A stretch of DNA of 64,000 nt. It comes from Streptomyces albofaciens JCM 4342. Its GTDB lineage: Bacteria > Actinomycetota > Actinomycetes > Streptomycetales > Streptomycetaceae. Positions within the stretch are counted from its first letter, which is position 1. Every line of letters begins with the position of its first letter. The translations under genes were made by a program, and so were the position numbers. The notes under the pieces are model-generated. The model made no database searches. It was not told where the DNA came from and saw only the letters and a program-made list of their open reading frames with translations. The stretch lies in NCBI RefSeq assembly GCF_008634025.1, contig NZ_PDCM01000001.1, positions 614,501 to 678,500 on the forward strand. The letters run 5' to 3'. Shown here in pieces: positions 1 to 64,000 of this stretch.

Positions 1-94
1 ACAGCGCGGCGCCGATGGGGATGCCGCCCTCGGCCAGCCCGGCCCGTGCCTCGGCGACCGCCGTCGCCAGCATCGCGCGCTCCAGGTCCTTCAC
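1..94 (-). CDS. Nucleoside deaminase, N-terminal fragment (cut by window edge)
   Basis: Only about the first 31 codons are in the window. The reading MKDLERAMLATAVAEARAGL followed by AEGGIPIGAAL is the start typical of small zinc-dependent cytosine/guanine deaminase-like enzymes of the CDA superfamily; the HAE and PCxxC zinc motifs would lie outside. The GTG at 94 is preferred over the in-frame GTG at 103 because GAGGAG lies about 10 nt before it but only 1 nt before 103. The family call is probable; the substrate cannot be judged from the fragment. Confidence 0.7.
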   Translation of the reverse strand, partial: MKDLERAMLATAVAEARAGLAEGGIPIGAAL

Positions 95-221
95 GACGGC
101 CACTCTCCTCGCCCGGGAGCGGTCCGGCAACGTACGCGCCGCGATCCGGCCGGTGAGTGAGGAGCGAGGGGGCGCGTGGGAGGGCCGTACGCCTCGGGCC
201 TACGGCGCGCTGCGTACGGCC

Positions 222-296
222 GTGCGCTCCGGTGGGCGGGGCGGCGGTGCGCTCCGGTGGGCGGGGCGGCCGTGTGCTCCGGTGGGTAGGTCGTCA
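222..296. repeat. Three tandem 25-bp GC-rich repeats
   Basis: Units at 222-246, 247-271 and 272-296 begin GTGCGCTCC or GTGTGCTCC and continue GGTGGGCGGGGCGG; the third has diverged. They lie in the gap between the deaminase start and the stop of the PLDc_N-like gene. No gene is supported between 95 and 343. Confidence 0.8.
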
Positions 297-343
297 GCTC
301 TTTGACGGTGGGGCGGGGGCGTCCGCCCCTCGGCGGTGCGCCG

Positions 344-763
344 TCAGCCCTTCGACGGCGGGGTGTTCCCCTCGCCGTCCGACGAACCGTTTTCCTTGCG
401 CCGCAGCTCCTCCTCGCGGCGCCGCAGGTCCGCCTCCCAGTCCTTCAGGAGCGCCTCGTCCTTCTTGTTCTCGTCCTTGAGCGAGCGCAGGAACTCGGGG
501 TTGTCGTCCGGCGCGACCCACTTCTGCGCCGGGCCGCGCCCGCCGCGGGGCCACGGCGCGCCGCCGCCGGCGGGTTCGCGCCGCGGGCGGCCGGCCACCA
601 GCCAGGCGACCGGACCGATGAGGACCTCGCCGAACAGCAGGATGATGAAGACCCAGGCGATCTTCGGCAGGCCGCGGACCTGGTTCTCCGGCGTGTTCAG
701 GCAGTCGATGAACGCGTAGATCCACAGCGCCAGGATCAGAAGGAACGGCAGATACCTGAGCAT
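344..763 (-). CDS. PLDc_N-domain small membrane protein
   Basis: A 139-residue protein. Residues about 3-20 and 32-55 are hydrophobic segments, with DCLNTPENQVRGLPKIAWV between them, the arrangement of the phospholipase D-nuclease N-terminal (PLDc_N) domain, which is a membrane anchor and not a catalytic domain. The rest is charged, with a Glu/Arg/Lys-rich, probably coiled-coil tail. The ATG at 763 starts MLRYLPF. It is divergent from the UbiD gene, with 87 bp between the starts. Its function is unknown. Confidence 0.8.
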   Translation of the reverse strand: MLRYLPFLLILALWIYAFIDCLNTPENQVRGLPKIAWVFIILLFGEVLIGPVAWLVAGRPRREPAGGGAPWPRGGRGPAQKWVAPDDNPEFLRSLKDENKKDEALLKDWEADLRRREEELRRKENGSSDGEGNTPPSKG

Positions 764-837
764 TGCGGAAGCAGCCCCCCTGTGCTGACGGGCGGGCCTC
801 GCGGGGCCCGGTGACCCGTCCAGGGTAGTGCGTACCG

Positions 838-850
838 GATACTGGACAGC
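838..850 (+). promoter_or_regulatory. Probable -10 element, leaderless ubiD transcript
   Basis: GATACT at 838-843 is followed by exactly 7 nt and then the ATG at 851; no Shine-Dalgarno sequence precedes the gene. This spacing is that of Streptomyces leaderless transcripts. Confidence 0.5.
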
Positions 851-2308
851 ATGGCTTATGACGATCTTCGCTCGTTCCTGCGCGCGCTCGACCGGGAGGG
901 TGACCTCAAGCGCATCAAGGCCGAGGTCGATCCGCATCTGGAAGTCGGCGAGATCGTCGACCGGGTGCAGAAGGCCGGCGGCCCGGCGCTGCTCTTCGAG
1001 AACGTCAAGGGCTCGTCGATGCCGCTGGCCATGAACGTGTACGGCACCGACCGCCGGCTGCTCAAGGCGCTGGGCCTGACGTCGTACGACGAGATCAGCG
1101 AGAAGATCGGCGGGCTGCTCAAGCCGGAGCTGCCGCACGGCTTCGTCGGCGTGCGCGAGGCCTTCGGCAAGCTCGCGAACATGGCGCACGTCCCGCCGAA
1201 GAAGGTCAAGGGCGACAGCGCCCCGGTCCAGGAGGTCGTGCTCCAGGGCGACGAGGTGGACCTGGAGCGGCTGCCCGCGCTGTTCACCTGGCCGCAGGAC
1301 GGCGGATCGTTCTTCAACCTGGGCCTGACCCACACCAAGCACCCGGAGACCGGCGTGCGGAACCTGGGCCTGTACCGCCTCCAGCGCCACGACAAGCGCA
1401 CCATCGGCATGCACTGGCAGATCCACAAGGACAGCCGCAACCACTACCAGGTGGCCGCCAAGCGCGGCGAGAAACTGCCGGTCGCCATCGCCTTCGGCTG
1501 CCCGCCGGCCGTCACCTACGCCGCCACCGCGCCGCTGCCCGGCGACATGGACGAGTACATGCTCGCCGGGTTCGTGCAGGGCAAGCGCATCGAGATGGTG
1601 GACTGCAAGACCGTGCCGCTCCAGGTCCCGGCCAACGCCGAGGTCGTACTGGAGGGCTGGCTGGAGCCGGGCGAGATGCTGCCGGAGGGCCCCTTCGGCG
1701 ACCACACCGGCTTCTACACGCCGCAGGAGCCGTTCCCGGCGCTGACCATCGACTGTGTGACGATGCGCCGGCGGCCGCTGCTCCAGTCGATCGTGGTGGG
1801 CCGGCCGCCGACCGAGGACGGCCCGCTGGGCCGGGCCACCGAGCGGTTCTTCCTGCCGCTGCTCAAGGTCATCGTGCCGGACATCGTGGACTACCACCTG
1901 CCCGAGTCGGGCGGCTTCCACAACTGCGCGATCGTCTCGATCGACAAGAAGTACCCCAAGCACGCCCAGAAGGTCATGCACGCCATCTGGGGCGCCCACA
2001 TGATGTCGCTGACCAAGCTGATCGTCGTGGTCGACGCCGACTGCGATGTGCACAACCTGCACGAGGTGTCCTGGCGGGCCCTCGGCAACACGGACTACGC
2101 GCGGGACCTGACCGTCGTCGAGGGGCCGGTCGACCACCTCGACCACGCCTCGTACCAGCAGTTCTGGGGCGGCAAGGCGGGCATCGACGCGACGCGGAAG
2201 CTGCCCGAGGAGGGGTACACCAGGGACGGCGGCTGGCCGGAGATGGTCGAGTCGGACACCGCGACGGCGGCGAAGGTCGACCGCCGCTGGAAGGAGTACG
2301 GGTTCTAG
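851..2308 (+). CDS. ubiD: UbiD-family decarboxylase, menaquinone biosynthesis
   Basis: A 485-residue UbiD-family protein. It has the characteristic EGPFGDHTGFYTPQEPFP segment near residue 278 and the family's Glu/Arg-rich active-site surroundings; UbiD enzymes use prenylated FMN made by UbiX. In Streptomyces, which use the futalosine route, this protein most likely decarboxylates the prenylated dihydroxynaphthoate intermediate. Two bases separate it from mqnP, and ubiX and mqnE lie within 4 kb, which supports this role over other UbiD substrates. It is full length and probably translated from a leaderless message. Confidence 0.9.
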   Translation: MAYDDLRSFLRALDREGDLKRIKAEVDPHLEVGEIVDRVQKAGGPALLFENVKGSSMPLAMNVYGTDRRLLKALGLTSYDEISEKIGGLLKPELPHGFVGVREAFGKLANMAHVPPKKVKGDSAPVQEVVLQGDEVDLERLPALFTWPQDGGSFFNLGLTHTKHPETGVRNLGLYRLQRHDKRTIGMHWQIHKDSRNHYQVAAKRGEKLPVAIAFGCPPAVTYAATAPLPGDMDEYMLAGFVQGKRIEMVDCKTVPLQVPANAEVVLEGWLEPGEMLPEGPFGDHTGFYTPQEPFPALTIDCVTMRRRPLLQSIVVGRPPTEDGPLGRATERFFLPLLKVIVPDIVDYHLPESGGFHNCAIVSIDKKYPKHAQKVMHAIWGAHMMSLTKLIVVVDADCDVHNLHEVSWRALGNTDYARDLTVVEGPVDHLDHASYQQFWGGKAGIDATRKLPEEGYTRDGGWPEMVESDTATAAKVDRRWKEYGF

Positions 2309-2310
2309 AC

Positions 2311-3237
2311 ATGAGCGCCGATTCAGCGACACCGGATCTCTTCGCCCCCGAACCCGCACCGCCCGGCAAGGTCAAGGCCTTCCTGCGGCTGGTGATGATC
2401 GAACACTCGGTCTTCGCGCTGCCCTTCGCCTACATCGCCTCGCTGACCGCCATGCACCAGGTGGACAAGAGCATCCACTGGGTCGAACTGCTGCTGGTCA
2501 CGGTCGCGATGGTGGGGCTGCGCACCTTCGCGATGGCCGCCAACCGCATCATCGACCGGGAGATCGACGCCCGTAACCCGCGCACCGCGGGCCGCGAGCT
2601 GGTCACCGGCGCGGTGTCGGTACGCTCCGCCTGGACCGGCGCGCTGATCGCGGTGGTCTTCTTCCTGGGCGCCGCGGCCCTGCTCAACCCGCTGTGCCTG
2701 GCGCTGGCGCCGATCGCCGTCATCCCGATGGTGGTGTATCCGTACGGCAAGCGCTTCACGAACTTCCCCCACGCGATCCTGGGACTGGCCCAGGCGATGG
2801 GCCCGGTCGGCGCGTGGATAGCCGTCACGGGGTCCTGGTCCTGGGACGCGGTGATCCTCGGCCTGGCCGTGGGCGTCTGGATCGGAGGCTTCGACCTGAT
2901 CTTCGCCTGCCAGGACGTGCAGGCGGACCGGGCGCACGGCGTGAAGTCCGTACCGGCCCGCTTCGGCATCCCGGCGGCCCTGCACGGCGCCCGCGCCAGC
3001 CACGCCGTCACCACGGCGCTGCTGGTCTGGTACGCGCTCGCCACCCACGCCGGGGTGTTCTTCTGGCTCGGCCTGGTGATCGTCGTCGGCGCGTTCCTCT
3101 ACGAGCACACCATCGTCCGCCCGCACGACCTCTCCCGGCTGAACCGGGCGTTCTTCCAGGTCAACGGCTTCATCGGGATCGCGCTGTTCGTCTGCGCGCT
3201 GCTGGACCTGTTCATACGGGGCCTGACGCCGGCCTGA
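2311..3237 (+). CDS. mqnP: MqnP, UbiA-family prenyltransferase
   Basis: A 308-residue integral membrane protein with about eight hydrophobic helices. The two Asp-rich prenyl-diphosphate/Mg2+ motifs are visible: NRIIDREID near residue 80 and DVQADRAHG near residue 208. UbiA enzymes attach a polyprenyl chain to an aromatic acid in the membrane; beside the UbiD decarboxylase, the acceptor should be 1,4-dihydroxy-6-naphthoate. It is translationally close to ubiD, starting 3 nt after the ubiD stop, with AAGGAG just upstream. Confidence 0.9.
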   Translation: MSADSATPDLFAPEPAPPGKVKAFLRLVMIEHSVFALPFAYIASLTAMHQVDKSIHWVELLLVTVAMVGLRTFAMAANRIIDREIDARNPRTAGRELVTGAVSVRSAWTGALIAVVFFLGAAALLNPLCLALAPIAVIPMVVYPYGKRFTNFPHAILGLAQAMGPVGAWIAVTGSWSWDAVILGLAVGVWIGGFDLIFACQDVQADRAHGVKSVPARFGIPAALHGARASHAVTTALLVWYALATHAGVFFWLGLVIVVGAFLYEHTIVRPHDLSRLNRAFFQVNGFIGIALFVCALLDLFIRGLTPA

Positions 3238-3284
3238 GGCTCCGGGCGTGGGGCGCTGCGGGACGAAGGCTTCCCGAGCGCCCC

Positions 3285-3335
3285 GATGAGCGCCCTGATA
3301 AGCGCCCGGATGAGCGCCCCAACGAGTGCCCCGCG
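3285..3335. repeat. Short degenerate GAGCGCCC repeats
   Basis: Four to five imperfect copies of a 12-15 bp unit, GATGAGCGCCC, lie between the convergent mqnP and rhomboid genes. They seem to be a local slippage product; no function is evident. Confidence 0.5.
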
Positions 3336-3360
3336 TATGCCTGGCCGGTGCCTGGCCGGC

Positions 3361-3966
3361 TTACGGTATCCGCCGTATCTCCCCCGGCAGCGGCGCCACG
3401 GCCGTCCGCTGCCGGAAGACGAACGCCGCCAGCACGCCGCCCACCAGCCCGAACAGATGGCCCTGCCAGCTGATGCCGTTGTCGGTCGGCAGCGCGCCCC
3501 ACAGGATCGAGCCGTAGACCACGGCGACGAGCGCGCCGAGGGCGATGTCCAGTGGCTTGCGGTCGATGAAGCCGCGTATCAGCAGGTAGCCGAAGAGACC
3601 GAAGACGACGCCGGAGGCCCCGGCGGTGTTGCTGCCGGCGGGGGCGGTCAGCCAGACGCCCAGACCGCTGGTCAGCGCGATGAGCAGGGCGACACCGGCG
3701 AACCGGGCGAGACCGCTGCGCAGCGCGGCGAGGAAGCCCAGGAGCAGCAGCGGCAGCGTGTTCGCGGCCAGGTGGTCGAAGCCGAAGTGGATGAAGGCGG
3801 CGGGCAGCACATCGGCCAGCTCGCTCATCTCGCGCGGCTGTACGCCGAAGGTGTCCAGCGCGTTCCCGGAAGCGGCGTCGGCCATCTCCAGGACCCACAG
3901 CAGCGCGACCCAGCCCAGCATCAGCGCGGCGGCGGGCTTCGCACGCTCCAGCGCTCGCGTCATCAT
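3361..3966 (-). CDS. Rhomboid-family intramembrane serine protease
   Basis: A 201-residue membrane protein. It has the rhomboid HxxxN element (FDHLAANTLP), the catalytic-serine motif GASG in a transmembrane helix (TAGASGVVFGL) and the catalytic histidine in SWQGHLFGLVGG, so the Ser-His dyad is complete. Rhomboids cleave transmembrane proteins within the bilayer. The ATG at 3966 is chosen because AAGGAAGG lies 8 nt upstream; an in-frame GTG at 3993 is possible but lacks a well-spaced site. Its substrate is unknown. Confidence 0.88.
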   Translation of the reverse strand: MMTRALERAKPAAALMLGWVALLWVLEMADAASGNALDTFGVQPREMSELADVLPAAFIHFGFDHLAANTLPLLLLGFLAALRSGLARFAGVALLIALTSGLGVWLTAPAGSNTAGASGVVFGLFGYLLIRGFIDRKPLDIALGALVAVVYGSILWGALPTDNGISWQGHLFGLVGGVLAAFVFRQRTAVAPLPGEIRRIP

Positions 3967-4033
3967 CCGCGGCACCTTCCTTTCCCCGTTCACTCCGACA
4001 AACGGCCGTGACCGGTCCGATGGTTCCGCCGGA

Positions 4034-4046
4034 TAGGCTCGATCCC
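4034..4046 (+). promoter_or_regulatory. Probable -10 element, leaderless ubiX transcript
   Basis: TAGGCT at 4034-4039 is followed by 7 nt and the GTG at 4047. The spacing makes the GTG the likely transcription and translation start. Confidence 0.5.
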
Positions 4047-4805
4047 GTGGAACCGCAGGACAACAACCCCAGTCAGCCCGGTGTCACAAGGCCCGGCGGG
4101 CGCTCCGCCCGGCCGGCCGCCGGGTCCGCCGACGTTCCCCGCCGTCCTTGGGTGGTGGGGGTCTCGGGCGCGTCCGGCACGCCGTACGCGGCGTCCGTGG
4201 TGCGCGGCCTGCTCGCGGCCGGGGAGGCGGTGGACCTCGTGGTCAGCCGGGCCTCGCGGCTGACGCTGCTGGACGAGACGGGCATCTCCTTCCGGGACGC
4301 GCACTGGCGCGCGGACCTGCGGGAGTGGCTGGCGCTCGGCGCGGACGGCAAGCCGGGGACGTTCGCGATCACGGACGCGGACCTGGACCTGGTGCGGTAC
4401 TGGCCGGCCGGTGACCTCGCGGCGGGTCCGTCGTCGGGTTCGTACCCCGTCAAGGGAATGCTCATCGTGCCGGCGAGCACGGCGTGTGTGGCCGGGGTGG
4501 CGCTGGGGCTGTCGAAGGACCTGCTCCAGCGGGTGGCGAGCGTGACGCTCAAGGAGCGCAGGAGGCTGGTGGTCGCGGTGCGGGAGACCCCGCTGAACGG
4601 GCAGACCCTCAAGCATCTGGTGACGCTGGACGAGGCGGGCGCCGTGGTGCTGCCCGCCTCTCCGGCGTTCTACGCGGGAGCGACGCACATCCAGGATCTG
4701 GTGGATTTCGTCGCCGGCCGGGTGCTGGACGCGGCGGATGTGCCGCACCGGCTCTACCGGCGGTGGGTGGGTGAGCTGGGCTCGGGCTCCAAGGAGGCGG
4801 ACTAG
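4047..4805 (+). CDS. ubiX: UbiX-family flavin prenyltransferase
   Basis: About 252 residues. The flavoprotein motif WVVGVSGASGTPYAASVV comes after a roughly 35-residue disordered N-terminus, and the C-terminal half carries the conserved STACVAGVALGLSKDLLQRV and ERRRLVVAVRETPL segments of the UbiX/Pad1 fold. UbiX links dimethylallyl phosphate to FMN to make the prenyl-FMN needed by UbiD, so it is the functional partner of the decarboxylase at 851. The GTG at 4047 follows a -10-like hexamer by 7 nt; the ATG at 4020 or 4008 would only lengthen a disordered tail. Confidence 0.88.
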   Translation: MEPQDNNPSQPGVTRPGGRSARPAAGSADVPRRPWVVGVSGASGTPYAASVVRGLLAAGEAVDLVVSRASRLTLLDETGISFRDAHWRADLREWLALGADGKPGTFAITDADLDLVRYWPAGDLAAGPSSGSYPVKGMLIVPASTACVAGVALGLSKDLLQRVASVTLKERRRLVVAVRETPLNGQTLKHLVTLDEAGAVVLPASPAFYAGATHIQDLVDFVAGRVLDAADVPHRLYRRWVGELGSGSKEAD

Positions 4806-4939
4806 CGCTTCTTGGCGGAGCCGTTGCGGCCGAAGCGGCGCTTGCCTTCAGCGGCGGCGGCAGGACGGTGGGCACGAGAACGATTGGCCAGGTCCTGCAG
4901 CTCGCGCATGCGGGCGTAGGCCATCTCGATCGAGTACAC
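4802..4939 (-). CDS. 45-residue basic peptide, conserved-looking, unknown function
   Basis: A short open frame starts at the GTG at 4939, with AGGAG about 7 nt upstream, and ends in TAG at 4804-4802. It encodes MYSIEMAYARMRELQDLANR, then a Ser/Ala/His stretch and a very basic end (EGKRRFGRNGSAKKR). The N-terminal half looks helical and amphipathic; the C-terminus could bind nucleic acid. Its stop overlaps the ubiX stop codon on the other strand. The strong ribosome site and the change from helix to basic tail favour a real gene. I do not recognise a family. Confidence 0.65.
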   Translation of the reverse strand: MYSIEMAYARMRELQDLANRSRAHRPAAAAEGKRRFGRNGSAKKR

Positions 4940-4990
4940 GGTGACTTCTCCTGTGAAAGATCGTCTTTGATCAACTGAGATTGACGGTTT

Positions 4991-5009
4991 ACAGGGTCGC
5001 AGCCCCTGT
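4991..5009. promoter_or_regulatory. Candidate operator palindrome in the Lrp divergent region
   Basis: ACAGGG, a 7-nt spacer and CCCTGT form an imperfect dyad in the 130 bp between the small peptide gene and the Lrp/AsnC gene. Lrp-type regulators often bind dyads in their own promoters. A -10-like TAGATT lies at 5016-5021. Tentative. Confidence 0.3.
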
Positions 5010-5069
5010 ATGCCTTAGATTCTACATGTAAAAGCCGGGATTGCAGAGCGAATGGAAGGTCAGGGGCGT

Positions 5070-5525
5070 ATGGATGCCGTAGATAGGCAGCTCATCCAGG
5101 CACTGCGGGAGAACGGCAGGGCCTCGTACGCGGAGCTGGGCCGGCTCGTGGGCCTGTCCGGGCCCAGCGTCACCGACCGGATCAACCGCCTGGAGGCGGC
5201 CGGCGTGATCACCGGCTACCGGGCGACCGTCGACGCGGCCTCGCTGGGACTGGGCGTCACGGCCCTGGTCGGCATCTCCCTCTCGGACGCCGCCGACCAC
5301 GAGGACGTGGCCATGCGGCTGCGCGACCTCGCGGAGATCGAGGACGCCTGGTTCATCGCGGGCGACGACTCGTACATGCTCAAGGTCCGGGTCAGCGACG
5401 TGGACGGGCTGGAGCGCACCATCCGCAGGCTGTCCGGCACCAAGGGCGTCTCCCGTACGCGGACCACCATCGTGCTCTCCACCAAGTGGGAGAACCGCGT
5501 CGGCGAGCTGCCCGAGGACGCGTAG
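5070..5525 (+). CDS. Lrp/AsnC-family transcriptional regulator
   Basis: About 151 residues. The N-terminal winged-helix DNA-binding domain (MDAVDRQLIQALRENGRASY then ELGRLVGLSGPSVTDRINRLE) is followed by a RAM/AsnC ligand-binding domain (ALVGISLSDAADHEDVAMRL, then the AWFIAGDDSYMLKV core). These proteins form octamers or dimers that sense amino acids or related effectors. The ATG at 5070 matches the usual family N-terminus and has AGGGG upstream; an in-frame ATG at 5052 would add six residues. It lies just before mqnE, so an amino-acid-like or chorismate-related cue for quinone synthesis is possible but not shown. Confidence 0.88.
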   Translation: MDAVDRQLIQALRENGRASYAELGRLVGLSGPSVTDRINRLEAAGVITGYRATVDAASLGLGVTALVGISLSDAADHEDVAMRLRDLAEIEDAWFIAGDDSYMLKVRVSDVDGLERTIRRLSGTKGVSRTRTTIVLSTKWENRVGELPEDA

Positions 5526-5668
5526 GACCCCGCGTACGAAAAGCCGGACCCGCGCCGGAACGGCGGGCTCCCGGGCCGTACAGGCATGGGGGCCCGCCGG
5601 GGCCGGAAAACGGGGGAGTACGCTCGGTGAAGCCCGATTTTGGCAGAGATATGGGAGGCGACCGGACG

Positions 5669-6847
5669 ATGACTGCATCCATGGATGTGGGTCTCAAGCG
5701 CGAGCTGGAGGACAAGGTCCGGTCCGGGGAGCGGCTGACCCGTGAGGACGGCATCGCCCTCTACGAGTGCGACGACCTGGCCTGGCTGGGCGGCCTCGCC
5801 CACGAGGTGCGCACCCGCAAGAACGGCGACGTCGTGCACTTCAACGTCAACCGTCACCTCAACATGACCAACGTGTGCACCGCCTCGTGCGCGTACTGCT
5901 CCTTCCAGCGCAAGCCCGGCGAGAAGGACGCGTACACGATGCGCATCGAGGAGGCCGTCCGCCTCGCCAAGGCGATGGAGGGCGACAAGCTCACCGAGCT
6001 GCACATCGTCAACGGCCTCCACCCCACCCTGCCGTGGCGCTACTACCCGCGCTCCCTCAGCGCCCTCAAGGAGGCGCTGCCCGACACCGTCTCCCTGAAG
6101 GCGTTCACCGCCACCGAGATCCACCACTTCGAGAAGATCTCCGGGCTGTCCGCCTCCGAGATCCTCGACGAGCTGATCGACGCCGGCCTGGAGTCGCTGA
6201 CCGGCGGCGGCGCCGAGATCTTCGACTGGGAGGTCCGGCAGCACATCGTCGACCACGACACCCACTGGGAGGACTGGTCGCGCATCCACCGCCTGGCGCA
6301 CGAGAAGGGCCTCAAGGGCCCGTGCACCATGCTGTACGGCCACATCGAGGAGCCCCGCCACCGCGTCGACCACGTGCTGCGCCTGCGCGAGCTCCAGGAC
6401 GAGACCGGCGGCTTCCAGGTCTTCATCCCGCTGCGCTACCAACACGACTTCGTGGACATGAAGGACGGCAAGATCCGCAACCGCCTCCAGGCGCGCACCA
6501 CGATGGCGACCGGCGCCGAGGCGCTGAAGACCTTCGCCGTCTCCCGGCTGCTGTTCGACAACGTCCCGCACGTGAAGGTCTTCTGGGTCATGCACGGCCT
6601 GCAGACCGCGCAGCTCGCGCTCCAGCACGGCGCCGACGACATGGACGGCTCGGTCGTCGAGTACAAGATCACGCACGACGCGGACAACTACGGCACGCCG
6701 AACAAGCTCACCCGCGACGACCTGCTGGACCTGATCCGCGACGCGGGCTTCCGGCCGGTCGAGCGCAACACCCGCTACGAGATCATCCAGGAGTACCCGG
6801 GCCCGGACGCGAACCGCCGCGAGGCCCCGCAGCCGATGCGGGTGTGA
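5669..6847 (+). CDS. mqnE: MqnE, aminofutalosine synthase (radical SAM)
   Basis: A 392-residue radical SAM enzyme. The [4Fe-4S] motif CTASCAYC (CxxxCxxC) is near residue 71, followed by FQRKPGEKDAYTM; HIVNGLHP and LTGGGAEIFDWEVR segments match the MqnE/MqnC family. MqnE joins the adenosyl part of SAM to the enolpyruvyl-benzoate made by MqnA, giving aminofutalosine. The ATG at 5669 has GGGAGG about 10 nt upstream. A -10-like TACGCT at 5619-5624 suggests its own promoter. The C-terminal QPMRV end is complete. Confidence 0.93.
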   Translation: MTASMDVGLKRELEDKVRSGERLTREDGIALYECDDLAWLGGLAHEVRTRKNGDVVHFNVNRHLNMTNVCTASCAYCSFQRKPGEKDAYTMRIEEAVRLAKAMEGDKLTELHIVNGLHPTLPWRYYPRSLSALKEALPDTVSLKAFTATEIHHFEKISGLSASEILDELIDAGLESLTGGGAEIFDWEVRQHIVDHDTHWEDWSRIHRLAHEKGLKGPCTMLYGHIEEPRHRVDHVLRLRELQDETGGFQVFIPLRYQHDFVDMKDGKIRNRLQARTTMATGAEALKTFAVSRLLFDNVPHVKVFWVMHGLQTAQLALQHGADDMDGSVVEYKITHDADNYGTPNKLTRDDLLDLIRDAGFRPVERNTRYEIIQEYPGPDANRREAPQPMRV

Positions 6848-6876
6848 GCCCGGACAGGGCGGTCAGGAGCAGCGGC

Positions 6877-7401
6877 ATGGACCTCCGCTTCGACTTGGAC
6901 CCCGCCGTCACCCCGGAACTGGCCGACGGCATCCGTACGCTGTGGGCCGAGGTGTCCAACGCGGGCGGCGCCGTCGGCTACGTACCCCCGGTGACGCCCG
7001 AGGACGTACGCGGCGACCTGCTCGCCCACCTGGCGGCGATGTCCGAGGGGCACGCCCGGCTGATCGTGGGCCGCGACGGGCGGGGCCGGGTGCGGGCCAC
7101 CGCGTTCCTCCACCTGAACACCCACCGCATCCACCGGCACTGGCTGTGGGCCTCCACGGTGATGGTGCACCCCGGCCTCCAGGGGCAGGGCGCGGGCCGT
7201 GCGCTGCTGACGGCCGTGGAGGAGGCCGCCCGCTCGATCGACGGCATCGAGGCCGTCCGGCTCACCTGCCGGGGCGGCAACGGCCTGGAGGACTTCTACC
7301 AGGCCTGCGGATACAAGGAAGTGGGCCGCGTGCCGTCGGCGATCAAGGTGGCCGACGACGACTACCGGGACGACATCACGATGTGGCGGGAGCTGACGTG
7401 A
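6877..7401 (+). CDS. GNAT-family N-acetyltransferase
   Basis: A 174-residue protein. The acetyl-CoA-binding signature WASTVMVHPGLQGQGAGRALL (V, then QGQGAGR) lies near residues 90-110, followed by GGNGLEDFYQACGYKEVGRV, the usual GNAT beta6-beta7 end. It starts 30 nt after mqnE with AGGAG 7 nt before the ATG, so it is probably co-transcribed. The substrate is unknown; a link to menaquinone is only positional. Confidence 0.85.
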   Translation: MDLRFDLDPAVTPELADGIRTLWAEVSNAGGAVGYVPPVTPEDVRGDLLAHLAAMSEGHARLIVGRDGRGRVRATAFLHLNTHRIHRHWLWASTVMVHPGLQGQGAGRALLTAVEEAARSIDGIEAVRLTCRGGNGLEDFYQACGYKEVGRVPSAIKVADDDYRDDITMWRELT

Positions 7402-7527
7402 CCGGGGCGTGCGGCGCCGCGGCGCGCCGCCTTCCGCTTTCGGGGCAGGGGCCCGGAAGATCACAAATCGGGCTGTGCTTGACTGGACGCAGACCCTTTC
7501 GGTTGTCGTCGTGAAGAAGGTCCGCCC

Positions 7528-7818
7528 GTGAGTAGCCAGAAGTTCGCCACGCTCCGCTACACCGCCCTGCGCCTGGGGATCTTCGTCGTGTGCTTCGCGC
7601 TGGTCTGGGTACTGGCGTACTTCCACATCATCCCGCTCGGCGTGGGCAGTTCCAACGCCATCTGGCTGCTGCTGCTCGCGATCGTGATCTCCGCGCCGCT
7701 GAGCTTCGTGCTGCTGCGCAAGCAGCGGGACGCGATGTCCGAGCAGATCGTGGCCAAGGTGGACCAGCAGAAGGCCCGCATCGCGGCCAACGCCCGCCAG
7801 GAGGACGGCCTCCTGTAA
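7528..7818 (+). CDS. DUF4229 small membrane protein
   Basis: A 96-residue protein with two transmembrane segments (about residues 12-33 and 40-62) and a charged, Gln-rich C-terminal helix (KQRDAMSEQIVAKVDQQKAR). This matches the actinobacterial DUF4229 family, whose function is unknown. The GTG at 7528 follows GAAGAAGG by about 6 nt. Confidence 0.8.
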   Translation: MSSQKFATLRYTALRLGIFVVCFALVWVLAYFHIIPLGVGSSNAIWLLLLAIVISAPLSFVLLRKQRDAMSEQIVAKVDQQKARIAANARQEDGLL

Positions 7819-7829
7819 CCCGGCGCGGG

Positions 7830-7945
7830 ACGGACTCCCGTACCACCTGGTGCGGAACGGGCTCGGGCTCCCGCACCACCGGGTGCGGGACGGGCTCTCC
7901 CGTATCCACCCAGCGCGGAACGGACTCCCCGCACCCCCGGCGCCG
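7830..7945. repeat. Four degenerate ~30-bp tandem repeats
   Basis: Units of the form GCGGGACGGACTCCCGTACC then CACCxGG recur about four times with divergence, between the DUF4229 stop and a terminator hairpin. They are not coding. Confidence 0.6.
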
Positions 7946-7966
7946 TAACGCGCCGCACAGCCGACG

Positions 7967-8007
7967 GATGCCCCGTCGTGGAGAAAACCCCTCCACGGCG
8001 GGGCATC
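7967..8007. terminator. Strong terminator-like hairpin
   Basis: A 17-bp stem, GATGCCCCGTCGTGGAG against CTCCACGGCGGGGCATC, with one wobble position and a 7-nt loop (AAAACCC). No T-tract, as is common in Streptomyces. It ends the mqnE-DUF4229 unit before the symporter promoter. Confidence 0.8.
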
Positions 8008-8049
8008 ACGCGTCCCGCAGGACGATCCGGGCGTCTCGCACACCCCGCT

Positions 8050-8078
8050 CCCAAAGAATCTCTTTGGGTTCCCCAAAG
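8050..8078. promoter_or_regulatory. Candidate operator: inverted repeat plus third half-site
   Basis: CCCAAAGA, ATC, TCTTTGGG (8050-8068) is a perfect 8-bp dyad with a 3-nt spacer. CCCCAAAG at 8071-8078 adds another half-site. The cluster overlaps the likely -35 region of the leader-peptide promoter, so it could be a repressor site. Confidence 0.5.
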
Positions 8079-8100
8079 TTCAAGTGTTAACGTGTTCGAC
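8064..8100 (+). promoter_or_regulatory. Promoter of the leader-peptide/symporter transcript
   Basis: TTGGGT (8064-8069), 18 nt, TAACGT (8088-8093), 7 nt and ATG at 8101. The geometry predicts a leaderless uORF starting at or next to the transcription start. Confidence 0.5.
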
Positions 8101-8205
8101 ATGAAGACAGCAGTAGCGCACCACCACACCACGGGCGTCCCGCTCGTGGCGCGCCTGCACGTCGATCTGTGCCGCTGTATGTCCGCGGCCTGTCGCCGCC
8201 GCTGA
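8101..8205 (+). CDS. Cys-containing leader peptide (uORF)
   Basis: A 34-codon open frame, MKTAVAHHHTTGVPLVARLH then VDLCRCMSAACRRR. Its end follows the R-x-HVDL-x-R-x-x-SA-x-C pattern of actinobacterial putative leader peptides found ahead of sulphur and amino-acid uptake genes, and Cys codons are clustered near the stop (positions 24, 26, 31). Known Cys-rich leaderless uORFs in mycobacteria act as cysteine-responsive attenuators. Here it precedes an SLC1-type symporter by 116 nt. It probably acts in cis through ribosome stalling, not as a protein. Confidence 0.7.
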   Translation: MKTAVAHHHTTGVPLVARLHVDLCRCMSAACRRR

Positions 8206-8221
8206 TCCCAGCACGCAGCGG

Positions 8222-8258
8222 CCGGAGATCCCGTACGGATCGATACGGACCTCCCGTC
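8222..8258 (+). promoter_or_regulatory. Candidate attenuator hairpin
   Basis: Between the leader peptide stop and the symporter, GAGATCCCGTA can pair imperfectly with TACGGACCTC around CGGATCGA. It is close enough to the uORF stop for ribosome position to alter folding. No T-run follows, so control could act on translation or through Rho. Not modelled. Confidence 0.35.
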
Positions 8259-8320
8259 TCCTGGCGCTGTGCGCCGTTCTCCCAACCTTTCGACGCCTGT
8301 CTGTCCCCGGAGTGTGTCCG

Positions 8321-9679
8321 TTGTCCACCACGTCTTCCGAGACCGGGCGGTCGCCCGAGACCGCCAGAACCTTCCGCATACCCAAGGTCCCGTTCTGGGC
8401 CCAGATCCTGCTCGGCCTCGTCCTCGGTGTGCTGCTCGGCTGGATCGCCAAGAGCGGCGACGTCTCCTGGCTGAAGACCACCCTCGACACCATCGGCCAT
8501 CTCTTCGTCCAACTGCTCAAGCTGGCCGTGGCGCCGCTGGTCTTCTTCGCCATCCTGGTCTCGATCACCAACCTGCGGCAGGTCAACAACGCCGCCCGGC
8601 TGGCCACCCGCACCCTGCTGTGGTTCATGGTCACCTCGCTGATCGCGGTCGCCATCGGCATGGCGATCGGCCTGATCAGCAACCCCGGCGCGGGCACCGG
8701 CCTGACCCCCAAGGACGGCAAGCTCCCCGAGCACGCCGGCTCCTGGATCGACTTCCTGACCGGCATCGTCCCCAAGGACGTCATCACGCCCTTCACCGAG
8801 CTGAAGGTCATGCAGATCGTCTTCCTGGCGACGGTGGCCGGCATCGCGGCCCTGAAGCTGGGCGACCGCGCCGAACCGGTGCTGCGCCTGAGCCGCTCCG
8901 CGCTGGAGCTGCTGCAGAAGGCCCTGTGGTGGGTCATCCGGCTCGCCCCGATCGGCTCCCTCGGCCTGATCGGCTACGCCATCGCGGACTACGGCTGGGA
9001 CCTGATCAGCAAGTACGCGACCTTCACCGTCGACATCTACGTCGGCTGCGCGATCGTGCTGTTCGGCGTCTACCCGCTGCTGCTGTCGGTCTTCGCCAAG
9101 GCCAACCCGCTGCACTTCTTCAAGGGCGCCTGGCCCGCCATCCAGCTGGCGTTCGTCTCCCGCTCCTCGGTCGGCACCATGCCGCTGACCCAGAAGGTCA
9201 CCGAGCGCCTGGGCGTGCCGAAGGAGTACGCGTCCTTCGCGGTGCCCTTCGGCTCCACGACCAAGATGGACGGCTGCGCGTCGATCTACCCGGCGCTCGC
9301 CGCGATCTTCATCGCCCAGATCTTCGACGTGCACCTGGGCATCGGTGACTACGTCCTGATCGCCTTCGTCTCGGTCATCGGCTCCGCGGCCACCGCCGGC
9401 CTCACCGGCGCCACCGTCATGCTGACCCTCACCCTGTCCACCCTCGGCCTCCCCCTGGAGGGCGTCGGCCTGCTGATGGCCATCGACCCGATCCTGGACA
9501 TGATGAGGACGGCCACGAATGTGGCGGGCCAAGTCGTCGTGCCGATCCTGGTCTCGGCCAAGGAGAAGATCCTCGACCGCGACGCGTACGACCGTGCCGC
9601 CGGTGTGGACCTGGAGGACGGCGCGGTGAGCGAGTCCGAGCAGAAGACGCCGGTCCCGGCGGCGGCTGCCGCGGGCTGA
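8321..9679 (+). CDS. Dicarboxylate/amino acid:cation symporter (SLC1/DAACS family)
   Basis: About 452 residues with eight membrane spans and two re-entrant hairpins. The Ser-rich HP1 tip reads SRSSVGTMP, and the TM7 substrate motif reads TKMDGCASIYP where archaeal and enterobacterial members have NMDG or NLDG. The C-terminal FVSVIGSAATAGLTGATVML is HP2, and DPILDMMRTATNVAG is TM8. It imports acidic or polar amino acids or dicarboxylates with cations. The Cys leader peptide upstream hints at cystine or another sulphur amino acid. A TTG at 8321 has GGAG 8 nt upstream; the alternative GTG at 8312 lacks spacing. Confidence 0.88.
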   Translation: MSTTSSETGRSPETARTFRIPKVPFWAQILLGLVLGVLLGWIAKSGDVSWLKTTLDTIGHLFVQLLKLAVAPLVFFAILVSITNLRQVNNAARLATRTLLWFMVTSLIAVAIGMAIGLISNPGAGTGLTPKDGKLPEHAGSWIDFLTGIVPKDVITPFTELKVMQIVFLATVAGIAALKLGDRAEPVLRLSRSALELLQKALWWVIRLAPIGSLGLIGYAIADYGWDLISKYATFTVDIYVGCAIVLFGVYPLLLSVFAKANPLHFFKGAWPAIQLAFVSRSSVGTMPLTQKVTERLGVPKEYASFAVPFGSTTKMDGCASIYPALAAIFIAQIFDVHLGIGDYVLIAFVSVIGSAATAGLTGATVMLTLTLSTLGLPLEGVGLLMAIDPILDMMRTATNVAGQVVVPILVSAKEKILDRDAYDRAAGVDLEDGAVSESEQKTPVPAAAAAG

Positions 9680-9713
9680 GCCGGACGCCGACCGCGCTCC
9701 ACCCGGTGATGCG

Positions 9714-9755
9714 AACGCCGGACGGACCGGGGATTTCCCTGGCCCGTCCGGCGTT
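9714..9755. terminator. Hairpin terminator between convergent genes
   Basis: AACGCCGGACGG pairs perfectly with CCGTCCGGCGTT over 12 bp, the right arm running into a short TTTT. It serves the symporter and perhaps the convergent hydrolase. Confidence 0.75.
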
Positions 9756-9866
9756 TTGCGTACGGGGACGGGAAGGGGACAGGGCAGGGGCGGGTCGGGT
9801 GCGGGGCGCGAACGGGTACGGGCGCGGATATGGGTTCGGGTGCGGCCCGTACGTACCCGTACGCCT

Positions 9867-10754
9867 TCAGCCAACCTCCCCCGTATGCGCCAGGATCGCC
9901 TTCGCCAGCGGCCCCTGTACCTCCGGCGGGAGCGCGTGGCCCATGCCCGGGATCTCCACGAGGGCCGCGCCCCGGATGACCTGGGCGAGGTGCTGGGGGT
10001 GCGGTGGTGGGAAGACCGGCTCGGCCGGGGCGGAGATGACGAGGACGGGCACCTCGTTGGCGGCCAGGGCCTCGGTGCGCAGCATTCCGGAGTGGTCGGC
10101 GCGGGAGGGGGCGGTGGAGACGTCGTAGCGGCCGGTGTGCTCGATGACGCGGCGCTCCAGGTCGCGGTAGTACCCGGCGTCGAACGGCAGCTGCCCGCCG
10201 CTCAGTACCCGCCAGTGCTCCACGCGCCGGTCGAGTTCGGCCTCCAGGCCGTGGTCCTCGACCGGGCGGGCCCACATCTCCAGTACCTCCGGCGCGATGC
10301 CGGGCAGTTCGTCGACGGGGACCTCGGTGCCGTCCGGGCGGGTGTACGGGGCGGTGCTCATCGCCGAGGTGCCCATCAGGGTGGCGCTGAGCACCCGGTC
10401 GGGGTGGTCGGCGAGGACGAGCTGGGTCAGCATTCCGCCGAGTGACAGCCCCACCAGGTGCGCCCGCTGGATGCCGAGGCCGTCGAGGACGCGGACGATG
10501 TCCTCGGCCATATCCGTGATGCGGTACGGCCGTTCGTCGAAGGACCAGGTGGAGCGGCCGGTGTCGCGGTGGTCGTAACGGATGACACGGTGCTGGACGG
10601 CGAGCGCGTCCACGAACGGCTCCGGCCAGCCGAGGCCGGAGGCCTGTGCGCCCATGACGAGCAGCAGTGGGGGCGCGTCGGCCGGGCCGCGCTGCTCGGT
10701 CCACAGGCGCACGCCCGGGGCCGCGTCCACGAACTGCTGGTGCGCCTGCTGCAT
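9867..10754 (-). CDS. Alpha/beta-fold hydrolase
   Basis: A 295-residue protein of the alpha/beta-hydrolase fold. It has the oxyanion region LLVMGAQASG, the nucleophile elbow GLSLGG (Ser104), and the C-terminal catalytic His in EIPGMGHALPP. The cytosolic form without signal peptide and the YDHRDTGRS segment are typical of esterase or haloperoxidase-like hydrolases. The ATG at 10754 has GGAAGGA 8 nt upstream. It is divergent from a TetR regulator, with a dyad operator between them, so the two are probably a regulator-enzyme pair. The substrate is unknown. Confidence 0.85.
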   Translation of the reverse strand: MQQAHQQFVDAAPGVRLWTEQRGPADAPPLLLVMGAQASGLGWPEPFVDALAVQHRVIRYDHRDTGRSTWSFDERPYRITDMAEDIVRVLDGLGIQRAHLVGLSLGGMLTQLVLADHPDRVLSATLMGTSAMSTAPYTRPDGTEVPVDELPGIAPEVLEMWARPVEDHGLEAELDRRVEHWRVLSGGQLPFDAGYYRDLERRVIEHTGRYDVSTAPSRADHSGMLRTEALAANEVPVLVISAPAEPVFPPPHPQHLAQVIRGAALVEIPGMGHALPPEVQGPLAKAILAHTGEVG

Positions 10755-10778
10755 GGCGGGGTCCTTCCGTCGAATCGA

Positions 10779-10802
10779 ACGAGACGAGTCGTATCGTCTC
10801 GT
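10779..10802. promoter_or_regulatory. Candidate operator, 9-bp inverted repeat
   Basis: ACGAGACGA, GTCGTA, TCGTCTCGT is a perfect 24-bp dyad in the divergent region between the hydrolase and the TetR gene. Size and shape suit a TetR dimer or another helix-turn-helix repressor. Confidence 0.55.
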
Positions 10803-10847
10803 GATGGAGGTGATCTCGTCAAGAGCGGTCGGGCAAGGTGGGAAAAC

Positions 10848-10867
10848 GTAAACTTACTTGGGGGTAA
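10848..10867. promoter_or_regulatory. Shared 20-bp element, copy 1 (TetR promoter)
   Basis: GTAAACTTACTTGGGGGTAA lies 27 nt upstream of the TetR start. It matches the element at 12706-12725 at 15 of 20 positions and keeps the GTAA/TTAC/GTAA pattern. Confidence 0.55.
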
Positions 10868-10893
10868 AGGGGCGGGACAGAAGGGCAATTGGT

Positions 10894-11550
10894 GTGGGAG
10901 CTGTGAAGAGCAAACGGATGCCACGGGCCGTACGGGAGCAGCAGATGCTCGACGCGGCCGTGCTGACCTTCGCGCGGCGCGGGTACCGGGCGGCCTCGAT
11001 GGACGAGATCGCCGAGGTGGCCGGGGTGTCCAAACCGCTGGTCTATCTGTACCTGAACTCCAAGGAGGAGCTGTTCAGCGCCGTCATCCGGCGGGAGGCG
11101 ACAGCCCTCGCGGAGGCCGTACGGGCGGCGGTGGAACCGGGGGCGTCCGCCGACCGGCAGCTGTGGAGTGGGCTGAAAGGATTCTTCGCGCACACGGCCG
11201 AGCATCCGGACGGCTGGACGGTGCTCCACCAGCAGGCCCGTACGCAGGGCGAGCCGTTCGCGGTCGAAGTCGCCGCGCTGCGCGCCGAGATCATCGAGTT
11301 CGTCACCGCGATGATCGGGGCGGCGGCCCAGGAGGCGGGCTGCGCCCGCGAACCGGCCGCCCGCGAAGTGTCCGGCCTGGCGCACGCCCTGGTGGGCGCC
11401 GCCGAATCGCTGGCCGACTGGGCCAACTCCGCGAGCCCGGGCGCGGGGGAGCGCCCGTCGGCCAAGGACACCGCGGCGACGCTGATGAACTTCGCGTGGG
11501 CCGGGCTGGGGCGGCTGATGGCCGGGGAGCGGTGGTCGCCGGGGAGGTGA
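10894..11550 (+). CDS. TetR-family transcriptional regulator
   Basis: About 218 residues. The N-terminal HTH reads EQQMLDAAVLTFARRGYRAA, SMDEIAEVAGVSKPLVYLYL and NSKEELFSAVIRREA, the standard TetR arrangement with the recognition helix VSKPLVYLYL. The C-terminal all-helical ligand domain resembles regulators of fatty-acid or acyl-CoA genes in length only. The GTG at 10894 has AAGGG 8 nt upstream. The next genes are a MaoC dehydratase and an acyl-CoA synthetase whose promoter region carries the same 20-bp element as this gene's own promoter, so they are the likely targets. Confidence 0.88.
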   Translation: MGAVKSKRMPRAVREQQMLDAAVLTFARRGYRAASMDEIAEVAGVSKPLVYLYLNSKEELFSAVIRREATALAEAVRAAVEPGASADRQLWSGLKGFFAHTAEHPDGWTVLHQQARTQGEPFAVEVAALRAEIIEFVTAMIGAAAQEAGCAREPAAREVSGLAHALVGAAESLADWANSASPGAGERPSAKDTAATLMNFAWAGLGRLMAGERWSPGR

Positions 11551-11593
11551 GGCCGGCGGGGGGGGGCTTGTCAGGAAGCCGGGGCCGCCGCCC

Positions 11594-12691
11594 TCACACG
11601 TCCGTCTCCACCCTCCCCTCCAGGTGGACACGGGACCGCCCGTCCGGGCCGCCGCGCAGTTGGAAGCTGCCGCCCGTACGCGTGGTCTCGTAGGCGTACG
11701 TGACGGTGGCGGGCAGCAGCACCGGGGCGCGGAACTCCGCCGAGATGCGCAGTGTCGGCGTGCCCGGCAGCACCGCCTCGGCGGCGCAGCGCGCGAAGGT
11801 CCACATGCCGTGCGCGATGGCGCGCGGGAAGCCGAGCGGGCGGGCCGTGAGGGCGTGGAGGTGGATCGGGTTGTAGTCGCCGGAGACGGCGGCATGGCGT
11901 CGGCCGAGGTCCGCGGGCAGCCGCCACTGGGCCCGGACGGGCAGTTCGCGGGGGACGGGGGAGCGGCGGGCGCCGGAGAGGGGCGCTCCGGAACCGGTAC
12001 CTCGCGGTTCCTCGCCCCCGTCCGTCCGGTGCCGCGCCAGGTATGTGCTGCGGTCGTGCCACACCAGCGCGCCCCCGCGGCGCGCCTCGGTCGTCATGAC
12101 GACTTCGGTGCCGCGCCGGTGCGCCCGCAACGTGCCCGCGAACACGGTGAGTTCGAGCGTGTCGGTCGGGTGCAGCGGCGTGTACTGGGTGATCTCGATG
12201 CCGGTGTGCACCAGCCCGAGCATCGGCAGCGGGAAGTCCCGGGCGCTCATCAGCCGTGCGGCCAGCGGGAATCCGAGGATGTGCGGGTAGGTGACGGGCA
12301 GCGGCTCGGTCGCGTCGTAGCCGCAGACCCGCGCGTACGAGGCTGCGCGGCCGAGGCCGATCCGTACGGCGGGCAGTACGAGGCGGGTGCGCGGCAGCGC
12401 GGCGTCCGGGCGCGGGTGCTTGCCGATCCCGGTCAGGACGCCCTTGGCCAGCGCGGGCAGCAGCCGCGGCGGGCGGGACCGGGCGGTCGCGGTGTCGGCG
12501 GGAGCGCTCGCGGGGGCGCCGGTGGGAGTGCCGGAGGGAGTGCTGCTCGGAGTGCCGTTCGGAACGCTGCCCGGATTGCCTCCCGGCACCTCGCCCGGCA
12601 TCAGGCACCCGGCCGGTGCGGTGCGCGGCGGGCGAGGGGGCGCCGCGGGGCCGGATCGGGGGACGGAAGGCGGTGCTCGGGCATTGGCCAA
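11594..12691 (-). CDS. MaoC-like double hot-dog dehydratase
   Basis: Up to 365 residues. The C-terminal half has the hydratase motif SGDYNPIHLHALTARPLGFP (D-x-N-P-x-H) followed by RAIAHGMW, the signature of R-specific enoyl-CoA hydratases and 3-hydroxyacyl-ACP dehydratases; the N-terminal half (FPLAARLMSARDFP, HTGIEITQYTPL) is a second, non-catalytic hot-dog. Residues about 30-70 are a Pro/Gly/Thr repeat and probably disordered. The TTG at 12691 sits directly on AGGAG, too close for a good start; the ATG at 12601 is an alternative. It is divergent from the acyl-CoA synthetase and likely acts in fatty-acid or polyketide-like acyl metabolism. Confidence 0.8.
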   Translation of the reverse strand: MANARAPPSVPRSGPAAPPRPPRTAPAGCLMPGEVPGGNPGSVPNGTPSSTPSGTPTGAPASAPADTATARSRPPRLLPALAKGVLTGIGKHPRPDAALPRTRLVLPAVRIGLGRAASYARVCGYDATEPLPVTYPHILGFPLAARLMSARDFPLPMLGLVHTGIEITQYTPLHPTDTLELTVFAGTLRAHRRGTEVVMTTEARRGGALVWHDRSTYLARHRTDGGEEPRGTGSGAPLSGARRSPVPRELPVRAQWRLPADLGRRHAAVSGDYNPIHLHALTARPLGFPRAIAHGMWTFARCAAEAVLPGTPTLRISAEFRAPVLLPATVTYAYETTRTGGSFQLRGGPDGRSRVHLEGRVETDV

Positions 12692-12705
12692 CTCCTGGTC
12701 CTCGC

Positions 12706-12731
12706 GTAAATTTACTTCGAAGTAAGGTTAC
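12706..12731. promoter_or_regulatory. Shared 20-bp element, copy 2 (maoC/acyl-CoA synthetase divergon)
   Basis: GTAAATTTACTTCGAAGTAA (12706-12725) contains two perfect overlapping palindromes, GTAAATTTAC and TTACTTCGAAGTAA, and is followed by GGTTAC. It sits 15 bp upstream of the MaoC start and before the synthetase. Probably the binding site of the neighbouring TetR protein. Confidence 0.6.
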
Positions 12732-12755
12732 TGTCGGGTCAGGTGATGGTCGAGA

Positions 12756-15155
12756 GTGCGGACGCAAGGCGCCGCGCTGTCCATGGCCCTGAACGGGCCT
12801 GCTCCTGTGGCCCGTCGGGGTCCGCCGCCGCCGGCCGCCTCCGTGCGCCGGCCGCCGCGCTCACCGCGGGACGAGGAGCCGCTCGTGTCCAGTCGGGGAA
12901 TGTCCGGTCGGGAACGGCCCGGCCAGGAAATGTCCGGTCGGGGAAGGTCCGGTCGGGAACGGCCCGGCCAGGAAATGTCCGGTCGGGGAAGGTCCGGTCA
13001 GAAACGGTCCGGCCGGGAGAAGTCCGGTCGGGAAATGTCCGGCTGGGAGAAGTCCGGTCGGGAACTGCAACGCGGGCCCTCGGCGCCCGCTCTGGTGGAG
13101 CCGCACACACGGGTGCGGGGCGGGGTCGTACGGGAGGTGTCCGTACCGCCGCTGGCGCCGCCGGTGCGGACCGGTTCACTGGGAGACATCCCCTTCGACA
13201 ACGCCGCGCAAGCGCCGGACGAGGTGGTTCTGGCGCGCAAGAAGGCGGGCCAGGGGGCCGGGGGCGCGTGGCGGGACGTGAGCGCCGCCGAGTTCGCCGG
13301 GGAAGTGCTCGCCGTGGCCAAGGGCCTGATCGCGCACGGGCTGCGGCCCGGCGACCGGCTGGCCGTCATGGCCCGTACGACCTACGAGTGGACGCTCGTG
13401 GACTTCGCCGCCTGGGCGGCCGGGCTGGTCACCGTACCGGTCTACCCGACCTCCTCCGCCCACCAGGCGCACTGGATCCTGCGCGACTCGGGCGCCGCGG
13501 CCTGTGTGGTGGAGAGTGTCGAGCAGACCCGGCTGATCAGCTCGGTCCGCTCCGGGCTGCCGGACCTCGCGCACCTGTGGCAGTTCGACACCGGCGCGAT
13601 CGGGCAGATCGTCGCGGCGGGCCGCCGGCTGCCGAACGTGCTGGCGACCGAGCGGCGGGCGGCCACCGGCCCCGGCGACATCGCCACCCTCGTCTACACC
13701 TCCGGCACCACCGGCCGCCCCAAGGGCTGCGTGCTCACCCACGGCAACTTCTTCGCCGAGGTGGACAACGCGACCGAACTGCTGCACCCGGTCTTCAAGT
13801 CGGTCAGCAGCGAGCCCGCCTCGACGCTGCTCTTCCTGCCGCTGTCGCACGTCTTCGGGCGGATGGTCGCGGTCGGCTGCCTGCGCGCGCGGGTACGTCT
13901 CGGCCACGCGCCCAGCATCCGTACCGAGGACCTGCTCGCCGACCTGGCGACCTTCCGGCCGACGTTCCTGCTCGCGATCCCCTACGTCCTGGAGAAGGTC
14001 TACAACACCGGCCGCGCCACCGCCGAGAAGATGGGCCGGGCCGCCTCCTTCGACCGCGCGGCCCGCATCGCCCGGCGCTACGGGGAAGCCGTCGAGGCGA
14101 AGGAACACGGCACCGGCAGCGGCCCGGGCGCGGCGCTGAAGGCCGCCCGCCGGCTGTACGACCCGCTGGTCTACCGCCGTATCCGCGCCGCGCTCGGCGG
14201 CAGGGTCCGCTACGCGATCTGCGGCGGTTCCCCGCTCGGGCACCGGCTCGCGGCCTTCTACGCCGGCGCGGGCATCGAGATCTTCGAGGGCTACGGGCTG
14301 ACCGAGACCACCGCGGCGGCCACCCTCACCCCGCCGCTCAGACCCCGTATCGGCACGGTGGGCTGGCCGCTGCCCGGCACCGCCGTACGGATAGCGGACG
14401 ACGGCGAGGTGCTGCTGCGCGGCGCCCAGGTCTTCACCGGCTACTGGGACGCCGCGACCGGCGGGCCGGTGCCGTCGAGGAGTGGGAGCGGGAACGGGAA
14501 GGAGAACGGGAGCGGGAACGTGGCAGGTTCCGCGTTCGGGACCGGTCACGGCCACGGTTCCGGCCACGGCTACAACCACGGCCACAACCACGGCCACGGT
14601 CACGAACTCCCCGCGTACGAAGAGCACGGTTACGGGCAGAGTGACGGCGGCTGGCTGGCGACCGGCGACATCGGGGCGCTCGACGCCGACGGCTATCTGA
14701 CCATCACCGGCCGCAAGAAGGAGCTGATCGTCACCTCCGGCGGCAAGAACGTCGCCCCGGCCCCGCTGGAGGACCGGCTGCGGGCACACCCGCTCGTCGG
14801 CCAGTGCATGGTCGTCGGCGACGGCCGTCCGTACATCACCGCGCTGATCACGCTGGAGGCCGACGGCCTGGCGCACTGGCGGATGATGAAGAAGAAGCAG
14901 CGGGTGCCGGTGGCGGAACTGGTCTCGGACGAGGTGCTGCTGGGCGACGTCCAGGACGCCGTGGACGACGCCAACAAGCTGGTGTCACGGGCCGAATCGA
15001 TACGCCGCTTCACCGTGCTGCCGGTGGACTTCACCGAGGAGGCCGGTCACCTCACACCGTCCCTGAAGCTGCGGCGGGCCGCCATCGCGCGCGACTTCGC
15101 CAAGGAGATCGAGGAGTTGTACGTACGGGGAGGGAGTGAGGAGCCCGGGTCCTGA
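12756..15155 (+). CDS. Long-chain acyl-CoA synthetase (AMP-forming), with repeats and His-rich insert
   Basis: The full frame is 799 residues. The adenylation domain has the P-loop YTSGTTGRPKGCVLTHGN (residue ~315), GYGLTETTAAATL (A5), GDIGALDADGYLTITGRKKE (A7-A8) and the closing Lys in TPSLKLRR. Typical relatives are about 600 residues and begin near REVSVPPLAPPV (about 13127), so the true start may be the GTG near 13110. The first 130 residues include eleven pentapeptide repeats of the xSGRE type. Between FTGYWDAATGG and WLATGDIG is a Gly/Asn/His insert of about 60 residues with GHGHGSGHGYNHGHNHGHGH, absent from ordinary members. It activates fatty acids as acyl-CoA. Confidence 0.85.
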   Translation: MRTQGAALSMALNGPAPVARRGPPPPAASVRRPPRSPRDEEPLVSSRGMSGRERPGQEMSGRGRSGRERPGQEMSGRGRSGQKRSGREKSGREMSGWEKSGRELQRGPSAPALVEPHTRVRGGVVREVSVPPLAPPVRTGSLGDIPFDNAAQAPDEVVLARKKAGQGAGGAWRDVSAAEFAGEVLAVAKGLIAHGLRPGDRLAVMARTTYEWTLVDFAAWAAGLVTVPVYPTSSAHQAHWILRDSGAAACVVESVEQTRLISSVRSGLPDLAHLWQFDTGAIGQIVAAGRRLPNVLATERRAATGPGDIATLVYTSGTTGRPKGCVLTHGNFFAEVDNATELLHPVFKSVSSEPASTLLFLPLSHVFGRMVAVGCLRARVRLGHAPSIRTEDLLADLATFRPTFLLAIPYVLEKVYNTGRATAEKMGRAASFDRAARIARRYGEAVEAKEHGTGSGPGAALKAARRLYDPLVYRRIRAALGGRVRYAICGGSPLGHRLAAFYAGAGIEIFEGYGLTETTAAATLTPPLRPRIGTVGWPLPGTAVRIADDGEVLLRGAQVFTGYWDAATGGPVPSRSGSGNGKENGSGNVAGSAFGTGHGHGSGHGYNHGHNHGHGHELPAYEEHGYGQSDGGWLATGDIGALDADGYLTITGRKKELIVTSGGKNVAPAPLEDRLRAHPLVGQCMVVGDGRPYITALITLEADGLAHWRMMKKKQRVPVAELVSDEVLLGDVQDAVDDANKLVSRAESIRRFTVLPVDFTEEAGHLTPSLKLRRAAIARDFAKEIEELYVRGGSEEPGS
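12886..13065. repeat. Twelve tandem 15-bp repeats (VNTR)
   Basis: Twelve contiguous 15-bp units of the form TGTCCGGTCGGGGAA, with GGCCCGGCCAGGAAA variants. Units 2-4 and 5-7 form a 45-bp higher-order duplication with one mismatch. The length is a multiple of three, so copy changes keep the synthetase frame open. Confidence 0.9.
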
Positions 15156-15280
15156 TGTCACGTTAACTGACCCACCGGTAACGTGGTGGGGGCCGGGCCC
15201 GGCAAGCGGGAACCCCGTGTCACCTCTGTGGGGGAAGTGGCGCGGGGTTCCTTGTCGCGTATGTACGAACCGGGCGCGGA

Positions 15281-16534
15281 TCAGCCGCAGTTGCCGTCCG
15301 CCGCCTTTCCGGCGAAGCGTTCCGCCAGCCAGTTGGCGGCCGGTACCGCGCCCGCTATCGCGCCGATGACATGCTCACCCAACGGGATCGTGGTCCACCG
15401 CACGTCGGCGCCCTTGGCGCACCAGTCCGCGCGCAACTGCTTGCCGACGCCGTACGGGATCAGCTCGTCGAGCGTGCCGTGATAGAGGAACACCGGCGCG
15501 TCCGGCCTGCGCGTACCGAGGTCCGACTCGTGCAGCCGCCGCTGCCAGTCGGCCTCGTCCAGCGGGTTCTTGACGGTCACGTCGGAGATCTTCTTGAAGA
15601 GGCCCGCGACGGTGTTGATCGCCACGCAGTTCCGCTTCATGAAGTCGACGTAGTGCCGTCCCTTGGCGTTGAGGTACTTCGCCAGGTCCAGTTCGGGGAA
15701 GGCGGTGTCCTGGCCGACCGCGGCCATCAGGATCAGGCCCGCGCCCACGTTGCCGTTGTTGAAGTCGGCGACCTTGAGCAGGTCCGCCGGGACCCCGCCG
15801 GTCGCGGTGCCCTTGACCTTCAGCTCGGGCGCGTACGTACCGTGCAGCTCGGCCGCCCAGCCCGACGCCTGGCCGCCCTGCGAATAGCCCATGATCCCGA
15901 CCGGGGAGTCCGCGGTGACGCCCGCCCGCACGGCACCGGGCAGCCGCTGCGCGGCGCGGGCCGCGTCCAGTACGGCCTGACCCTCGGCCCGGCCGACGGT
16001 GTACGTGTGGTCGCCGGGCGTGCCCAGGCCCTCGTAGTCGGTCACGGCCACCGCCCAGCCGCGCGCCGTGAGCTGCTGGATGAGGTTGGCCTCGACGGTG
16101 GTGCCCTTGGGGAAGCCGGCCGAGGGCGCGCACGCGTCGGCGAGGCCGACCGTGCCGACGGCGTACGTGACCAGGGGGCGCGGCCCGGTGCGCCCGTCGT
16201 CCGGGACGATGACCGTGCCGGAGACGACGTTCGGGGTGCCCTTGGCGGTGGTCGACCGGTACTCCATGTGCCAGGCGCGGGTGCGGGTCGGCTGGCCGGG
16301 GAGGGGGTGGAAGGAGGTGGGGGAGTACTTCACGATGTCGCCGGGGCGTGTGGCCGCTTGTGTGGCCGCCGGGGCCGACTGGGAGGTGGGCTGGAGGGCG
16401 GACTTCGGAGCGGACTGCGGAGCGGCGGCGGCGTTCGTGAGGCCGAGCGTGAGGGTGAGCGCCGTGGCGGCGGTGACGGCGGTGGTGCGCAGCGCGCGGG
16501 ACGCACGCCGGTCATGGGGGGTGTGGTGCACCAT
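15281..16534 (-). CDS. Secreted lipase (LIP/secretory-lipase family alpha/beta hydrolase)
   Basis: A 417-residue protein. Residues 1-38 form a signal peptide with RRASRALR, a hydrophobic Ala/Thr/Leu core and AAAA before APQS. The mature domain has DYEGLGTPGDHTYTVGR, the nucleophile motif GYSQGG, the catalytic acid in YHGTLDELIP and His in PLGEHV, as in secretory lipases related to Candida LIP enzymes. It should hydrolyse extracellular triglycerides or esters. The ATG at 16534 has GGGAGA 5-6 nt upstream. It ends convergent to the synthetase. Confidence 0.85.
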   Translation of the reverse strand: MVHHTPHDRRASRALRTTAVTAATALTLTLGLTNAAAAPQSAPKSALQPTSQSAPAATQAATRPGDIVKYSPTSFHPLPGQPTRTRAWHMEYRSTTAKGTPNVVSGTVIVPDDGRTGPRPLVTYAVGTVGLADACAPSAGFPKGTTVEANLIQQLTARGWAVAVTDYEGLGTPGDHTYTVGRAEGQAVLDAARAAQRLPGAVRAGVTADSPVGIMGYSQGGQASGWAAELHGTYAPELKVKGTATGGVPADLLKVADFNNGNVGAGLILMAAVGQDTAFPELDLAKYLNAKGRHYVDFMKRNCVAINTVAGLFKKISDVTVKNPLDEADWQRRLHESDLGTRRPDAPVFLYHGTLDELIPYGVGKQLRADWCAKGADVRWTTIPLGEHVIGAIAGAVPAANWLAERFAGKAADGNCG

Positions 16535-16586
16535 GCGGCTCTCCCAACGGTCCGGAGGACGGGATAGTTGGGGTGACCGTAGTGAC

Positions 16587-17894
16587 TCACGGGTAAGTAC
16601 GGCGCTGACCAGGACGCTCAGCTTTGCTGACCCGGGAGGGCAGGGGTGCCGGGCCGGCTTGGGTGTGTGGGAGGGCAGGGGCGTGTGGGAGGGCAGGGGT
16701 GTGGGGGTTGGCAGGGGTGTGCGGGAGGGCTTGGGGGCGTGGGTGCAGCCGGTACGCGCCGGGGGTGGTCCCCGTCCAGCGCCGGAACGCCCGGTGGAAC
16801 GCGGTGTCCTCGGAGAAGCCCAGCCGCGCCGCCAGCGCGGCGATCGGCTCCCGGCCCGCCGCCAGCGCGCTGATCGCCGCGTCCCGGCGCACCGCGTCCT
16901 TCAGGCGCTGGTACGAGGTTCCCTCCGCCTGGAGCCGGCGGCGCAGCGTCGCCGGGCTCACCGCCAGCCGCGCCGCGACCTCGGCCGCCTCCGGCAGCCG
17001 CGCCGGGCCGGGGCTGCGCAGGGCCGGCGCGAGCGCGCGGCGCACCCGCTCGGTGAAGGTCGTGCCGTACTCCCGCCGGCTCAGCAGGTCGGCGGGTGCC
17101 CGCCGCAGCATCGCCGCCAGCGCGGCCTCGTCCTGTACGACCGGCGCGGCCAGCCAGCGGGCGTCGAAGACCGCCGCGGTGCGCGGTGCGCCGAAGCGGA
17201 CCGCGCAGTCGAAAAGCAGCTCGTACTCGTGGGCGTGCGCGGGGGCCGGGTGGGTGAAGTGCACGTCGGACAGCGGAATGCGGCGGCCGATGAGCCAGCT
17301 GGACAGCCGGTGCCAGATGATCATCACGGACTCGGCGAGGAAGGTGCCCTCGGGGTACGGGCGCAGGTCGCTGCGGAGGGAGAATTCGGCGGGGTGGGGG
17401 TTGTCTCGGGTGCCTCGGTTGCCTCCAGTGCCTCCAGTGCCTCCGATGCCTCGGGTGGCTCGGGTGCCTCTGGTACCTGGGGTGTCCCAGGCGCTCTGGT
17501 CGTTCCCGCGGCCCCGGTCGGTGTCGGACGCGTCGCCGTCCCGGGACACCGTCACCGCCATCTCGGGCCCGCCGGGAAACAGCCCGTAGAACCGTACGGC
17601 CCGCTCCAGCGCCGTACCGAGATCCGGGCAGCCCACGCAGGCGAGGCCCATCATCGCGAACGTGCCCCGGCGGCTGGGCCGTGGCCCGAGGCCCAGGAAC
17701 TCGTCGTCCGTGGCCCGCTGCAACTCGTTGACCAGCCGGGCGAACCGTTCCGCCGCCACCCGCGCCCGCTCGTCCCCGAGCAGCAACGGCGATATCCCCG
17801 CGGCCTGCAACAGCGGCACGGTGTCCAGCCCCGCCCGCCGCGCCCCGCCGAGGACGGCCCGCACATGGTGCACCGCGATGGTCGGCCCGGTCAT
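16587..17894 (-). CDS. AraC-family transcriptional regulator
   Basis: A 435-residue protein. Residues about 20-220 form the arabinose-binding-like N-terminal domain (GISPLLLGDERARVAAERFA, LGLGPRPSRRGTFAMMGL); the C-terminal HTH has LAVSPATLRRRLQAEGTSYQ and IAALAARLGFSEDTAFHRAF ending RWTGTTPGAYR. This matches OruR/ArgR-like AraC regulators that act on lipid or amino-acid catabolism. Two low-complexity tracts, one Gly/Thr/Arg in the N-terminal domain and one Pro/His after the HTH, come from short DNA repeats. It is transcribed towards the secreted lipase, a plausible target. Confidence 0.87.
   Translation of the reverse strand: MTGPTIAVHHVRAVLGGARRAGLDTVPLLQAAGISPLLLGDERARVAAERFARLVNELQRATDDEFLGLGPRPSRRGTFAMMGLACVGCPDLGTALERAVRFYGLFPGGPEMAVTVSRDGDASDTDRGRGNDQSAWDTPGTRGTRATRGIGGTGGTGGNRGTRDNPHPAEFSLRSDLRPYPEGTFLAESVMIIWHRLSSWLIGRRIPLSDVHFTHPAPAHAHEYELLFDCAVRFGAPRTAAVFDARWLAAPVVQDEAALAAMLRRAPADLLSRREYGTTFTERVRRALAPALRSPGPARLPEAAEVAARLAVSPATLRRRLQAEGTSYQRLKDAVRRDAAISALAAGREPIAALAARLGFSEDTAFHRAFRRWTGTTPGAYRLHPRPQALPHTPANPHTPALPHAPALPHTQAGPAPLPSRVSKAERPGQRRTYP
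17400..17480. repeat. Nine 9-bp tandem repeats within the AraC gene
   Basis: Units such as GGTGCCTCG, GTTGCCTCC and AGTGCCTCC repeat nine times, encoding a Gly/Thr/Arg tract on the minus strand without breaking frame. Confidence 0.8.
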
Positions 17895-17947
17895 GGCACA
17901 GCACGGTAGCCGCAGGGGGCGGAGAGGTCAGGAGGTCCGAACCGGAA

Positions 17948-17975
17948 GAATCCAGCCCGTCCGGCGTTTGAGGAC
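17948..17975. repeat. Dispersed Streptomyces intergenic motif
   Basis: AATCCAGCCCGTCCGGCGTT followed by TGAGGAC matches, from memory, a motif seen very often between Streptomyces genes. The rest of the 252-bp gap (17895-18146) holds the terminator described next and no gene. Confidence 0.5.
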
Positions 17976-18063
17976 AAGCGGGCCGGAGGCCGCGGCCGGT
18001 CCCGCCGATTCCGCGCGGGCGCACACCGTGAATCGGCCAAACCCGGCGGCGAGCGAAAAGGCA

Positions 18064-18102
18064 GGAGCCCCGTCCCCTTCCGAAAGGAAGAGGCGGGGCT
18101 CC
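18064..18102 (-). terminator. Terminator of the cold-shock gene
   Basis: GGAGCCCCGTCCCCTTCC, a GAAA loop and GGAAGAGGCGGGGCTCC form a long GC hairpin 45 bp past the stop of the minus-strand cold-shock gene. Confidence 0.85.
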
Positions 18103-18146
18103 TTGGGTACTGCTAAGTCGAACCGCGATCGGTCGGTCCGGGCAAC

Positions 18147-18350
18147 TTAGGCCGGCGTGACGTTCTCCGCCTGCGGGCCCTTCGGGCCCTGCGTGACGTC
18201 GAAGGTCACCTGCTGGTTCTCCTCCAGGGAGCGGAAACCAGAGGCGTTGATCGCAGAGTAGTGAACGAAGACATCCGGGCCGCCGCCGTCCTGGGCGATG
18301 AAGCCGAAGCCCTTTTCAGCGTTGAACCACTTCACGGTTCCGGTAGCCAT
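18147..18350 (-). CDS. CspA-type cold-shock protein
   Basis: A 67-residue single OB-fold protein: [20 protein letters not shown] contains RNP1 (KGFGFI), and DVFVHYSAI contains RNP2. It ends in [10 protein letters not shown]. It binds single-stranded RNA or DNA as an RNA chaperone. The ATG at 18350 has AAGGAGGG 4-5 nt upstream; the longer frame starting at 18395 is leader. The gene has its own terminator and a leader of about 125 nt carrying a terminator-like hairpin. Confidence 0.95.
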
Positions 18351-18414
18351 AAGCCCTCCTTGGGCCAAAGGGTTGCCCTGCTCCAGAACCTGCAAGAAGT
18401 CTGAAAACTACAAA

Positions 18415-18443
18415 AGCCTGCGGCGTCACATGCTCCGCAGGCT
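18415..18443 (-). promoter_or_regulatory. Terminator-like hairpin in cold-shock 5' leader
   Basis: In the minus-strand transcript AGCCTGCGG pairs with CCGCAGGCT (9 bp, 11-nt loop) and is followed directly by TTTTGTAGTTTT. This is an intrinsic-terminator layout 65 nt before the start codon, so attenuation or a temperature-sensitive fold is possible. Confidence 0.55.
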
Positions 18444-18480
18444 CTGTACTGCAAGGGAAACCAAACTGCAACTTGCGCTG

Positions 18481-18486
18481 AGCGTA
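18481..18486 (-). promoter_or_regulatory. Probable -10 of the cold-shock gene
   Basis: TACGCT on the minus strand. It predicts a start near 18474 and a leader of about 125 nt. Confidence 0.4.
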
Positions 18487-18598
18487 GCACGGGGCGGTTG
18501 TAGGGCGGAAGAGCCAAAGATCACGTTTACCCGCGCGGAGGAGCGGTCCGAGAGGGGCCACAGGAGGCCCCGCCGCATCGTTCGACCCGTACCGGGTC

Positions 18599-19510
<912 letters not shown>

Positions 19511-20080
19511 GGGCCCATTCCGGCGGCGAATTCCGTGAGTGCGCCAGATACGGGTGCGTCAGGTGCGTCGGGTATGGGTATGCGGTCGGCATATCGACGC
19601 GACGACATATCGACCCCATAGAGGCGGCATACCGGAGGCGCGTGGAAGTCGTACGGGGGGCGTACGGAATCCGCATGGAATCCGCATGGAAGCCGCTAAG
19701 AAGTCGTGCGACGGGACGGTGGGAAGTGGCCCGGGTGGCCATCATGAAGTCGCCGGGCGGTCACCGGGAAGTCGCCGGGAAGCCGTGCGGAATTCACCGG
19801 GGCCGTCGAAAGGGCCGGAAAGGTCCGCGCGGAAACACTGGGAGCCCCGGAATCCCGGGGAGTCCCGAGGGGCCCTCGGGCAGGGTCCCGGGAAAGGGCC
19901 GACGATCCCGTACGGGCATCTCCTGGGCCGTAGAAGGCCCGCCGGGAAAGTCGGTAAAGCGTACGAATCGGTGGGTCGCGTCAATCGGCCGACCATGCGA
20001 ACCGATAGGCCGTACGGCACGTTCCGCGGCACGTTCCGCGGCGCGCGCCAGTGTGTCGCGCCACGCCACGTCGCGTCACC
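19511..20080. other. 570-bp gap without a supportable gene
   Basis: This stretch shows no frame with family-like sequence. It holds short repeats: CGACATATCGAC near 19590-19615, a doubled GGAATCCGCATGGAA near 19666-19690, several GGGAAGTCGCCGGG copies near 19750-19785, and GCACGTTCCGCG twice near 20030. Its composition is less codon-structured than the flanks. It may hold a decayed gene or only intergenic repeats. Confidence 0.5.
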
Positions 20081-21403
20081 TCAGGGTGCGGGCGTCGGGC
20101 CCGGTATCACCTTGCTGATCCATTCCATGGTTCCGTCGTCCATCCCCCGGACGTACCCCCTGGCGTTGTGGCCGCCGCCTTCGATCACCTGGAGGCGGGT
20201 CTTGATCGGCCCCTTGCCGTATTTCTTCATGAACGCTTCCAGCTTGGCCCGGCCGCCCTCCTTGGTGCCGATCTGGAAGGCGAGGTGCACGTCCGGCGCA
20301 CCGGGGCGTGCGATCAGGCTCTTGGCCAGCTGCTCGGGGTCGTTGGCCCGCATCTCCTGCTCGTGGCCGCGCCACAGCGGCGAGTCCGGCCGGAGGTCGG
20401 GGCCGCTGGCGATCACGGCCTTGAAGCGGTCGGGGTGCTGGAGCACCTGCTTGAGGCCGACGAAGGCGCCGGACGACGAGCCCATGAAGGCCCAGCCGTC
20501 CCGCGAGGTGAAGGTGCGGAAGTTGGCCTTGACCAGGTCGGGGACGTCGTCGGACATCCAGGTGCCCATCTTCGGCTGCCCCGGGATGTCGCTGCCGTCG
20601 TAATAGTTCTTGTTGTCCGCGTTCAGGACCGGCATGACGACGATGAACGGCTTGCTCTTGCCCGACTTCGACCATTCGCTGATGCTGCTCTGTAGCTTCA
20701 GGTCGGTTCCCATCCAGTAGTTGACCGGGTAGCCGGGGCCGCCGGGCAGCGCGATGAGGACCGGGAAGGCGCTCTTGGCGTACTTCTCCTCGTAGTACTC
20801 CTTGGGGGCCCAGACCCAGACCTTGCCCGTGAAGCCGGACTTCTTGCCGTGCAGCGTGGTCACGCCGATCTTGGTGCCGTCGTCCAGCGTGTTCGCCGTC
20901 GTGAACTCCGCGCGCGGGCCGGAGGGCATCCGCACCCGGGGATCGGCCGTACCGGAGGGCCCGCCCTTTCCGGCGCCGCCCGAGGTGCCGCCGTCCGGGC
21001 CGGGCCGGTCGAAGGACATCGGGTCGCCGTTGTCGGAGAAGACGTCGAAGGCGTTCAGTACGGGGACGGCGGCCAGGCCGAGGACGACGACGGCCGCGCC
21101 GATCCACAGGAACCGCTTGCGCCGCCCGGCGCGGGTCCGCAGCCGCGGCCGGGTACGGCGGTCGGAGTGACCGGGGCGGTCGCGGTGGTCGCGGTGGTCG
21201 CGGCGGTCGGAACGGTCAGGGCCTTCGGGCCCCGGCCCGTGCTGGGCGGAACCGTACGGGGGCTGCTGCCCGGAGCCGTACTGGGGACCGTACGAGGGCT
21301 GCTGCCCGGAACCGTAGGAACCGTACGAGGGCGGCTCGGCGGAGCCGTACGGGGGCTGCTGCCCGGGACCGTACGGGGGCTGCTGCCCGGAATGGTGCGG
21401 CAC
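20081..21403 (-). CDS. Membrane-anchored esterase, Antigen 85/esterase D-like
   Basis: A 440-residue protein. Residues 1-75 are a Gln/Pro/Tyr/Gly repeat tail (QQPPYGS type) plus an Asp/Arg/His stretch; residues about 97-116 are a transmembrane helix (FLWIGAAVVVLGLAAVPVLN), so the C-terminal domain is outside. That domain is an esterase-family alpha/beta hydrolase: FPVLIALPGGPGYPVNYWMG, nucleophile GSSSGAF, and a late His in GGGHNARG. Mycolyltransferases and acyl esterases share this fold. GTG start at 21403 with GGAG 8 nt upstream. It is divergent from a receptor kinase. Confidence 0.8.
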   Translation of the reverse strand: MPHHSGQQPPYGPGQQPPYGSAEPPSYGSYGSGQQPSYGPQYGSGQQPPYGSAQHGPGPEGPDRSDRRDHRDHRDRPGHSDRRTRPRLRTRAGRRKRFLWIGAAVVVLGLAAVPVLNAFDVFSDNGDPMSFDRPGPDGGTSGGAGKGGPSGTADPRVRMPSGPRAEFTTANTLDDGTKIGVTTLHGKKSGFTGKVWVWAPKEYYEEKYAKSAFPVLIALPGGPGYPVNYWMGTDLKLQSSISEWSKSGKSKPFIVVMPVLNADNKNYYDGSDIPGQPKMGTWMSDDVPDLVKANFRTFTSRDGWAFMGSSSGAFVGLKQVLQHPDRFKAVIASGPDLRPDSPLWRGHEQEMRANDPEQLAKSLIARPGAPDVHLAFQIGTKEGGRAKLEAFMKKYGKGPIKTRLQVIEGGGHNARGYVRGMDDGTMEWISKVIPGPTPAP

Positions 21404-21571
21404 GGAGGTACTCCGGTCGGTGCGCTGCCCCGCAGGACAAGTCGGACTGTTGCTGGCGTTCCACCTCTTTGGAGGCGAAAGGCGCTGTGCAGGTTCACCG
21501 GACCCGGCATGACCTGGGTCATAGGCTCATAGGCTGGTGGGCGATCCGGGCCGGCAGGGGGAGGCGGGGCG

Positions 21572-23458
21572 ATGGAGCCGCTGGGGGCGGACGATCCGCG
21601 CGTCATCGGCGCGTACCGGCTGCTGGGCCGGCTCGGCGCCGGCGGCATGGGCCGGGTCTACCTGGGCCGCAGCGCGGGCGGCCGGACCGTCGCGGTGAAG
21701 TCCGTGCACGCGCGGCTCGCCGCCGACGAGCAGTTCCGGGCCCGCTTCCGGCGCGAGGTGGAGGCCGCGCGCCGGGTCGGCGGCGCCTGGACCGCGCCCG
21801 TACTGGACGCCGACCCGGACGCCCCCGTCCCCTGGGTGGCCACCGGTTACGTCGCCGGGCCCTCGCTCACCCGGGCCGTCGAGGACTTCGGCCCGCTGGA
21901 CGAACCCGCGGTACGGACGCTGGGCGCCGGACTGGCCGCGGCGCTGACCGCCGTACACACCCACGGCCTGGTGCACCGCGACGTCAAGCCGTCCAACGTC
22001 ATGCTCACCCTCGACGGCCCGCTGCTGATCGACTTCGGTATCGCCCGCGCCATGGACGGCGGCGGCGCGCTCACCGCCACCGGCGTCTCGGTCGGCTCGC
22101 CCGGCTACATGGCGCCCGAGCAGATCCTCGGCCGCGACGTCACCGGCGCCTGCGACGTGTTCTCGCTCGGCGCGGTACTGGCCTACGCGGCCACCGGCGC
22201 CGGCCCGTTCACCGCGGACAGCTCGGCGGCCCTGCTCTACAAGGTCGTCCACGAGGACCCCGACCTCGGCCCCGCCCTCACCGGTGAACTGCGCGAGGTG
22301 ACCGCGGCCTGCCTGGCGAAGCGCGCCGAGGACCGGCCCGAGCCGGGGGAGATCGCGCGACGGCTGGGCCCGGCGTCAGAGGAGGGCGGCGCCCCGGGGC
22401 GCGGCGGCTGGCTGCCGGCGCCGGTGGTTGAACGGGTGGGGCGGCAGGTGGTGGAGCTGCTGGATCTGGATGCGGGCGCCGGTGAGGCGGCGGGGGGCTT
22501 CGGGCCGCCGGACCCCTCGTACGGGGAGTCTGCCCCCTCGTACGGCGCGTCGGTCCCGTCGTACGGGGCGCCGGACCGCGCGTACGGGTCATCGGACCGC
22601 GCGTACGGCGACTCCGTTGCCCCCGCACAGAGCGCGCCCGAGGCGCCCTCCCACGGCGCGCCCTCCGGCCTCGTCCCCTTCGATGCCGCGGCCGACGCCC
22701 CGGCCCCCACTCCGACCACCACCTCGGCGCCCCAGCCCCACTCCCAGCCCCACTCCCAACGCCACTCCCAGTCCCAGCCCCACCCCCACCCCTCCTGGCC
22801 GACGGCCGGTGCCCCCACGCAGCCGCCGGTGCCACCGTCACCACCGCCGCCGCCCTCCGCCCCCAAGGAGCGCCGCCTCACCTTCACCGGCTCCCTCGGC
22901 GACGGTGCCGGCAGGCCCGGCCGTCGCAGGCTGAGCTGCACACTCGTGCTCTCCGTGGCCGGTGCGCTGGCCGCGGCGACGACCGCCGCGTTCGTCTTCC
23001 AGCTGCTGCCGTGGCAGGGCGGTGACGCGGGCGGCAAGGACGCGGCCGCGAAGCCGCCCGGCAGTGGGCAGTCCACGGCGCCCGGGGACGCCCGGCCCGA
23101 CGCGTCGGCCGTCGCCAGGCCGTTCCTCGGCACCTGGACCGGCACGGTCATCACCCGTCACAACCTCCCCAACGGCACCATCACCAGCACCATCACCCCC
23201 GGCACCAAGGGCGACTACGTCGTCCACACCACGTACGACTTCCTGATCGCCCGGTGCGAGGCCAAGGCGAAGCTGGTATCCGCCACCGCCACCACGCTGA
23301 CCCTCAAGGAGCGCACGGACGGCAAGCCTGGACCCGGCTGTACGGGGGCCGAGGCGGCCGTCACGTACACGCTCGGCAAGGACGGCACGCTCGCCTTCGC
23401 CTCCGACGACGAGGCGGGCGGCCGCCCCCACGCGTCCCTGAAGAAGGCCGGGGGCTGA
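21572..23458 (+). CDS. Receptor-type Ser/Thr protein kinase (PASTA-less)
   Basis: A 628-residue Hanks-type kinase. The kinase domain (residues ~15-270) has the Gly loop GRLGAGGMGRVYLG, the ATP-anchoring Lys in VAVKSV, HRDVKPSNVML, DFGIARAMDG and GSPGYMAPEQ. A long Pro/Ser/His/Gln linker follows, then a transmembrane helix (LVLSVAGALAAATTAAFVFQ) near residue 460 and an extracellular domain of about 150 residues (RPFLGTWTGTVITRHNLPNG) that looks like a small beta-barrel sensor, not PASTA. The ATG at 21572 has GGGGGAGG upstream. Its signal and targets are unknown; the divergent esterase is a neighbour candidate. Confidence 0.9.
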   Translation: MEPLGADDPRVIGAYRLLGRLGAGGMGRVYLGRSAGGRTVAVKSVHARLAADEQFRARFRREVEAARRVGGAWTAPVLDADPDAPVPWVATGYVAGPSLTRAVEDFGPLDEPAVRTLGAGLAAALTAVHTHGLVHRDVKPSNVMLTLDGPLLIDFGIARAMDGGGALTATGVSVGSPGYMAPEQILGRDVTGACDVFSLGAVLAYAATGAGPFTADSSAALLYKVVHEDPDLGPALTGELREVTAACLAKRAEDRPEPGEIARRLGPASEEGGAPGRGGWLPAPVVERVGRQVVELLDLDAGAGEAAGGFGPPDPSYGESAPSYGASVPSYGAPDRAYGSSDRAYGDSVAPAQSAPEAPSHGAPSGLVPFDAAADAPAPTPTTTSAPQPHSQPHSQRHSQSQPHPHPSWPTAGAPTQPPVPPSPPPPPSAPKERRLTFTGSLGDGAGRPGRRRLSCTLVLSVAGALAAATTAAFVFQLLPWQGGDAGGKDAAAKPPGSGQSTAPGDARPDASAVARPFLGTWTGTVITRHNLPNGTITSTITPGTKGDYVVHTTYDFLIARCEAKAKLVSATATTLTLKERTDGKPGPGCTGAEAAVTYTLGKDGTLAFASDDEAGGRPHASLKKAGG

Positions 23459-23557
23459 CACCCGCGCCCGACCGGTCCGCGCCGCCCGCCGCGGGGGCTG
23501 TCGGACCGCTGGCGTACGCTGGTTCGGTCGTTATGCCCGCCTCCGAAGGGACGCCCG

Positions 23558-24757
23558 GTGACCGAGAACGCCGACCTTCAGTCCGTACTCGACCGTGCCG
23601 CGGAGGGCGGGCGGATCACGCCCGAGGAGGCGCTCGACCTGTACCGCTCCGCGCCGCTGCACGCGCTGGGCGCCGCCGCGGACGCCGTGCGCCGCCGCCG
23701 CTACGCGGGTACGGAGCACATCGCGACGTACATCATCGAGCGCAACATCAACTACACCAACGTGTGCGTGACGGCCTGCAAGTTCTGCGCGTTCTACGCC
23801 GCGCCCAAGGACACCGCCAAGGGCTGGACCCGCGACCTCGACGACATCCTGCGCCGCTGCGCGGAGACCGTCGAGCTGGGCGGCACCCAGATCATGTTCC
23901 AGGGCGGCCACCACCCGGACTACGGCGTCGAGTACTACGAAGAGCACTTCTCCGCGATCAAGAAGGCGTTCCCCCAGCTGGTCATCCACTCCCTCGGCGC
24001 CTCCGAGGTCGAGCACATGGCCCGCATCTCCAAGACCACCGTCGAGGACGCCATCCGCCGGATCCACGCCGCGGGCCTGGACTCCTTCGCGGGCGCCGGC
24101 GCCGAGCTGCTGCCGGAGCGCCCGCGCAAGGCCATCGCCCCGCTGAAGGAGTCCGGCGAGCGCTGGCTGGAGATCATGGAGACGGCGCACCGGCTCGGCG
24201 TCGAGTCCACCTCCACGATGCTCATGGGTACGGGCGAGACCAACGCCGAGCGCATCGAGCACCTGCGCATGATCCGTGACGTGCAGGACCGTACGGGCGG
24301 CTTCCGCGCCTTCATCCCGTACACGTACCAGCCCGAGAACAACCACCTCAAGGGCCGCACCCAGGCGACGATCTTCGAGTACCTGCGGATGATCGCGATC
24401 GCCCGGATCTTCCTGGACAACGTCGCCCACATCCAGGGCTCCTGGCTCACCACCGGCAAGGAGATCGGCCAGCTGTCGCTGCACTACGGCGCGGACGACC
24501 TCGGCTCGATCATGCTGGAGGAGAACGTGGTCTCCTCGGCCGGCGCCAAGCACCGCTCCAACCGCCAGGAGATCATCGAGCTGATCCGCAAGGCGGGCCG
24601 CGTCCCGGCGCAGCGCGCCACCACGTACGAGCACCTGGTCGTGCACGACGACCCGGCGAACGACCCGGTCGACGAGCGGGTGGCCTCGCACATCTCGTCC
24701 ACGGCGATCGAGGGCGGCACGGCGCACCCCGAGCTGAAGCTCGTCGAGGCCAACTGA
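23558..24757 (+). CDS. mqnC: MqnC, cyclic dehypoxanthinyl futalosine synthase (radical SAM)
   Basis: A 399-residue radical SAM enzyme. The cluster motif CVTACKFC is near residue 69, then AFYAAPKD. LGGTQIMFQGGHHPDYGVEY, DSFAGAGAELLPERPR and FRAFIPYTYQPENNHL are characteristic of MqnC. It cyclises dehypoxanthinyl futalosine to the spiro compound that MqnD then cleaves. The GTG at 23558 has AAGGGA 6-7 nt upstream. A TACGCT hexamer at about 23515 could be its -10. MqnB and MqnD are not in the window. Confidence 0.93.
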   Translation: MTENADLQSVLDRAAEGGRITPEEALDLYRSAPLHALGAAADAVRRRRYAGTEHIATYIIERNINYTNVCVTACKFCAFYAAPKDTAKGWTRDLDDILRRCAETVELGGTQIMFQGGHHPDYGVEYYEEHFSAIKKAFPQLVIHSLGASEVEHMARISKTTVEDAIRRIHAAGLDSFAGAGAELLPERPRKAIAPLKESGERWLEIMETAHRLGVESTSTMLMGTGETNAERIEHLRMIRDVQDRTGGFRAFIPYTYQPENNHLKGRTQATIFEYLRMIAIARIFLDNVAHIQGSWLTTGKEIGQLSLHYGADDLGSIMLEENVVSSAGAKHRSNRQEIIELIRKAGRVPAQRATTYEHLVVHDDPANDPVDERVASHISSTAIEGGTAHPELKLVEAN

Positions 24758-24790
24758 GCACGGCCCTCCGGCCCGCCCTGTGAGCCCCTC

Positions 24791-25330
24791 ATGCTGACGA
24801 TCCACCGCGTGCACGGTGTCCGCCGCGCCCCTGACGGCGCCGTGGACCCCGGGCACGCGGTCGTCGTCTCCGGGGACCGCATCGAGGCGATCGGCCCGTA
24901 CGAGGAGCTGTACGAGCGGTACGGCGAGCGCGCCCGGGGCCGGGAGTGGGACGGCGTCCTGACCCCCGGCCGCCACGAACCGAACGGCGCGGCGCTCTTG
25001 GAGGCCGCCTACTACCCCGACCCCCAGGAAGCCGACGACCTGGGCACGGCCCCGCTGACGGGCGACGCGCTGACCGCCCTCGGCATGACCGGGACCCGCT
25101 GGGGCCAAAGCGCCCGCCGCGGCATCCAACGCCTTCTCGCCACCGGCACCACCTCGCTCACCGGCCCCTTCACCCACCCCGCGGTCCGCACGGCGGTGGC
25201 TCGCTCGGGGCTGCGCGAGCGGCCGGGGAGCCTGGCGACAGGCGCTCCGGCGGACTTCGCGGTGTTCGGGGAGAGTGGCGCCTGCCTGGTGACGGTCCTG
25301 GGCGGACGACTGGTCCACCGGGGACGCTGA
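24791..25330 (+). CDS. Amidohydrolase-like protein lacking the catalytic barrel
   Basis: A 179-residue protein. The N-terminus resembles the beta-sandwich of imidazolonepropionase-type amidohydrolases (GHAVVVSGDRIEAIGPYEEL) and the C-terminus the matching second half (GSLATGAPADFAVFGESGAC). Where active enzymes have PGxxDxHxH there is LTPGRHEPNGAALL, and the roughly 200-residue metal-binding TIM barrel is missing, so hydrolase activity is unlikely. It starts 33 nt after mqnC, probably in its operon. Whether it is a shortened functional protein or a remnant is unclear, though the frame is intact. Confidence 0.65.
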   Translation: MLTIHRVHGVRRAPDGAVDPGHAVVVSGDRIEAIGPYEELYERYGERARGREWDGVLTPGRHEPNGAALLEAAYYPDPQEADDLGTAPLTGDALTALGMTGTRWGQSARRGIQRLLATGTTSLTGPFTHPAVRTAVARSGLRERPGSLATGAPADFAVFGESGACLVTVLGGRLVHRGR

Positions 25331-25442
25331 CCGTCCACACCGTCAACGCCGAGAAGCGCCCCCGTCACTTCGTGTGACGGTACTGTCGTATTCAGGACCG
25401 TGATCCACACTCGCGTCCACACTCGCGTCCATGGGAGCAGTG

Positions 25443-26048
25443 ATGAGCACTGACCGGCGGCTGGAGAAGGCGACTCCGGAGACCTGGATGTTCCCGCCTG
25501 CCGACGGCTGGACGCACGAGCAGGTCAAGGAACTGGACCTCCCCTTCGACTGGGAACTCGTGGATGGAGTGATCGTGGCGCGGGGGCAGACGGTTCCTTG
25601 GCACAACCGGGTGCGCGACCGGCTTCTGCGGTCGCTGGAGGACGCGCAGTGCGAGCCGTACGAGGTTCTGGCCGAGCAGAGCGTCCGGCTCAACGAGCGC
25701 AACACCCCCAAGCCCGACGTGGTCGTCTTCGATGCTCACGGGCAAGATCTCTGGGAGCTGGAGTGCGTGCCCATCCAGTGGGTCGTTCTCGTGGTCGAAG
25801 TGGTGTCGGCCGGGTCGCAACAGGACGACCGGGTCCGCAAGCCGGCGCTGTTCGCGGCAGCGGGGGTGCCCTACTTCTGGCGAGTCGAGCAGGGTGCGGA
25901 CAGAGTCCCTGTGGTGCACGAGTTCTGGCTTCATCGGGAGATGGGCACCTACATCCCGGCCCCGGAGCACCCTGTACACCGCGAAAAGCTGGAAACCCCG
26001 CACCCTTTCCCCAACAGCATCGACCTGGCGGGTCTCGTCCGCCGCTGA
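25443..26048 (+). CDS. Uma2-family endonuclease-like protein
   Basis: A 201-residue protein of the Uma2 (DUF820) family with a PD-(D/E)XK-like fold. Visible elements are [20 protein letters not shown], then the acidic pair TPKPDVVVF and VVLVVEVVS and the Lys-containing [20 protein letters not shown]. Uma2 proteins are abundant in Streptomyces and their role is not settled. The ATG at 25443 has GGGAG 5 nt upstream. The direct repeat ACTCGCGTCC occurs twice just before the gene. Confidence 0.82.
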
Positions 26049-26262
26049 CTCGTCAGCGACGCGTAAAGGCGCCCGTCTCTTCCGTCAGGACCCCGTCAAC
26101 GCAACCGGAATCCCGGCTACCGCCCGGCAGGATCTTTCTCGCGGGGACGGCCGATTCGGCCGCTCACGATGCTTCGCACCTGACGCAGCACCGCTGGACC
26201 GCCCGGATGTTCTGAGGGGGGCATCGGGCCGTCCCCGTCCAAAGTCCTTCCGGGGCGTGAGG

Positions 26263-26274
26263 GACAATGGCCCG
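26263..26274 (+). promoter_or_regulatory. Probable -10 element, leaderless menG transcript
   Basis: GACAAT at 26263-26268 is followed by 6 nt and the GTG at 26275. No Shine-Dalgarno sequence is present. The remaining gap from 26049 shows no gene. Confidence 0.5.
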
Positions 26275-26973
26275 GTGACCCGAGCCTCTCTGGACAAGCA
26301 GCCGCAGGATGTCGCCGCGATGTTCGACGACGTGGCGGCGCGCTACGACCTGACCAACGATGTGCTGTCCCTCGGGCAGACGCGGCTGTGGCGCAAGGAG
26401 GTGGACCGGGCCGTGGCGGCGCGGCCCGCCGAGCGTGTGCTCGACCTCGCCGCCGGTACGGGCACCTCGTCGCTGCCCTTCACGCGCGCCGGCGCGTACG
26501 TCGTTCCCTGCGACTTCTCCGTCGGCATGCTGCGCGAGGGCAAGAAGCGCCACCCGTGGATGCCGTTCGTGGCCGGGGACGGCATGCGGCTGCCCTTCGC
26601 GGACGGTGTGTTCGACGCCGTCACGATCTCCTTCGGGCTGCGCAACGTGCAGGACACGGACGCCGCGCTGGCCGAGCTGTACCGGGTCACCAAGCCCGGC
26701 GGCCGGGTCGTCATCTGCGAGTTCAGCGAGCCGACGTGGGGGCCGTTCCGTACGGTCTACACGGAGTACCTGATGCGGGCGCTGCCGTCGGTGGCGCGCG
26801 CGGTGAGCAGCAACCCGGACGCGTACGTCTACCTCGCCGAGTCCATCCGCTCCTGGCCCAACCAGCCGGCGCTGGCCGCGCGCCTCCAGCGGGCGGGCTG
26901 GTCGGCGGTGGCCTGGCGCAACCTGACCGGTGGTGTGGTGGCGATGCACCGGGGGACGAAGCCGGAGGCGTGA
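26275..26973 (+). CDS. menG: MenG, demethylmenaquinone methyltransferase
   Basis: A 232-residue class I SAM methyltransferase of the UbiE/MenG family. Motif I reads [15 protein letters not shown]; family marks include [20 protein letters not shown] near the start, [20 protein letters not shown] then GLRNVQD, and [17 protein letters not shown]. It methylates demethylmenaquinone to menaquinone, the last ring step of the pathway. It sits upstream of a MenJ-like reductase and the nuo operon. Confidence 0.92.
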
Positions 26974-26974
26974 C

Positions 26975-27001
26975 GCCGGGGGCCGAGCTGCGGCCCCCGG
27001 C
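26975..27001. terminator. Bidirectional terminator, menG / GNAT
   Basis: GCCGGGGGCCG, loop AGCTG, CGGCCCCCGGC: a perfect 11-bp stem between two convergent stops. Confidence 0.85.
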
Positions 27002-27007
27002 CCGCCC

Positions 27008-27577
27008 TCACCACTCCAGCCGGAAGCAGAATCCTTCCTGCCCGGCCGGCGTACGGAACGTCTCCGCGTGCCGCATGCCGAGCCGCCGCGTCACGGCGAT
27101 GGACCGTTCGTTCCCGGACGCCACCATCGCCACCACGCTCCGTACGCCCGCGGCCCGTACCGCCTCCAGCGCGGCCCGGGCCGCCTGCGTCGCGTACCCC
27201 TTGCCCCAGTACGCCCGCCCCAGCCGCCAGCCGATCTCGATCTCGCCCACCGGGCCCCAGTCGCGCGGCCACGGCTGCGCGCCGGTGAAGCCCAGGACGG
27301 CGCCCGGCCCCTCCGCGCCCTCCTCCGTACCGACCATCGAATACAGGCAGAACCCGTGCTCCGCCTGGTGCCGCCGCTGCCGTGCGGTCAGTTCCTGGTA
27401 GACGGACAGCTCGGCGGGGGCGCCGCCGTGGAACTCCATCACATCCGGGTGCGCGAACACCCGGTGCCAGTGCAGCGCGTCCTCCTCGGACGGCACGCGG
27501 AGCGTGAAGCCCGCCCCGGACGGCGGCTGCGGCAGCGGTCGAGGTGCCGGAAACGGCTGTGCCTGCGGCTCGTGCAT
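27008..27577 (-). CDS. GNAT acetyltransferase, RimJ/RimL type
   Basis: A 189-residue protein. Domain start FTLRVPSEEDALHWHRVFAH; acetyl-CoA site IEIGWRLGRAYWGKGYATQA (GKGYAT); late segment ASGNERSIAVTRRLGMRHAE, as in N-terminal-alanine acetyltransferase-like proteins. The first 20 residues are Pro/Gln-rich. Its substrate is unknown. It is divergent from the MenJ-like gene with 101 bp between starts. Confidence 0.85.
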   Translation of the reverse strand: MHEPQAQPFPAPRPLPQPPSGAGFTLRVPSEEDALHWHRVFAHPDVMEFHGGAPAELSVYQELTARQRRHQAEHGFCLYSMVGTEEGAEGPGAVLGFTGAQPWPRDWGPVGEIEIGWRLGRAYWGKGYATQAARAALEAVRAAGVRSVVAMVASGNERSIAVTRRLGMRHAETFRTPAGQEGFCFRLEW

Positions 27578-27678
27578 GGACCGACCAACCCTTCAGATCC
27601 TGATCACCGGTGTCCCCATAGACTGACGGGGCCCAGTGCCGGTCGGCACCCAGATATCGACTTCCGGGAGATCCCGCC

Positions 27679-28998
27679 GTGACCGAGTCCGCGACCGAGT
27701 CCGTGAGCGAGTCCGTGACCACCCCCCGCTCCGAGTACCGCGCGGATGTCATCGTCGTCGGCGCGGGTCCGGCCGGCTCGGCAACCGCGTACCACCTCGC
27801 CAAGTCCGGCCTGGACGTCCTGCTCCTGGAGAAGACCGCTTTCCCGCGCGAGAAGGTCTGCGGCGACGGCCTCACGCCCCGCGCCACCAAGCAGCTGATC
27901 GCCATGGGGATCGACATCTCCGAGGAGGCGGGCTGGCTGCGCAACAAGGGCCTGCGCATCATCGGCGGCGGCAACCGCCTCCAGCTCGACTGGCCCGACC
28001 TGGCCTCGTACCCGGACTACGGGCTGGTCCGCAAGCGCGACGACTTCGACGAGCAGCTCGCGCGCCAGGCGCAGAAGGCCGGCGCGCGCCTGTACGAGCG
28101 CTGCAATGTCGGTGCGCCGGTCGTCAACGACCTGACGGGGCGCATAGAGGGTGTGCACGCCAAGCTGGGCGAGGAGAAGACGCCGGTCACCTTCCACGCC
28201 CCGCTCGTGGTCGCCGCGGACGGCAACTCCACCCGCCTCTCGCTGGCGATGGGCCTGCACCGCCGCGAGGACCGCCCGATGGGCGTCGCGGTCCGTACGT
28301 ACTTCACCTCGCCCCGGCACGACGACGACTACCTGGAGTCCTGGCTGGAGCTGTGGGACCGCCGCGGCGCGCAGGACCGGCTGCTGCCCGGCTACGGCTG
28401 GATCTTCGGCATGGGCGACGGTACGAGCAACGTCGGCCTCGGCGTCCTGAACACGTCCGCCTCCTTCAAGGAGCTGGACTGGCGCGAGATCCTCAAGGCG
28501 TGGTGCGCCTCCATGCCCGCCGACTGGGGCTACACCCCGGAGAACATGACCGGCCCGATCCGCGGTGCCGCCCTCCCCATGGCCTTCAACCGCCAGCCGC
28601 ACTACACGAAGGGGCTGCTGCTCGTCGGTGACGCGGGCGGCCTGGTCAACCCGTTCAACGGCGAGGGCATCGCCTACGCCATGGAGTCCGGCGCGATCGC
28701 CGCCGAGGTCATCGTCCAGGCGCACGCCCGCGCCACGTACGCGCAGCGCGAGCTGGCCCTCCAGCGCTACCCGAAGATCCTCAAGGACACCTACGGCGGC
28801 TACTACTCCCTCGGCCGCGCCTTCGTGAAGCTCATCGGCAACCCCAAGATCATGAAGATCGCCACCCAGCGCGGCCTGACCCACCCCATGCTGATGCGCT
28901 TCACCCTCAAGATGCTCGCCAACCTCACCGACCCCACGGGCGGCGACGCGATGGACCGCATCATCAACGGGCTGAGCAAGGTGGCACCGAAGGCGTAG
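27679..28998 (+). CDS. MenJ-like FAD reductase (geranylgeranyl reductase family)
   Basis: A 439-residue flavoprotein. The dinucleotide fold VIVVGAGPAGSATAYHLAKS is near residue 25; KVCGDGLTPRATKQL and the second FAD motif VGDAGGLVNPFNGEGIAYAM are hallmarks of geranylgeranyl-reductase-like oxidoreductases. The mycobacterial relative MenJ reduces one isoprene double bond of menaquinone. Position between menG and nuo supports the same role, since Streptomyces make partly saturated menaquinones. The GTG at 27679 has GGGAGA upstream; TAGACT at 27619-27624 may be its -10. Confidence 0.85.
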   Translation: MTESATESVSESVTTPRSEYRADVIVVGAGPAGSATAYHLAKSGLDVLLLEKTAFPREKVCGDGLTPRATKQLIAMGIDISEEAGWLRNKGLRIIGGGNRLQLDWPDLASYPDYGLVRKRDDFDEQLARQAQKAGARLYERCNVGAPVVNDLTGRIEGVHAKLGEEKTPVTFHAPLVVAADGNSTRLSLAMGLHRREDRPMGVAVRTYFTSPRHDDDYLESWLELWDRRGAQDRLLPGYGWIFGMGDGTSNVGLGVLNTSASFKELDWREILKAWCASMPADWGYTPENMTGPIRGAALPMAFNRQPHYTKGLLLVGDAGGLVNPFNGEGIAYAMESGAIAAEVIVQAHARATYAQRELALQRYPKILKDTYGGYYSLGRAFVKLIGNPKIMKIATQRGLTHPMLMRFTLKMLANLTDPTGGDAMDRIINGLSKVAPKA

Positions 28999-29015
28999 GG
29001 CTCCGCTCGTGGTGG

Positions 29016-29037
29016 GGGCGGGTACGCGTACCCGCCC
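29016..29037. terminator. Palindromic terminator after the MenJ-like gene
   Basis: GGGCGGGTACG followed by CGTACCCGCCC, a perfect 22-bp palindrome 18 bp past the stop. Confidence 0.7.
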
Positions 29038-29067
29038 TCGGACGGTGCTCCCGGAACACCCCTGTGT

Positions 29068-29130
29068 CTACATCCTCCAGGTGACCGCCTGGCAGGAGCG
29101 CCCTTGCCGTCGCTGCATCGAAGGATGTAG
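29068..29130 (+). ncRNA. Candidate structured leader RNA upstream of DUF418 gene
   Basis: CTACATCCT at 29068-29076 pairs perfectly with AGGATGTAG at 29122-29130. Inside is CCAGG-TGACCG-CCTGG (29077-29092) and a weaker GGCA/TGCC stem, giving a three-way-junction shape. No known riboswitch class was recognised. Low confidence. Confidence 0.3.
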
Positions 29131-29225
29131 CCGGTCGTCCCCGCTTCTCGTCGCCGCGGACGAAGAAGTGGGCTGCGCGTGCCCCGACGATGGTGGGGAA
29201 GCTGGCACCGGTGGTGGGAGACGGC

Positions 29226-30437
29226 GTGGCGGAGACGGAGACGGTGAGGGGCGCGGCGGGGGCTCGGGTGGCTCCCGCGGGTGATGGGGGCCGGGCGGCG
29301 CGGTTGCCCTTGCTGGACGTGCTGCGGGGTGTCGCGATTCTCGGGACGCTGATGACCAACGTCTGGCTCTTCGCGGCGCCCGGCGCGGAAGCGGGCGTGC
29401 TGAAGGGCAGCGCCGCCATGTGGACGTTCGATGCGTCGTGGTCGGGGGTGGCGGAGGGGACCTTCCGGTTCCTCGCGGACGGCAAGTTCCTGTCGATGCT
29501 GACGATTCTGTTCGGCGTCGGCCTCGCCATCCAGTTCCAATCCGCCGCCAAGCGCGGCCGCACGTGGCCCGGCCGCTACAAGTGGCGGGCGCTGTTCCTC
29601 TTCGTCGAGGGCACCGTCCACTTCGTCTTCGTCTTCGCGTGGGACGTGCTGATGGGGTATGCGGTCGTCGCGCTCCTGGTCGCCTGGCAGCTGACGCGTA
29701 CGGCACGTACGCAGCGGGTGCTGATGGGGGCGGCGGCGGCCGTGCACGTGGCGGTGCTGGCGCTGCTGACGGCCGCCGCGCTCGGCAGCGCCTCCGGGCA
29801 GGGAAGCAGCGGTGGCGGGGCGGGGGCCGAGGCCGTCGCACTGTATGCCGAGGGCAGCTATCCGGAGCAGATCGCGTTCCGCCTGCACAACGCGATCGGC
29901 CTGCGTATCGAGCCCGTCATCTCGTTCGCCCTGCTGGTCTTCCTCTTCCACCTCGGCGTACGGCTGTTCCGCGCGGGCGCCTTCGCCCCGGACGCGAACG
30001 GACGGCGCATCCGACGGCGGATGTGCGTCTGGGGTCTGGGCCTCGGCCTACCGCTCAACGCCCTTACAGCGGCGGGTGGTTCGGACTTCTACATGCTGGG
30101 CCGGTACGGTGCGGCCCCCGTCGTCGCGATCGGCTACATGGGCCTCATCGGCCTGATCGTCGACCGTGTACGCCGGCCCGGCCCGCTCACCGCGGGGCTC
30201 AGCGCGGTCGGCCGCACGGCGCTGTCCTGCTACGTGTTCCAGAACGTGCTGTGCATGCTGGCCTGTTACGGCATCGGCCTCGGTCTGGCCGCGCGCTGGG
30301 CGGACCACGGGCCGTGGTGGGTGATGGGTCTGTGGGCGGTGGTGTGCGTGGTGCTGTTCACCGGGGCCCGGCTATGGCTGCGGCACTTCGAGCATGGACC
30401 GCTTGAGACCGTACAGAAGCGGCTGCTCCGGGCCTGA
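29226..30437 (+). CDS. DUF418-family polytopic membrane protein
   Basis: About 403 residues. LPLLDVLRGVAILGTLMTNV near the start and ADGKFLSMLTILFGVGLAIQ, then about ten hydrophobic helices, and a C-terminal DUF418 region (AVGRTALSCYVFQNVLCMLA, LWLRHFEHGPLETVQKRLL) are typical. Such proteins resemble acyltransferase-3 enzymes in layout, but their activity is not established. The GTG at 29226 has GGGAG 5 nt upstream; the ATG at 29190 has no ribosome site. Confidence 0.85.
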   Translation: MAETETVRGAAGARVAPAGDGGRAARLPLLDVLRGVAILGTLMTNVWLFAAPGAEAGVLKGSAAMWTFDASWSGVAEGTFRFLADGKFLSMLTILFGVGLAIQFQSAAKRGRTWPGRYKWRALFLFVEGTVHFVFVFAWDVLMGYAVVALLVAWQLTRTARTQRVLMGAAAAVHVAVLALLTAAALGSASGQGSSGGGAGAEAVALYAEGSYPEQIAFRLHNAIGLRIEPVISFALLVFLFHLGVRLFRAGAFAPDANGRRIRRRMCVWGLGLGLPLNALTAAGGSDFYMLGRYGAAPVVAIGYMGLIGLIVDRVRRPGPLTAGLSAVGRTALSCYVFQNVLCMLACYGIGLGLAARWADHGPWWVMGLWAVVCVVLFTGARLWLRHFEHGPLETVQKRLLRA

Positions 30438-30448
30438 GGTGGCGTCAC

Positions 30449-30495
30449 GCCGTTGCTCACCGGGTCGCGAATACCGCGACCCGGTGAGCAACGGC
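30449..30495. terminator. 21-bp perfect hairpin between convergent genes
   Basis: The arms 30449-30469 and 30475-30495 (GCCGTTGCTCACCGGGTCGC plus G) are perfectly complementary around a 5-nt loop AATAC. It lies between the convergent DUF418 and RelA-like genes. Confidence 0.9.
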
Positions 30496-30540
30496 GGCGA
30501 AATGGCCGTCTCTTTGGGCAGGGATTCAGGGCGGCTGTGC

Positions 30541-31821
30541 TTACCGCGTGGTCACGCCCGGCCGTTCCATCGCCCGCCGCCGCGGCGCGTTGAGCAATTG
30601 GGCCCCGGCGGGGCACGGCACCGAGGCGTAATTGCGGTTCATCTGGGTCTGGAGCTGGGCCCGGCGGCTGCCGCTCGTTTTCGGGTGGTGCGCCTCTTCG
30701 TACAGCTTCGAGCTCCGTTTCTGGGCGGCCTGGCTCTCCGGTGTGTGGAACTGGAGCTCGTACGGGTGGCCCGAATCGTTCGCCCGCCAGGCGGTGTTGA
30801 TTCCCTTGTATCCCCGCGGGCGGGCCCACGTGTTGGACCAGCGGAGATTCGCGTTCTTCCACTTGGCCAGCAGACCGGTGGTGTCCTTGACGCCTTTGAC
30901 GTACGAGGCGTCCGGCCACTGGAGGATGTAGCGCACCGAGTTGTAAATCTTGTCCAGGGCCTCGTCCACCGTCTCGGTGGGGTTGTTCTGCATATCGCGG
31001 GCGACCGAGCGCTTGACGGATTCCGGGGACCGCTTGCGCTCGTCGAAACCGACCACGGTGGCCTTGGTCTTACGGGCGATGCTGCGGACCTGGGGGGTGA
31101 TGGTGTGTTCGGCCTTCTTGGCGCGGGCGAGGAAGACATTGACCTTGCGGAGGTCGGCCGCGTCGATGGAGAGCCCTTGCCAGCTCCAGCCGTGGTCCTT
31201 CTTGAGCTGCTTCTTCTTGGCCGGCGGCTTCGGGGCGGGCGGCTTTTGGGCGGGCGGCTTCTGCACCGGGGGCTTCTTGGCGGGGGGCCGCTGAGCGGAC
31301 GGCTTCGGCAAAGACGGCTTCTTGGCGGCGGGATCTTTGGGCGTGGAGTGGCACGGGGGGCAGCCTGCCGGCTTCCTGGCCGTCTGCTTCTTGGGGCGGG
31401 GCTTCCGCACGGTCTGCTTCTTGGGCCGCGGCTTTCTCGGGGTCTGCTTCTTGGCGGCGGGCTTCCTCGTACCGGGATCTTTGGGCGTGGAGTGGCACGG
31501 CGGACAGCCTGCCGGCTTCCTGGCCGTCTGCTTCTTGGGGCGGGGCTTCCGCACGGTCTGCTTCTTGGGCCGCGGCTTTCTCGGGGTCTGCTTCTTCGCG
31601 GCGGGCTCCTTCGCGGCGGGCTTCTTCGCCGCGGGCTTTTTCTTTGCCGGCCTGTCGGCGGACGGTGTGGGGCAGCTATCGGCGGACTTCTGTCTGCCCT
31701 TGGTCTGGGAACAGGGGAGCTCGGTGGCGTGCACCGGCCCAAGACTGAGGGCGGAGGCAAGAGCGGTCGCCGTCACCGACCAGGTGACGGCCCGAAAAGT
31801 ATGAGCACGGTGGATTCTCAT
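30541..31821 (-). CDS. Secreted RelA/SpoT-fold nucleotide pyrophosphokinase-like protein with Lys/Pro stalk
   Basis: A 426-residue protein. Residues 1-32 are a signal peptide ending VHA. Residues about 57-207 are a Lys/Pro/Ala repeat containing two 48-residue copies, each with GCPPCHSTP. Residues about 225-402 have the RelA/SpoT synthetase pattern: GFDERKRSPESVKRSVARDM (nucleotide-binding R-x-K-S-type motif), a D/N-x-x-R strand (YNSVRYIL), GYKGIN (equivalent to NGYQSLH) and YELQFHTPES (equivalent to VEIQIRT, catalytic Glu355). Secreted nucleotide 3'-pyrophosphokinases are known from Streptomyces morookaensis. The usual Mg2+-binding Asp appears as Asn294, so activity needs proof. It may alternatively be a toxin-like effector. 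Confidence 0.7.
   Translation of the reverse strand: MRIHRAHTFRAVTWSVTATALASALSLGPVHATELPCSQTKGRQKSADSCPTPSADRPAKKKPAAKKPAAKEPAAKKQTPRKPRPKKQTVRKPRPKKQTARKPAGCPPCHSTPKDPGTRKPAAKKQTPRKPRPKKQTVRKPRPKKQTARKPAGCPPCHSTPKDPAAKKPSLPKPSAQRPPAKKPPVQKPPAQKPPAPKPPAKKKQLKKDHGWSWQGLSIDAADLRKVNVFLARAKKAEHTITPQVRSIARKTKATVVGFDERKRSPESVKRSVARDMQNNPTETVDEALDKIYNSVRYILQWPDASYVKGVKDTTGLLAKWKNANLRWSNTWARPRGYKGINTAWRANDSGHPYELQFHTPESQAAQKRSSKLYEEAHHPKTSGSRRAQLQTQMNRNYASVPCPAGAQLLNAPRRRAMERPGVTTR
31330..31617. repeat. Two tandem 144-bp repeats encoding the stalk
   Basis: Copies at 31330-31473 and 31474-31617 are nearly identical and contiguous (48 codons each). Within each, a GTCTGCTTCTTGGG subrepeat recurs about every 33 bp. 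Confidence 0.88.
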
Positions 31822-32042
31822 GTAAGCAAACGCTTCCTCTCGTTCAGCCGCCGTAGATGCCGCGGAAAAAGGGTGTCGGCATTACGGGGCGGAAGGGATG
31901 AGTACGGCGAGAGGTACAACTGGTACAGAGCCGTTACGGTAGTTGTGCCGAACGGGCGTCGCTTACTCGAATGGACGATGCGGCCGCAACCGATCGCCCG
32001 TCATCAAAAAGGACGTTTCAGCCATTTGCTGGCGCAATGCAC

Positions 32043-32081
32043 GAGGGCCGTCGTTCCCGAGCGGCGGGAACGACGGCCCTC
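32043..32081 (-). terminator. Terminator of the NlpC/P60 gene
   Basis: GAGGGCCGTCGTTCCCG, loop AGCGG, CGGGAACGACGGCCCTC: a perfect 17-bp stem 21 bp past the NlpC/P60 stop. Confidence 0.88.
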
Positions 32082-32101
32082 GGCCGTGTGCGTGGGGCGT
32101 C

Positions 32102-32920
32102 CTACAGAACGCGGACCGCGCCGGTCGGCTGGCTGTAGCTGAGCGGCTTCTCCACGATGCCGGTGCTGGAGTTCTGGGCACCGATGAAGTTGCCGTTACC
32201 GACGTAGACGGCCACGTGGTACGCGCTGCCCGCGCTGCCCCAGTAGAGGATGTCCCCGACCTGGAGGTTGCTCATGCTGACCTGGGTGCCGGCCGTGGAC
32301 TGCGGCTGCGAGGTGCGCGGCAGGTCGATGCCGATGGTCCGGTACGCGGCCTGGACCAGGCTGGAGCAGTCGTACGCGGACGGGCCGGAGGCGCCCAGCA
32401 CGTAGGACTTGCCGATCTGCGCGCGCAGGAAGCTGACCAGGGAGGCGGTGCTGCCGGTCGCGCCGGTGACGGGGGAGTCGTCGGCCGGGGCGGACAGGGC
32501 GCGCAGCGACGTGCGTTCGGAGGAGCGGGAGGCGCGCTCCTGGGCGGCCTTCTCCTCCTTGGCCTTACGGGCCTCCTCGGCCTTCTTCTCGGCCTCGGCC
32601 TTCCGGTCGGCCTCCGCCTTCGCCTTGGCGGCGGCCTCGGTGGCCTGGGTGGTGGCGGTGTCCTGCGCGGCCTGCAGCTCGTAGTCGAGTGCCATCTGCT
32701 GGGCGGTGTCCGCGCTCTTGGCCAGGCTGGTGCTGAGTGCCGAGGTGATGGTCGGCATTTCCTGGGTCTCGGAGACGGGCTTCTCCGCGGCGCCGGCCGG
32801 CATGCTCGCGCCGGTCACCGCCAGGGTGATGATGCCACCGGTGACCCCTGCGCGCAGTGCCCGCGAGGACGCGGAACGGCGGGGCTTCCGGTGGCTGGGT
32901 ATGGCTGCGTTCGGGGACAT
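32102..32920 (-). CDS. Secreted NlpC/P60 peptidoglycan hydrolase
   Basis: A 272-residue protein. Residues 1-45 are a long signal sequence with RRSASSRALR and a cut near GAA. Residues about 70-140 form an Ala/Lys/Glu coiled coil (KAKAEADRKAEAEKKAEEAR). The C-terminal NlpC/P60 domain has catalytic Cys in AYDCSSLVQAAYRTIGIDLP, His in SAYHVAVYVG and the third polar residue in NFIGAQNSSTG. It should cleave stem-peptide bonds in peptidoglycan. The ATG at 32920 is taken because the longer frame lacks protein character; its ribosome site is weak. Confidence 0.9.
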   Translation of the reverse strand: MSPNAAIPSHRKPRRSASSRALRAGVTGGIITLAVTGASMPAGAAEKPVSETQEMPTITSALSTSLAKSADTAQQMALDYELQAAQDTATTQATEAAAKAKAEADRKAEAEKKAEEARKAKEEKAAQERASRSSERTSLRALSAPADDSPVTGATGSTASLVSFLRAQIGKSYVLGASGPSAYDCSSLVQAAYRTIGIDLPRTSQPQSTAGTQVSMSNLQVGDILYWGSAGSAYHVAVYVGNGNFIGAQNSSTGIVEKPLSYSQPTGAVRVL

Positions 32921-33560
32921 GGCACCACGGCTATCAGGAGCCACAGGTTGCTGCCAACAAAGGTGGTGTGCACCACACTTGACGCGTACACGGTGAATAA
33001 AAGGGACTAATCGCCGGTCGCGCGGCGGGCGGTGGCCTGTCCGGATTTCGTGATCATGTTCCTGTGCACGGCATTTACGGGCCGAAGCGGGCCCTGGGCG
33101 CACTTACCACCAACTGATCCGCCGCGCCAAGGCTTCCCGAAGGTCAAGCGTTCAAGACTGCGAGCCGCGTGGGATAGCTCACTCGTGAGTGCCCGTTATG
33201 TTCCCGTGATGCCCCTGGGGCGGGTGTGCTCGTGAACGCGGGCACGTACCGATGATCACGGGACGGTCACGACGGTCTCAGGGTGGTCACGGTGAGGCGG
33301 GCGGAGCCGTCCGGCCCAGCACCCGGCGGCGCGCTAGCAGTTGGCGGCGTCCAGCGCCAATTTGCTTGCATCCCGTACCTCTTGATAGAGGCCACCCCTC
33401 GCTGACCAGGGATTACGCCGCGAAAAATCACCTCCAGTGATCATCCGCGCGCTTCCCGTACGAAGATCGACGCTCATCGGACAGGATGACCGGCCGTCAG
33501 GTGGTGGAGATCACAAAGGCGTTGTCGCACCCCGTGTCGCAGATCACAGACCAGCGGGCA

Positions 33561-33566
33561 TAAGAT
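33561..33566 (+). promoter_or_regulatory. Probable -10 of the nuo operon
   Basis: TAAGAT, with a GTGTCG-like -35 at about 33535-33540. It predicts a start near 33573 and a leader of about 106 nt before nuoA. Confidence 0.5.
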
Positions 33567-33582
33567 GCAGGCGGTTCGGGCT

Positions 33583-33598
33583 TGTGAACTGCCTCACA
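33583..33598. promoter_or_regulatory. Rex operator-like site (ROP)
   Basis: TGTGAACTGCCTCACA has the TGTGA-N6-TCACA dyad of the Rex redox-repressor site. It lies about 10-25 nt downstream of the predicted nuo start. Rex control of nuoA-N is reported in S. coelicolor; binding here is inferred. Confidence 0.7.
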
Positions 33599-33678
33599 TA
33601 GGCGCGATCTTCGTGGGGCGGTGCGCGAGGCCGGGCGGACCGCCATCCAGTCATCGTCGACTGAAGGGAGCGAGGACG

Positions 33679-34038
33679 GTGAACGCTTACGCGCCCATCC
33701 TCGTACTGGGAGCCCTCGGGGCAGGCTTTGCGATCTTCTCTGTCGTGATGGCCACGCTCGTCGGGCCCAAGCGCTACAACCGGGCGAAGCTAGAGGCGTA
33801 CGAATGCGGAATCGAGCCGACGCCGCAGCCGGCCGGCGGCGGTCGATTTCCGATCAAGTACTACCTGACGGCCATGCTCTTCATCATTTTCGACATCGAG
33901 ATCGTCTTCCTTTACCCCTGGGCCGTCACCTTTGACGCGCTCGGGCTTTTCGGGCTCGTGGAGATGCTCCTCTTCGCGCTCACCGTCTTCGTCGCCTACG
34001 CCTACGTATGGCGTCGGGGCGGCCTGGAATGGGATTAG
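33679..34038 (+). CDS. nuoA: NADH-quinone oxidoreductase subunit A
   Basis: A 119-residue, three-helix membrane subunit. KLEAYECGIEPTPQPAGGGR carries the conserved Cys loop, and YYLTAMLFIIFDIEIVFLYP the conserved acidic helix of NuoA. It forms part of the quinone-site entrance with NuoH and NuoJ. The GTG at 33679 has GGGAGCGAGG upstream. First gene of the operon, 9 bp before nuoB. Confidence 0.97.
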   Translation: MNAYAPILVLGALGAGFAIFSVVMATLVGPKRYNRAKLEAYECGIEPTPQPAGGGRFPIKYYLTAMLFIIFDIEIVFLYPWAVTFDALGLFGLVEMLLFALTVFVAYAYVWRRGGLEWD

Positions 34039-34047
34039 GAGCCATCA

Positions 34048-34602
34048 ATGGGACTTGAAGAGAAACTGCCCAGCGGCTTTCTGCTCTCCACCGTCGAGCA
34101 GGCCGCGGGATGGGTGCGCAAGTCGTCGGTCTTCCCCGCCACCTTCGGCCTCGCCTGCTGCGCCATCGAGATGATGACGACCGGTGCCGGCCGCTACGAC
34201 CTCGCCCGCTTCGGCATGGAGGTCTTCCGCGGCTCGCCGCGCCAGGCGGACCTGATGATCGTGGCCGGCCGGGTGAGCCAGAAGATGGCGCCCGTGCTGC
34301 GGCAGGTCTACGACCAGATGCCGAACCCGAAATGGGTCATCTCGATGGGCGTGTGCGCCTCGTCGGGCGGCATGTTCAACAACTACGCGATCGTCCAGGG
34401 CGTCGACCACATCGTCCCGGTGGACATCTACCTGCCCGGCTGCCCGCCGCGTCCCGAAATGCTGATGGACGCCATCCTCAAGCTGCACCAGAAGATCCAG
34501 AGCTCCAAGCTCGGCGTCAACCAGCGGCAGGCGGCCCGCGAGGCGGAGGAAGCGGCGCTCAAGGCGCTCCCGACGATCGAGATGAAGGGGCTGCTGCGGT
34601 GA
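34048..34602 (+). CDS. nuoB: NADH-quinone oxidoreductase subunit B
   Basis: A 184-residue peripheral-arm subunit holding cluster N2, the last Fe-S cluster before quinone. The ligands are visible: the vicinal pair in [19 protein letters not shown] and [10 protein letters not shown]. Length is normal, with a short C-terminal helical extension. Its stop overlaps the nuoC start by 4 nt (GTGA). Confidence 0.97.
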
Positions 34603-35426
34603 GCGACGGCACCAAGGGCACCGGCGGCCCCGAGGGAACCGGCGGCAGCGGTGGCACCAACGGCACTGGCGGTGTCAACGCGCCCGGCGGAACCAAGGGG
34701 CCCAACGGGGTCAACCCGGACCAGGACCTGAACGCGCAGAACCTCCCCGGCCAGCGCGGCGACCACGGCGAGGTCATCGACACCCGCCGCGGCATGTTCG
34801 GCGCCGGCGACGGCGGCGACACCTCCGGCTACGGCGGGCTCGTACGGTCCGTACGGATGCCGGGCGCCACGTCCCGCCCGTACGGCGGCTGGTTCGACGA
34901 GGTCGCGGACGAACTCGAAGGCGCGCTGGAGGAACAGGGACTGGTCCCCGAGAACGTCATCGAGAAGACGGTCGTGGACCGCGGCGAGCTGACCTTCCAC
35001 ATCGAGCGGGAGTACCTGCCGGTGGTCGCCAGGACCCTGCGCGACGACCCGGCGCTGCGCTTCGAGCTGTGCACCGGCGTCAGCGGCGTGCACTTCCCCG
35101 GCGACAAGGGCCGCGAGCTGCACGCCGTCTACCACCTGCGCTCGATCACCCACAACCGGCTGATCCGCCTGGAGGTGTCGGCCCCGGACGCCGACCCGCA
35201 CGTGCCGTCCATCGTCGCGGTCTACCCGACCAACGACTGGCACGAGCGCGAGGCGTACGACTTCTTCGGCCTGGTCTTCGACGGCCACCCGGCGCTCACC
35301 CGGATCATGATGCCGGACGACTGGCAGGGCTTCCCGCAGCGCAAGGACTACCCGCTCGGCGGCATTCCCGTCGAGTACAAGGGCGCCCAGATCCCGGCTC
35401 CCGACCAGCGGAGGTCGTACACCTGA
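34599..35426 (+). CDS. nuoC: NADH-quinone oxidoreductase subunit C
   Basis: A 275-residue, 30-kDa-type subunit. The first 75 residues are Gly/Thr/Asn-rich and likely disordered, an actinobacterial extension. The domain proper ends with [20 protein letters not shown] and [15 protein letters not shown], the signature of NuoC. Separate from NuoD, unlike the E. coli fusion. GTG start overlapping nuoB; its TGA overlaps the nuoD ATG by 1 nt. Confidence 0.96.
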
Positions 35427-36748
35427 TGTCCACCAGCCATGCGACCCCTCGGGAGACCACCGAGGGCACCGTCTACACGGTCACCGGCGGCGACTGGGAC
35501 GAGATCGCGGCCGCCGCGGCCCGTACGGACGACGAGCGGATCGTCGTCAACATGGGCCCCCAGCACCCCTCCACCCACGGCGTGCTGCGGCTGATCCTGG
35601 AGATCGACGGGGAGACCGTCACCGAGGCCCGCTGCGGCATCGGCTACCTGCACACGGGCATCGAGAAGAACCTCGAATTCCGCACGTGGACGCAGGGCAC
35701 CACCTTCGTCACCCGGATGGATTACCTGACGCCGTTCTTCAACGAGACGGCGTACTGCCTGGCCGTGGAGAAGCTGCTCGGCATCACCGACGAGGTGCCG
35801 GACCGGGCGTCCGTCATCCGCGTGATGCTGATGGAGCTGAACCGGCTCTCCTCCCACCTGGTGGCCATCGCCACCGGCGGCATGGAGCTGGGCGCCACCA
35901 CGATCATGATCTACGGGTTCCGGGACCGGGAGCTGATCCTGGACATCTACGAGCTGATCACCGGGCTGCGGATGAACCACGCGTACATCCGGCCCGGCGG
36001 GCTCGCCCAGGACCTGCCGCCGGGAGCGGTCGACCAGGTGCGCGAATTCGTGAAGAAGATGCGCAAGAACCTGCCCGAATACGACAAGCTCGCCACCGGC
36101 AACCCGGTCTTCAAGGGCCGGATGCAGGACATCGGCTACCTGGACCTGGCCGGCTGTCTGGCCACCGGCGCCACCGGACCGGTGCTGCGCTCCGCCGGGC
36201 TCCCGCACGACCTGCGCAAGACCCAGCCGTACTGCGGATACGAGCACTACGACTTCGAGGTGCCGACCGCCGACACCTGCGACGCCTACGGGCGCTTCCT
36301 GATCCGCCTGGAGGAGATGCGCCAGTCGCTGCGCATCGTCGAACAGTGCCTGGACCGGCTCGCGCCGGGGCCGGTGATGGTCGCCGACAAGAAGATCGCC
36401 TGGCCCGCCCAGCTGGCGCTCGGTCCCGACGGGCTGGGCAACTCGCTCGACCACATCAAGAAGATCATGGGAACCTCGATGGAGGCCCTGATCCACCACT
36501 TCAAGCTGGTGACGGAGGGTTTCCGGGTGCCGCCGGGCCAGGCGTACGCGGCCGTGGAGTCCGCCAAGGGCGAGCTGGGCGTGCACGCCGTCAGCGACGG
36601 CGGGACCCGCCCGTACCGGGTGCACTTCCGCGACCCGTCCTTCACCAACCTCCAGGCCATGGCGGCGATGTGCGAGGGCGGCCAGGTGGCCGACGTCATC
36701 GTCGCCGTCGCGTCCATCGACCCCGTGATGGGAGGCGTCGACCGGTGA
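35426..36748 (+). CDS. nuoD: NADH-quinone oxidoreductase subunit D
   Basis: A 440-residue, 49-kDa-type subunit derived from [NiFe]-hydrogenase large subunits. [20 protein letters not shown] near the N-terminus, [14 protein letters not shown] and the terminal [12 protein letters not shown] are diagnostic; the HPSTHG loop lines the quinone pocket. GGAGG lies before the ATG inside nuoC. The stop overlaps nuoE. Confidence 0.97.
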
Positions 36749-37667
36749 CAGACGTCAGCTTGGGGATGCCGCAGCTCCCCGCCCCCGACTATCCGGCCGA
36801 GGTCAGGGCCCGGCTCGAAGCGGACGCCAAGGAGGTGATCGCCCGCTACCCCGGCTCGCGGTCCGCGCTGCTGCCGCTGCTGCACCTCGTCCAGGCCGAG
36901 GAGGGGCACGTCACCCGTACGGGCATCCGCTTCTGCGCGGAGCTGCTGGACCTGACCACGGCCGAGGTCACCGCGGTCGCCACCTTCTACTCCATGTACC
37001 GGCGCGGGCCGAGCGGGGACTACCAGGTGGGGGTGTGCACCAACACCCTGTGCGCGGTCATGGGCGGCGACGCGATCTTCGAGACGCTCCAGAAGCACCT
37101 GGGCGTGGGCAACGGCGGGACCACCGAGGACGGCAAGGTCACGCTGGAGCACATCGAGTGCAACGCGGCCTGCGACTTCGCGCCGGTCGTGATGGTCAAC
37201 TGGGAGTTCTTCGACAACCAGACGCCGGAGAGCGCGAAGCGGCTGGTGGACGACCTGCGGGCGGGGCGGACCGTCGAGCCGACCCGGGGCGCGCCGCTGT
37301 GCACGTACAAGGAAACGGCCCGCATCCTCGCCGGGTTCCCTGATCCGCGCCCCGGCGCGGTCGAGGCCACCGGCGGGGCCGGGCCCGCGTCGCTGGTGGG
37401 GCTGCGGCTGGCCAAGGGCGAGGCCGTACCGGGCGCGGGGTCCGCCGACCATGTCGTACCGCAGCGGGGCGCGGTGCCGGCCGAGGGCGAGGGCGAGGCC
37501 GCCGGGCGGGCGCCGGGCGAGGCACCGGCCACCCACCCCAGCTCGCACGACGCGCCCCGCGAGACCTCGGCCAGCGATCCTGCCCACCCGTCTCCCGCCG
37601 CCCCGGACGGAGGGGCTTCGCCCCGCGGTGACAGTGCATCAGGCCCGACCGCCGAGGAGGGGGAGTG

Positions 37668-37668
<1 letters not shown>
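36745..37668 (+). CDS. nuoE: NADH-quinone oxidoreductase subunit E
   Basis: A 307-residue, 24-kDa-type subunit. The [2Fe-2S] ligands are in [12 protein letters not shown] and [13 protein letters not shown], inside a thioredoxin-like domain after a helical bundle. Residues about 195-307 are an extra Ala/Pro/Gly/Glu-rich, presumably disordered tail not needed for the fold. GTG start overlapping nuoD by GTGA. Confidence 0.96.
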
Positions 37669-39019
<1,351 letters not shown>

Positions 39020-39023
<4 letters not shown>

Positions 39024-41539
39024 CGGTCACCAGCGACGCCCCCGCCGGGGGCGGCGAGGCGGCCATCCCGCCCGAAGACCTGGTCACGCTGACGATCGAC
39101 GGCATCGAGATCTCCGTCCCCAAGGGGACGCTGGTCATCCGGGCCGCCGAACTCCTCGGCATCGAGATCCCGCGCTTTTGCGACCACCCGCTGCTGGACC
39201 CGGCCGGCGCCTGCCGCCAGTGCATCGTGGAGGTGGAGGGCCAGCGCAAGCCGATGGCCTCCTGCACCATCACCTGCACCGACGGCATGGTGGTCAAGTC
39301 GCAGCTCACCTCCCCGGTCGCGGAGAAGGCGCAGCGCGGCGTGATGGAGCTGCTGCTGATCAACCACCCGCTGGACTGCCCGGTCTGCGACAAGGGCGGC
39401 GAGTGCCCGCTGCAGAACCAGGCCATGTCCGCCGGGCAGGCCGACACCCGCTTCGAGGGGAAGAAGCGCACCTTCGCCAAGCCGGTGCCGATCTCGAAGC
39501 AGGTGCTGCTGGACCGCGAGCGGTGCGTGCTGTGCGCCCGCTGCACCCGCTTCTCCCACCAGATCGCCGGCGACCCGATGATCGAACTGATCGAGCGGGG
39601 CGCGCTCCAGCAGGTCGGTACGGGCGAGGGCGACCCGTTCGAGTCGTACTTCTCCGGCAACACCATCCAGATCTGCCCGGTCGGCGCGCTCACCTCGGCC
39701 GCCTACCGCTTCCGGTCGCGCCCCTTCGACCTGGTCTCCTCGCCGGGCACCTGCGAGCACTGCGCGGGCGGCTGCGCGATCCGTACGGACCACCGGCGCG
39801 GCAAGGTCATGCGGCGGCTGGCCGCGGAGGACCCCGAGGTCAACGAGGAGTGGATCTGCGACAAGGGGCGCTTCGCCTTCCGGTACGCGCAGCAGCGCGA
39901 CCGGCTGGAGCACCCGTTGGTGCGGGACGCCGAGACCGGCGAACTGATCAGGGCGAGCTGGCCGGAGGCCCTGGAGGCGGCGGCGCGCGGGCTGGGCGCC
40001 GCCAAGGGCCGTACGGGCGTGCTGACCGGCGGCCGGCTGACCGTCGAGGACGCGTACGCCTACGCCAAGTTCGCGCGGGTCGCCCTGGACACGAACGACA
40101 TCGACTTCCGGGCGCGCGCGCACAGCGCGGAGGAGGCCGACTTCCTGGCGGCGCGGGTCGCCGGGCGGGGGCGGGACCTGGGCGGCGCGTCCCTCACGTA
40201 CGCGGACCTGGAGAAGGCACCGGCCGTCCTGCTCGCCGGGATCGAGGCGGAGGAGGAGGCGCCCGGCGTCTTCCTGCGGCTGCGCAAGGCGTACCGCAAG
40301 CACGGGCAGCGCACCTTCGGGCTCGCCTCCCACGCGACGCGCGGGCTGGTCAAGGCGGGCGGCACGCTGCTGCCCGCCGCGCCCGGCACGGAGACGGAGT
40401 GGCTGGACGCGCTGGCCGGTGGCGTCGGACTGGAGGGCGCGGGGCGGACTGCCGCCGAGGCGCTGCGCGCCGACGGCTCGGTGATCGTGGTGGGCGAGCG
40501 GCTGGCGGTGGTGCCGGGCGCGCTGACGGCGGCGATCCGGGCCGCCACCGCCACCGGCGCCCGGCTCGTATGGATTCCGCGGCGGGCCGGTGAGCGGGGC
40601 GCCCTGGAGGCGGGCGCGCTGCCGGGGCTGCTGCCGGGCGGGCGCCCGGCCACCGACCCGCGGGCCCGCGAGGAGGTCGCCGCCGCCTGGGGCGTCGCCG
40701 ACCTGCCGCAGCGGCACGGCCGGGACACCGGCCAGATCGTCGCGGCGGCGGCCGCCGGGGAGCTGAGCGCCCTGCTGGTGGCGGGCGTCGATCCGGCGGA
40801 CCTGCCGGACCCGGCGCGGGCCCTGGAGGCGCTGGACTCGGTGGGCTTCCTGGTGAGTCTGGAGCAGCGGTCCTCGGCCGTCACGGAGCGGGCGGACGTG
40901 GTCCTTCCGGTCGCGGCGGTCGTGGAGAAGTCCGGCACGTTCCTCAACTGGGAGGGCCGCGCCCGGCCGTTCGAGGCCGCTCTCAAGCCCGACCAGATGA
41001 CGCGCCGGCACCTGCTGCCGGACGCCCGGGTGCTGCACATGCTCGCCGACGCCATGGACGTCCACCTGGCGCTGCCCGACGTACGGGCCGTGCGCAGGGA
41101 GCTGACCGCGCTGGGGACATGGGACGGCACGTACGCGTCCGATCCCCTGGAGCCAGGGCGTGCGCTGCCCCGCCCGGAGCCCGGCGAGGCCGTGCTGGCC
41201 GGCCACAAACTGCTCCTCGACAAGGGGCGGATGCAGGAGGGCGACGAGGCGCTGGCCGGCACGCGGCACGCGGCCGTGGCCCGGATGTCGCAGGCCACCG
41301 CCGAGGAGACCGGCGTCAAGGACGGTGACCTGCTGGCGGTCACCGGGCCCCGCGGGTCCGTACGGCTGCCGCTGGCGGTCACGCAGATGCCCGACCGGGT
41401 GGTGTGGCTACCGCTGAACTCGGTGGGCGGCGGGGCCGTCGCCGACACGGGCGCACGGCCCGGGGAGTTGGTCAAGGTCGCGGCCGTGGCCGGGGCGGCT
41501 TCCGGCACGTCCGGCCCGGTCGAGGAGGTGGACGCATGA
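39020..41539 (+). CDS. nuoG: NADH-quinone oxidoreductase subunit G
   Basis: An 839-residue, 75-kDa-type subunit. The N-terminal ferredoxin fold has [20 protein letters not shown] ([2Fe-2S]) and [19 protein letters not shown]; then [10 protein letters not shown] and IQICPVGAL ([4Fe-4S] pair), and [10 protein letters not shown] for the additional cluster of the molybdopterin-oxidoreductase-like domain, which makes up the remainder. It relays electrons from NuoF to NuoI. ATGA overlap with nuoF. Confidence 0.96.
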
Positions 41540-42915
41540 CGCGGGAACTGGCCCTGACCGGCCTGCCGCTGGCCCAGGAAGACCTGTCGATGTTCGGCCG
41601 CGACCCGTGGTGGCTGATCGTGATCAAGGCGGTCTTCTGCTTCGCGTTCCTGATGCTGACCGTGCTGTTCTCCATCGTCTGGGAGCGCAAGGTCGTCGCC
41701 TGGATGCAGCTGCGCATCGGGCCCAACCGGCACGGCCCCTGGGGCATGCTCCAGTCCCTCGCGGACGGCATCAAGCTGATGCTCAAGGAGGACCTGGTCG
41801 TCAAGCGGGCCGACAAGGCGGTGTACGTGCTCGCGCCGGTCGTGGCGGCCGTACCGGCCTTCATGGCCGTCGCGGTGATCCCCTTCGGCCCGGCCGGCAA
41901 CGAGATCTCGGTCTTCGGGCACCGTACGGCGATGCAGCTGACCGACCTGCCGATCGGCGTGCTGTACATCCTCGCCACCGCCTCCGTCGGCATCTACGGC
42001 ATCGTGCTGGCGGGCTGGTCCTCCGGCTCGACGTACCCGCTGCTCGGCGGCCTGCGCTCGTGCGCGCAGATGGTCTCCTACGAGATCGCGATGGGCCTGT
42101 CCTTCGCGTCGGTCTTCCTGTACTCCGGGTCGATGTCGACGTCCACGATCGTGGAGTCCCAGCAGGACAAGTGGTACGTCCTGCTGCTCCCGGTCTCCTT
42201 CATCATCTACATCGTCGCCATGGTGGGCGAGACCAACCGCGCGCCGTTCGACATGCCGGAGTCCGAGGGCGACCTGGTCGGCGGCTTCAACACCGAGTAC
42301 TCGTCCATCAAGTTCGCGATGTTCATGCTCGCCGAGTACATCAACATGGTGACCGTCTCGTCGGTCGCGGTGACGCTCTTCCTGGGCGGCTGGAAGGCTC
42401 CGTACCCGGTCAGCAGCTTCTGGGAAGGCGCCAACCACGGCTGGTGGCCGCTGCTGTGGTTCGTCATCAAGGTGCAGCTGCTGCTGTTCTTCTTCATCTG
42501 GCTGCGCGGCACGCTGCCGCGCGTGCGCTACGACCAGTTCATGAAGCTGGGCTGGAAGGTCCTCATCCCGGTCTCACTGGTGTGGCTGATGCTGGTCGCG
42601 ACCGTACGGGCCCTGCGGAACGAGGGCTACGACTTCCAGCGGATCGTGATGTACGTGGCCGGCGCGGCCATCGCCGTGCTGCTGATCTCGCTCGTCGCGG
42701 ACTTCTTCCGGCGGGGCGAGAAGGAGGAGCCGGCCGAGGAGCCGGCCTTCGACCCGATGGCGGGCGGCTTCCCCGTACCACCGCTGCCCGGACAGACCCT
42801 GCCACCGGTGCCACGGCGGCGGCCGCGCCGGGAGCGCGAGCTGATTGTCAGTGGCGGGGTGGACACTGTCGGTGACCGAACTGATACGGACGGAAAGGGG
42901 GGCGACGGTGCCTGA
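41536..42915 (+). CDS. nuoH: NADH-quinone oxidoreductase subunit H
   Basis: A 459-residue membrane subunit with eight helices. [40 protein letters not shown] (acidic quinone-tunnel loop) and [20 protein letters not shown] are diagnostic. NuoH forms the quinone chamber with NuoB and NuoD. The C-terminal 70 residues are a Pro/Arg-rich extension. ATGA overlap with nuoG; the end overlaps nuoI by 8 nt. Confidence 0.97.
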
Positions 42916-43555
42916 CTTCCAGAACCCGGTGGCCGGCTTCGGCGTGACCTTCAAGGCCATGTTCAAGAAGCGGCTGACCGAGCAGTATCCGGAGGAGAAG
43001 AAACCGACGGCGCCGCGCTTCCACGGCCGCCACCAGCTCAACCGGCATCCGGACGGGCTGGAGAAGTGCGTCGGCTGCGAGCTGTGCGCCTGGGCCTGCC
43101 CGGCCGACGCGATCTACGTCGAGGGCGCCGACAACACCGACGAGGAGCGCTACAGCCCCGGCGAGCGCTACGGCCGCGTCTACCAGATCAACTACCTGCG
43201 CTGCATCCTGTGCGGCCTGTGCGTCGAGGCCTGCCCCACCCGCGCGCTGACCATGACCAACGAGTACGAACTCGCCGACCGGTCCCGCGAATCGCTCATC
43301 TACACCAAGGAGGAGCTGCTCGCGGGGCTGGAGGACACCATGGTCGACACCCCGCACGCGATCTATCCGGGGATGACGGAGAAGGACTACTACCGCGGCC
43401 TGGTGACCGAGGCCGCGCCCGGGACGGTGCGGCAGGTGGCCGTGTCCAAGGGCGAGACGGCCGAGGGCGAGGGCGGCGCGGACACCGCGGCGCCGCAGGA
43501 GGCCGCGGCCACCTTCGGGCCCGACGAGCCCGCCGCGCGGGAGGTGACCCAGTGA
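42908..43555 (+). CDS. nuoI: NADH-quinone oxidoreductase subunit I
   Basis: A 215-residue, TYKY-type subunit with two [4Fe-4S] sites: [12 protein letters not shown] and [12 protein letters not shown]. It carries electrons from NuoG to NuoB. The last 60 residues are Ala/Glu-rich and variable. The GTG start at 42908 lies within the nuoH end; GTGA overlap with nuoJ. Confidence 0.96.
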
Positions 43556-44418
43556 CGACGACCTCCCTGGCCGCCGACGCGTCCACCGGCGAGGCGGTGC
43601 AGTTCTGGATCCTCGGCACGGTCGCCGTGCTCGGCGCGCTGAGCACGATCCTGCTGAAGCGCGCCGTGCACAGTGCCCTGGCACTGGCCGGCACCATGAT
43701 CATCCTGGCGGTGTTCTACCTCGCCAACGGCGCCTACTTCCTGGGCATCGTGCAGATCGTCGTCTACACGGGCGCGATCATGATGCTGTTCCTCTTCGTC
43801 GTCATGCTGGTCGGCGTCACCGCGGCGGACTCCCTCAAGGAGACGCTCAAGGGCCAGCGCTGGCTGGCCGCCGCCTGCGGCCTCGGCTTCGGCATCCTGC
43901 TCATCGCCGGCATCGGCCACGCCTCGCTGCGGCACTTCAACGGCCTCGGCGAGGCCAACGCCGGAGGCAACGTCCAGGGCCTGGCGGCGCTGATCTTCAC
44001 CAAGTACGTCTTCGCCTTCGAGGTCACCGGCGCGCTGCTGATCACGGCGGCGGTCGGCGCGATGGTCCTGACGCACCGGGAGCGCACGGAGCGCGCCAGG
44101 ACGCAGCGCGAGCTGTCCGAACAGCGCATCAAGGACGGCGAGCAGGCCCACCCGTCGCCCGACCACCACCCCTCAGCGGCAGGCTCCGCCTGGCCCCTTC
44201 CCACTCCGGCTCCCGCCCCGGGTGTCTACGCCCGCCACAACGCCGTGGACGTCCCCGGCCTGCTCCCCGACGGCACCCCGTCCGAGCTGACCGTCAACCC
44301 GACGCTGCGCGGGCGCGGCCAGATCAGGGACGTCTCCGGTGAGTCGCTGGCCGAGCTGAAGGCGCTGGAGCAGCGGTCCGAAGAGTGGCTGGGCCGCAGC
44401 GAGGAGGCGAAGCGATGA
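43552..44418 (+). CDS. nuoJ: NADH-quinone oxidoreductase subunit J
   Basis: A 288-residue membrane subunit with five helices. [20 protein letters not shown], the pi-bulge helix characteristic of NuoJ, is near residue 65. After residue 180 there is a hydrophilic tail of about 105 residues ([20 protein letters not shown]), longer than in E. coli. GTG start; ATGA overlap with nuoK. Confidence 0.95.
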
Positions 44419-44714
44419 ACCCGGTCAACTACCTCTACCTCGCCGCCCTGTTGTTCACCATCGGCGCGGCCGGGGTGCTGATCAGGCGGAACGCCATCGT
44501 GGTGTTCATGTGCATCGAGCTGATGCTGAACGCCTGCAACCTCGCCTTCGTGGCCTTCTCGCGGATGCACGGAAACCTGGACGGACAGATCATTGCGTTC
44601 TTCACGATGGTCGTCGCCGCGGCCGAGGTCGTGGTGGGCCTGGCGATCATCGTGTCCATCTTCCGCACCCGCCACACGGCCTCGGTCGACGACGCCAGCC
44701 TGATGAAGCTGTAA
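44415..44714 (+). CDS. nuoK: NADH-quinone oxidoreductase subunit K
   Basis: A 99-residue, three-helix subunit related to Mrp[21 protein letters not shown] with the conserved helix Glu, and the late [16 protein letters not shown] with the second Glu, are the proton-path residues. Normal length. 12 bp before nuoL. Confidence 0.96.
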
Positions 44715-44726
44715 GGGGTCGTAAAC

Positions 44727-46673
44727 GTGGAGAACCTGATCGCCCTGCTCGTCGCGGCCCCCCTGGCCGGCGCGGCCCTGCTGCTGTGCGGCGGCCGGAG
44801 ACTGGACCGGGCGGGCCACTGGATCGGCACGCTGCTCGCGCTGGCGTCCTTCGCCCTGGCCGTCCCGCTGTTCACGGAGCTGCTGGGCCGCGACCCCGAG
44901 CAGCGCACGCTGCACCAGCACCTGTTCAGCTGGATCCCGGTGGGCGGCTTCCGGGCCGACGTGGCCTTCCAGCTCGACCAGCTGTCCATGACGTTCGTCC
45001 TGCTGATCACCGGTGTCGGATCGCTGATCCACATCTACTCGGTCGGCTACATGGAGCACGACGAGCGGCGCCGCCGCTTCTTCGGCTACCTCAACCTGTT
45101 CCTCGCGGCCATGCTGCTGCTCGTCCTCGCCGACAACTACCTGCTGCTGTACGTCGGCTGGGAGGGCGTCGGCCTGGCCTCGTACCTCCTCATCGGCTTC
45201 TGGCAGCACAAGCCCAGCGCGGCCACGGCCGCGAAGAAGGCGTTCCTGGTCAACCGCGTCGGCGACCTGGGCCTGTCCATCGCGATCATGCTGATGTTCA
45301 CGACGTTCGGGACCTTCGCGTTCGGGCCGGTGCTGGGCGCGGTGGGGGAGACCTCCGAGGGCAAGCTCACCGCCGTCGGCCTGATGCTGCTGCTCGCCGC
45401 CTGCGGCAAGTCGGCGCAGGTCCCGCTCCAGTCCTGGCTCGGTGACGCGATGGAGGGCCCGACCCCGGTCTCGGCCCTGATCCACGCGGCGACGATGGTG
45501 ACCGCCGGCGTCTACCTGATCACCCGCTCCGGCGCGATCTTCAACGGCGCGCCGGACGCGCAGACCGCCGTCGTGGTGGTCGGCGCGGTGACCCTGCTGT
45601 TCGGTGCGATCGTCGGTTGCGCGAAGGACGACATCAAGAAGGCCCTGGCGGGCTCGACGATGTCGCAGATCGGCTACATGATCCTGGCCGCCGGCCTCGG
45701 CCCGGTCGGCTACGCCTTCGCGATCATGCACCTGGTCACCCACGGCTTCTTCAAGGCCGGTCTCTTCCTCGGTGCCGGTTCGGTGATGCACGGGATGAAC
45801 GACGAGGTGGACATGCGCCGCTACGGCGGCCTGCGCAAGTACATGCCCGTCACGTTCATCACCTTCGGCCTCGGCTATCTGGCCATCATCGGCTTCCCCG
45901 GACTGTCCGGCTTCTTCTCCAAGGACAAGATCATCGAGGCGGCGTTCGCCAAGGGCGGCACGGAGGGCTGGATCCTCGGCGGCGCGGCCCTCCTGGGCGC
46001 CGCGATCACCGCGTTCTACATGACGCGGGTGATGCTGATGACGTTCTTCGGCGAGGAGCGCTGGCGCAAGGCACCGACCCCGTCGCCCGCCGAGCCGTCC
46101 GTGGAGCCCGCGGCCGAGACCCGGGGCGAGTACACCCCGCCGCACCCGCACGAGTCGCCGAAGTCCATGACGATCCCGATGATCCTGCTGGCCGTCGGAT
46201 CGGTGGCGGCGGGCGGTCTGTTCAGCATCAACGAGGCGTTCGTGAAGTGGCTGGAGCCGGTCACCTCCTTCGACCACGGGCACCCGCCGATCGGCGCCTC
46301 GGCGATCACCACCGCCACGATCGTGGTGATGGTCCTCGGTGTCGCGCTCGCCTACCTCCAGTACGGGCGCAAGCCGGTCCCGGCCGTCGCCCCGCGCGGC
46401 TCGCTGCTCACCCGGGCGGCCCGCCGCGACCTCCTCCAGGACGACTTCAACCACGTCGTCCTGGTGCGCGGCGGCGGCGAACTGACCCGCGCCCTGGTCC
46501 GGCTGGACCACTCCGTGGTGGACGGCGCGGTCCGCGGCACGGCGGCGTCGATGGGCGGCCTCTCCGGCCGGCTGCGCCAGGTGCAGAACGGCTTCGCCCG
46601 CTCCTACGCCGTACAGATGTTGGGCGGTGCGGCCGTGCTGATCGCCGCGACCCTGCTGATGAGGGGTGTCTGA
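44727..46673 (+). CDS. nuoL: NADH-quinone oxidoreductase subunit L
   Basis: A 648-residue antiporter-like subunit. [20 protein letters not shown], the proton-pump motif [24 protein letters not shown] segment (here [20 protein letters not shown]) and [20 protein letters not shown] are diagnostic; the lateral helix and C-terminal segment are present. GTG start with AAGGGG upstream. Confidence 0.97.
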
Positions 46674-46676
46674 GCC

Positions 46677-48293
46677 ATGTCGTTTCCCCTTCTGACGGCC
46701 ACCGCGGCGGTCCCGGCGCTCGGCGCGATCGCCACCGCCGCGGTGCCCGCGGCCAAGCGCACCGCCGCCAAGTGGCTGGCGCTGCTGTTCTCGCTGGCCA
46801 CCCTGGTGCTCGCCGCGGTGGTCGCGGTGCGCTTCACACCGGGTGCCGAGGGCCCGTTCCAGCTCACCGAATCGCACGCCTGGATCAAGGACTTCGGCGT
46901 CCGCTACGAGCTGGGTGTGGACGGCATCGCGGTGGCGCTGATCGCGCTGACCGCGCTGCTGGTCCCGTTCGTCATCCTGGCGGGCTGGCGCGACGCCGAC
47001 CCCATGGAGGACCGGGAGCCCAACCGGCGCTGGCGCCCCACGCAGGGCTTCTTCGCGCTGATCCTCGCCGTCGAGGCGATGGTGGTCATCTCCTTCGAGG
47101 CCACCGACGTCTTCCTCTTCTACATCTTCTTCGAAGCCATGCTCATCCCGATGTACTTCCTCATCGGCGGCTTCGGGGACCGCGCGGGGTCCGGCGGCGA
47201 GGAGCACAGCGCGGCGCTGCGCTCGCAGGCCGCCGTGAAGTTCCTGCTCTACAACCTGGCCGGCGGCCTGATCATGCTCGCCGCGGTGATCGGGCTGTAC
47301 GCGGCCACCGCCGACCAGCTCGGCAGCGGCACCTTCTCCCTGACGGAGATCGTCCAGGCGCGGGCCGACGGCAAGCTGGCGCTGGGCACCGGCACCGAAC
47401 GGCTGCTGTTCCTCGGCTTCTTCTTCGCCTTCGCGGTGAAGGCGCCGCTGTGGCCGCTGCACACCTGGCTGCCGGGCGCGATGGGCGAGTCCACCGCGCC
47501 GGTCGCCGTACTGATCACCGCGGTGGTCGACAAGGTCGGCACGTTCGCGATGCTGCGCTTCTGCCTCCAGCTCTTCCCGGAGGCCAGCAGCTGGGCCACC
47601 CCGGTCATCCTCGTCCTCGCGCTGATCAGCATCCTGTACGGCGCGCTGCTGGCGGTCGGCCAGCGCGACATCAAGCGCCTGATCGCGTACGCCTCCATCT
47701 CGCACTTCGGCTTCATCATCATGGGCATCTTCGCCATGACGAGCCAGGGCCAGGGCGGCGCGACGCTCTACATGGTCAACCACGGCATCTCGACGGCGGC
47801 GCTGATGCTGGTCGCCGGGTTCCTGATCTCGCGGCGCGGCTCCCGGCTGATCGCCGACTACGGCGGGGTGCAGAAGGCCGCGCCGGTGCTGGCCGGGACG
47901 TTCCTGGTCGGCGGTCTGGCGACACTGTCGCTGCCCGGCCTGGCACCGTTCGTCAGCGAGTTCCTGGTGCTGGTCGGCACGTTCAGCCGCTATCCGGTGG
48001 TGGGCATCGTGGCCACCGCCGGCATCGTGCTCGCCGCGCTGTACGTCCTCGTCCTCTACCAGCGGACGATGACCGGCCCGGTGAAGGCGGAGGTGCGGGC
48101 GATGCCCGACCTCAAGGCGCGGGAGCTGGCCGTCGTCGCCCCGCTGATCGCGCTGCTGCTGTTCCTCGGTGTCTACCCGAAGCCGCTGACGGACCTCGTC
48201 AACCCGGCGGTGGACCACACCCTGTCCGTCGTCGACCAGCACGATCCCCGCCCCGACGTACCCGTGAAGGCAGATGCGGAGGCCGCGAAGTGA
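46677..48293 (+). CDS. nuoM: NADH-quinone oxidoreductase subunit M
   Basis: A 538-residue antiporter-like proton-pumping subunit. FFEAMLIPMYFLIGGFGDRA, PLWPLHTWLPGAMGESTAPV and KRLIAYASISHFGFIIMGIF are typical, with the conserved Glu in FFEAM and Lys in AVKAPLW. Starts 3 bp after nuoL; GTGA overlap with nuoN. Confidence 0.97.
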   Translation: MSFPLLTATAAVPALGAIATAAVPAAKRTAAKWLALLFSLATLVLAAVVAVRFTPGAEGPFQLTESHAWIKDFGVRYELGVDGIAVALIALTALLVPFVILAGWRDADPMEDREPNRRWRPTQGFFALILAVEAMVVISFEATDVFLFYIFFEAMLIPMYFLIGGFGDRAGSGGEEHSAALRSQAAVKFLLYNLAGGLIMLAAVIGLYAATADQLGSGTFSLTEIVQARADGKLALGTGTERLLFLGFFFAFAVKAPLWPLHTWLPGAMGESTAPVAVLITAVVDKVGTFAMLRFCLQLFPEASSWATPVILVLALISILYGALLAVGQRDIKRLIAYASISHFGFIIMGIFAMTSQGQGGATLYMVNHGISTAALMLVAGFLISRRGSRLIADYGGVQKAAPVLAGTFLVGGLATLSLPGLAPFVSEFLVLVGTFSRYPVVGIVATAGIVLAALYVLVLYQRTMTGPVKAEVRAMPDLKARELAVVAPLIALLLFLGVYPKPLTDLVNPAVDHTLSVVDQHDPRPDVPVKADAEAAK

Positions 48294-49942
48294 GTTCCGT
48301 GGCGAGCGTCCACAGCCTGTGGACCATGGCGGCCGAGGCACCGGCCAAGATCCCGGCGCCGAAGATCGAGTATGCCCAGCTGGCACCGGCCCTGATCGTG
48401 CTGGGCGCCGCGGTCGTCGGTGTCGTACTGGAAGGGTTCGTGCCGCGCCGCGGCCGCTACCACGCGCAGCTGCTGCTGTCCGTGCTCGCGCTGGCCGCCG
48501 GGTTCGCGGCCGTCGTGGGGCTGGCGGCGGGCGGCTTCGGCACCACCAAGGCCAAAATCGCGGCCATGGGGGCCATCGCCGTGGACGGCCCGGCGCTCTT
48601 CCTCCAGGGCACGATCCTGCTGGTGGCGCTGGTCGCCACGTTCACCTTCGCCGAGCGCCGACTCGATCCGGCGGCGCACGGCAAGCGGGTGGACTCCTTC
48701 GCGGCGCAGGCCGCCGCGGTGCCCGGCGGCGACGCCGAGCGGGCCGCGGTCAAGGCCGGATTCACCACGACCGAGGTGTTCCCGCTGGCGCTGTTCGCGG
48801 TCGGCGGGATGCTGGTCTTCCCCGCGGCCAACGACCTGCTGACGCTCTTCGTCGCGCTGGAGGTCTTCTCCCTCCCGCTGTACATCCTGTGTGCCCTGGC
48901 CCGCCGCCAGCGGCTGCTCTCCCAGGAAGCGGCGGTGAAGTACTTCCTGCTCGGCGCGTTCTCCTCGGCGTTCCTGCTGTTCGGCATCGCGCTGCTGTAC
49001 GGCTACGCGGGCACGGTCACGTACGCCGGTATCGCGGAGGTCGTCAGCGACGGCACCAAGCAGATCACCCCGGCGCTGGCCGACACCATGGGCAATGACG
49101 CGCTGCTGCTGATCGGCGCGGCGCTGGTGCTGATGGGTCTGCTCTTCAAGGTCGGCGCGGTGCCGTTCCACATGTGGACACCGGACGTCTACCAGGGAGC
49201 GCCGACCCCGGTCACCGGGTTCATGGCGGCGGCCACCAAGGTCGCCGCGTTCGGCGCGCTGCTGCGCCTGCTGTACGTGGTCCTGCCGGGCCTGCGCTGG
49301 GACTGGCGGCCGGTCATGTGGGGGGTCGCGATCGTCACGATGCTGGGCGGCGCGGTCGTCGCGATCACCCAGACCGACATCAAGCGCCTGCTGGCGTACA
49401 GCTCCATCGCGCACGCCGGGTTCATCCTCGCCGGTGTCATCGCCACCAGCAAGGACGGCATCTCCTCCGTCCTGTTCTACCTGGCGGCGTACTCCTTCGT
49501 GACGCTCGGCGCGTTCGCGGTGGTCACGCTCGTCCGGGACGCGGGCGGCGAGGCCACCCAGCTGTCGAAGTGGGCGGGGCTGGGCCGGCGCTCGCCGCTG
49601 ACCGCGGCGGTCTTCGCGGTCTTCCTCCTGGCCTTCGCGGGCATCCCGCTGACCTCGGGGTTCGCCGGGAAGTTCGCGGTGTTCAAGGCGGCGGCACAGA
49701 GCGGCGCGGGCTGGCTGGTGGTGATCGGTGTGATCTCCTCCGCGATCGCCGCGTTCTTCTACATCCGCGTCATCGTGCTGATGTTCTTCAACGAGCCGAA
49801 GGCGGACGGGCCGACGGTGGCGGTGCCCAGCCCGCTGACGATGACGGCCATCGGGGTCGGTGTCGCGGTCACCCTCGTCCTGGGTCTGGCGCCGCAGTAC
49901 TTCCTGGACCTGGCGGGCCAGGCGGGGGTGTTCGTGCGCTGA
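48290..49942 (+). CDS. nuoN: NADH-quinone oxidoreductase subunit N
   Basis: A 550-residue antiporter-like subunit. ALEVFSLPLYILCALARRQR, KVGAVPFHMWTPDVYQGAPT and KRLLAYSSIAHAGFILAGVI are NuoN markers. Last gene of the operon, followed by a strong hairpin. Only the GTG overlapping the nuoM stop gives a normal N-terminus. Confidence 0.97.
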   Translation: MSSVASVHSLWTMAAEAPAKIPAPKIEYAQLAPALIVLGAAVVGVVLEGFVPRRGRYHAQLLLSVLALAAGFAAVVGLAAGGFGTTKAKIAAMGAIAVDGPALFLQGTILLVALVATFTFAERRLDPAAHGKRVDSFAAQAAAVPGGDAERAAVKAGFTTTEVFPLALFAVGGMLVFPAANDLLTLFVALEVFSLPLYILCALARRQRLLSQEAAVKYFLLGAFSSAFLLFGIALLYGYAGTVTYAGIAEVVSDGTKQITPALADTMGNDALLLIGAALVLMGLLFKVGAVPFHMWTPDVYQGAPTPVTGFMAAATKVAAFGALLRLLYVVLPGLRWDWRPVMWGVAIVTMLGGAVVAITQTDIKRLLAYSSIAHAGFILAGVIATSKDGISSVLFYLAAYSFVTLGAFAVVTLVRDAGGEATQLSKWAGLGRRSPLTAAVFAVFLLAFAGIPLTSGFAGKFAVFKAAAQSGAGWLVVIGVISSAIAAFFYIRVIVLMFFNEPKADGPTVAVPSPLTMTAIGVGVAVTLVLGLAPQYFLDLAGQAGVFVR

Positions 49943-49966
49943 GCGGTGGCCGTCCCCGGACGGCCC

Positions 49967-50022
49967 GCGCCCACGGCCGCCGTCCGGTGCCCTTGCGGGG
50001 TGCCGGGCGGCGGCCGTGGCGC
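49967..50022 (+). terminator. Terminator of the nuo operon
   Basis: CACGGCCGCCGTCCGGTGCC(C) folds back on GGGTGCCGGGCGGCGGCCGT(G) with a few wobble pairs, and the flanks GCGCC/GGCGC extend the stem. It starts 25 bp past the nuoN stop. Confidence 0.85.
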
Positions 50023-50120
50023 GTCTCAGCGTACGAAGGGGGACCGGCGCGGCCGGAAGCAACGTGCGAGGAAGGCCGGCCGGGGTGTGCGGGCGCGGTT
50101 GTGCGCGGTGGGAGCCGGGC

Positions 50121-50462
50121 TCAGCGGGAGAACATCACCGAGCGGACCAGGACCCGCTTGGGGGCGGCCTTGCCGGGCGGTACGACGAAGTAGACGTCGC
50201 TGCTGCAGTCGTCGTCGGCGAAGAGCGTCACGGTCGCGTTGGTCCGGTTGCGCGCGGCGTAGCCGAAGTCGGCCTCGTCCGGCAGCTTGAGGGTGATGCA
50301 CTCCTTGCCCGGCGGGTTGAAGATGGCCGCGCGCTGGTCGAGCTTGTCGCCGGTGTTGAAGCCGTAGGAGAAGACGCCGTCGGCGCCGTAGGCGGAGGTG
50401 GGGGTGGTCAGGGCGAGTACGGCCGCTCCGAAGGCGGCGGCGACGGAGGTGCGCAGGCGCAT
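50121..50462 (-). CDS. Small secreted protein of unknown function
   Basis: A 113-residue protein with an N-terminal signal peptide (MRLRTSVAAAFGAAVLALTT ending SAYGA). The mature 85 residues contain a Cys pair (KECITLKL and DDDCSSDVY) that may form a disulphide, and beta-strand-like TVTLFADDDC and VYFVVPPGK. The ATG at 50462 has GAGGAG 8 nt upstream. No family recognised; it resembles the many small secreted proteins of Streptomyces. Confidence 0.75.
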   Translation of the reverse strand: MRLRTSVAAAFGAAVLALTTPTSAYGADGVFSYGFNTGDKLDQRAAIFNPPGKECITLKLPDEADFGYAARNRTNATVTLFADDDCSSDVYFVVPPGKAAPKRVLVRSVMFSR

Positions 50463-50631
50463 CTCGTGACTCCTCGTGGTCGTCGGTGTCGATCAACTAC
50501 TCGGAGTGAATATGGCTCAGCCCATGACGTCTTTATCCGACGCCGCCCCGGAAACACCCCTGGTGGCGTAGCGGCCCTCGGCCGTTCGCGCCGGTCCGGG
50601 CCCGGTACGGCCGAGGAGGGCTGATACCCCG

Positions 50632-51123
50632 TCAGGAGACCGGGGCGCCCGTGGGGAGGCCGGGCATCCCGGGCAGCTTCAGCTTGCCCTCGGCCTTGGT
50701 GAACGCGTCGGTGGGCCCGCCCTTCCACTTCACCGTCAGCGTCTTGCCGTCGCCGCCCGGTGTGACGGTGCCCAGGGTGCGGGTGGTGTGGCCGCCCATG
50801 CACTTCAGGGCGATGACCGTGGTGCCCACCTGCTCGACCCTGCCCTGGCAAGCCGTTCCGGTGTCGGCGCCGAGCCCCATGGAGGCGGTGCCCCGGTAGA
50901 TCACCAGGGTGAGGTGCGAGTCGCCGGTCCTGGCCGTCCAGGCGCCGTCGAGGCTGCTGGTGCCCTCGGCGGGCTTGTCCCCGCCGGCGGTCTGCGAGGG
51001 GGTGGCGGCCGGTGCCTTGCTCGGCCGGTCCGCCGCGCCGTCCTTGCTGCCGCTGCTGCCGCAGCCGCTGAGCAGCAGTGTGGCCACGGCGGCCGTCCCG
51101 GCGATCTGCGCTGCCTTGCGCAC
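50632..51123 (-). CDS. Lipoprotein of unknown function
   Basis: A 163-residue protein starting at the GTG at 51123 (GGAGGAG 6-7 nt upstream). VRKAAQIAGTAAVATLLLSG then CG is a signal sequence with lipobox LLSGC, so the Cys is lipidated. A Ser/Pro/Thr linker follows, then a small domain of beta character (GAWTARTGDSHLTLVIYRGT, GTTVIALKCMGGHTTRTLGT). It is probably exposed on the outer face of the membrane. Family not recognised. Confidence 0.8.
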   Translation of the reverse strand: MRKAAQIAGTAAVATLLLSGCGSSGSKDGAADRPSKAPAATPSQTAGGDKPAEGTSSLDGAWTARTGDSHLTLVIYRGTASMGLGADTGTACQGRVEQVGTTVIALKCMGGHTTRTLGTVTPGGDGKTLTVKWKGGPTDAFTKAEGKLKLPGMPGLPTGAPVS

Positions 51124-51196
51124 GTACGTCTCCTCCGTTGTGGGACAGGGAGACGAGAGGCTAGCAACGCGACACGCGGCACGGGGCGGCTCGGGT

Positions 51197-51865
51197 TCAT
51201 CCGCCGCTGGCCGCGGCCTCGTCCTCGAAGATCGCGGCCGCGACGGCGCGGGTGATCCAGTGCTCACGGGCCAGCGCTTTCAGGTCACGGCGTACGGCAC
51301 GCCGGTCGTGGCCCTGCACCAGTTTGCGGTCCAGCTGGACGGCCGAGACCAGGGCGCCGAGCAGCCGGTCGCGGGGGTCCGCGAAGCCGCTGGCCAGGGC
51401 GCCCTTGAAGCGGGTGCGGGCCGGCCCGGCCAGGTCCACCGGGCCGGGCGCCAGACGCTCGTAACGGAACAGGCCCAGTGCCCGCCGGGACTCCCGGCGG
51501 ACCGCGTCACGCTGTTCCAGCCGCTGTCGGCACACCTCGTCGATGCCGCGTGCCGCGCTCCGCACCCACCGCTTGGCCTTGACGTCCCCGCCCTTGCCGG
51601 GGACCGGCAGGGTCCTCAGTGCGGTGTCCAGCACCAGGTCACCGAGCGGCAGTGGACTGCCCACGATGATCCGGCCACCGCGGCCCTCGGCGACCTGCCC
51701 GGCCCACTCCAGCTCGGCGAGGGCCGCCCCGGCCAGGCCGTAGCGCAGGTGGGAGGCGTCGTTCAGCGGCTTGCCGTGCTCCGGGTCCAGGGCGAGGAGC
51801 AGTAACTCCTCGGGCAGGGTGGGTCCCCGGTCCGGGTGCGAGCTCTCCCCCGTGCTCCCGGTCAT
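51197..51865 (-). CDS. GPP34/GOLPH3-family protein
   Basis: A 222-residue protein. LPEELLLLALDPEHGKPLND, then YGLAGAALAELEWAGQVAEG and SPLPLGDLVLDTALRTLPVP are typical of the GPP34 (GOLPH3) fold; in eukaryotes GOLPH3 binds PI4P at the Golgi, and the bacterial role is unknown. Many Streptomyces have several copies. The ATG at 51865 overlaps the fumarylacetoacetase stop by 4 nt, so the two are translationally coupled. Confidence 0.85.
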   Translation of the reverse strand: MTGSTGESSHPDRGPTLPEELLLLALDPEHGKPLNDASHLRYGLAGAALAELEWAGQVAEGRGGRIIVGSPLPLGDLVLDTALRTLPVPGKGGDVKAKRWVRSAARGIDEVCRQRLEQRDAVRRESRRALGLFRYERLAPGPVDLAGPARTRFKGALASGFADPRDRLLGALVSAVQLDRKLVQGHDRRAVRRDLKALAREHWITRAVAAAIFEDEAAASGG

Positions 51866-53061
51866 GAGGTCCGCGCGGGTCGGATGCGCCCGGTGACTTC
51901 GCCCAGGCCGATGCGGGAGCCCTCGGGGCCGGGTGCCCAGGCGGTCAGCGTGACCTCGTCGCCGTCCTCCAGGAAGGGCCCCTTGCCCTGGGTGAGTTCC
52001 AGGAGGCAGCCGAGCTGGTCCGGTTCCGGTCCGGAGACCGTGCCCGAGGCGTAGAGGTCGCCGGTGCGCAGCGAGGCGCCGTTGACCGTCATGTGGGCGA
52101 GCTGCTGGGCGGCCGTCCAGTACATGGCGGAGAACGGCGGGCGGGCGACCGTCTCGCCGTTGATGTCCACCTGGATGCGCAGGTCGATGCCGCCCGGTTC
52201 GGTGTCCGAGTCGTCCAGGTACGGGAGCGGCGGCACGTCACGGGCGGGCGGCGCCGTACGGGCGTGGTCCAGCGCGTCCAGCGGCGTGATCCAGGCGGAC
52301 ACCGAGGTCGCGAACGACTTGCCGAGGAAGGGGCCGAGCGGCACGTACTCCCACGCCTGGATGTCGCGCGCCGACCAGTCGTTGACGAGGCAGACGCCGA
52401 AGACGTGCTCGCGGAAGCCGTCGAGGCCGACGGGCTCACCGAGCGCGGACGGGGTGCCGACGACGAAACCGACCTCCGCCTCGATGTCCAGCCGGGTGGA
52501 CGGGCCGAAGACGGGCGCCGCGTCGGCCGGTGCCTTGCGCTGGCCGCTGGGCCGGACCACCGGGGTGCCGGAGACGACGACCGTGCCGGACCGGCCGTGG
52601 TAGCCGATCGGCAGGTGTTTCCAGTTGGGGGTGAGCGCGTCGGCGTTCGGGCGGAAGATCCGGCCGACGTTGGTGGCGTGGTGCTCGCTCGCGTAGAAGT
52701 CGACGTAGTCCGCGACCTCGAAGGGCAGATGCAGGGTCACCCCGGACAGGGGGACCAGCAGCGACTCGGTGGTGCTCCGGTGCGCGGGGTCGGTGACCGC
52801 CGTGCGCACGGCCTCCCGTACGGCCTGCCAGATCTCGCGGCCGGCGGCGAGCAGCGGGTTCAGCGTCGGCGCGGCGAGCAGGTCGGCGTGCGGTGACCCG
52901 GAGGTGGCGGCGAGCGCGTTCAGGTCCAGTACGTGGTCGCCGTAGCGCACGCCGATGCGGCGCCGCTCCGGTTCGTCCGCCGTGCTGAAGACGCCGTACG
53001 GAAGGGTGTGCGGCCCGAAGGGGTGGTCCTCGGGCAGGTCGAGCGGGTGCTGCTCGGGCAT
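51862..53061 (-). CDS. fahA: Fumarylacetoacetase
   Basis: A 399-residue enzyme. The N-terminal domain has LPYGVFSTADEPERRRIGVR; the catalytic part has DYVDFYASEHHATNVGRIFR (Asp metal ligand and the catalytic His), RLDIEAEVGFVVGTPSALGE (Glu ligands), NDWSARDIQAWEYVPLGPFL and GKSFATSVSAWITPLDAL. It hydrolyses 4-fumarylacetoacetate to fumarate and acetoacetate at the end of tyrosine and homogentisate breakdown. The ATG at 53061 has GAGGAG 6-7 nt upstream. Other genes of that pathway are not next to it. Confidence 0.93.
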   Translation of the reverse strand: MPEQHPLDLPEDHPFGPHTLPYGVFSTADEPERRRIGVRYGDHVLDLNALAATSGSPHADLLAAPTLNPLLAAGREIWQAVREAVRTAVTDPAHRSTTESLLVPLSGVTLHLPFEVADYVDFYASEHHATNVGRIFRPNADALTPNWKHLPIGYHGRSGTVVVSGTPVVRPSGQRKAPADAAPVFGPSTRLDIEAEVGFVVGTPSALGEPVGLDGFREHVFGVCLVNDWSARDIQAWEYVPLGPFLGKSFATSVSAWITPLDALDHARTAPPARDVPPLPYLDDSDTEPGGIDLRIQVDINGETVARPPFSAMYWTAAQQLAHMTVNGASLRTGDLYASGTVSGPEPDQLGCLLELTQGKGPFLEDGDEVTLTAWAPGPEGSRIGLGEVTGRIRPARTS

Positions 53062-53371
53062 GTACGGCTCCTCGCGTGGTCGTCTCGCGTGTGTCGTCAC
53101 CTGTGGCCGCGGGCCGGTGGGCCCGCGGATCAGATTACGGCCCAACGGGCCGCGAGGGGATGGCCAGATGGACGGCGGACGGGGCGGCGGTGCCACGGTT
53201 TCACGTGGAACCACGCGGCAGCGGACGAAAACCGGAACGGAACGCGCGAAGGACATAGACATCGGCGGCTAAAGAGTTCGTAATGTCCTGAAAAGCGGTG
53301 CCGGTTCGGTCAGTTCGGGCCCTAGCTTCCATGGGGCGCGGCCGGGGCGGGACGCGCCGTTGGGGGGTCAG
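53062..53371. other. 310-bp divergent region
   Basis: Non-coding gap between fahA and the ATP-grasp gene. It contains the parS-like 14-mer given separately and a -10-like TAGCTT at 53323-53328 directed to the ATP-grasp gene. No other motif is evident. Confidence 0.6.
53198..53211. other. parS-like ParB-binding site
   Basis: GTTTCACGTGGAAC differs at one base from the Streptomyces parS core GTTTCACGTGAAAC. It sits in a non-coding region, as most parS sites near oriC do. Confidence 0.55.
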
Positions 53372-54658
53372 GTGGCTCGTACCAGCACATCGTTCGCGGT
53401 GGACCGGACCGTACCGGGGCTCATCGTGAAGATCGGCGATTATCCACTGCACCACGGCGGGGTAGGGGCGATCCGCAGCCTGGGGCGGCTCGGCGTGCCC
53501 ATGTACGCCATCACCGAGGACCGGTTCACGCCCGCCGCCGCCTCCCGCTATCTGCACGGGCGCTGCGTCTGGCCGACCACCGGGCGGGAGGACCCGCAGC
53601 GGCTCGCCGAGGTGCTGCTGCGCATCGGCAAGCGCATCGGCCGGCCCACGGTCCTGATACCGACCGACGAAGAGGCCGCCGTCCTGATCGGCGAATACGC
53701 CGACGCGCTCGGCGACCGCTTCCTGTTCCCCCGCCTCGACGCGTGCCTGCCGCGCCGCCTGGCGAGCAAGCAGGGGCTGCACGAACTCTGCGTCGAGCAC
53801 GGGGTGCCGTCACCGGCGGCCACCTTCCCGGAGTCGCCGGAGGACATCGAGCGCTTCGCCGCGCGGGCGCGCTTTCCGGTCGTCGCGAAGAACAGGGAGG
53901 CGTTCCAGCGGCGCAGACACCCCGTGGTGGCCGGTACGACGCGGATCTCCGGCCCGGGCCAGTTGCTCGGCCTGGCCCGCGACTGGGGGCCGCGGCCGGA
54001 CGTGATCCTCCAGGAGTACCTGCCGCGGGAGGAGGCCGAGGACTGGATCGTGCACGCGTACTTCGACGCGGAGAGCACCGCGCTGTCCCTGTTCACCGGG
54101 GTCAAGGTGCGCTCCTGGCCGCCGCACGCGGGCATGACGGCCTGCGCGTACGTCGTCGACAACCCGGAACTGGCCGAGATGACCGCCCAGTTCATCAAGC
54201 GCATCGGCTTCAGCGGCATCGCCGACCTGGACTGGCGCTACGACCGGCGGGACGGCGCCTACAAGCTGCTGGACTTCAACCCGCGGGTGGGGGCCCAGTT
54301 CCGCCTGTTCGAGAACGAGGCGGGCATCGACGTCGTACGGGCGCAGCATCTGGACCTGACCGGCCGGAAGGTGCCGGAGGCGGAGCAGCGGGCGGGCCGG
54401 CGGTTCGTGGTGGAGAACATCGACCTGCCGGCGATGCTCGCGTACCGCCGCAGCGGCTATACGACACCGCACGCGCCGGAGCGCGCCACCGGCACCGAGC
54501 TGGCGTGGCTGGCCGCCGACGACCTCAAGCCGTTCTTCACCATGCTGGCCCGGTTCGTGGGACCGGGGGCACGGCACCTGCTGGAGCTGCGGCGGGCGAG
54601 CAAGCGCGCGCGGGCGGCGGCGGAGAGCGGTGCGCTTCAGCAGCAGACGCGGCCGTAA
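53372..54658 (+). CDS. ATP-grasp carboxylate-amine ligase-like protein
   Basis: A 428-residue protein. The N-terminal pre-ATP-grasp domain reads GDYPLHHGGVGAIRSLGRLG and VPMYAITEDRFTPAA; the ATP-grasp core includes FPVVAKNREAFQRR (Lys), VILQEYLPREEAEDWIVHAY, and the Mg2+ end LLDFNPRVGAQFRLFENEAG. This type ligates a carboxylate to an amine, as in peptide-like or D-amino-acid ligases. The GTG at 53372 has GGGGGG upstream. The FAD monooxygenase 154 nt downstream on the same strand suggests one pathway. Substrates unknown. Confidence 0.8.
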   Translation: MARTSTSFAVDRTVPGLIVKIGDYPLHHGGVGAIRSLGRLGVPMYAITEDRFTPAAASRYLHGRCVWPTTGREDPQRLAEVLLRIGKRIGRPTVLIPTDEEAAVLIGEYADALGDRFLFPRLDACLPRRLASKQGLHELCVEHGVPSPAATFPESPEDIERFAARARFPVVAKNREAFQRRRHPVVAGTTRISGPGQLLGLARDWGPRPDVILQEYLPREEAEDWIVHAYFDAESTALSLFTGVKVRSWPPHAGMTACAYVVDNPELAEMTAQFIKRIGFSGIADLDWRYDRRDGAYKLLDFNPRVGAQFRLFENEAGIDVVRAQHLDLTGRKVPEAEQRAGRRFVVENIDLPAMLAYRRSGYTTPHAPERATGTELAWLAADDLKPFFTMLARFVGPGARHLLELRRASKRARAAAESGALQQQTRP

Positions 54659-54812
54659 CGGCGCGGGGGCGCCGGGACGGTGCGGCGACAACAGCGGGGG
54701 AGCGGAGCGACGCGAGAGCAGTGGTGGACAACGGGGGGAGCCGTGCAGCAGTTCCCCGCCGGGGCAGTGGCAGCACTGCCGGACCAGCAACACTCTGGGG
54801 AGGGGAACGCAC

Positions 54813-56012
54813 GTGAACACTCCGGTAGCAGTCATCGGGGCCGGTCCGTACGGCCTGTCGACGGCGGCGCACCTGCGCGCGCGGGGAGTGCCCGTACGCG
54901 TCTTCGGCAGGCCGATGGTCAGCTGGCGCGAGCACATGCCCGCCGGGATGCTGCTCAAGTCGACGCCCGTGGCGTCCAGCATCGACACCCCGCAGGCCGG
55001 GCACTCGCTGCGCGACTTCTGCGACGCGGTCGGCGAGCGGCGGTACGAGTCCGACTGGGACATCATCCCCGTCGAGACCTTCGTACGGTACGGCGAATGG
55101 TTCCAGCAGCGGCTGGTGCCCGACCTGGAGCAGGTACGGGTCGTCTCGGCCGACCGGCGGGCCGGCGGCTTCGAGCTGAAACTGGACAGCGGCGAACAGT
55201 TCCGGGCGCGGGCGGTCGTCGTGGCCACCGGACTGACCGGATTCGCGCGGCTGCCACGGGAACTGGCCGCGGCGGTGCCGGACGGACCGTCCCCCACCGG
55301 GCCCGTCTCGCACAGCTACCAGCACCGTGACCTGTCGGTCTTCGCGGGCCGGGACGTGGTGGTGATCGGCGCCGGACAGTCGGCGCTGGAGAGCGCGGTG
55401 CTGCTCGCCGAGAACGGTGCCCGCTCCGTCCGGGTAGTGGCGCGCGGCCGGACCGCGGTGGGCTTCGGCGCTCCGCCGGACCGGCAGCCGAAGCTGCGCC
55501 CCGAGACACCGTTCGGAAACGCCTGGTCACTGTATGCATTCACCTATTACGCGGGAGGTTTCCGCCATCTGCCCGCGCCCGCCCGGCGCTACCTGGTGCG
55601 CCGGGTGCTGGGGCCGCTGGGCGCCTGGTGGCTGCGGGAGCGCTTCGTGGGGCGGGTCCAGGTGACGGCCGGGCGGCAGGTCGTACGGGCGCGGGTCGAG
55701 GACGGCCGTCCGGTCCTGACCCTGCGCGGTCCCGACGGGCGGACCGGTGAACTGGCCGCCGACCACGTCCTGGCCGCCACCGGCTACCGGGTCGACCTGG
55801 CGGCGATGGACTTCCTCGGCCAGGGCCTGCGCACCGGGATCACCGTGAGCGGCGGCGGCCCCCGCCTGGACGCGGGCTTCGGCTCGTCGGTTCCGGGCCT
55901 GTACTTCACCGGGCTCCCGGCGGCGGCGTCCTTCGGGCCCGTGATGCGCTTCGTGTGCGGTACGGAATTCGCGTCCCGGCGGCTGGCGGGGGCGGTGGCC
56001 AGGGCGTACTGA
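54813..56012 (+). CDS. FAD-dependent monooxygenase, N-hydroxylase-like
   Basis: A 399-residue flavoprotein. The first Rossmann motif VAVIGAGPYGLSTAAHLRAR binds FAD; the second, VVVIGAGQSALESAVLLAEN, binds NADPH; AADHVLAATGYRVDL is the ATG motif. The layout is that of lysine/ornithine N-hydroxylase and flavin monooxygenase relatives. The GTG at 54813 has GGGGAGGGG about 7 nt upstream. Paired with the ATP-grasp gene before it; together they could oxidise an amine and couple it to an acid. This is inference only. Confidence 0.82.
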   Translation: MNTPVAVIGAGPYGLSTAAHLRARGVPVRVFGRPMVSWREHMPAGMLLKSTPVASSIDTPQAGHSLRDFCDAVGERRYESDWDIIPVETFVRYGEWFQQRLVPDLEQVRVVSADRRAGGFELKLDSGEQFRARAVVVATGLTGFARLPRELAAAVPDGPSPTGPVSHSYQHRDLSVFAGRDVVVIGAGQSALESAVLLAENGARSVRVVARGRTAVGFGAPPDRQPKLRPETPFGNAWSLYAFTYYAGGFRHLPAPARRYLVRRVLGPLGAWWLRERFVGRVQVTAGRQVVRARVEDGRPVLTLRGPDGRTGELAADHVLAATGYRVDLAAMDFLGQGLRTGITVSGGGPRLDAGFGSSVPGLYFTGLPAAASFGPVMRFVCGTEFASRRLAGAVARAY

Positions 56013-56089
56013 CGGCCGGGGCCGAGGCGTATTGACGACCGGGACCAGGGCGTACCGACGACCGTCACCAGGTGTACCGACGAACGGGA
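56013..56089. repeat. Degenerate ~24-bp tandem repeats
   Basis: Three to four copies resembling GGGCGTACCGACGACCGGGA lie just past the FAD monooxygenase gene. The rest of the 402-bp gap to 56414 holds a terminator and the polyprenyl synthase promoter (TACGCT at about 56342). Confidence 0.6.
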
Positions 56090-56122
56090 GGAGCGCCCTG
56101 CCGCGTGGCGGCGGGGCGCTCC
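56090..56122 (+). terminator. Hairpin terminator after the FAD monooxygenase gene
   Basis: GGAGCGCCCTGCCGC, loop GTG, GCGGCGGGGCGCTCC: a 15-bp stem with one wobble. Confidence 0.8.
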
Positions 56123-56414
56123 GGCTTCCGTCCGGCTGCGATGCGGATGTGTTTCTGCTGCGGTCCTGCTGCGGTTCTGCTGTAACTGTCCTGCGGATTT
56201 CCTGCGGGAAACGCGCATCATTGGTAGGTACCGGGCATAGCGGGCGGCTGTCCTGGCGCCCGTGCCGGGCCTCCCCGGGCTCGCACGCCGTTCGAGCGCC
56301 CCGGAGGGGCGGGCGCTCACGGTGATCCAACAGCGACCGGATACGCTGGCCAATGGTGGAGACAAGCGACAGATCGACAATCCGTTTGATCGTCAGCAGA
56401 CAGGAGTACCCCTC

Positions 56415-57428
56415 GTGACCGTCGTCGGGCCCTTTGGGCTGAGCGTGCGGGACCAGGCTCTTGAGGCCGATGTCCAGGCCGGGTTGGCGGCTGTCGAGGA
56501 AGGCCTGCTGGAGGCCACCAAAAGCGACGTGCCGTTCATCACCGAGGCCGCCCAGCATCTCGTGCGCGCGGGTGGCAAGCGGTTCCGGCCGCTGCTGGCG
56601 ATGCTGGCCGCGCAGTTCGGCGACCCGCACACGCCGGGCGTCGTCCCGTCCGCCGTCGTCGTCGAGCTGACGCACCTGGCGACGCTGTACCACGACGACG
56701 TCATGGACGAGGCGGACGTGCGCCGCGGCGTGCCCAGCGCCAACGCCCGCTGGGGCAACTCGGTGGCCGTGCTGACCGGCGACTTCCTGTTCGCCCGCGC
56801 CTCGCACATACTGGCCGACCTCGGCCCGGAGGCCGTCCGCATCCAGGCCGAGGCGTTCGAGCGCCTGGTGACCGGCCAGATCCTGGAGACGGCCGGACCG
56901 CGCGACGGCCGGGACCCGATCGAGCACTATCTGGACGTCATCGCCGGCAAGACCGGCTCGCTGATCGCCGTCGCGGGCCGCTTCGGCGCGATGATGTCCG
57001 GCGCCGACGAGTCCATCGTCAACATCCTGACCCAGTACGGCGAGCGGCTCGGCACCGCCTTCCAGCTCGCCGACGACGTCCTGGACATCGCCAGCGACTC
57101 CCACGAGTCCGGGAAGACCCCCGGCACGGACCTGCGCGAGGGCATCCCGACCCTGCCGGTCCTGCACCTGCGCGCCCTCGCCGACGGCGAGCACGGCACC
57201 GACAAGGACCGCGAGCTGCGCGACCTGCTGGCCGGGGACCTCACCGACGACACCCGGCACGCCGAGGCGCTGGCCGGGCTGCGCGCCCACCCGGCGCTGG
57301 AGCAGGCCCGCCGGGACACCGTCCGCTACGCGGAGGAGGCGCGGACCACCCTGGCGCCGCTGCCGGAGTGCATGGCGAAGACGGCCCTGGAGGGGCTGTG
57401 CGACTCGGTGGTGCACCGGGCGGGCTGA
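56415..57428 (+). CDS. Polyprenyl diphosphate synthase (menaquinone side chain)
   Basis: A 337-residue trans-prenyltransferase. The two Asp-rich motifs are HDDVMDEADVRRG and LADDVLDIASD (DDxxD), with GGKRFRPLLAMLA and VLTGDFLFARA between. Long-chain synthases have this length; the small residues at the positions before the first motif (LATLYHDDVMD) suit a long product such as octa- to decaprenyl diphosphate, consistent with Streptomyces menaquinone side chains. GTG at 56415 has AGGAG 7-8 nt upstream; the longer frame from 56262 lacks conserved sequence. Confidence 0.88.
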   Translation: MTVVGPFGLSVRDQALEADVQAGLAAVEEGLLEATKSDVPFITEAAQHLVRAGGKRFRPLLAMLAAQFGDPHTPGVVPSAVVVELTHLATLYHDDVMDEADVRRGVPSANARWGNSVAVLTGDFLFARASHILADLGPEAVRIQAEAFERLVTGQILETAGPRDGRDPIEHYLDVIAGKTGSLIAVAGRFGAMMSGADESIVNILTQYGERLGTAFQLADDVLDIASDSHESGKTPGTDLREGIPTLPVLHLRALADGEHGTDKDRELRDLLAGDLTDDTRHAEALAGLRAHPALEQARRDTVRYAEEARTTLAPLPECMAKTALEGLCDSVVHRAG

Positions 57429-57580
57429 CGGCGCCCTACGGGGTGCAGTGCCTTGCGAGGCGGCGTGCCCTACGGGTGGAGTGCCGTGCGAGGCGGCGCG
57501 CCTTACGGGGCGGAGTGTCCTGCGAAGTGGCGCGCCGTACGGAGCTGAGTGCCCTGCGAGGCGGCGCGCTCTACGGGGCG
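57429..57580. repeat. About 4.5 copies of a ~34-bp tandem repeat
   Basis: Units of the form GCGCGCCTTACGGGGCGGAG followed by TGTCCTGCGAAGTG repeat with 75-85 percent identity. They fill most of the gap after the polyprenyl synthase gene; the remainder of the 419-bp region (to 57847) shows only a -10-like CACAAT at about 57780. Confidence 0.8.
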
Positions 57581-57847
57581 TGAGGGTTCATGGAGGCCCG
57601 TGACACCGGTGGGACCCCGGTCGTCCCTCAGGGTTCGCTCCGCCTCCGGCCGTACCGGCTCTGCCTTTCGGCCAAGGGAGGTCATCCCACGGGAGTAGAG
57701 GGAGTTGGCCCCGGGGGCTGACGCGGACCTCTGGCCGATTTGGTGGGATGAACAGCACCACGCCACGGCGGAACGGGTCACAATGAGCCCGGGAGTGGGA
57801 CGAGTGCGTCGCGTAGCAGGCCGCCGCTTACGACGGAGGTAGGGCAC

Positions 57848-59164
57848 ATGCCACGGAACCAACCGATACAGGTCACCGACGAGTGGGACGGGGACGGGGG
57901 GCGCTCCGCGAAGCGCCGCAGGACGATGCGGTACGCGATCCCGGTCGCGGTCGTGGGCGTCGCGGCGGCCTCGATCGGGCTGGTCCCGGCCTTCGCCGGT
58001 TCGGGCTCCCCGGATCTGCCGGAGATCTCGGCGCAGGACCTCATAGCGAAGATCGCCAAGTCGGACGTACAGCAGCTGTCCGGCACCGTCCGTACGTCCA
58101 CTGACCTGGGGCTGCCCGCCGGCCTGACCGGCAGCGGCGCGAGCGCGTTCGGCGGCGGGGCCGCGGACCGCGGCGGCAAGGGCGGGGACGGCGGCACCGC
58201 GTCCTCCGCGAGCCCGCAGAGCCAGTTGTCGGAGCTGGCGTCCGGGTCGCACACGCTGCGCGTCGCCGTCGACGGCCCCGACAAGCAGCGGCTCTCCGTC
58301 GTCGGCAAGTCCGCCGAGTACAACCTCGTCCACAACGGCCGCGACCTGTGGGGTTACGAGAGCAGCAGCAACACCGCGTACCACAGCACGGTCCCGGCCG
58401 ACGCCGGCAAGGGGCAGCACCGCTCGGAGAAGTCCGCCGGGTCCGGTGGTTCCGCGGACCTGAAGAACGCCACCCCGCAGGAGCTGGCCAAGAAGGCGCT
58501 GGACGCGGTCGGCGACACCACCTCGGTGTCGGTCGACGGCACGGCCAAGGTGGCCGGGCGGGACGCCTACCAGCTCTCGGTCAAGCCCAAGCAGTCCGGC
58601 TCCACGGTCGACTCGATACGGATCTCGGTGGACGCCGAGACCGGTGTGCCGCTGAAGTTCACGCTCACGCCCAAGGGCGGCGGCGCCCCGGCGGTCGACG
58701 TGGGCTTCACCTCCGTCGACTTCGCCAAGCCCGCGGCGGACACCTTCGACTTCAAGCCGCCGAAGGGCGCAAAGGTCGTGGACGGCGACAAGGCCCGCGA
58801 CCGGCACCGCGCCGACCAGGGCCGGGCCGCCGAGGACCTCAAGGGCATCCTCGGGAAGTACGGCCTGACCGGCCAGAACGGCAAGGGCGGCAAGAACGGC
58901 GGCTTCGAGGTCATCGGTGACGGCTGGACCTCCATAGCCCACCTGAAGGGGAACGGCTCCGGCCTGTCCTCGGCCGGCAAGAACGCCTCCGGCGACGCGG
59001 CCAAGCTGCTGGACAGCCTGGGCGAGAAGGTCAGCGGGAAGTTCGGCTCCGGCCGGATGTTCAGCACCCGTCTGGTCAACGCCCTGGTGACGGACGACGG
59101 CTCGGTCTACGCCGGTGCCGTGGACAAGGCGTCCCTGATCAAGGCCGCCGAGGCCGCCAAGTAA
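57848..59164 (+). CDS. LolA/RseB-like exported protein
   Basis: A 438-residue exported protein. After a basic N-terminus (SAKRRRTMRY) a hydrophobic segment AIPVAVVGVAAASIGLVPAF serves as signal or anchor. The body resembles LolA/RseB-type lipoprotein-binding folds (DUF2092): QDLIAKIAKSDVQQLSGTVR, YNLVHNGRDLWGYESSSNTA, DSIRISVDAETGVPLKFTLT, and VDVGFTSVDFAKPAADTFDF. Gly/Ser-rich stretches separate the strands. It may bind lipid or act as a membrane-stress sensor. The ABC exporter genes follow. Confidence 0.8.
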   Translation: MPRNQPIQVTDEWDGDGGRSAKRRRTMRYAIPVAVVGVAAASIGLVPAFAGSGSPDLPEISAQDLIAKIAKSDVQQLSGTVRTSTDLGLPAGLTGSGASAFGGGAADRGGKGGDGGTASSASPQSQLSELASGSHTLRVAVDGPDKQRLSVVGKSAEYNLVHNGRDLWGYESSSNTAYHSTVPADAGKGQHRSEKSAGSGGSADLKNATPQELAKKALDAVGDTTSVSVDGTAKVAGRDAYQLSVKPKQSGSTVDSIRISVDAETGVPLKFTLTPKGGGAPAVDVGFTSVDFAKPAADTFDFKPPKGAKVVDGDKARDRHRADQGRAAEDLKGILGKYGLTGQNGKGGKNGGFEVIGDGWTSIAHLKGNGSGLSSAGKNASGDAAKLLDSLGEKVSGKFGSGRMFSTRLVNALVTDDGSVYAGAVDKASLIKAAEAAK

Positions 59165-59174
59165 CGCGCGGTTC

Positions 59175-59201
59175 GGCGGGGCGGGCCGGTCCCGCCCCGC
59201 C
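59175..59201 (+). terminator. Hairpin terminator after the LolA-like gene
   Basis: GGCGGGGCGGG, loop CCGGT, CCCGCCCCGCC: a perfect 11-bp stem. It is followed at about 59262-59320 by degenerate 12-bp CCGATCCGxGGC repeats ahead of the ABC gene. Confidence 0.75.
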
Positions 59202-59329
59202 CTCCGGGCCGCCGCCGCGGGCGGGCCGCGGCCACAGGTCCGACCCGTGGCCGGCCCGCGGCCCGATCCGAGGCCGATCCGTGGCCCGGTCCGCAGCCCG
59301 ACCCGTTGCCCGATCAGTTGGGGGAGCCG

Positions 59330-60403
59330 ATGACGCAGCCGTCCGCCGGGGACCGGGTGATCGAGACCCGGGGGCTGACGAAGACGTACCGTGGCGGACA
59401 GCTCGCCGTCGACCGGCTCGACCTCGCCGTACCGCACGGCAGCGTCTTCGGCTTCCTGGGACCCAACGGCTCGGGCAAGACGACCACGATCCGGATGCTG
59501 CTCGGCCTGATCGAGCCGTCCGCTGGCGGGGCCCGGCTGCTCGGCGAGCCGATGCCGCGGGCGGCCCGCCGGGTGCTCCCCAGGGTCGGCGCCCTCATCG
59601 AGGGGCCGGCCCTGTACGGATTCCTCAGCGGGCGCGACAACCTCGTACGGTTCGACGCCGCCGATCCGGCCGCCGATCCGCGTACACGTGCGCGGCGGGT
59701 CGACCAGGCCCTGGACCGGGTCGGTCTGGCGGCGGCCGCCCGCAAGAAGGCGCGCGCGTACTCGCTGGGCATGAAGCAGCGGCTGGGGCTGGCCGCGGCA
59801 CTGCTCCAGCCCCGGGACCTCCTCGTGCTGGACGAGCCGACCAACGGCCTGGACCCGCAGGGCATGCGCGAGATCCGTACGCTGATCAGGGAGCTGGCGG
59901 GGGACGGCACCACCGTCTTCCTCTCCTCCCACCTCCTCGACGAGATCGAGCAGGTCTGCACGCACGCCGCGGTGATGGCGCGCGGCCGGCTCGTCACCCA
60001 GGGCACGGTCGCCGCGCTGTCCGCCGGCACCCGCGGGCGGCTGACGGTCGGCACGCCCGACACCGCCGACGCGGTGCGGGTGCTCAAGGAACACGGGATC
60101 ACCGATCTCGTGGTGACGGACGAGCGGGTGACCGGGGAGCTGCCCGCGCCGCCCGCCGGACCGCCCGGCCTCACGGATGTGTCCGGTGCTGGGGGCGTCG
60201 CCGGTACTGGGGGCGTGTCCGGGCCCGGAGGCGTGCCCGATCCCACGGACGTACCCGATCCCACGGACGTACTCGATCTCGCGGACGTGAACGCCGCGCT
60301 GGTGCGGGCCGGGGTGCGGGTCCGGTCCTTCGGCACCGAACGGGCGTCCCTGGAGGACGTCTTCGTCCAGCTCACAGGGGAGGGCTTCGATGTCGCGGGC
60401 TGA
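59330..60403 (+). CDS. ABC transporter ATP-binding protein
   Basis: A 357-residue ATPase. Walker A is FGFLGPNGSGKTTTIRMLLG, the signature is AYSLGMKQRLGLAAAL, Walker B is LLVLDEPTNGLDPQG, and the H-loop is LSSHLLDEIEQV. It belongs to the antibiotic/drug-type exporters (CcmA-like). Residues about 275-325 are a Val/Pro/Asp/Gly repeat that is not usual for the family. The ATG at 59330 has GGGGGAG upstream. It overlaps the permease gene by 14 nt. Confidence 0.93.
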   Translation: MTQPSAGDRVIETRGLTKTYRGGQLAVDRLDLAVPHGSVFGFLGPNGSGKTTTIRMLLGLIEPSAGGARLLGEPMPRAARRVLPRVGALIEGPALYGFLSGRDNLVRFDAADPAADPRTRARRVDQALDRVGLAAAARKKARAYSLGMKQRLGLAAALLQPRDLLVLDEPTNGLDPQGMREIRTLIRELAGDGTTVFLSSHLLDEIEQVCTHAAVMARGRLVTQGTVAALSAGTRGRLTVGTPDTADAVRVLKEHGITDLVVTDERVTGELPAPPAGPPGLTDVSGAGGVAGTGGVSGPGGVPDPTDVPDPTDVLDLADVNAALVRAGVRVRSFGTERASLEDVFVQLTGEGFDVAG

Positions 60404-61370
60404 GGCGGCGGAGGGCGCGCAGGACACCGGGAAGACACCCGGGGGCGCCGGAGCCGGAAAAGCGGGCGCCGGAGCCGGTGCCGGGGGCGGGAAAGCGGGT
60501 GCCGGGGGCACCGCCGTGGGGCGTACGGCGCGGCCCCTGTGGTCGCTCGGCCTGCTGCGCAACGAGATCGGTACGACCTTCCGCCGCTGGCGCACCCTCG
60601 TCCTGCTCGCCGTGCTCGCCGCCGTACCGGTCCTGATCGGCATCGCCGTGAAGATCGAGACGAGCGGCGGCGACGGTGGTGCGGGCGGCGGGAGCGGCGG
60701 CGCCGCCTTCGTCTCGCAGATCACCAACAACGGCCTCTTCCTGGTCTTCACCTCGCTGGCCGTCACGCTGCCGGTCTTCCTGCCGCTGGCCGTCGGTGTG
60801 GTCGCCGGGGACTCCGTCGCCGGCGAGGCGCACACCGGCACGCTGCGCTATCTGCTCGTCGCACCGGCCGGGCGGACCCGGCTGCTGCTGGTCAAGTACG
60901 CGACCACGCTGACGTTCTGCCTGGTGGCCACGCTGGTCGTGGCGGCGTCGGCGCTGCTGACCGGCGCGCTGCTGTTCCCCGTCGGCGAGGTGACGCTGCT
61001 GTCCGGGACGACCGTGCCGTTCGGCGAGGGGCTGCTGCGCGCGCTGGCCGTCGCGGCGGTGGTGGCCCTGTCCCTGGTCGGGGTGGCGGCGATCGGACTG
61101 TTCGTCTCGACGCTCACCAACAGCGGCATCGCCGCGATGGCCACCACGGTCGGCCTGCTGATCATGGTCCAGATCCTGGACACCATTCCGCAGCTGCACG
61201 CGATCCAGCCGTACCTCTTCCCGCACCACTGGCTGTCCTTCGCCGATCTGCTGCGCGATCCCGTCTACTGGGACCGGCTCCAGCAGAACCTCGGCCTCCA
61301 GGCGCTGTACGCGGCGGTCTTCGGCTCCGCCGCCTGGGCGCGCTTCACGGCGCGGGACATCACGGTCTGA
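60390..61370 (+). CDS. ABC-2-type transporter permease
   Basis: A 326-residue membrane protein with six helices. After a Gly/Ala/Lys-rich N-terminus, SLGLLRNEIGTTFRRWRTLV leads into the first helix; VVAGDSVAGEAHTGTLRYLL followed by VAPAGRTRLLLVKY is the ABC-2 permease motif. It overlaps the ATPase gene, so the two form one exporter. The substrate is unknown. Confidence 0.9.
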   Translation: MSRAEAAEGAQDTGKTPGGAGAGKAGAGAGAGGGKAGAGGTAVGRTARPLWSLGLLRNEIGTTFRRWRTLVLLAVLAAVPVLIGIAVKIETSGGDGGAGGGSGGAAFVSQITNNGLFLVFTSLAVTLPVFLPLAVGVVAGDSVAGEAHTGTLRYLLVAPAGRTRLLLVKYATTLTFCLVATLVVAASALLTGALLFPVGEVTLLSGTTVPFGEGLLRALAVAAVVALSLVGVAAIGLFVSTLTNSGIAAMATTVGLLIMVQILDTIPQLHAIQPYLFPHHWLSFADLLRDPVYWDRLQQNLGLQALYAAVFGSAAWARFTARDITV

Positions 61371-61421
61371 TGCCGTGACGCCCCGCGCCGGGTGTTCACC
61401 GCCCACTGCCGCCGACGGCCG

Positions 61422-62969
<1,548 letters not shown>

Positions 62970-64000
62970 TCAGGACTTGGCGGCACCCAGTTCCGGGGCG
63001 GTTTCCGGGGCCGCCGCGGCGGACTCCGGACCGGGCCGCGAGGTCTGCGGGGGCAGGGCCGCAGTCGCCTCCCGGGCCGCTTCCCGTGCCGTCTCCCGAG
63101 CCGTGACCAGCGCCGTACGGGCCGAACGGGCGGTACGGATCGCGTCGTACGTCAGCACCACCAGCGCCAGCCACACCAGACCGAAGCCCGCCCAGCGCTC
63201 CGGCGGCATCTCCTCGTGGAAGACCAGCAGGCCGAGGGCGAACTGGAAGGTCGGGGCCAGGTACTGGAGCATGCCGAGCACGGTCAGCGGCAGGCGCACC
63301 GCCGACGCGCCGAAGGCGATCAGCGGCAGCGCGGTGGCCACGCCGCAGCCCATGAGCAGCAGCATCTGCCCCACCCCGCCGCTGGTGAACCCGGCCTCGC
63401 CGCGTGCGCCGAGGTAGACCAGGATGCCGAGCGCGGGCAGGAACTGCATCGCCGTCTCGGCGCTGAAGCCCTCGATGCCGTCCAGCTTCACGCCCTTCTT
63501 GACCAGGCCGTACGTGGCGAACGTGAACGCCAGGGCGAGCGAGATCCAGGGCACCTTGCCGTACGCCACGGCCATCACGACCACCGCCGCGGTGCCCACG
63601 CCGACCGCCGTCCACTGCAACGGCCGCAGCCGCTCGCGCAGCACCAGGACGCCGAAGGCGATGCTGACCAGCGGGTTGATGAAATACCCCAGGCTGGCTT
63701 CGAGGACGTGGCCGCTGTTGACGGCCCAGATGTACAGGAACCAGTTGACGGAGATCACCGTGGCGCAGACCAGCACCAGGCCGAGCCGCCTGGGCTGCCG
63801 CACCAGCTCCGGTATCCAGGACCAGCGGCGCATGCAGGCCAGGATCACCGCGGCCACCGGCAGCGACCACGCCATGCGGTGGGCCAGGATCTCGGCGGGG
63901 GCCAGGTCGCCCAGCAGGTGCCAGTACAGCGGGAGCAGGCCCCACACCACGTACGCGGCAGTGCCGTAGACGAGTCCTGTGCGCTGGTCGGACTGGGGTG
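62970..64000 (-). CDS. rarD: RarD-type EamA transporter, 5' end outside window
   Basis: At least 343 residues are in the window; the N-terminus is missing because the reading frame QRTGLVYGTAAYVVWGLLPL runs off the end. Ten hydrophobic helices follow, with NWFLYIWAVNSGHVLEASLG and PLTVLGMLQYLAPTFQFALG, the RarD signature. The family is a chloramphenicol-sensitivity/permease group of uncertain substrate. The C-terminal 60 residues are an Ala/Thr/Arg-rich extension. Confidence 0.88.
   Translation of the reverse strand, partial: PQSDQRTGLVYGTAAYVVWGLLPLYWHLLGDLAPAEILAHRMAWSLPVAAVILACMRRWSWIPELVRQPRRLGLVLVCATVISVNWFLYIWAVNSGHVLEASLGYFINPLVSIAFGVLVLRERLRPLQWTAVGVGTAAVVVMAVAYGKVPWISLALAFTFATYGLVKKGVKLDGIEGFSAETAMQFLPALGILVYLGARGEAGFTSGGVGQMLLLMGCGVATALPLIAFGASAVRLPLTVLGMLQYLAPTFQFALGLLVFHEEMPPERWAGFGLVWLALVVLTYDAIRTARSARTALVTARETAREAAREATAALPPQTSRPGPESAAAAPETAPELGAAKS

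What the first reader, a model, noticed from the sequence alone, without database searches (positions are those of the whole stretch)
30541..31821. Secreted RelA/SpoT-fold protein on a repeated Lys/Pro stalk
Seen: a signal peptide, a roughly 150-residue Lys/Pro/Ala stalk, then a C-terminal domain with the ordered motifs of RelA/SpoT synthetases (R-x-K-S-type nucleotide motif, GYKGIN, ELQFHTPES with Glu355). Known: Streptomyces can secrete nucleotide 3'-pyrophosphokinases, and RelA-fold domains also serve as toxins. Inference: this could be an extracellular enzyme making pyrophosphorylated nucleotides, tethered to the cell wall or to polyanions through its very basic stalk. It departs from the pattern at the metal-binding position, where Asn294 stands for the usual Asp. 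I found no neighbouring immunity gene, which argues for a secreted enzyme over a toxin that acts on its own cytosol.
Basis: partly seen in the sequence, partly recalled or inferred. Interest (0 to 1): 0.75.

Follow-up and report, generated by a model that had tools for sequence, protein, structure and literature searches.

The report
Secreted alarmone-synthetase relative lacking catalytic aspartate
This Streptomyces gene encodes a secreted relative of a recently described exported enzyme that makes bacterial alarm signals, carried on a long positively charged stalk, but the metal-site residue that enzyme needs has been replaced, a change that arose at least twice in this sub-family, so it is probably a much weakened or dead enzyme that the cell nevertheless keeps.

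Summary
In detail: 30541-31821 (-) encodes 426 aa with a signal-peptide-like start, a Lys/Pro stalk of about 175 residues, and a RelA/SpoT-type synthetase domain. The class is already published: the domain is a relative of SaEAS (PDB 8VX3), the Sec-exported alarmone synthetase of S. albidoflavus (mBio 2025, PMC12691689). What I did not find in that paper's main text is the stalk and the loss of the catalytic Asp. Asn294 aligns with SaEAS Asp121, whose Ala mutant is inactive. Asp stands there in 155 of 155 other rows of my alignment (9 stalked, 146 unstalked) and Asn in 12 of 12 rows of two separate stalked lineages (S. rimosus group, S. chrestomyceticus); one origin is rejected (AU p = 9.5e-5). 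The other named pocket residues are kept in this protein. In the S. rimosus lineage selection on the domain is relaxed about threefold but is not neutral; three neighbouring genes show no such shift. Best reading: an exported, probably catalytically dead or strongly weakened synthetase, retained for binding or scaffolding. No activity was measured.

The parts
30541..31821 (-). whole gene, 426 aa, exported-alarmone-synthetase relative with basic stalk
   Evidence: ORF; only match in its own genome at E <= 0.001
31723..31821 (-). signal-peptide-like N-terminus, residues about 1-33 (n-region with Arg/His, hydrophobic core, VHA|TE)
   Evidence: sequence by eye; no predictor run
31198..31722 (-). 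Lys/Pro/Ala stalk, residues 34-208, net charge +50, six Cys including two CPPC
   Evidence: composition; HC2 histone-like Pfam hit below cut-off, E 4.3e-8; 15-nt units and 144-nt duplication
31316..31603 (-). two 144-nt tandem copies in the stalk, 94% identical
30541..31197 (-). SYNTH (RelA/SpoT-type) domain, residues about 209-426, with stop codon
30940..30942 (-). codon of Asn294 in place of the metal-site Asp (SaEAS D121)
   Evidence: alignment column: N in 12 of 12 rows of two lineages, D in 155 of 155 others
30757..30759 (-). codon of Glu355, the second acidic residue of the site, retained (SaEAS E182)
30448..30496 (.). perfect 22-nt inverted repeat downstream of the gene, terminator-like
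32042..32082 (.). perfect 18-nt inverted repeat between this gene and the NlpC/P60 gene, terminator-like

Best explanation
A protein of the SaEAS sequence family, in all likelihood Sec-exported, whose synthetase domain has lost its metal-site Asp (Asn294) and is probably dead, or weaker than SaEAS by orders of magnitude, as a pyrophosphokinase, while its other named pocket residues are kept. Shown here by sequence: two independent Asp-to-Asn changes in the stalked sub-family, the same locus in Asn and Asp forms, and continued though relaxed purifying selection in the S. rimosus lineage. Inferred: after export the polycationic, Cys-bearing stalk holds the protein on anionic polymers (teichoic acid, extracellular nucleic acid, polyphosphate) and the domain binds nucleotides without efficient turnover, acting as a nucleotide-binding or scaffold protein, or as a slowed enzyme.
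For: Domain homology to SaEAS. SaEAS D121A is inactive (PMC12691689, and passages). In the related fold Mg2+ is bound by an Asp and a Glu (RelP D107/E174, RelSeq D264/E323; PMC7983052, passages), and SpoT D259N lacks synthetase activity (PMC11796413, passages); that SpoT D259 and SaEAS D121 are the same position is my inference. Asn in 12 of 12 rows of the two N lineages against Asp in 155 of 155 and in 12 of 12 distinct distant stretches; two origins, AU p 9.5e-5. At 54 family-conserved columns the window protein departs at two, L263K and D294N. Branch model, S. rimosus lineage: omega 0.167 on N branches against 0.060 elsewhere, 2 delta lnL 9.96 (p 0.0016); omega = 1 on both N branches rejected, 2 delta lnL 40.7. 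nlpC, nuoA and nuoB show no such shift. No second copy in its genome.
Against: No activity was measured. Asn can still coordinate Mg2+ weakly (general knowledge); SaEAS turns over about 100,000 per minute, so even a 1000-fold loss would leave a RelA-like rate. Glu355, Arg297, Asn342, Gln357 and His359 are kept, which also fits an active enzyme. Relaxed selection rests on four sequences of one lineage; for the window branch alone neutrality is only weakly rejected (2 delta lnL 4.7, p 0.03). No DNA of the S. chrestomyceticus lineage was available. Other conserved columns also change in the stalked clade (16 of 42 columns at 99% identity change at least once, 7 at least twice), so the whole clade may be loosened. 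Tethering by the stalk is untested.
Confidence: 0.58

Rival explanations
1. An active extracellular alarmone synthetase: Asn294 still supports metal binding together with Glu355, and the enzyme makes (p)ppGpp or (p)ppApp from nucleotides released by lysis, held near the cell by its stalk.
For: The other named pocket residues are kept; omega well below 1 on the two N branches together; likely Sec export, no adjacent immunity gene, and SaEAS biochemistry in the same genus (PMC12691689).
Against: D121A inactivates SaEAS; Asp in 155 of 155 other rows and 12 of 12 distant stretches; two N-lineage members also lose Asn342 (P0005 Val, P0016 Ser), as expected once activity is gone; omega rises on N branches in this gene and not in three neighbours.
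Confidence: 0.25
2. A gene on its way out: activity lost, no remaining function, kept only because too little time has passed.
For: Relaxed omega, and only weak rejection of neutrality on the window branch alone; extra losses at conserved positions in P0005 and P0016; some cluster representatives are short (P0001 288 aa, P0006 238 aa).
Against: Neutral evolution on the two N branches together rejected (2 delta lnL 40.7); open frame, stalk and locus kept between the window and L003/L045; 10 N-type clusters under several species names; the short representatives may be gene-calling artefacts in the repeats (their DNA was not seen).
Confidence: 0.12
3. A diffusible antibacterial toxin that enters neighbouring cells and depletes their nucleotides.
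For: Related domains sit in T6SS, T7SS, MuF and XopAD proteins (PMC12691689; XopAD-named and phage head-protein matches); SaEAS kills E. coli when kept in the cytoplasm.
Against: Catalytic Asp gone; no adjacent immunity gene; no Pfam or NCBIfam entry domain beside stalk and SYNTH domain; SaEAS itself harmed none of the three species tested.
Confidence: 0.05

Closest known systems
SaEAS, exported alarmone synthetase of Streptomyces albidoflavus (PDB 8VX3; PMC12691689)
   Different: SaEAS has no long basic stalk (crystal construct G36-P248) and has Asp121 where this protein has Asn294; SaEAS activity is shown, here none is
RelP and other small alarmone synthetases (6EWZ, 6FGJ, 5F2V)
   Different: cytoplasmic, about 10% identity, Asp present (RelP D107, PMC7983052)
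Tas1/Apk1 T6SS effector domain (6OX6)
   Different: T6SS-delivered, with immunity protein; makes (p)ppApp (PMC12691689)
XopAD-type and other large proteins carrying the same domain
   Same: domain homology (NCBIfam XopAD E 8.3e-23 over residues 227-408, far below that model's whole-protein cut-off; Streptomyces loci L047-L051)
   Different: large N-terminal parts instead of signal peptide and stalk; the Streptomyces ones keep the Asp; their export route was not examined here
HC2 / histone H1-like Lys-rich proteins (PF07382)
   Same: Lys/Ala/Pro-rich composition of the stalk (below Pfam cut-off)
   Different: composition only; the stalk here follows a signal-peptide-like start and contains CPPC motifs

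Membership tests
Exported alarmone synthetases (SaEAS type) | SYNTH domain homologous to SaEAS | tested here: met
   E 2.9e-54
Exported alarmone synthetases (SaEAS type) | Sec signal peptide | tested here: inconclusive
   typical n/h/c regions by eye, similar starts in P0002, P0005, P0007; no predictor available
Exported alarmone synthetases (SaEAS type) | isolated gene without immunity gene | tested here: met
Exported alarmone synthetases (SaEAS type) | ATP-site residues R124, K154, N169, E182, Q184 of SaEAS | tested here: met
   R297, R327 (Lys to Arg, as in 61 of 146 unstalked rows), N342, E355, Q357
Exported alarmone synthetases (SaEAS type) | active-site Asp (D121) | tested here: not met
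   Asn294
Exported alarmone synthetases (SaEAS type) | (p)ppGpp/(p)ppApp synthesis | not testable with these tools
   needs a bench assay; therefore filed as a relative by descent, not as an alarmone synthetase
RelA_SpoT (PF04607) | match to the Pfam model | tested here: not met
   no hit listed up to E 1 (HMMER's filters drop most matches above 0.1), although the fold is shared
Toxic SAS with immunity protein (Apk1/Tas1 type) | adjacent immunity or antitoxin gene | tested here: not met
Histone H1-like HC2 (PF07382) | score above the curated cut-off | tested here: not met
   33.9 bits against 40

The most novel reading that the evidence does not exclude
A sub-family of exported alarmone synthetases, marked by a polycationic histone-like stalk, has turned more than once into a secreted pseudo-enzyme or detuned enzyme: most of the pocket stays, the metal-site Asp goes, and the protein is kept as an extracellular nucleotide-binding or scaffold protein on the cell surface.
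Probability: 0.4. Interest if true: 0.65.

Novelty: new variant of a known kind. Interest (0 to 1): 0.5.

Why it matters
Exported alarmone synthetases were characterised in 2025 and their role outside the cell is open (PMC12691689, section read). Here is a natural experiment: related species carry the same gene at the same place with and without the catalytic Asp. If the Asn forms are inactive yet selected, then at least part of the job of these proteins is not alarmone synthesis, which gives a direct way to test what they are for. If the Asn forms are active, the accepted need for this Asp is wrong for this branch.

Tried and rejected
Profile alignment of the EAS domain with cytoplasmic RelA/SpoT homologues to fix the equivalent Asp gave no significant match (hhalign probability 0.1%), so that equivalence is inferred. 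Pfam RelA_SpoT was not listed. A genome-contig scan returned only 3 loci. A second genus search from another centre (E cut-off 1e-60) brought no new handle among the rows shown. Plasmid and phage searches (20 of 33 and 20 of 41 records listed) gave at best 45% identity, on one Streptomyces plasmid. Literature: of 'pseudoenzyme' + 'alarmone' + 'synthetase' one paper, on AMPylation; 'exported alarmone synthetase', 'SaEAS' or 'extracellular alarmone' gave one relevant paper among 15 listed of 17; (12 listed of 28) led to PMC7983052; 'Streptomyces rimosus' + 'pyrophosphokinase' gave two papers, one looked at in passages and irrelevant (PMC12648386), the other seen only in the listing; the stalk search gave nothing that looked relevant among 8 listed of 20. 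In PMC12691689 the words rimosus, histone, lysine, proline and pseudoenzyme do not occur in the main text; its supplementary sequence files could not be opened, so these proteins may be among its sequences. I read its main text parts 1-5 of 11 plus the concluding remarks, not the methods. PMC5566576 passages added nothing. The deep-alignment structure job was never accepted; the model used rests on 13 sequences, mean pLDDT 69.8, pTM 0.58.

Considered and dropped: sequencing error at Asn294 (seen in several clusters under several species names); a second copy with the Asp in the same genome (none); a compensating acidic residue next to Asn294 (none seen in the alignment by eye).

Rows dropped: P0019 (partial), L028 (short N-terminus), L003 and L004 (duplicates of P0005 and P0008) from the tree; L004 (Asp) from the column count. 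Of 255 proteins passing only the best 120 were listed, so Asn cases among the other 135 are not excluded. In one search a first look limited the stretches scored per genome.

Full report

KNOWN CLASS. 8vx3 is SaEAS of S. albidoflavus. PMC12691689 (mBio, Nov 2025; main text parts 1-5 of 11 and the concluding remarks; methods not read) reports that it is Sec-exported, makes (p)ppGpp and (p)ppApp at about 100,000 per minute, is the sole source of the extracellular activity in that strain, has no adjacent immunity gene, is lethal if kept in the E. coli cytoplasm, and is inactive as D121A. Sources name many relatives 'ATP nucleotide 3'-pyrophosphokinase'.

THE ASP. The crystallised SaEAS carries Ala at position 121 (I-T-A-A-V-R-Y), and the window has I-Y-N-S-V-R-Y: Asn294 stands at the D121 position (alignments). 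I collected 19 database clusters close to the window (18 of them came back from the far end of the clade and nothing new), 27 further loci (L005-L031) from a search of 392 Streptomyces genomes, of which 37 had a match, and 119 further proteins (best 120 of 255 listed). At the column of Asn294, Asn occurs in 12 of 12 rows of the S. rimosus and S. chrestomyceticus lineages (window, P0001-P0006, P0019, P0013, P0015, P0016, and L003, a DNA copy of P0005), Asp in 9 of 9 other stalked proteins and Asp in 146 of 146 unstalked ones. Twelve distinct stretches of distant relatives (L035-L053, 13 rows of which two are the same place) also have Asp there, 12 of 12. On a tree without that column the Asn proteins fall into two groups: 98/96 support for seven rows of the S. 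rimosus group, 100/94 for three of S. chrestomyceticus, the latter nested among Asp-bearing sisters; a single clade is rejected (log-likelihood 62 lower, AU p = 9.5e-5). With Asp everywhere outside, two independent Asp-to-Asn changes is the simplest account. Both lineages belong to the one stalk-bearing clade; none of the 119 proteins or 27 loci outside it has a Lys-rich stalk (at most 4 Lys in the part after the signal peptide; the protein search was limited to about 142-453 residues, and for loci only the last 120 residues before the domain were looked at).

THE REST OF THE POCKET. In the window protein R262, S265, K270, R297, R327, Y338, K339, N342, E355, Q357 and H359 are residues common in the family. 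At 54 columns that are at least 97% conserved outside the clade and kept in at least six of nine stalked Asp proteins, the window departs at two, L263K and D294N. Two other Asn members go further: P0005 also loses N342 and Y374; P0016 also G258, S265, Y338, N342, E375, P380 and L390, some of these shared with Asp-bearing sisters. Stalked Asp proteins depart at 0 to 3 of these columns. Against an adaptive reading: the clade as a whole is somewhat loose; 16 of 42 columns at 99% identity change at least once in it, and seven change at least twice.

SELECTION. DNA was available for two Asn (window, L003) and two Asp (L004, L034) orthologues. Pairwise omega (NG86) was 0.44 for the Asn pair and 0.20 to 0.26 for the three mixed pairs printed before the script stopped. 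A codon branch model on 208 codons gave omega 0.167 on the two Asn branches and 0.060 elsewhere, 2 delta lnL 9.96, p 0.0016; fixing omega at 1 on both branches costs 2 delta lnL 40.7, p 2e-10; on the window branch alone 4.7, p 0.03; on L003 alone 8.1, p 0.004. A rerun on 217 codons gave 0.176 against 0.065. The same model on the neighbours shows no shift: nlpC 0.18 against 0.23, nuoB 0.010 against 0.023, nuoA 0.053 against 0.050. So the gene was loosened but apparently not abandoned. Limits: four sequences, one of the two Asn lineages, and larger branch lengths in this gene than in those neighbours, which I cannot explain.

LOCUS. The order DUF418 - this gene - NlpC/P60 - nuoA is kept in L046/L033 and L034; in L045/L032 (the contig ends about 1 kb past the gene) the part from this gene to nuoA is kept. 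Asn and Asp forms are thus orthologues at one place in the genomes seen. The gene is flanked by two perfect hairpins, and I saw no sign of an operon or an immunity gene. The genome has two ordinary RSH genes and no second match to this protein.

MECHANISM. In RelP, Asp107 and Glu174 complete the Mg2+ coordination that primes the acceptor 3'-OH (PMC7983052, passages); E. coli SpoT D259N lacks synthetase activity (PMC11796413, passages). In my model Asn294 (model residue 89) sits in the loop just before strand 92-96 and Glu355 (150) in strand 149-154, which agrees with the description of the Asp in a loop and the Glu in a strand in RelP and RelSeq. I therefore expect nucleotide binding to persist and turnover to be lost or strongly reduced. 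SaEAS is so fast that a partial loss could leave a useful rate, so a detuned enzyme is possible. What the retained protein does is inference: the stalk should bind anionic polymers and its Cys pairs may crosslink it; the domain could bind or sequester extracellular nucleotides.

VERDICT. New variant of a known kind; interest 0.5.

Noticed in passing
window 30448-30496 and 32042-32082: Two perfect inverted repeats (22 and 18 nt arms, 5-nt loops) bracket the gene, terminator-like; the consensus terminator scan did not list them.
   Followed up: partly
window 30541-31206 against L003, L004, L034: Codon-model branch lengths of this gene (0.37-2.5) are several times those of its neighbour nlpC (0.15-0.34) among the same genomes; cause unknown, perhaps recombination or weaker codon bias.
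   Followed up: no
L047-L051: Streptomyces proteins with open frames of about 820-1180 residues carry the same domain at about 33% identity with the Asp kept; their export route was not examined.
   Followed up: partly
L035 and L037 (same-order genomes G399, G395): Relatives in which the search counted one in-frame TAG; described only.
   Followed up: no
phage records H21-H40: Head-morphogenesis proteins of Pasteurella, Haemophilus, Aggregatibacter and Streptococcus phages carry a distant form of this domain (26-31% identity in the 20 of 41 records listed).
   Followed up: no
L006, L010, L011, L013, L015: Five of 27 unstalked relatives also lie within about 1.5 kb of an NlpC/P60 gene like the window's, so this neighbourhood may be older than the stalk, although the 2025 paper describes these genes as scattered.
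   Followed up: partly
window 31198-31722 and P0002-P0018: The part before the domain differs in length between relatives (154-222 residues in rows other than the short P0001, P0006 and P0017; S. rimosus rows 165-194), as expected from slippage or recombination in the repeats.
   Followed up: partly
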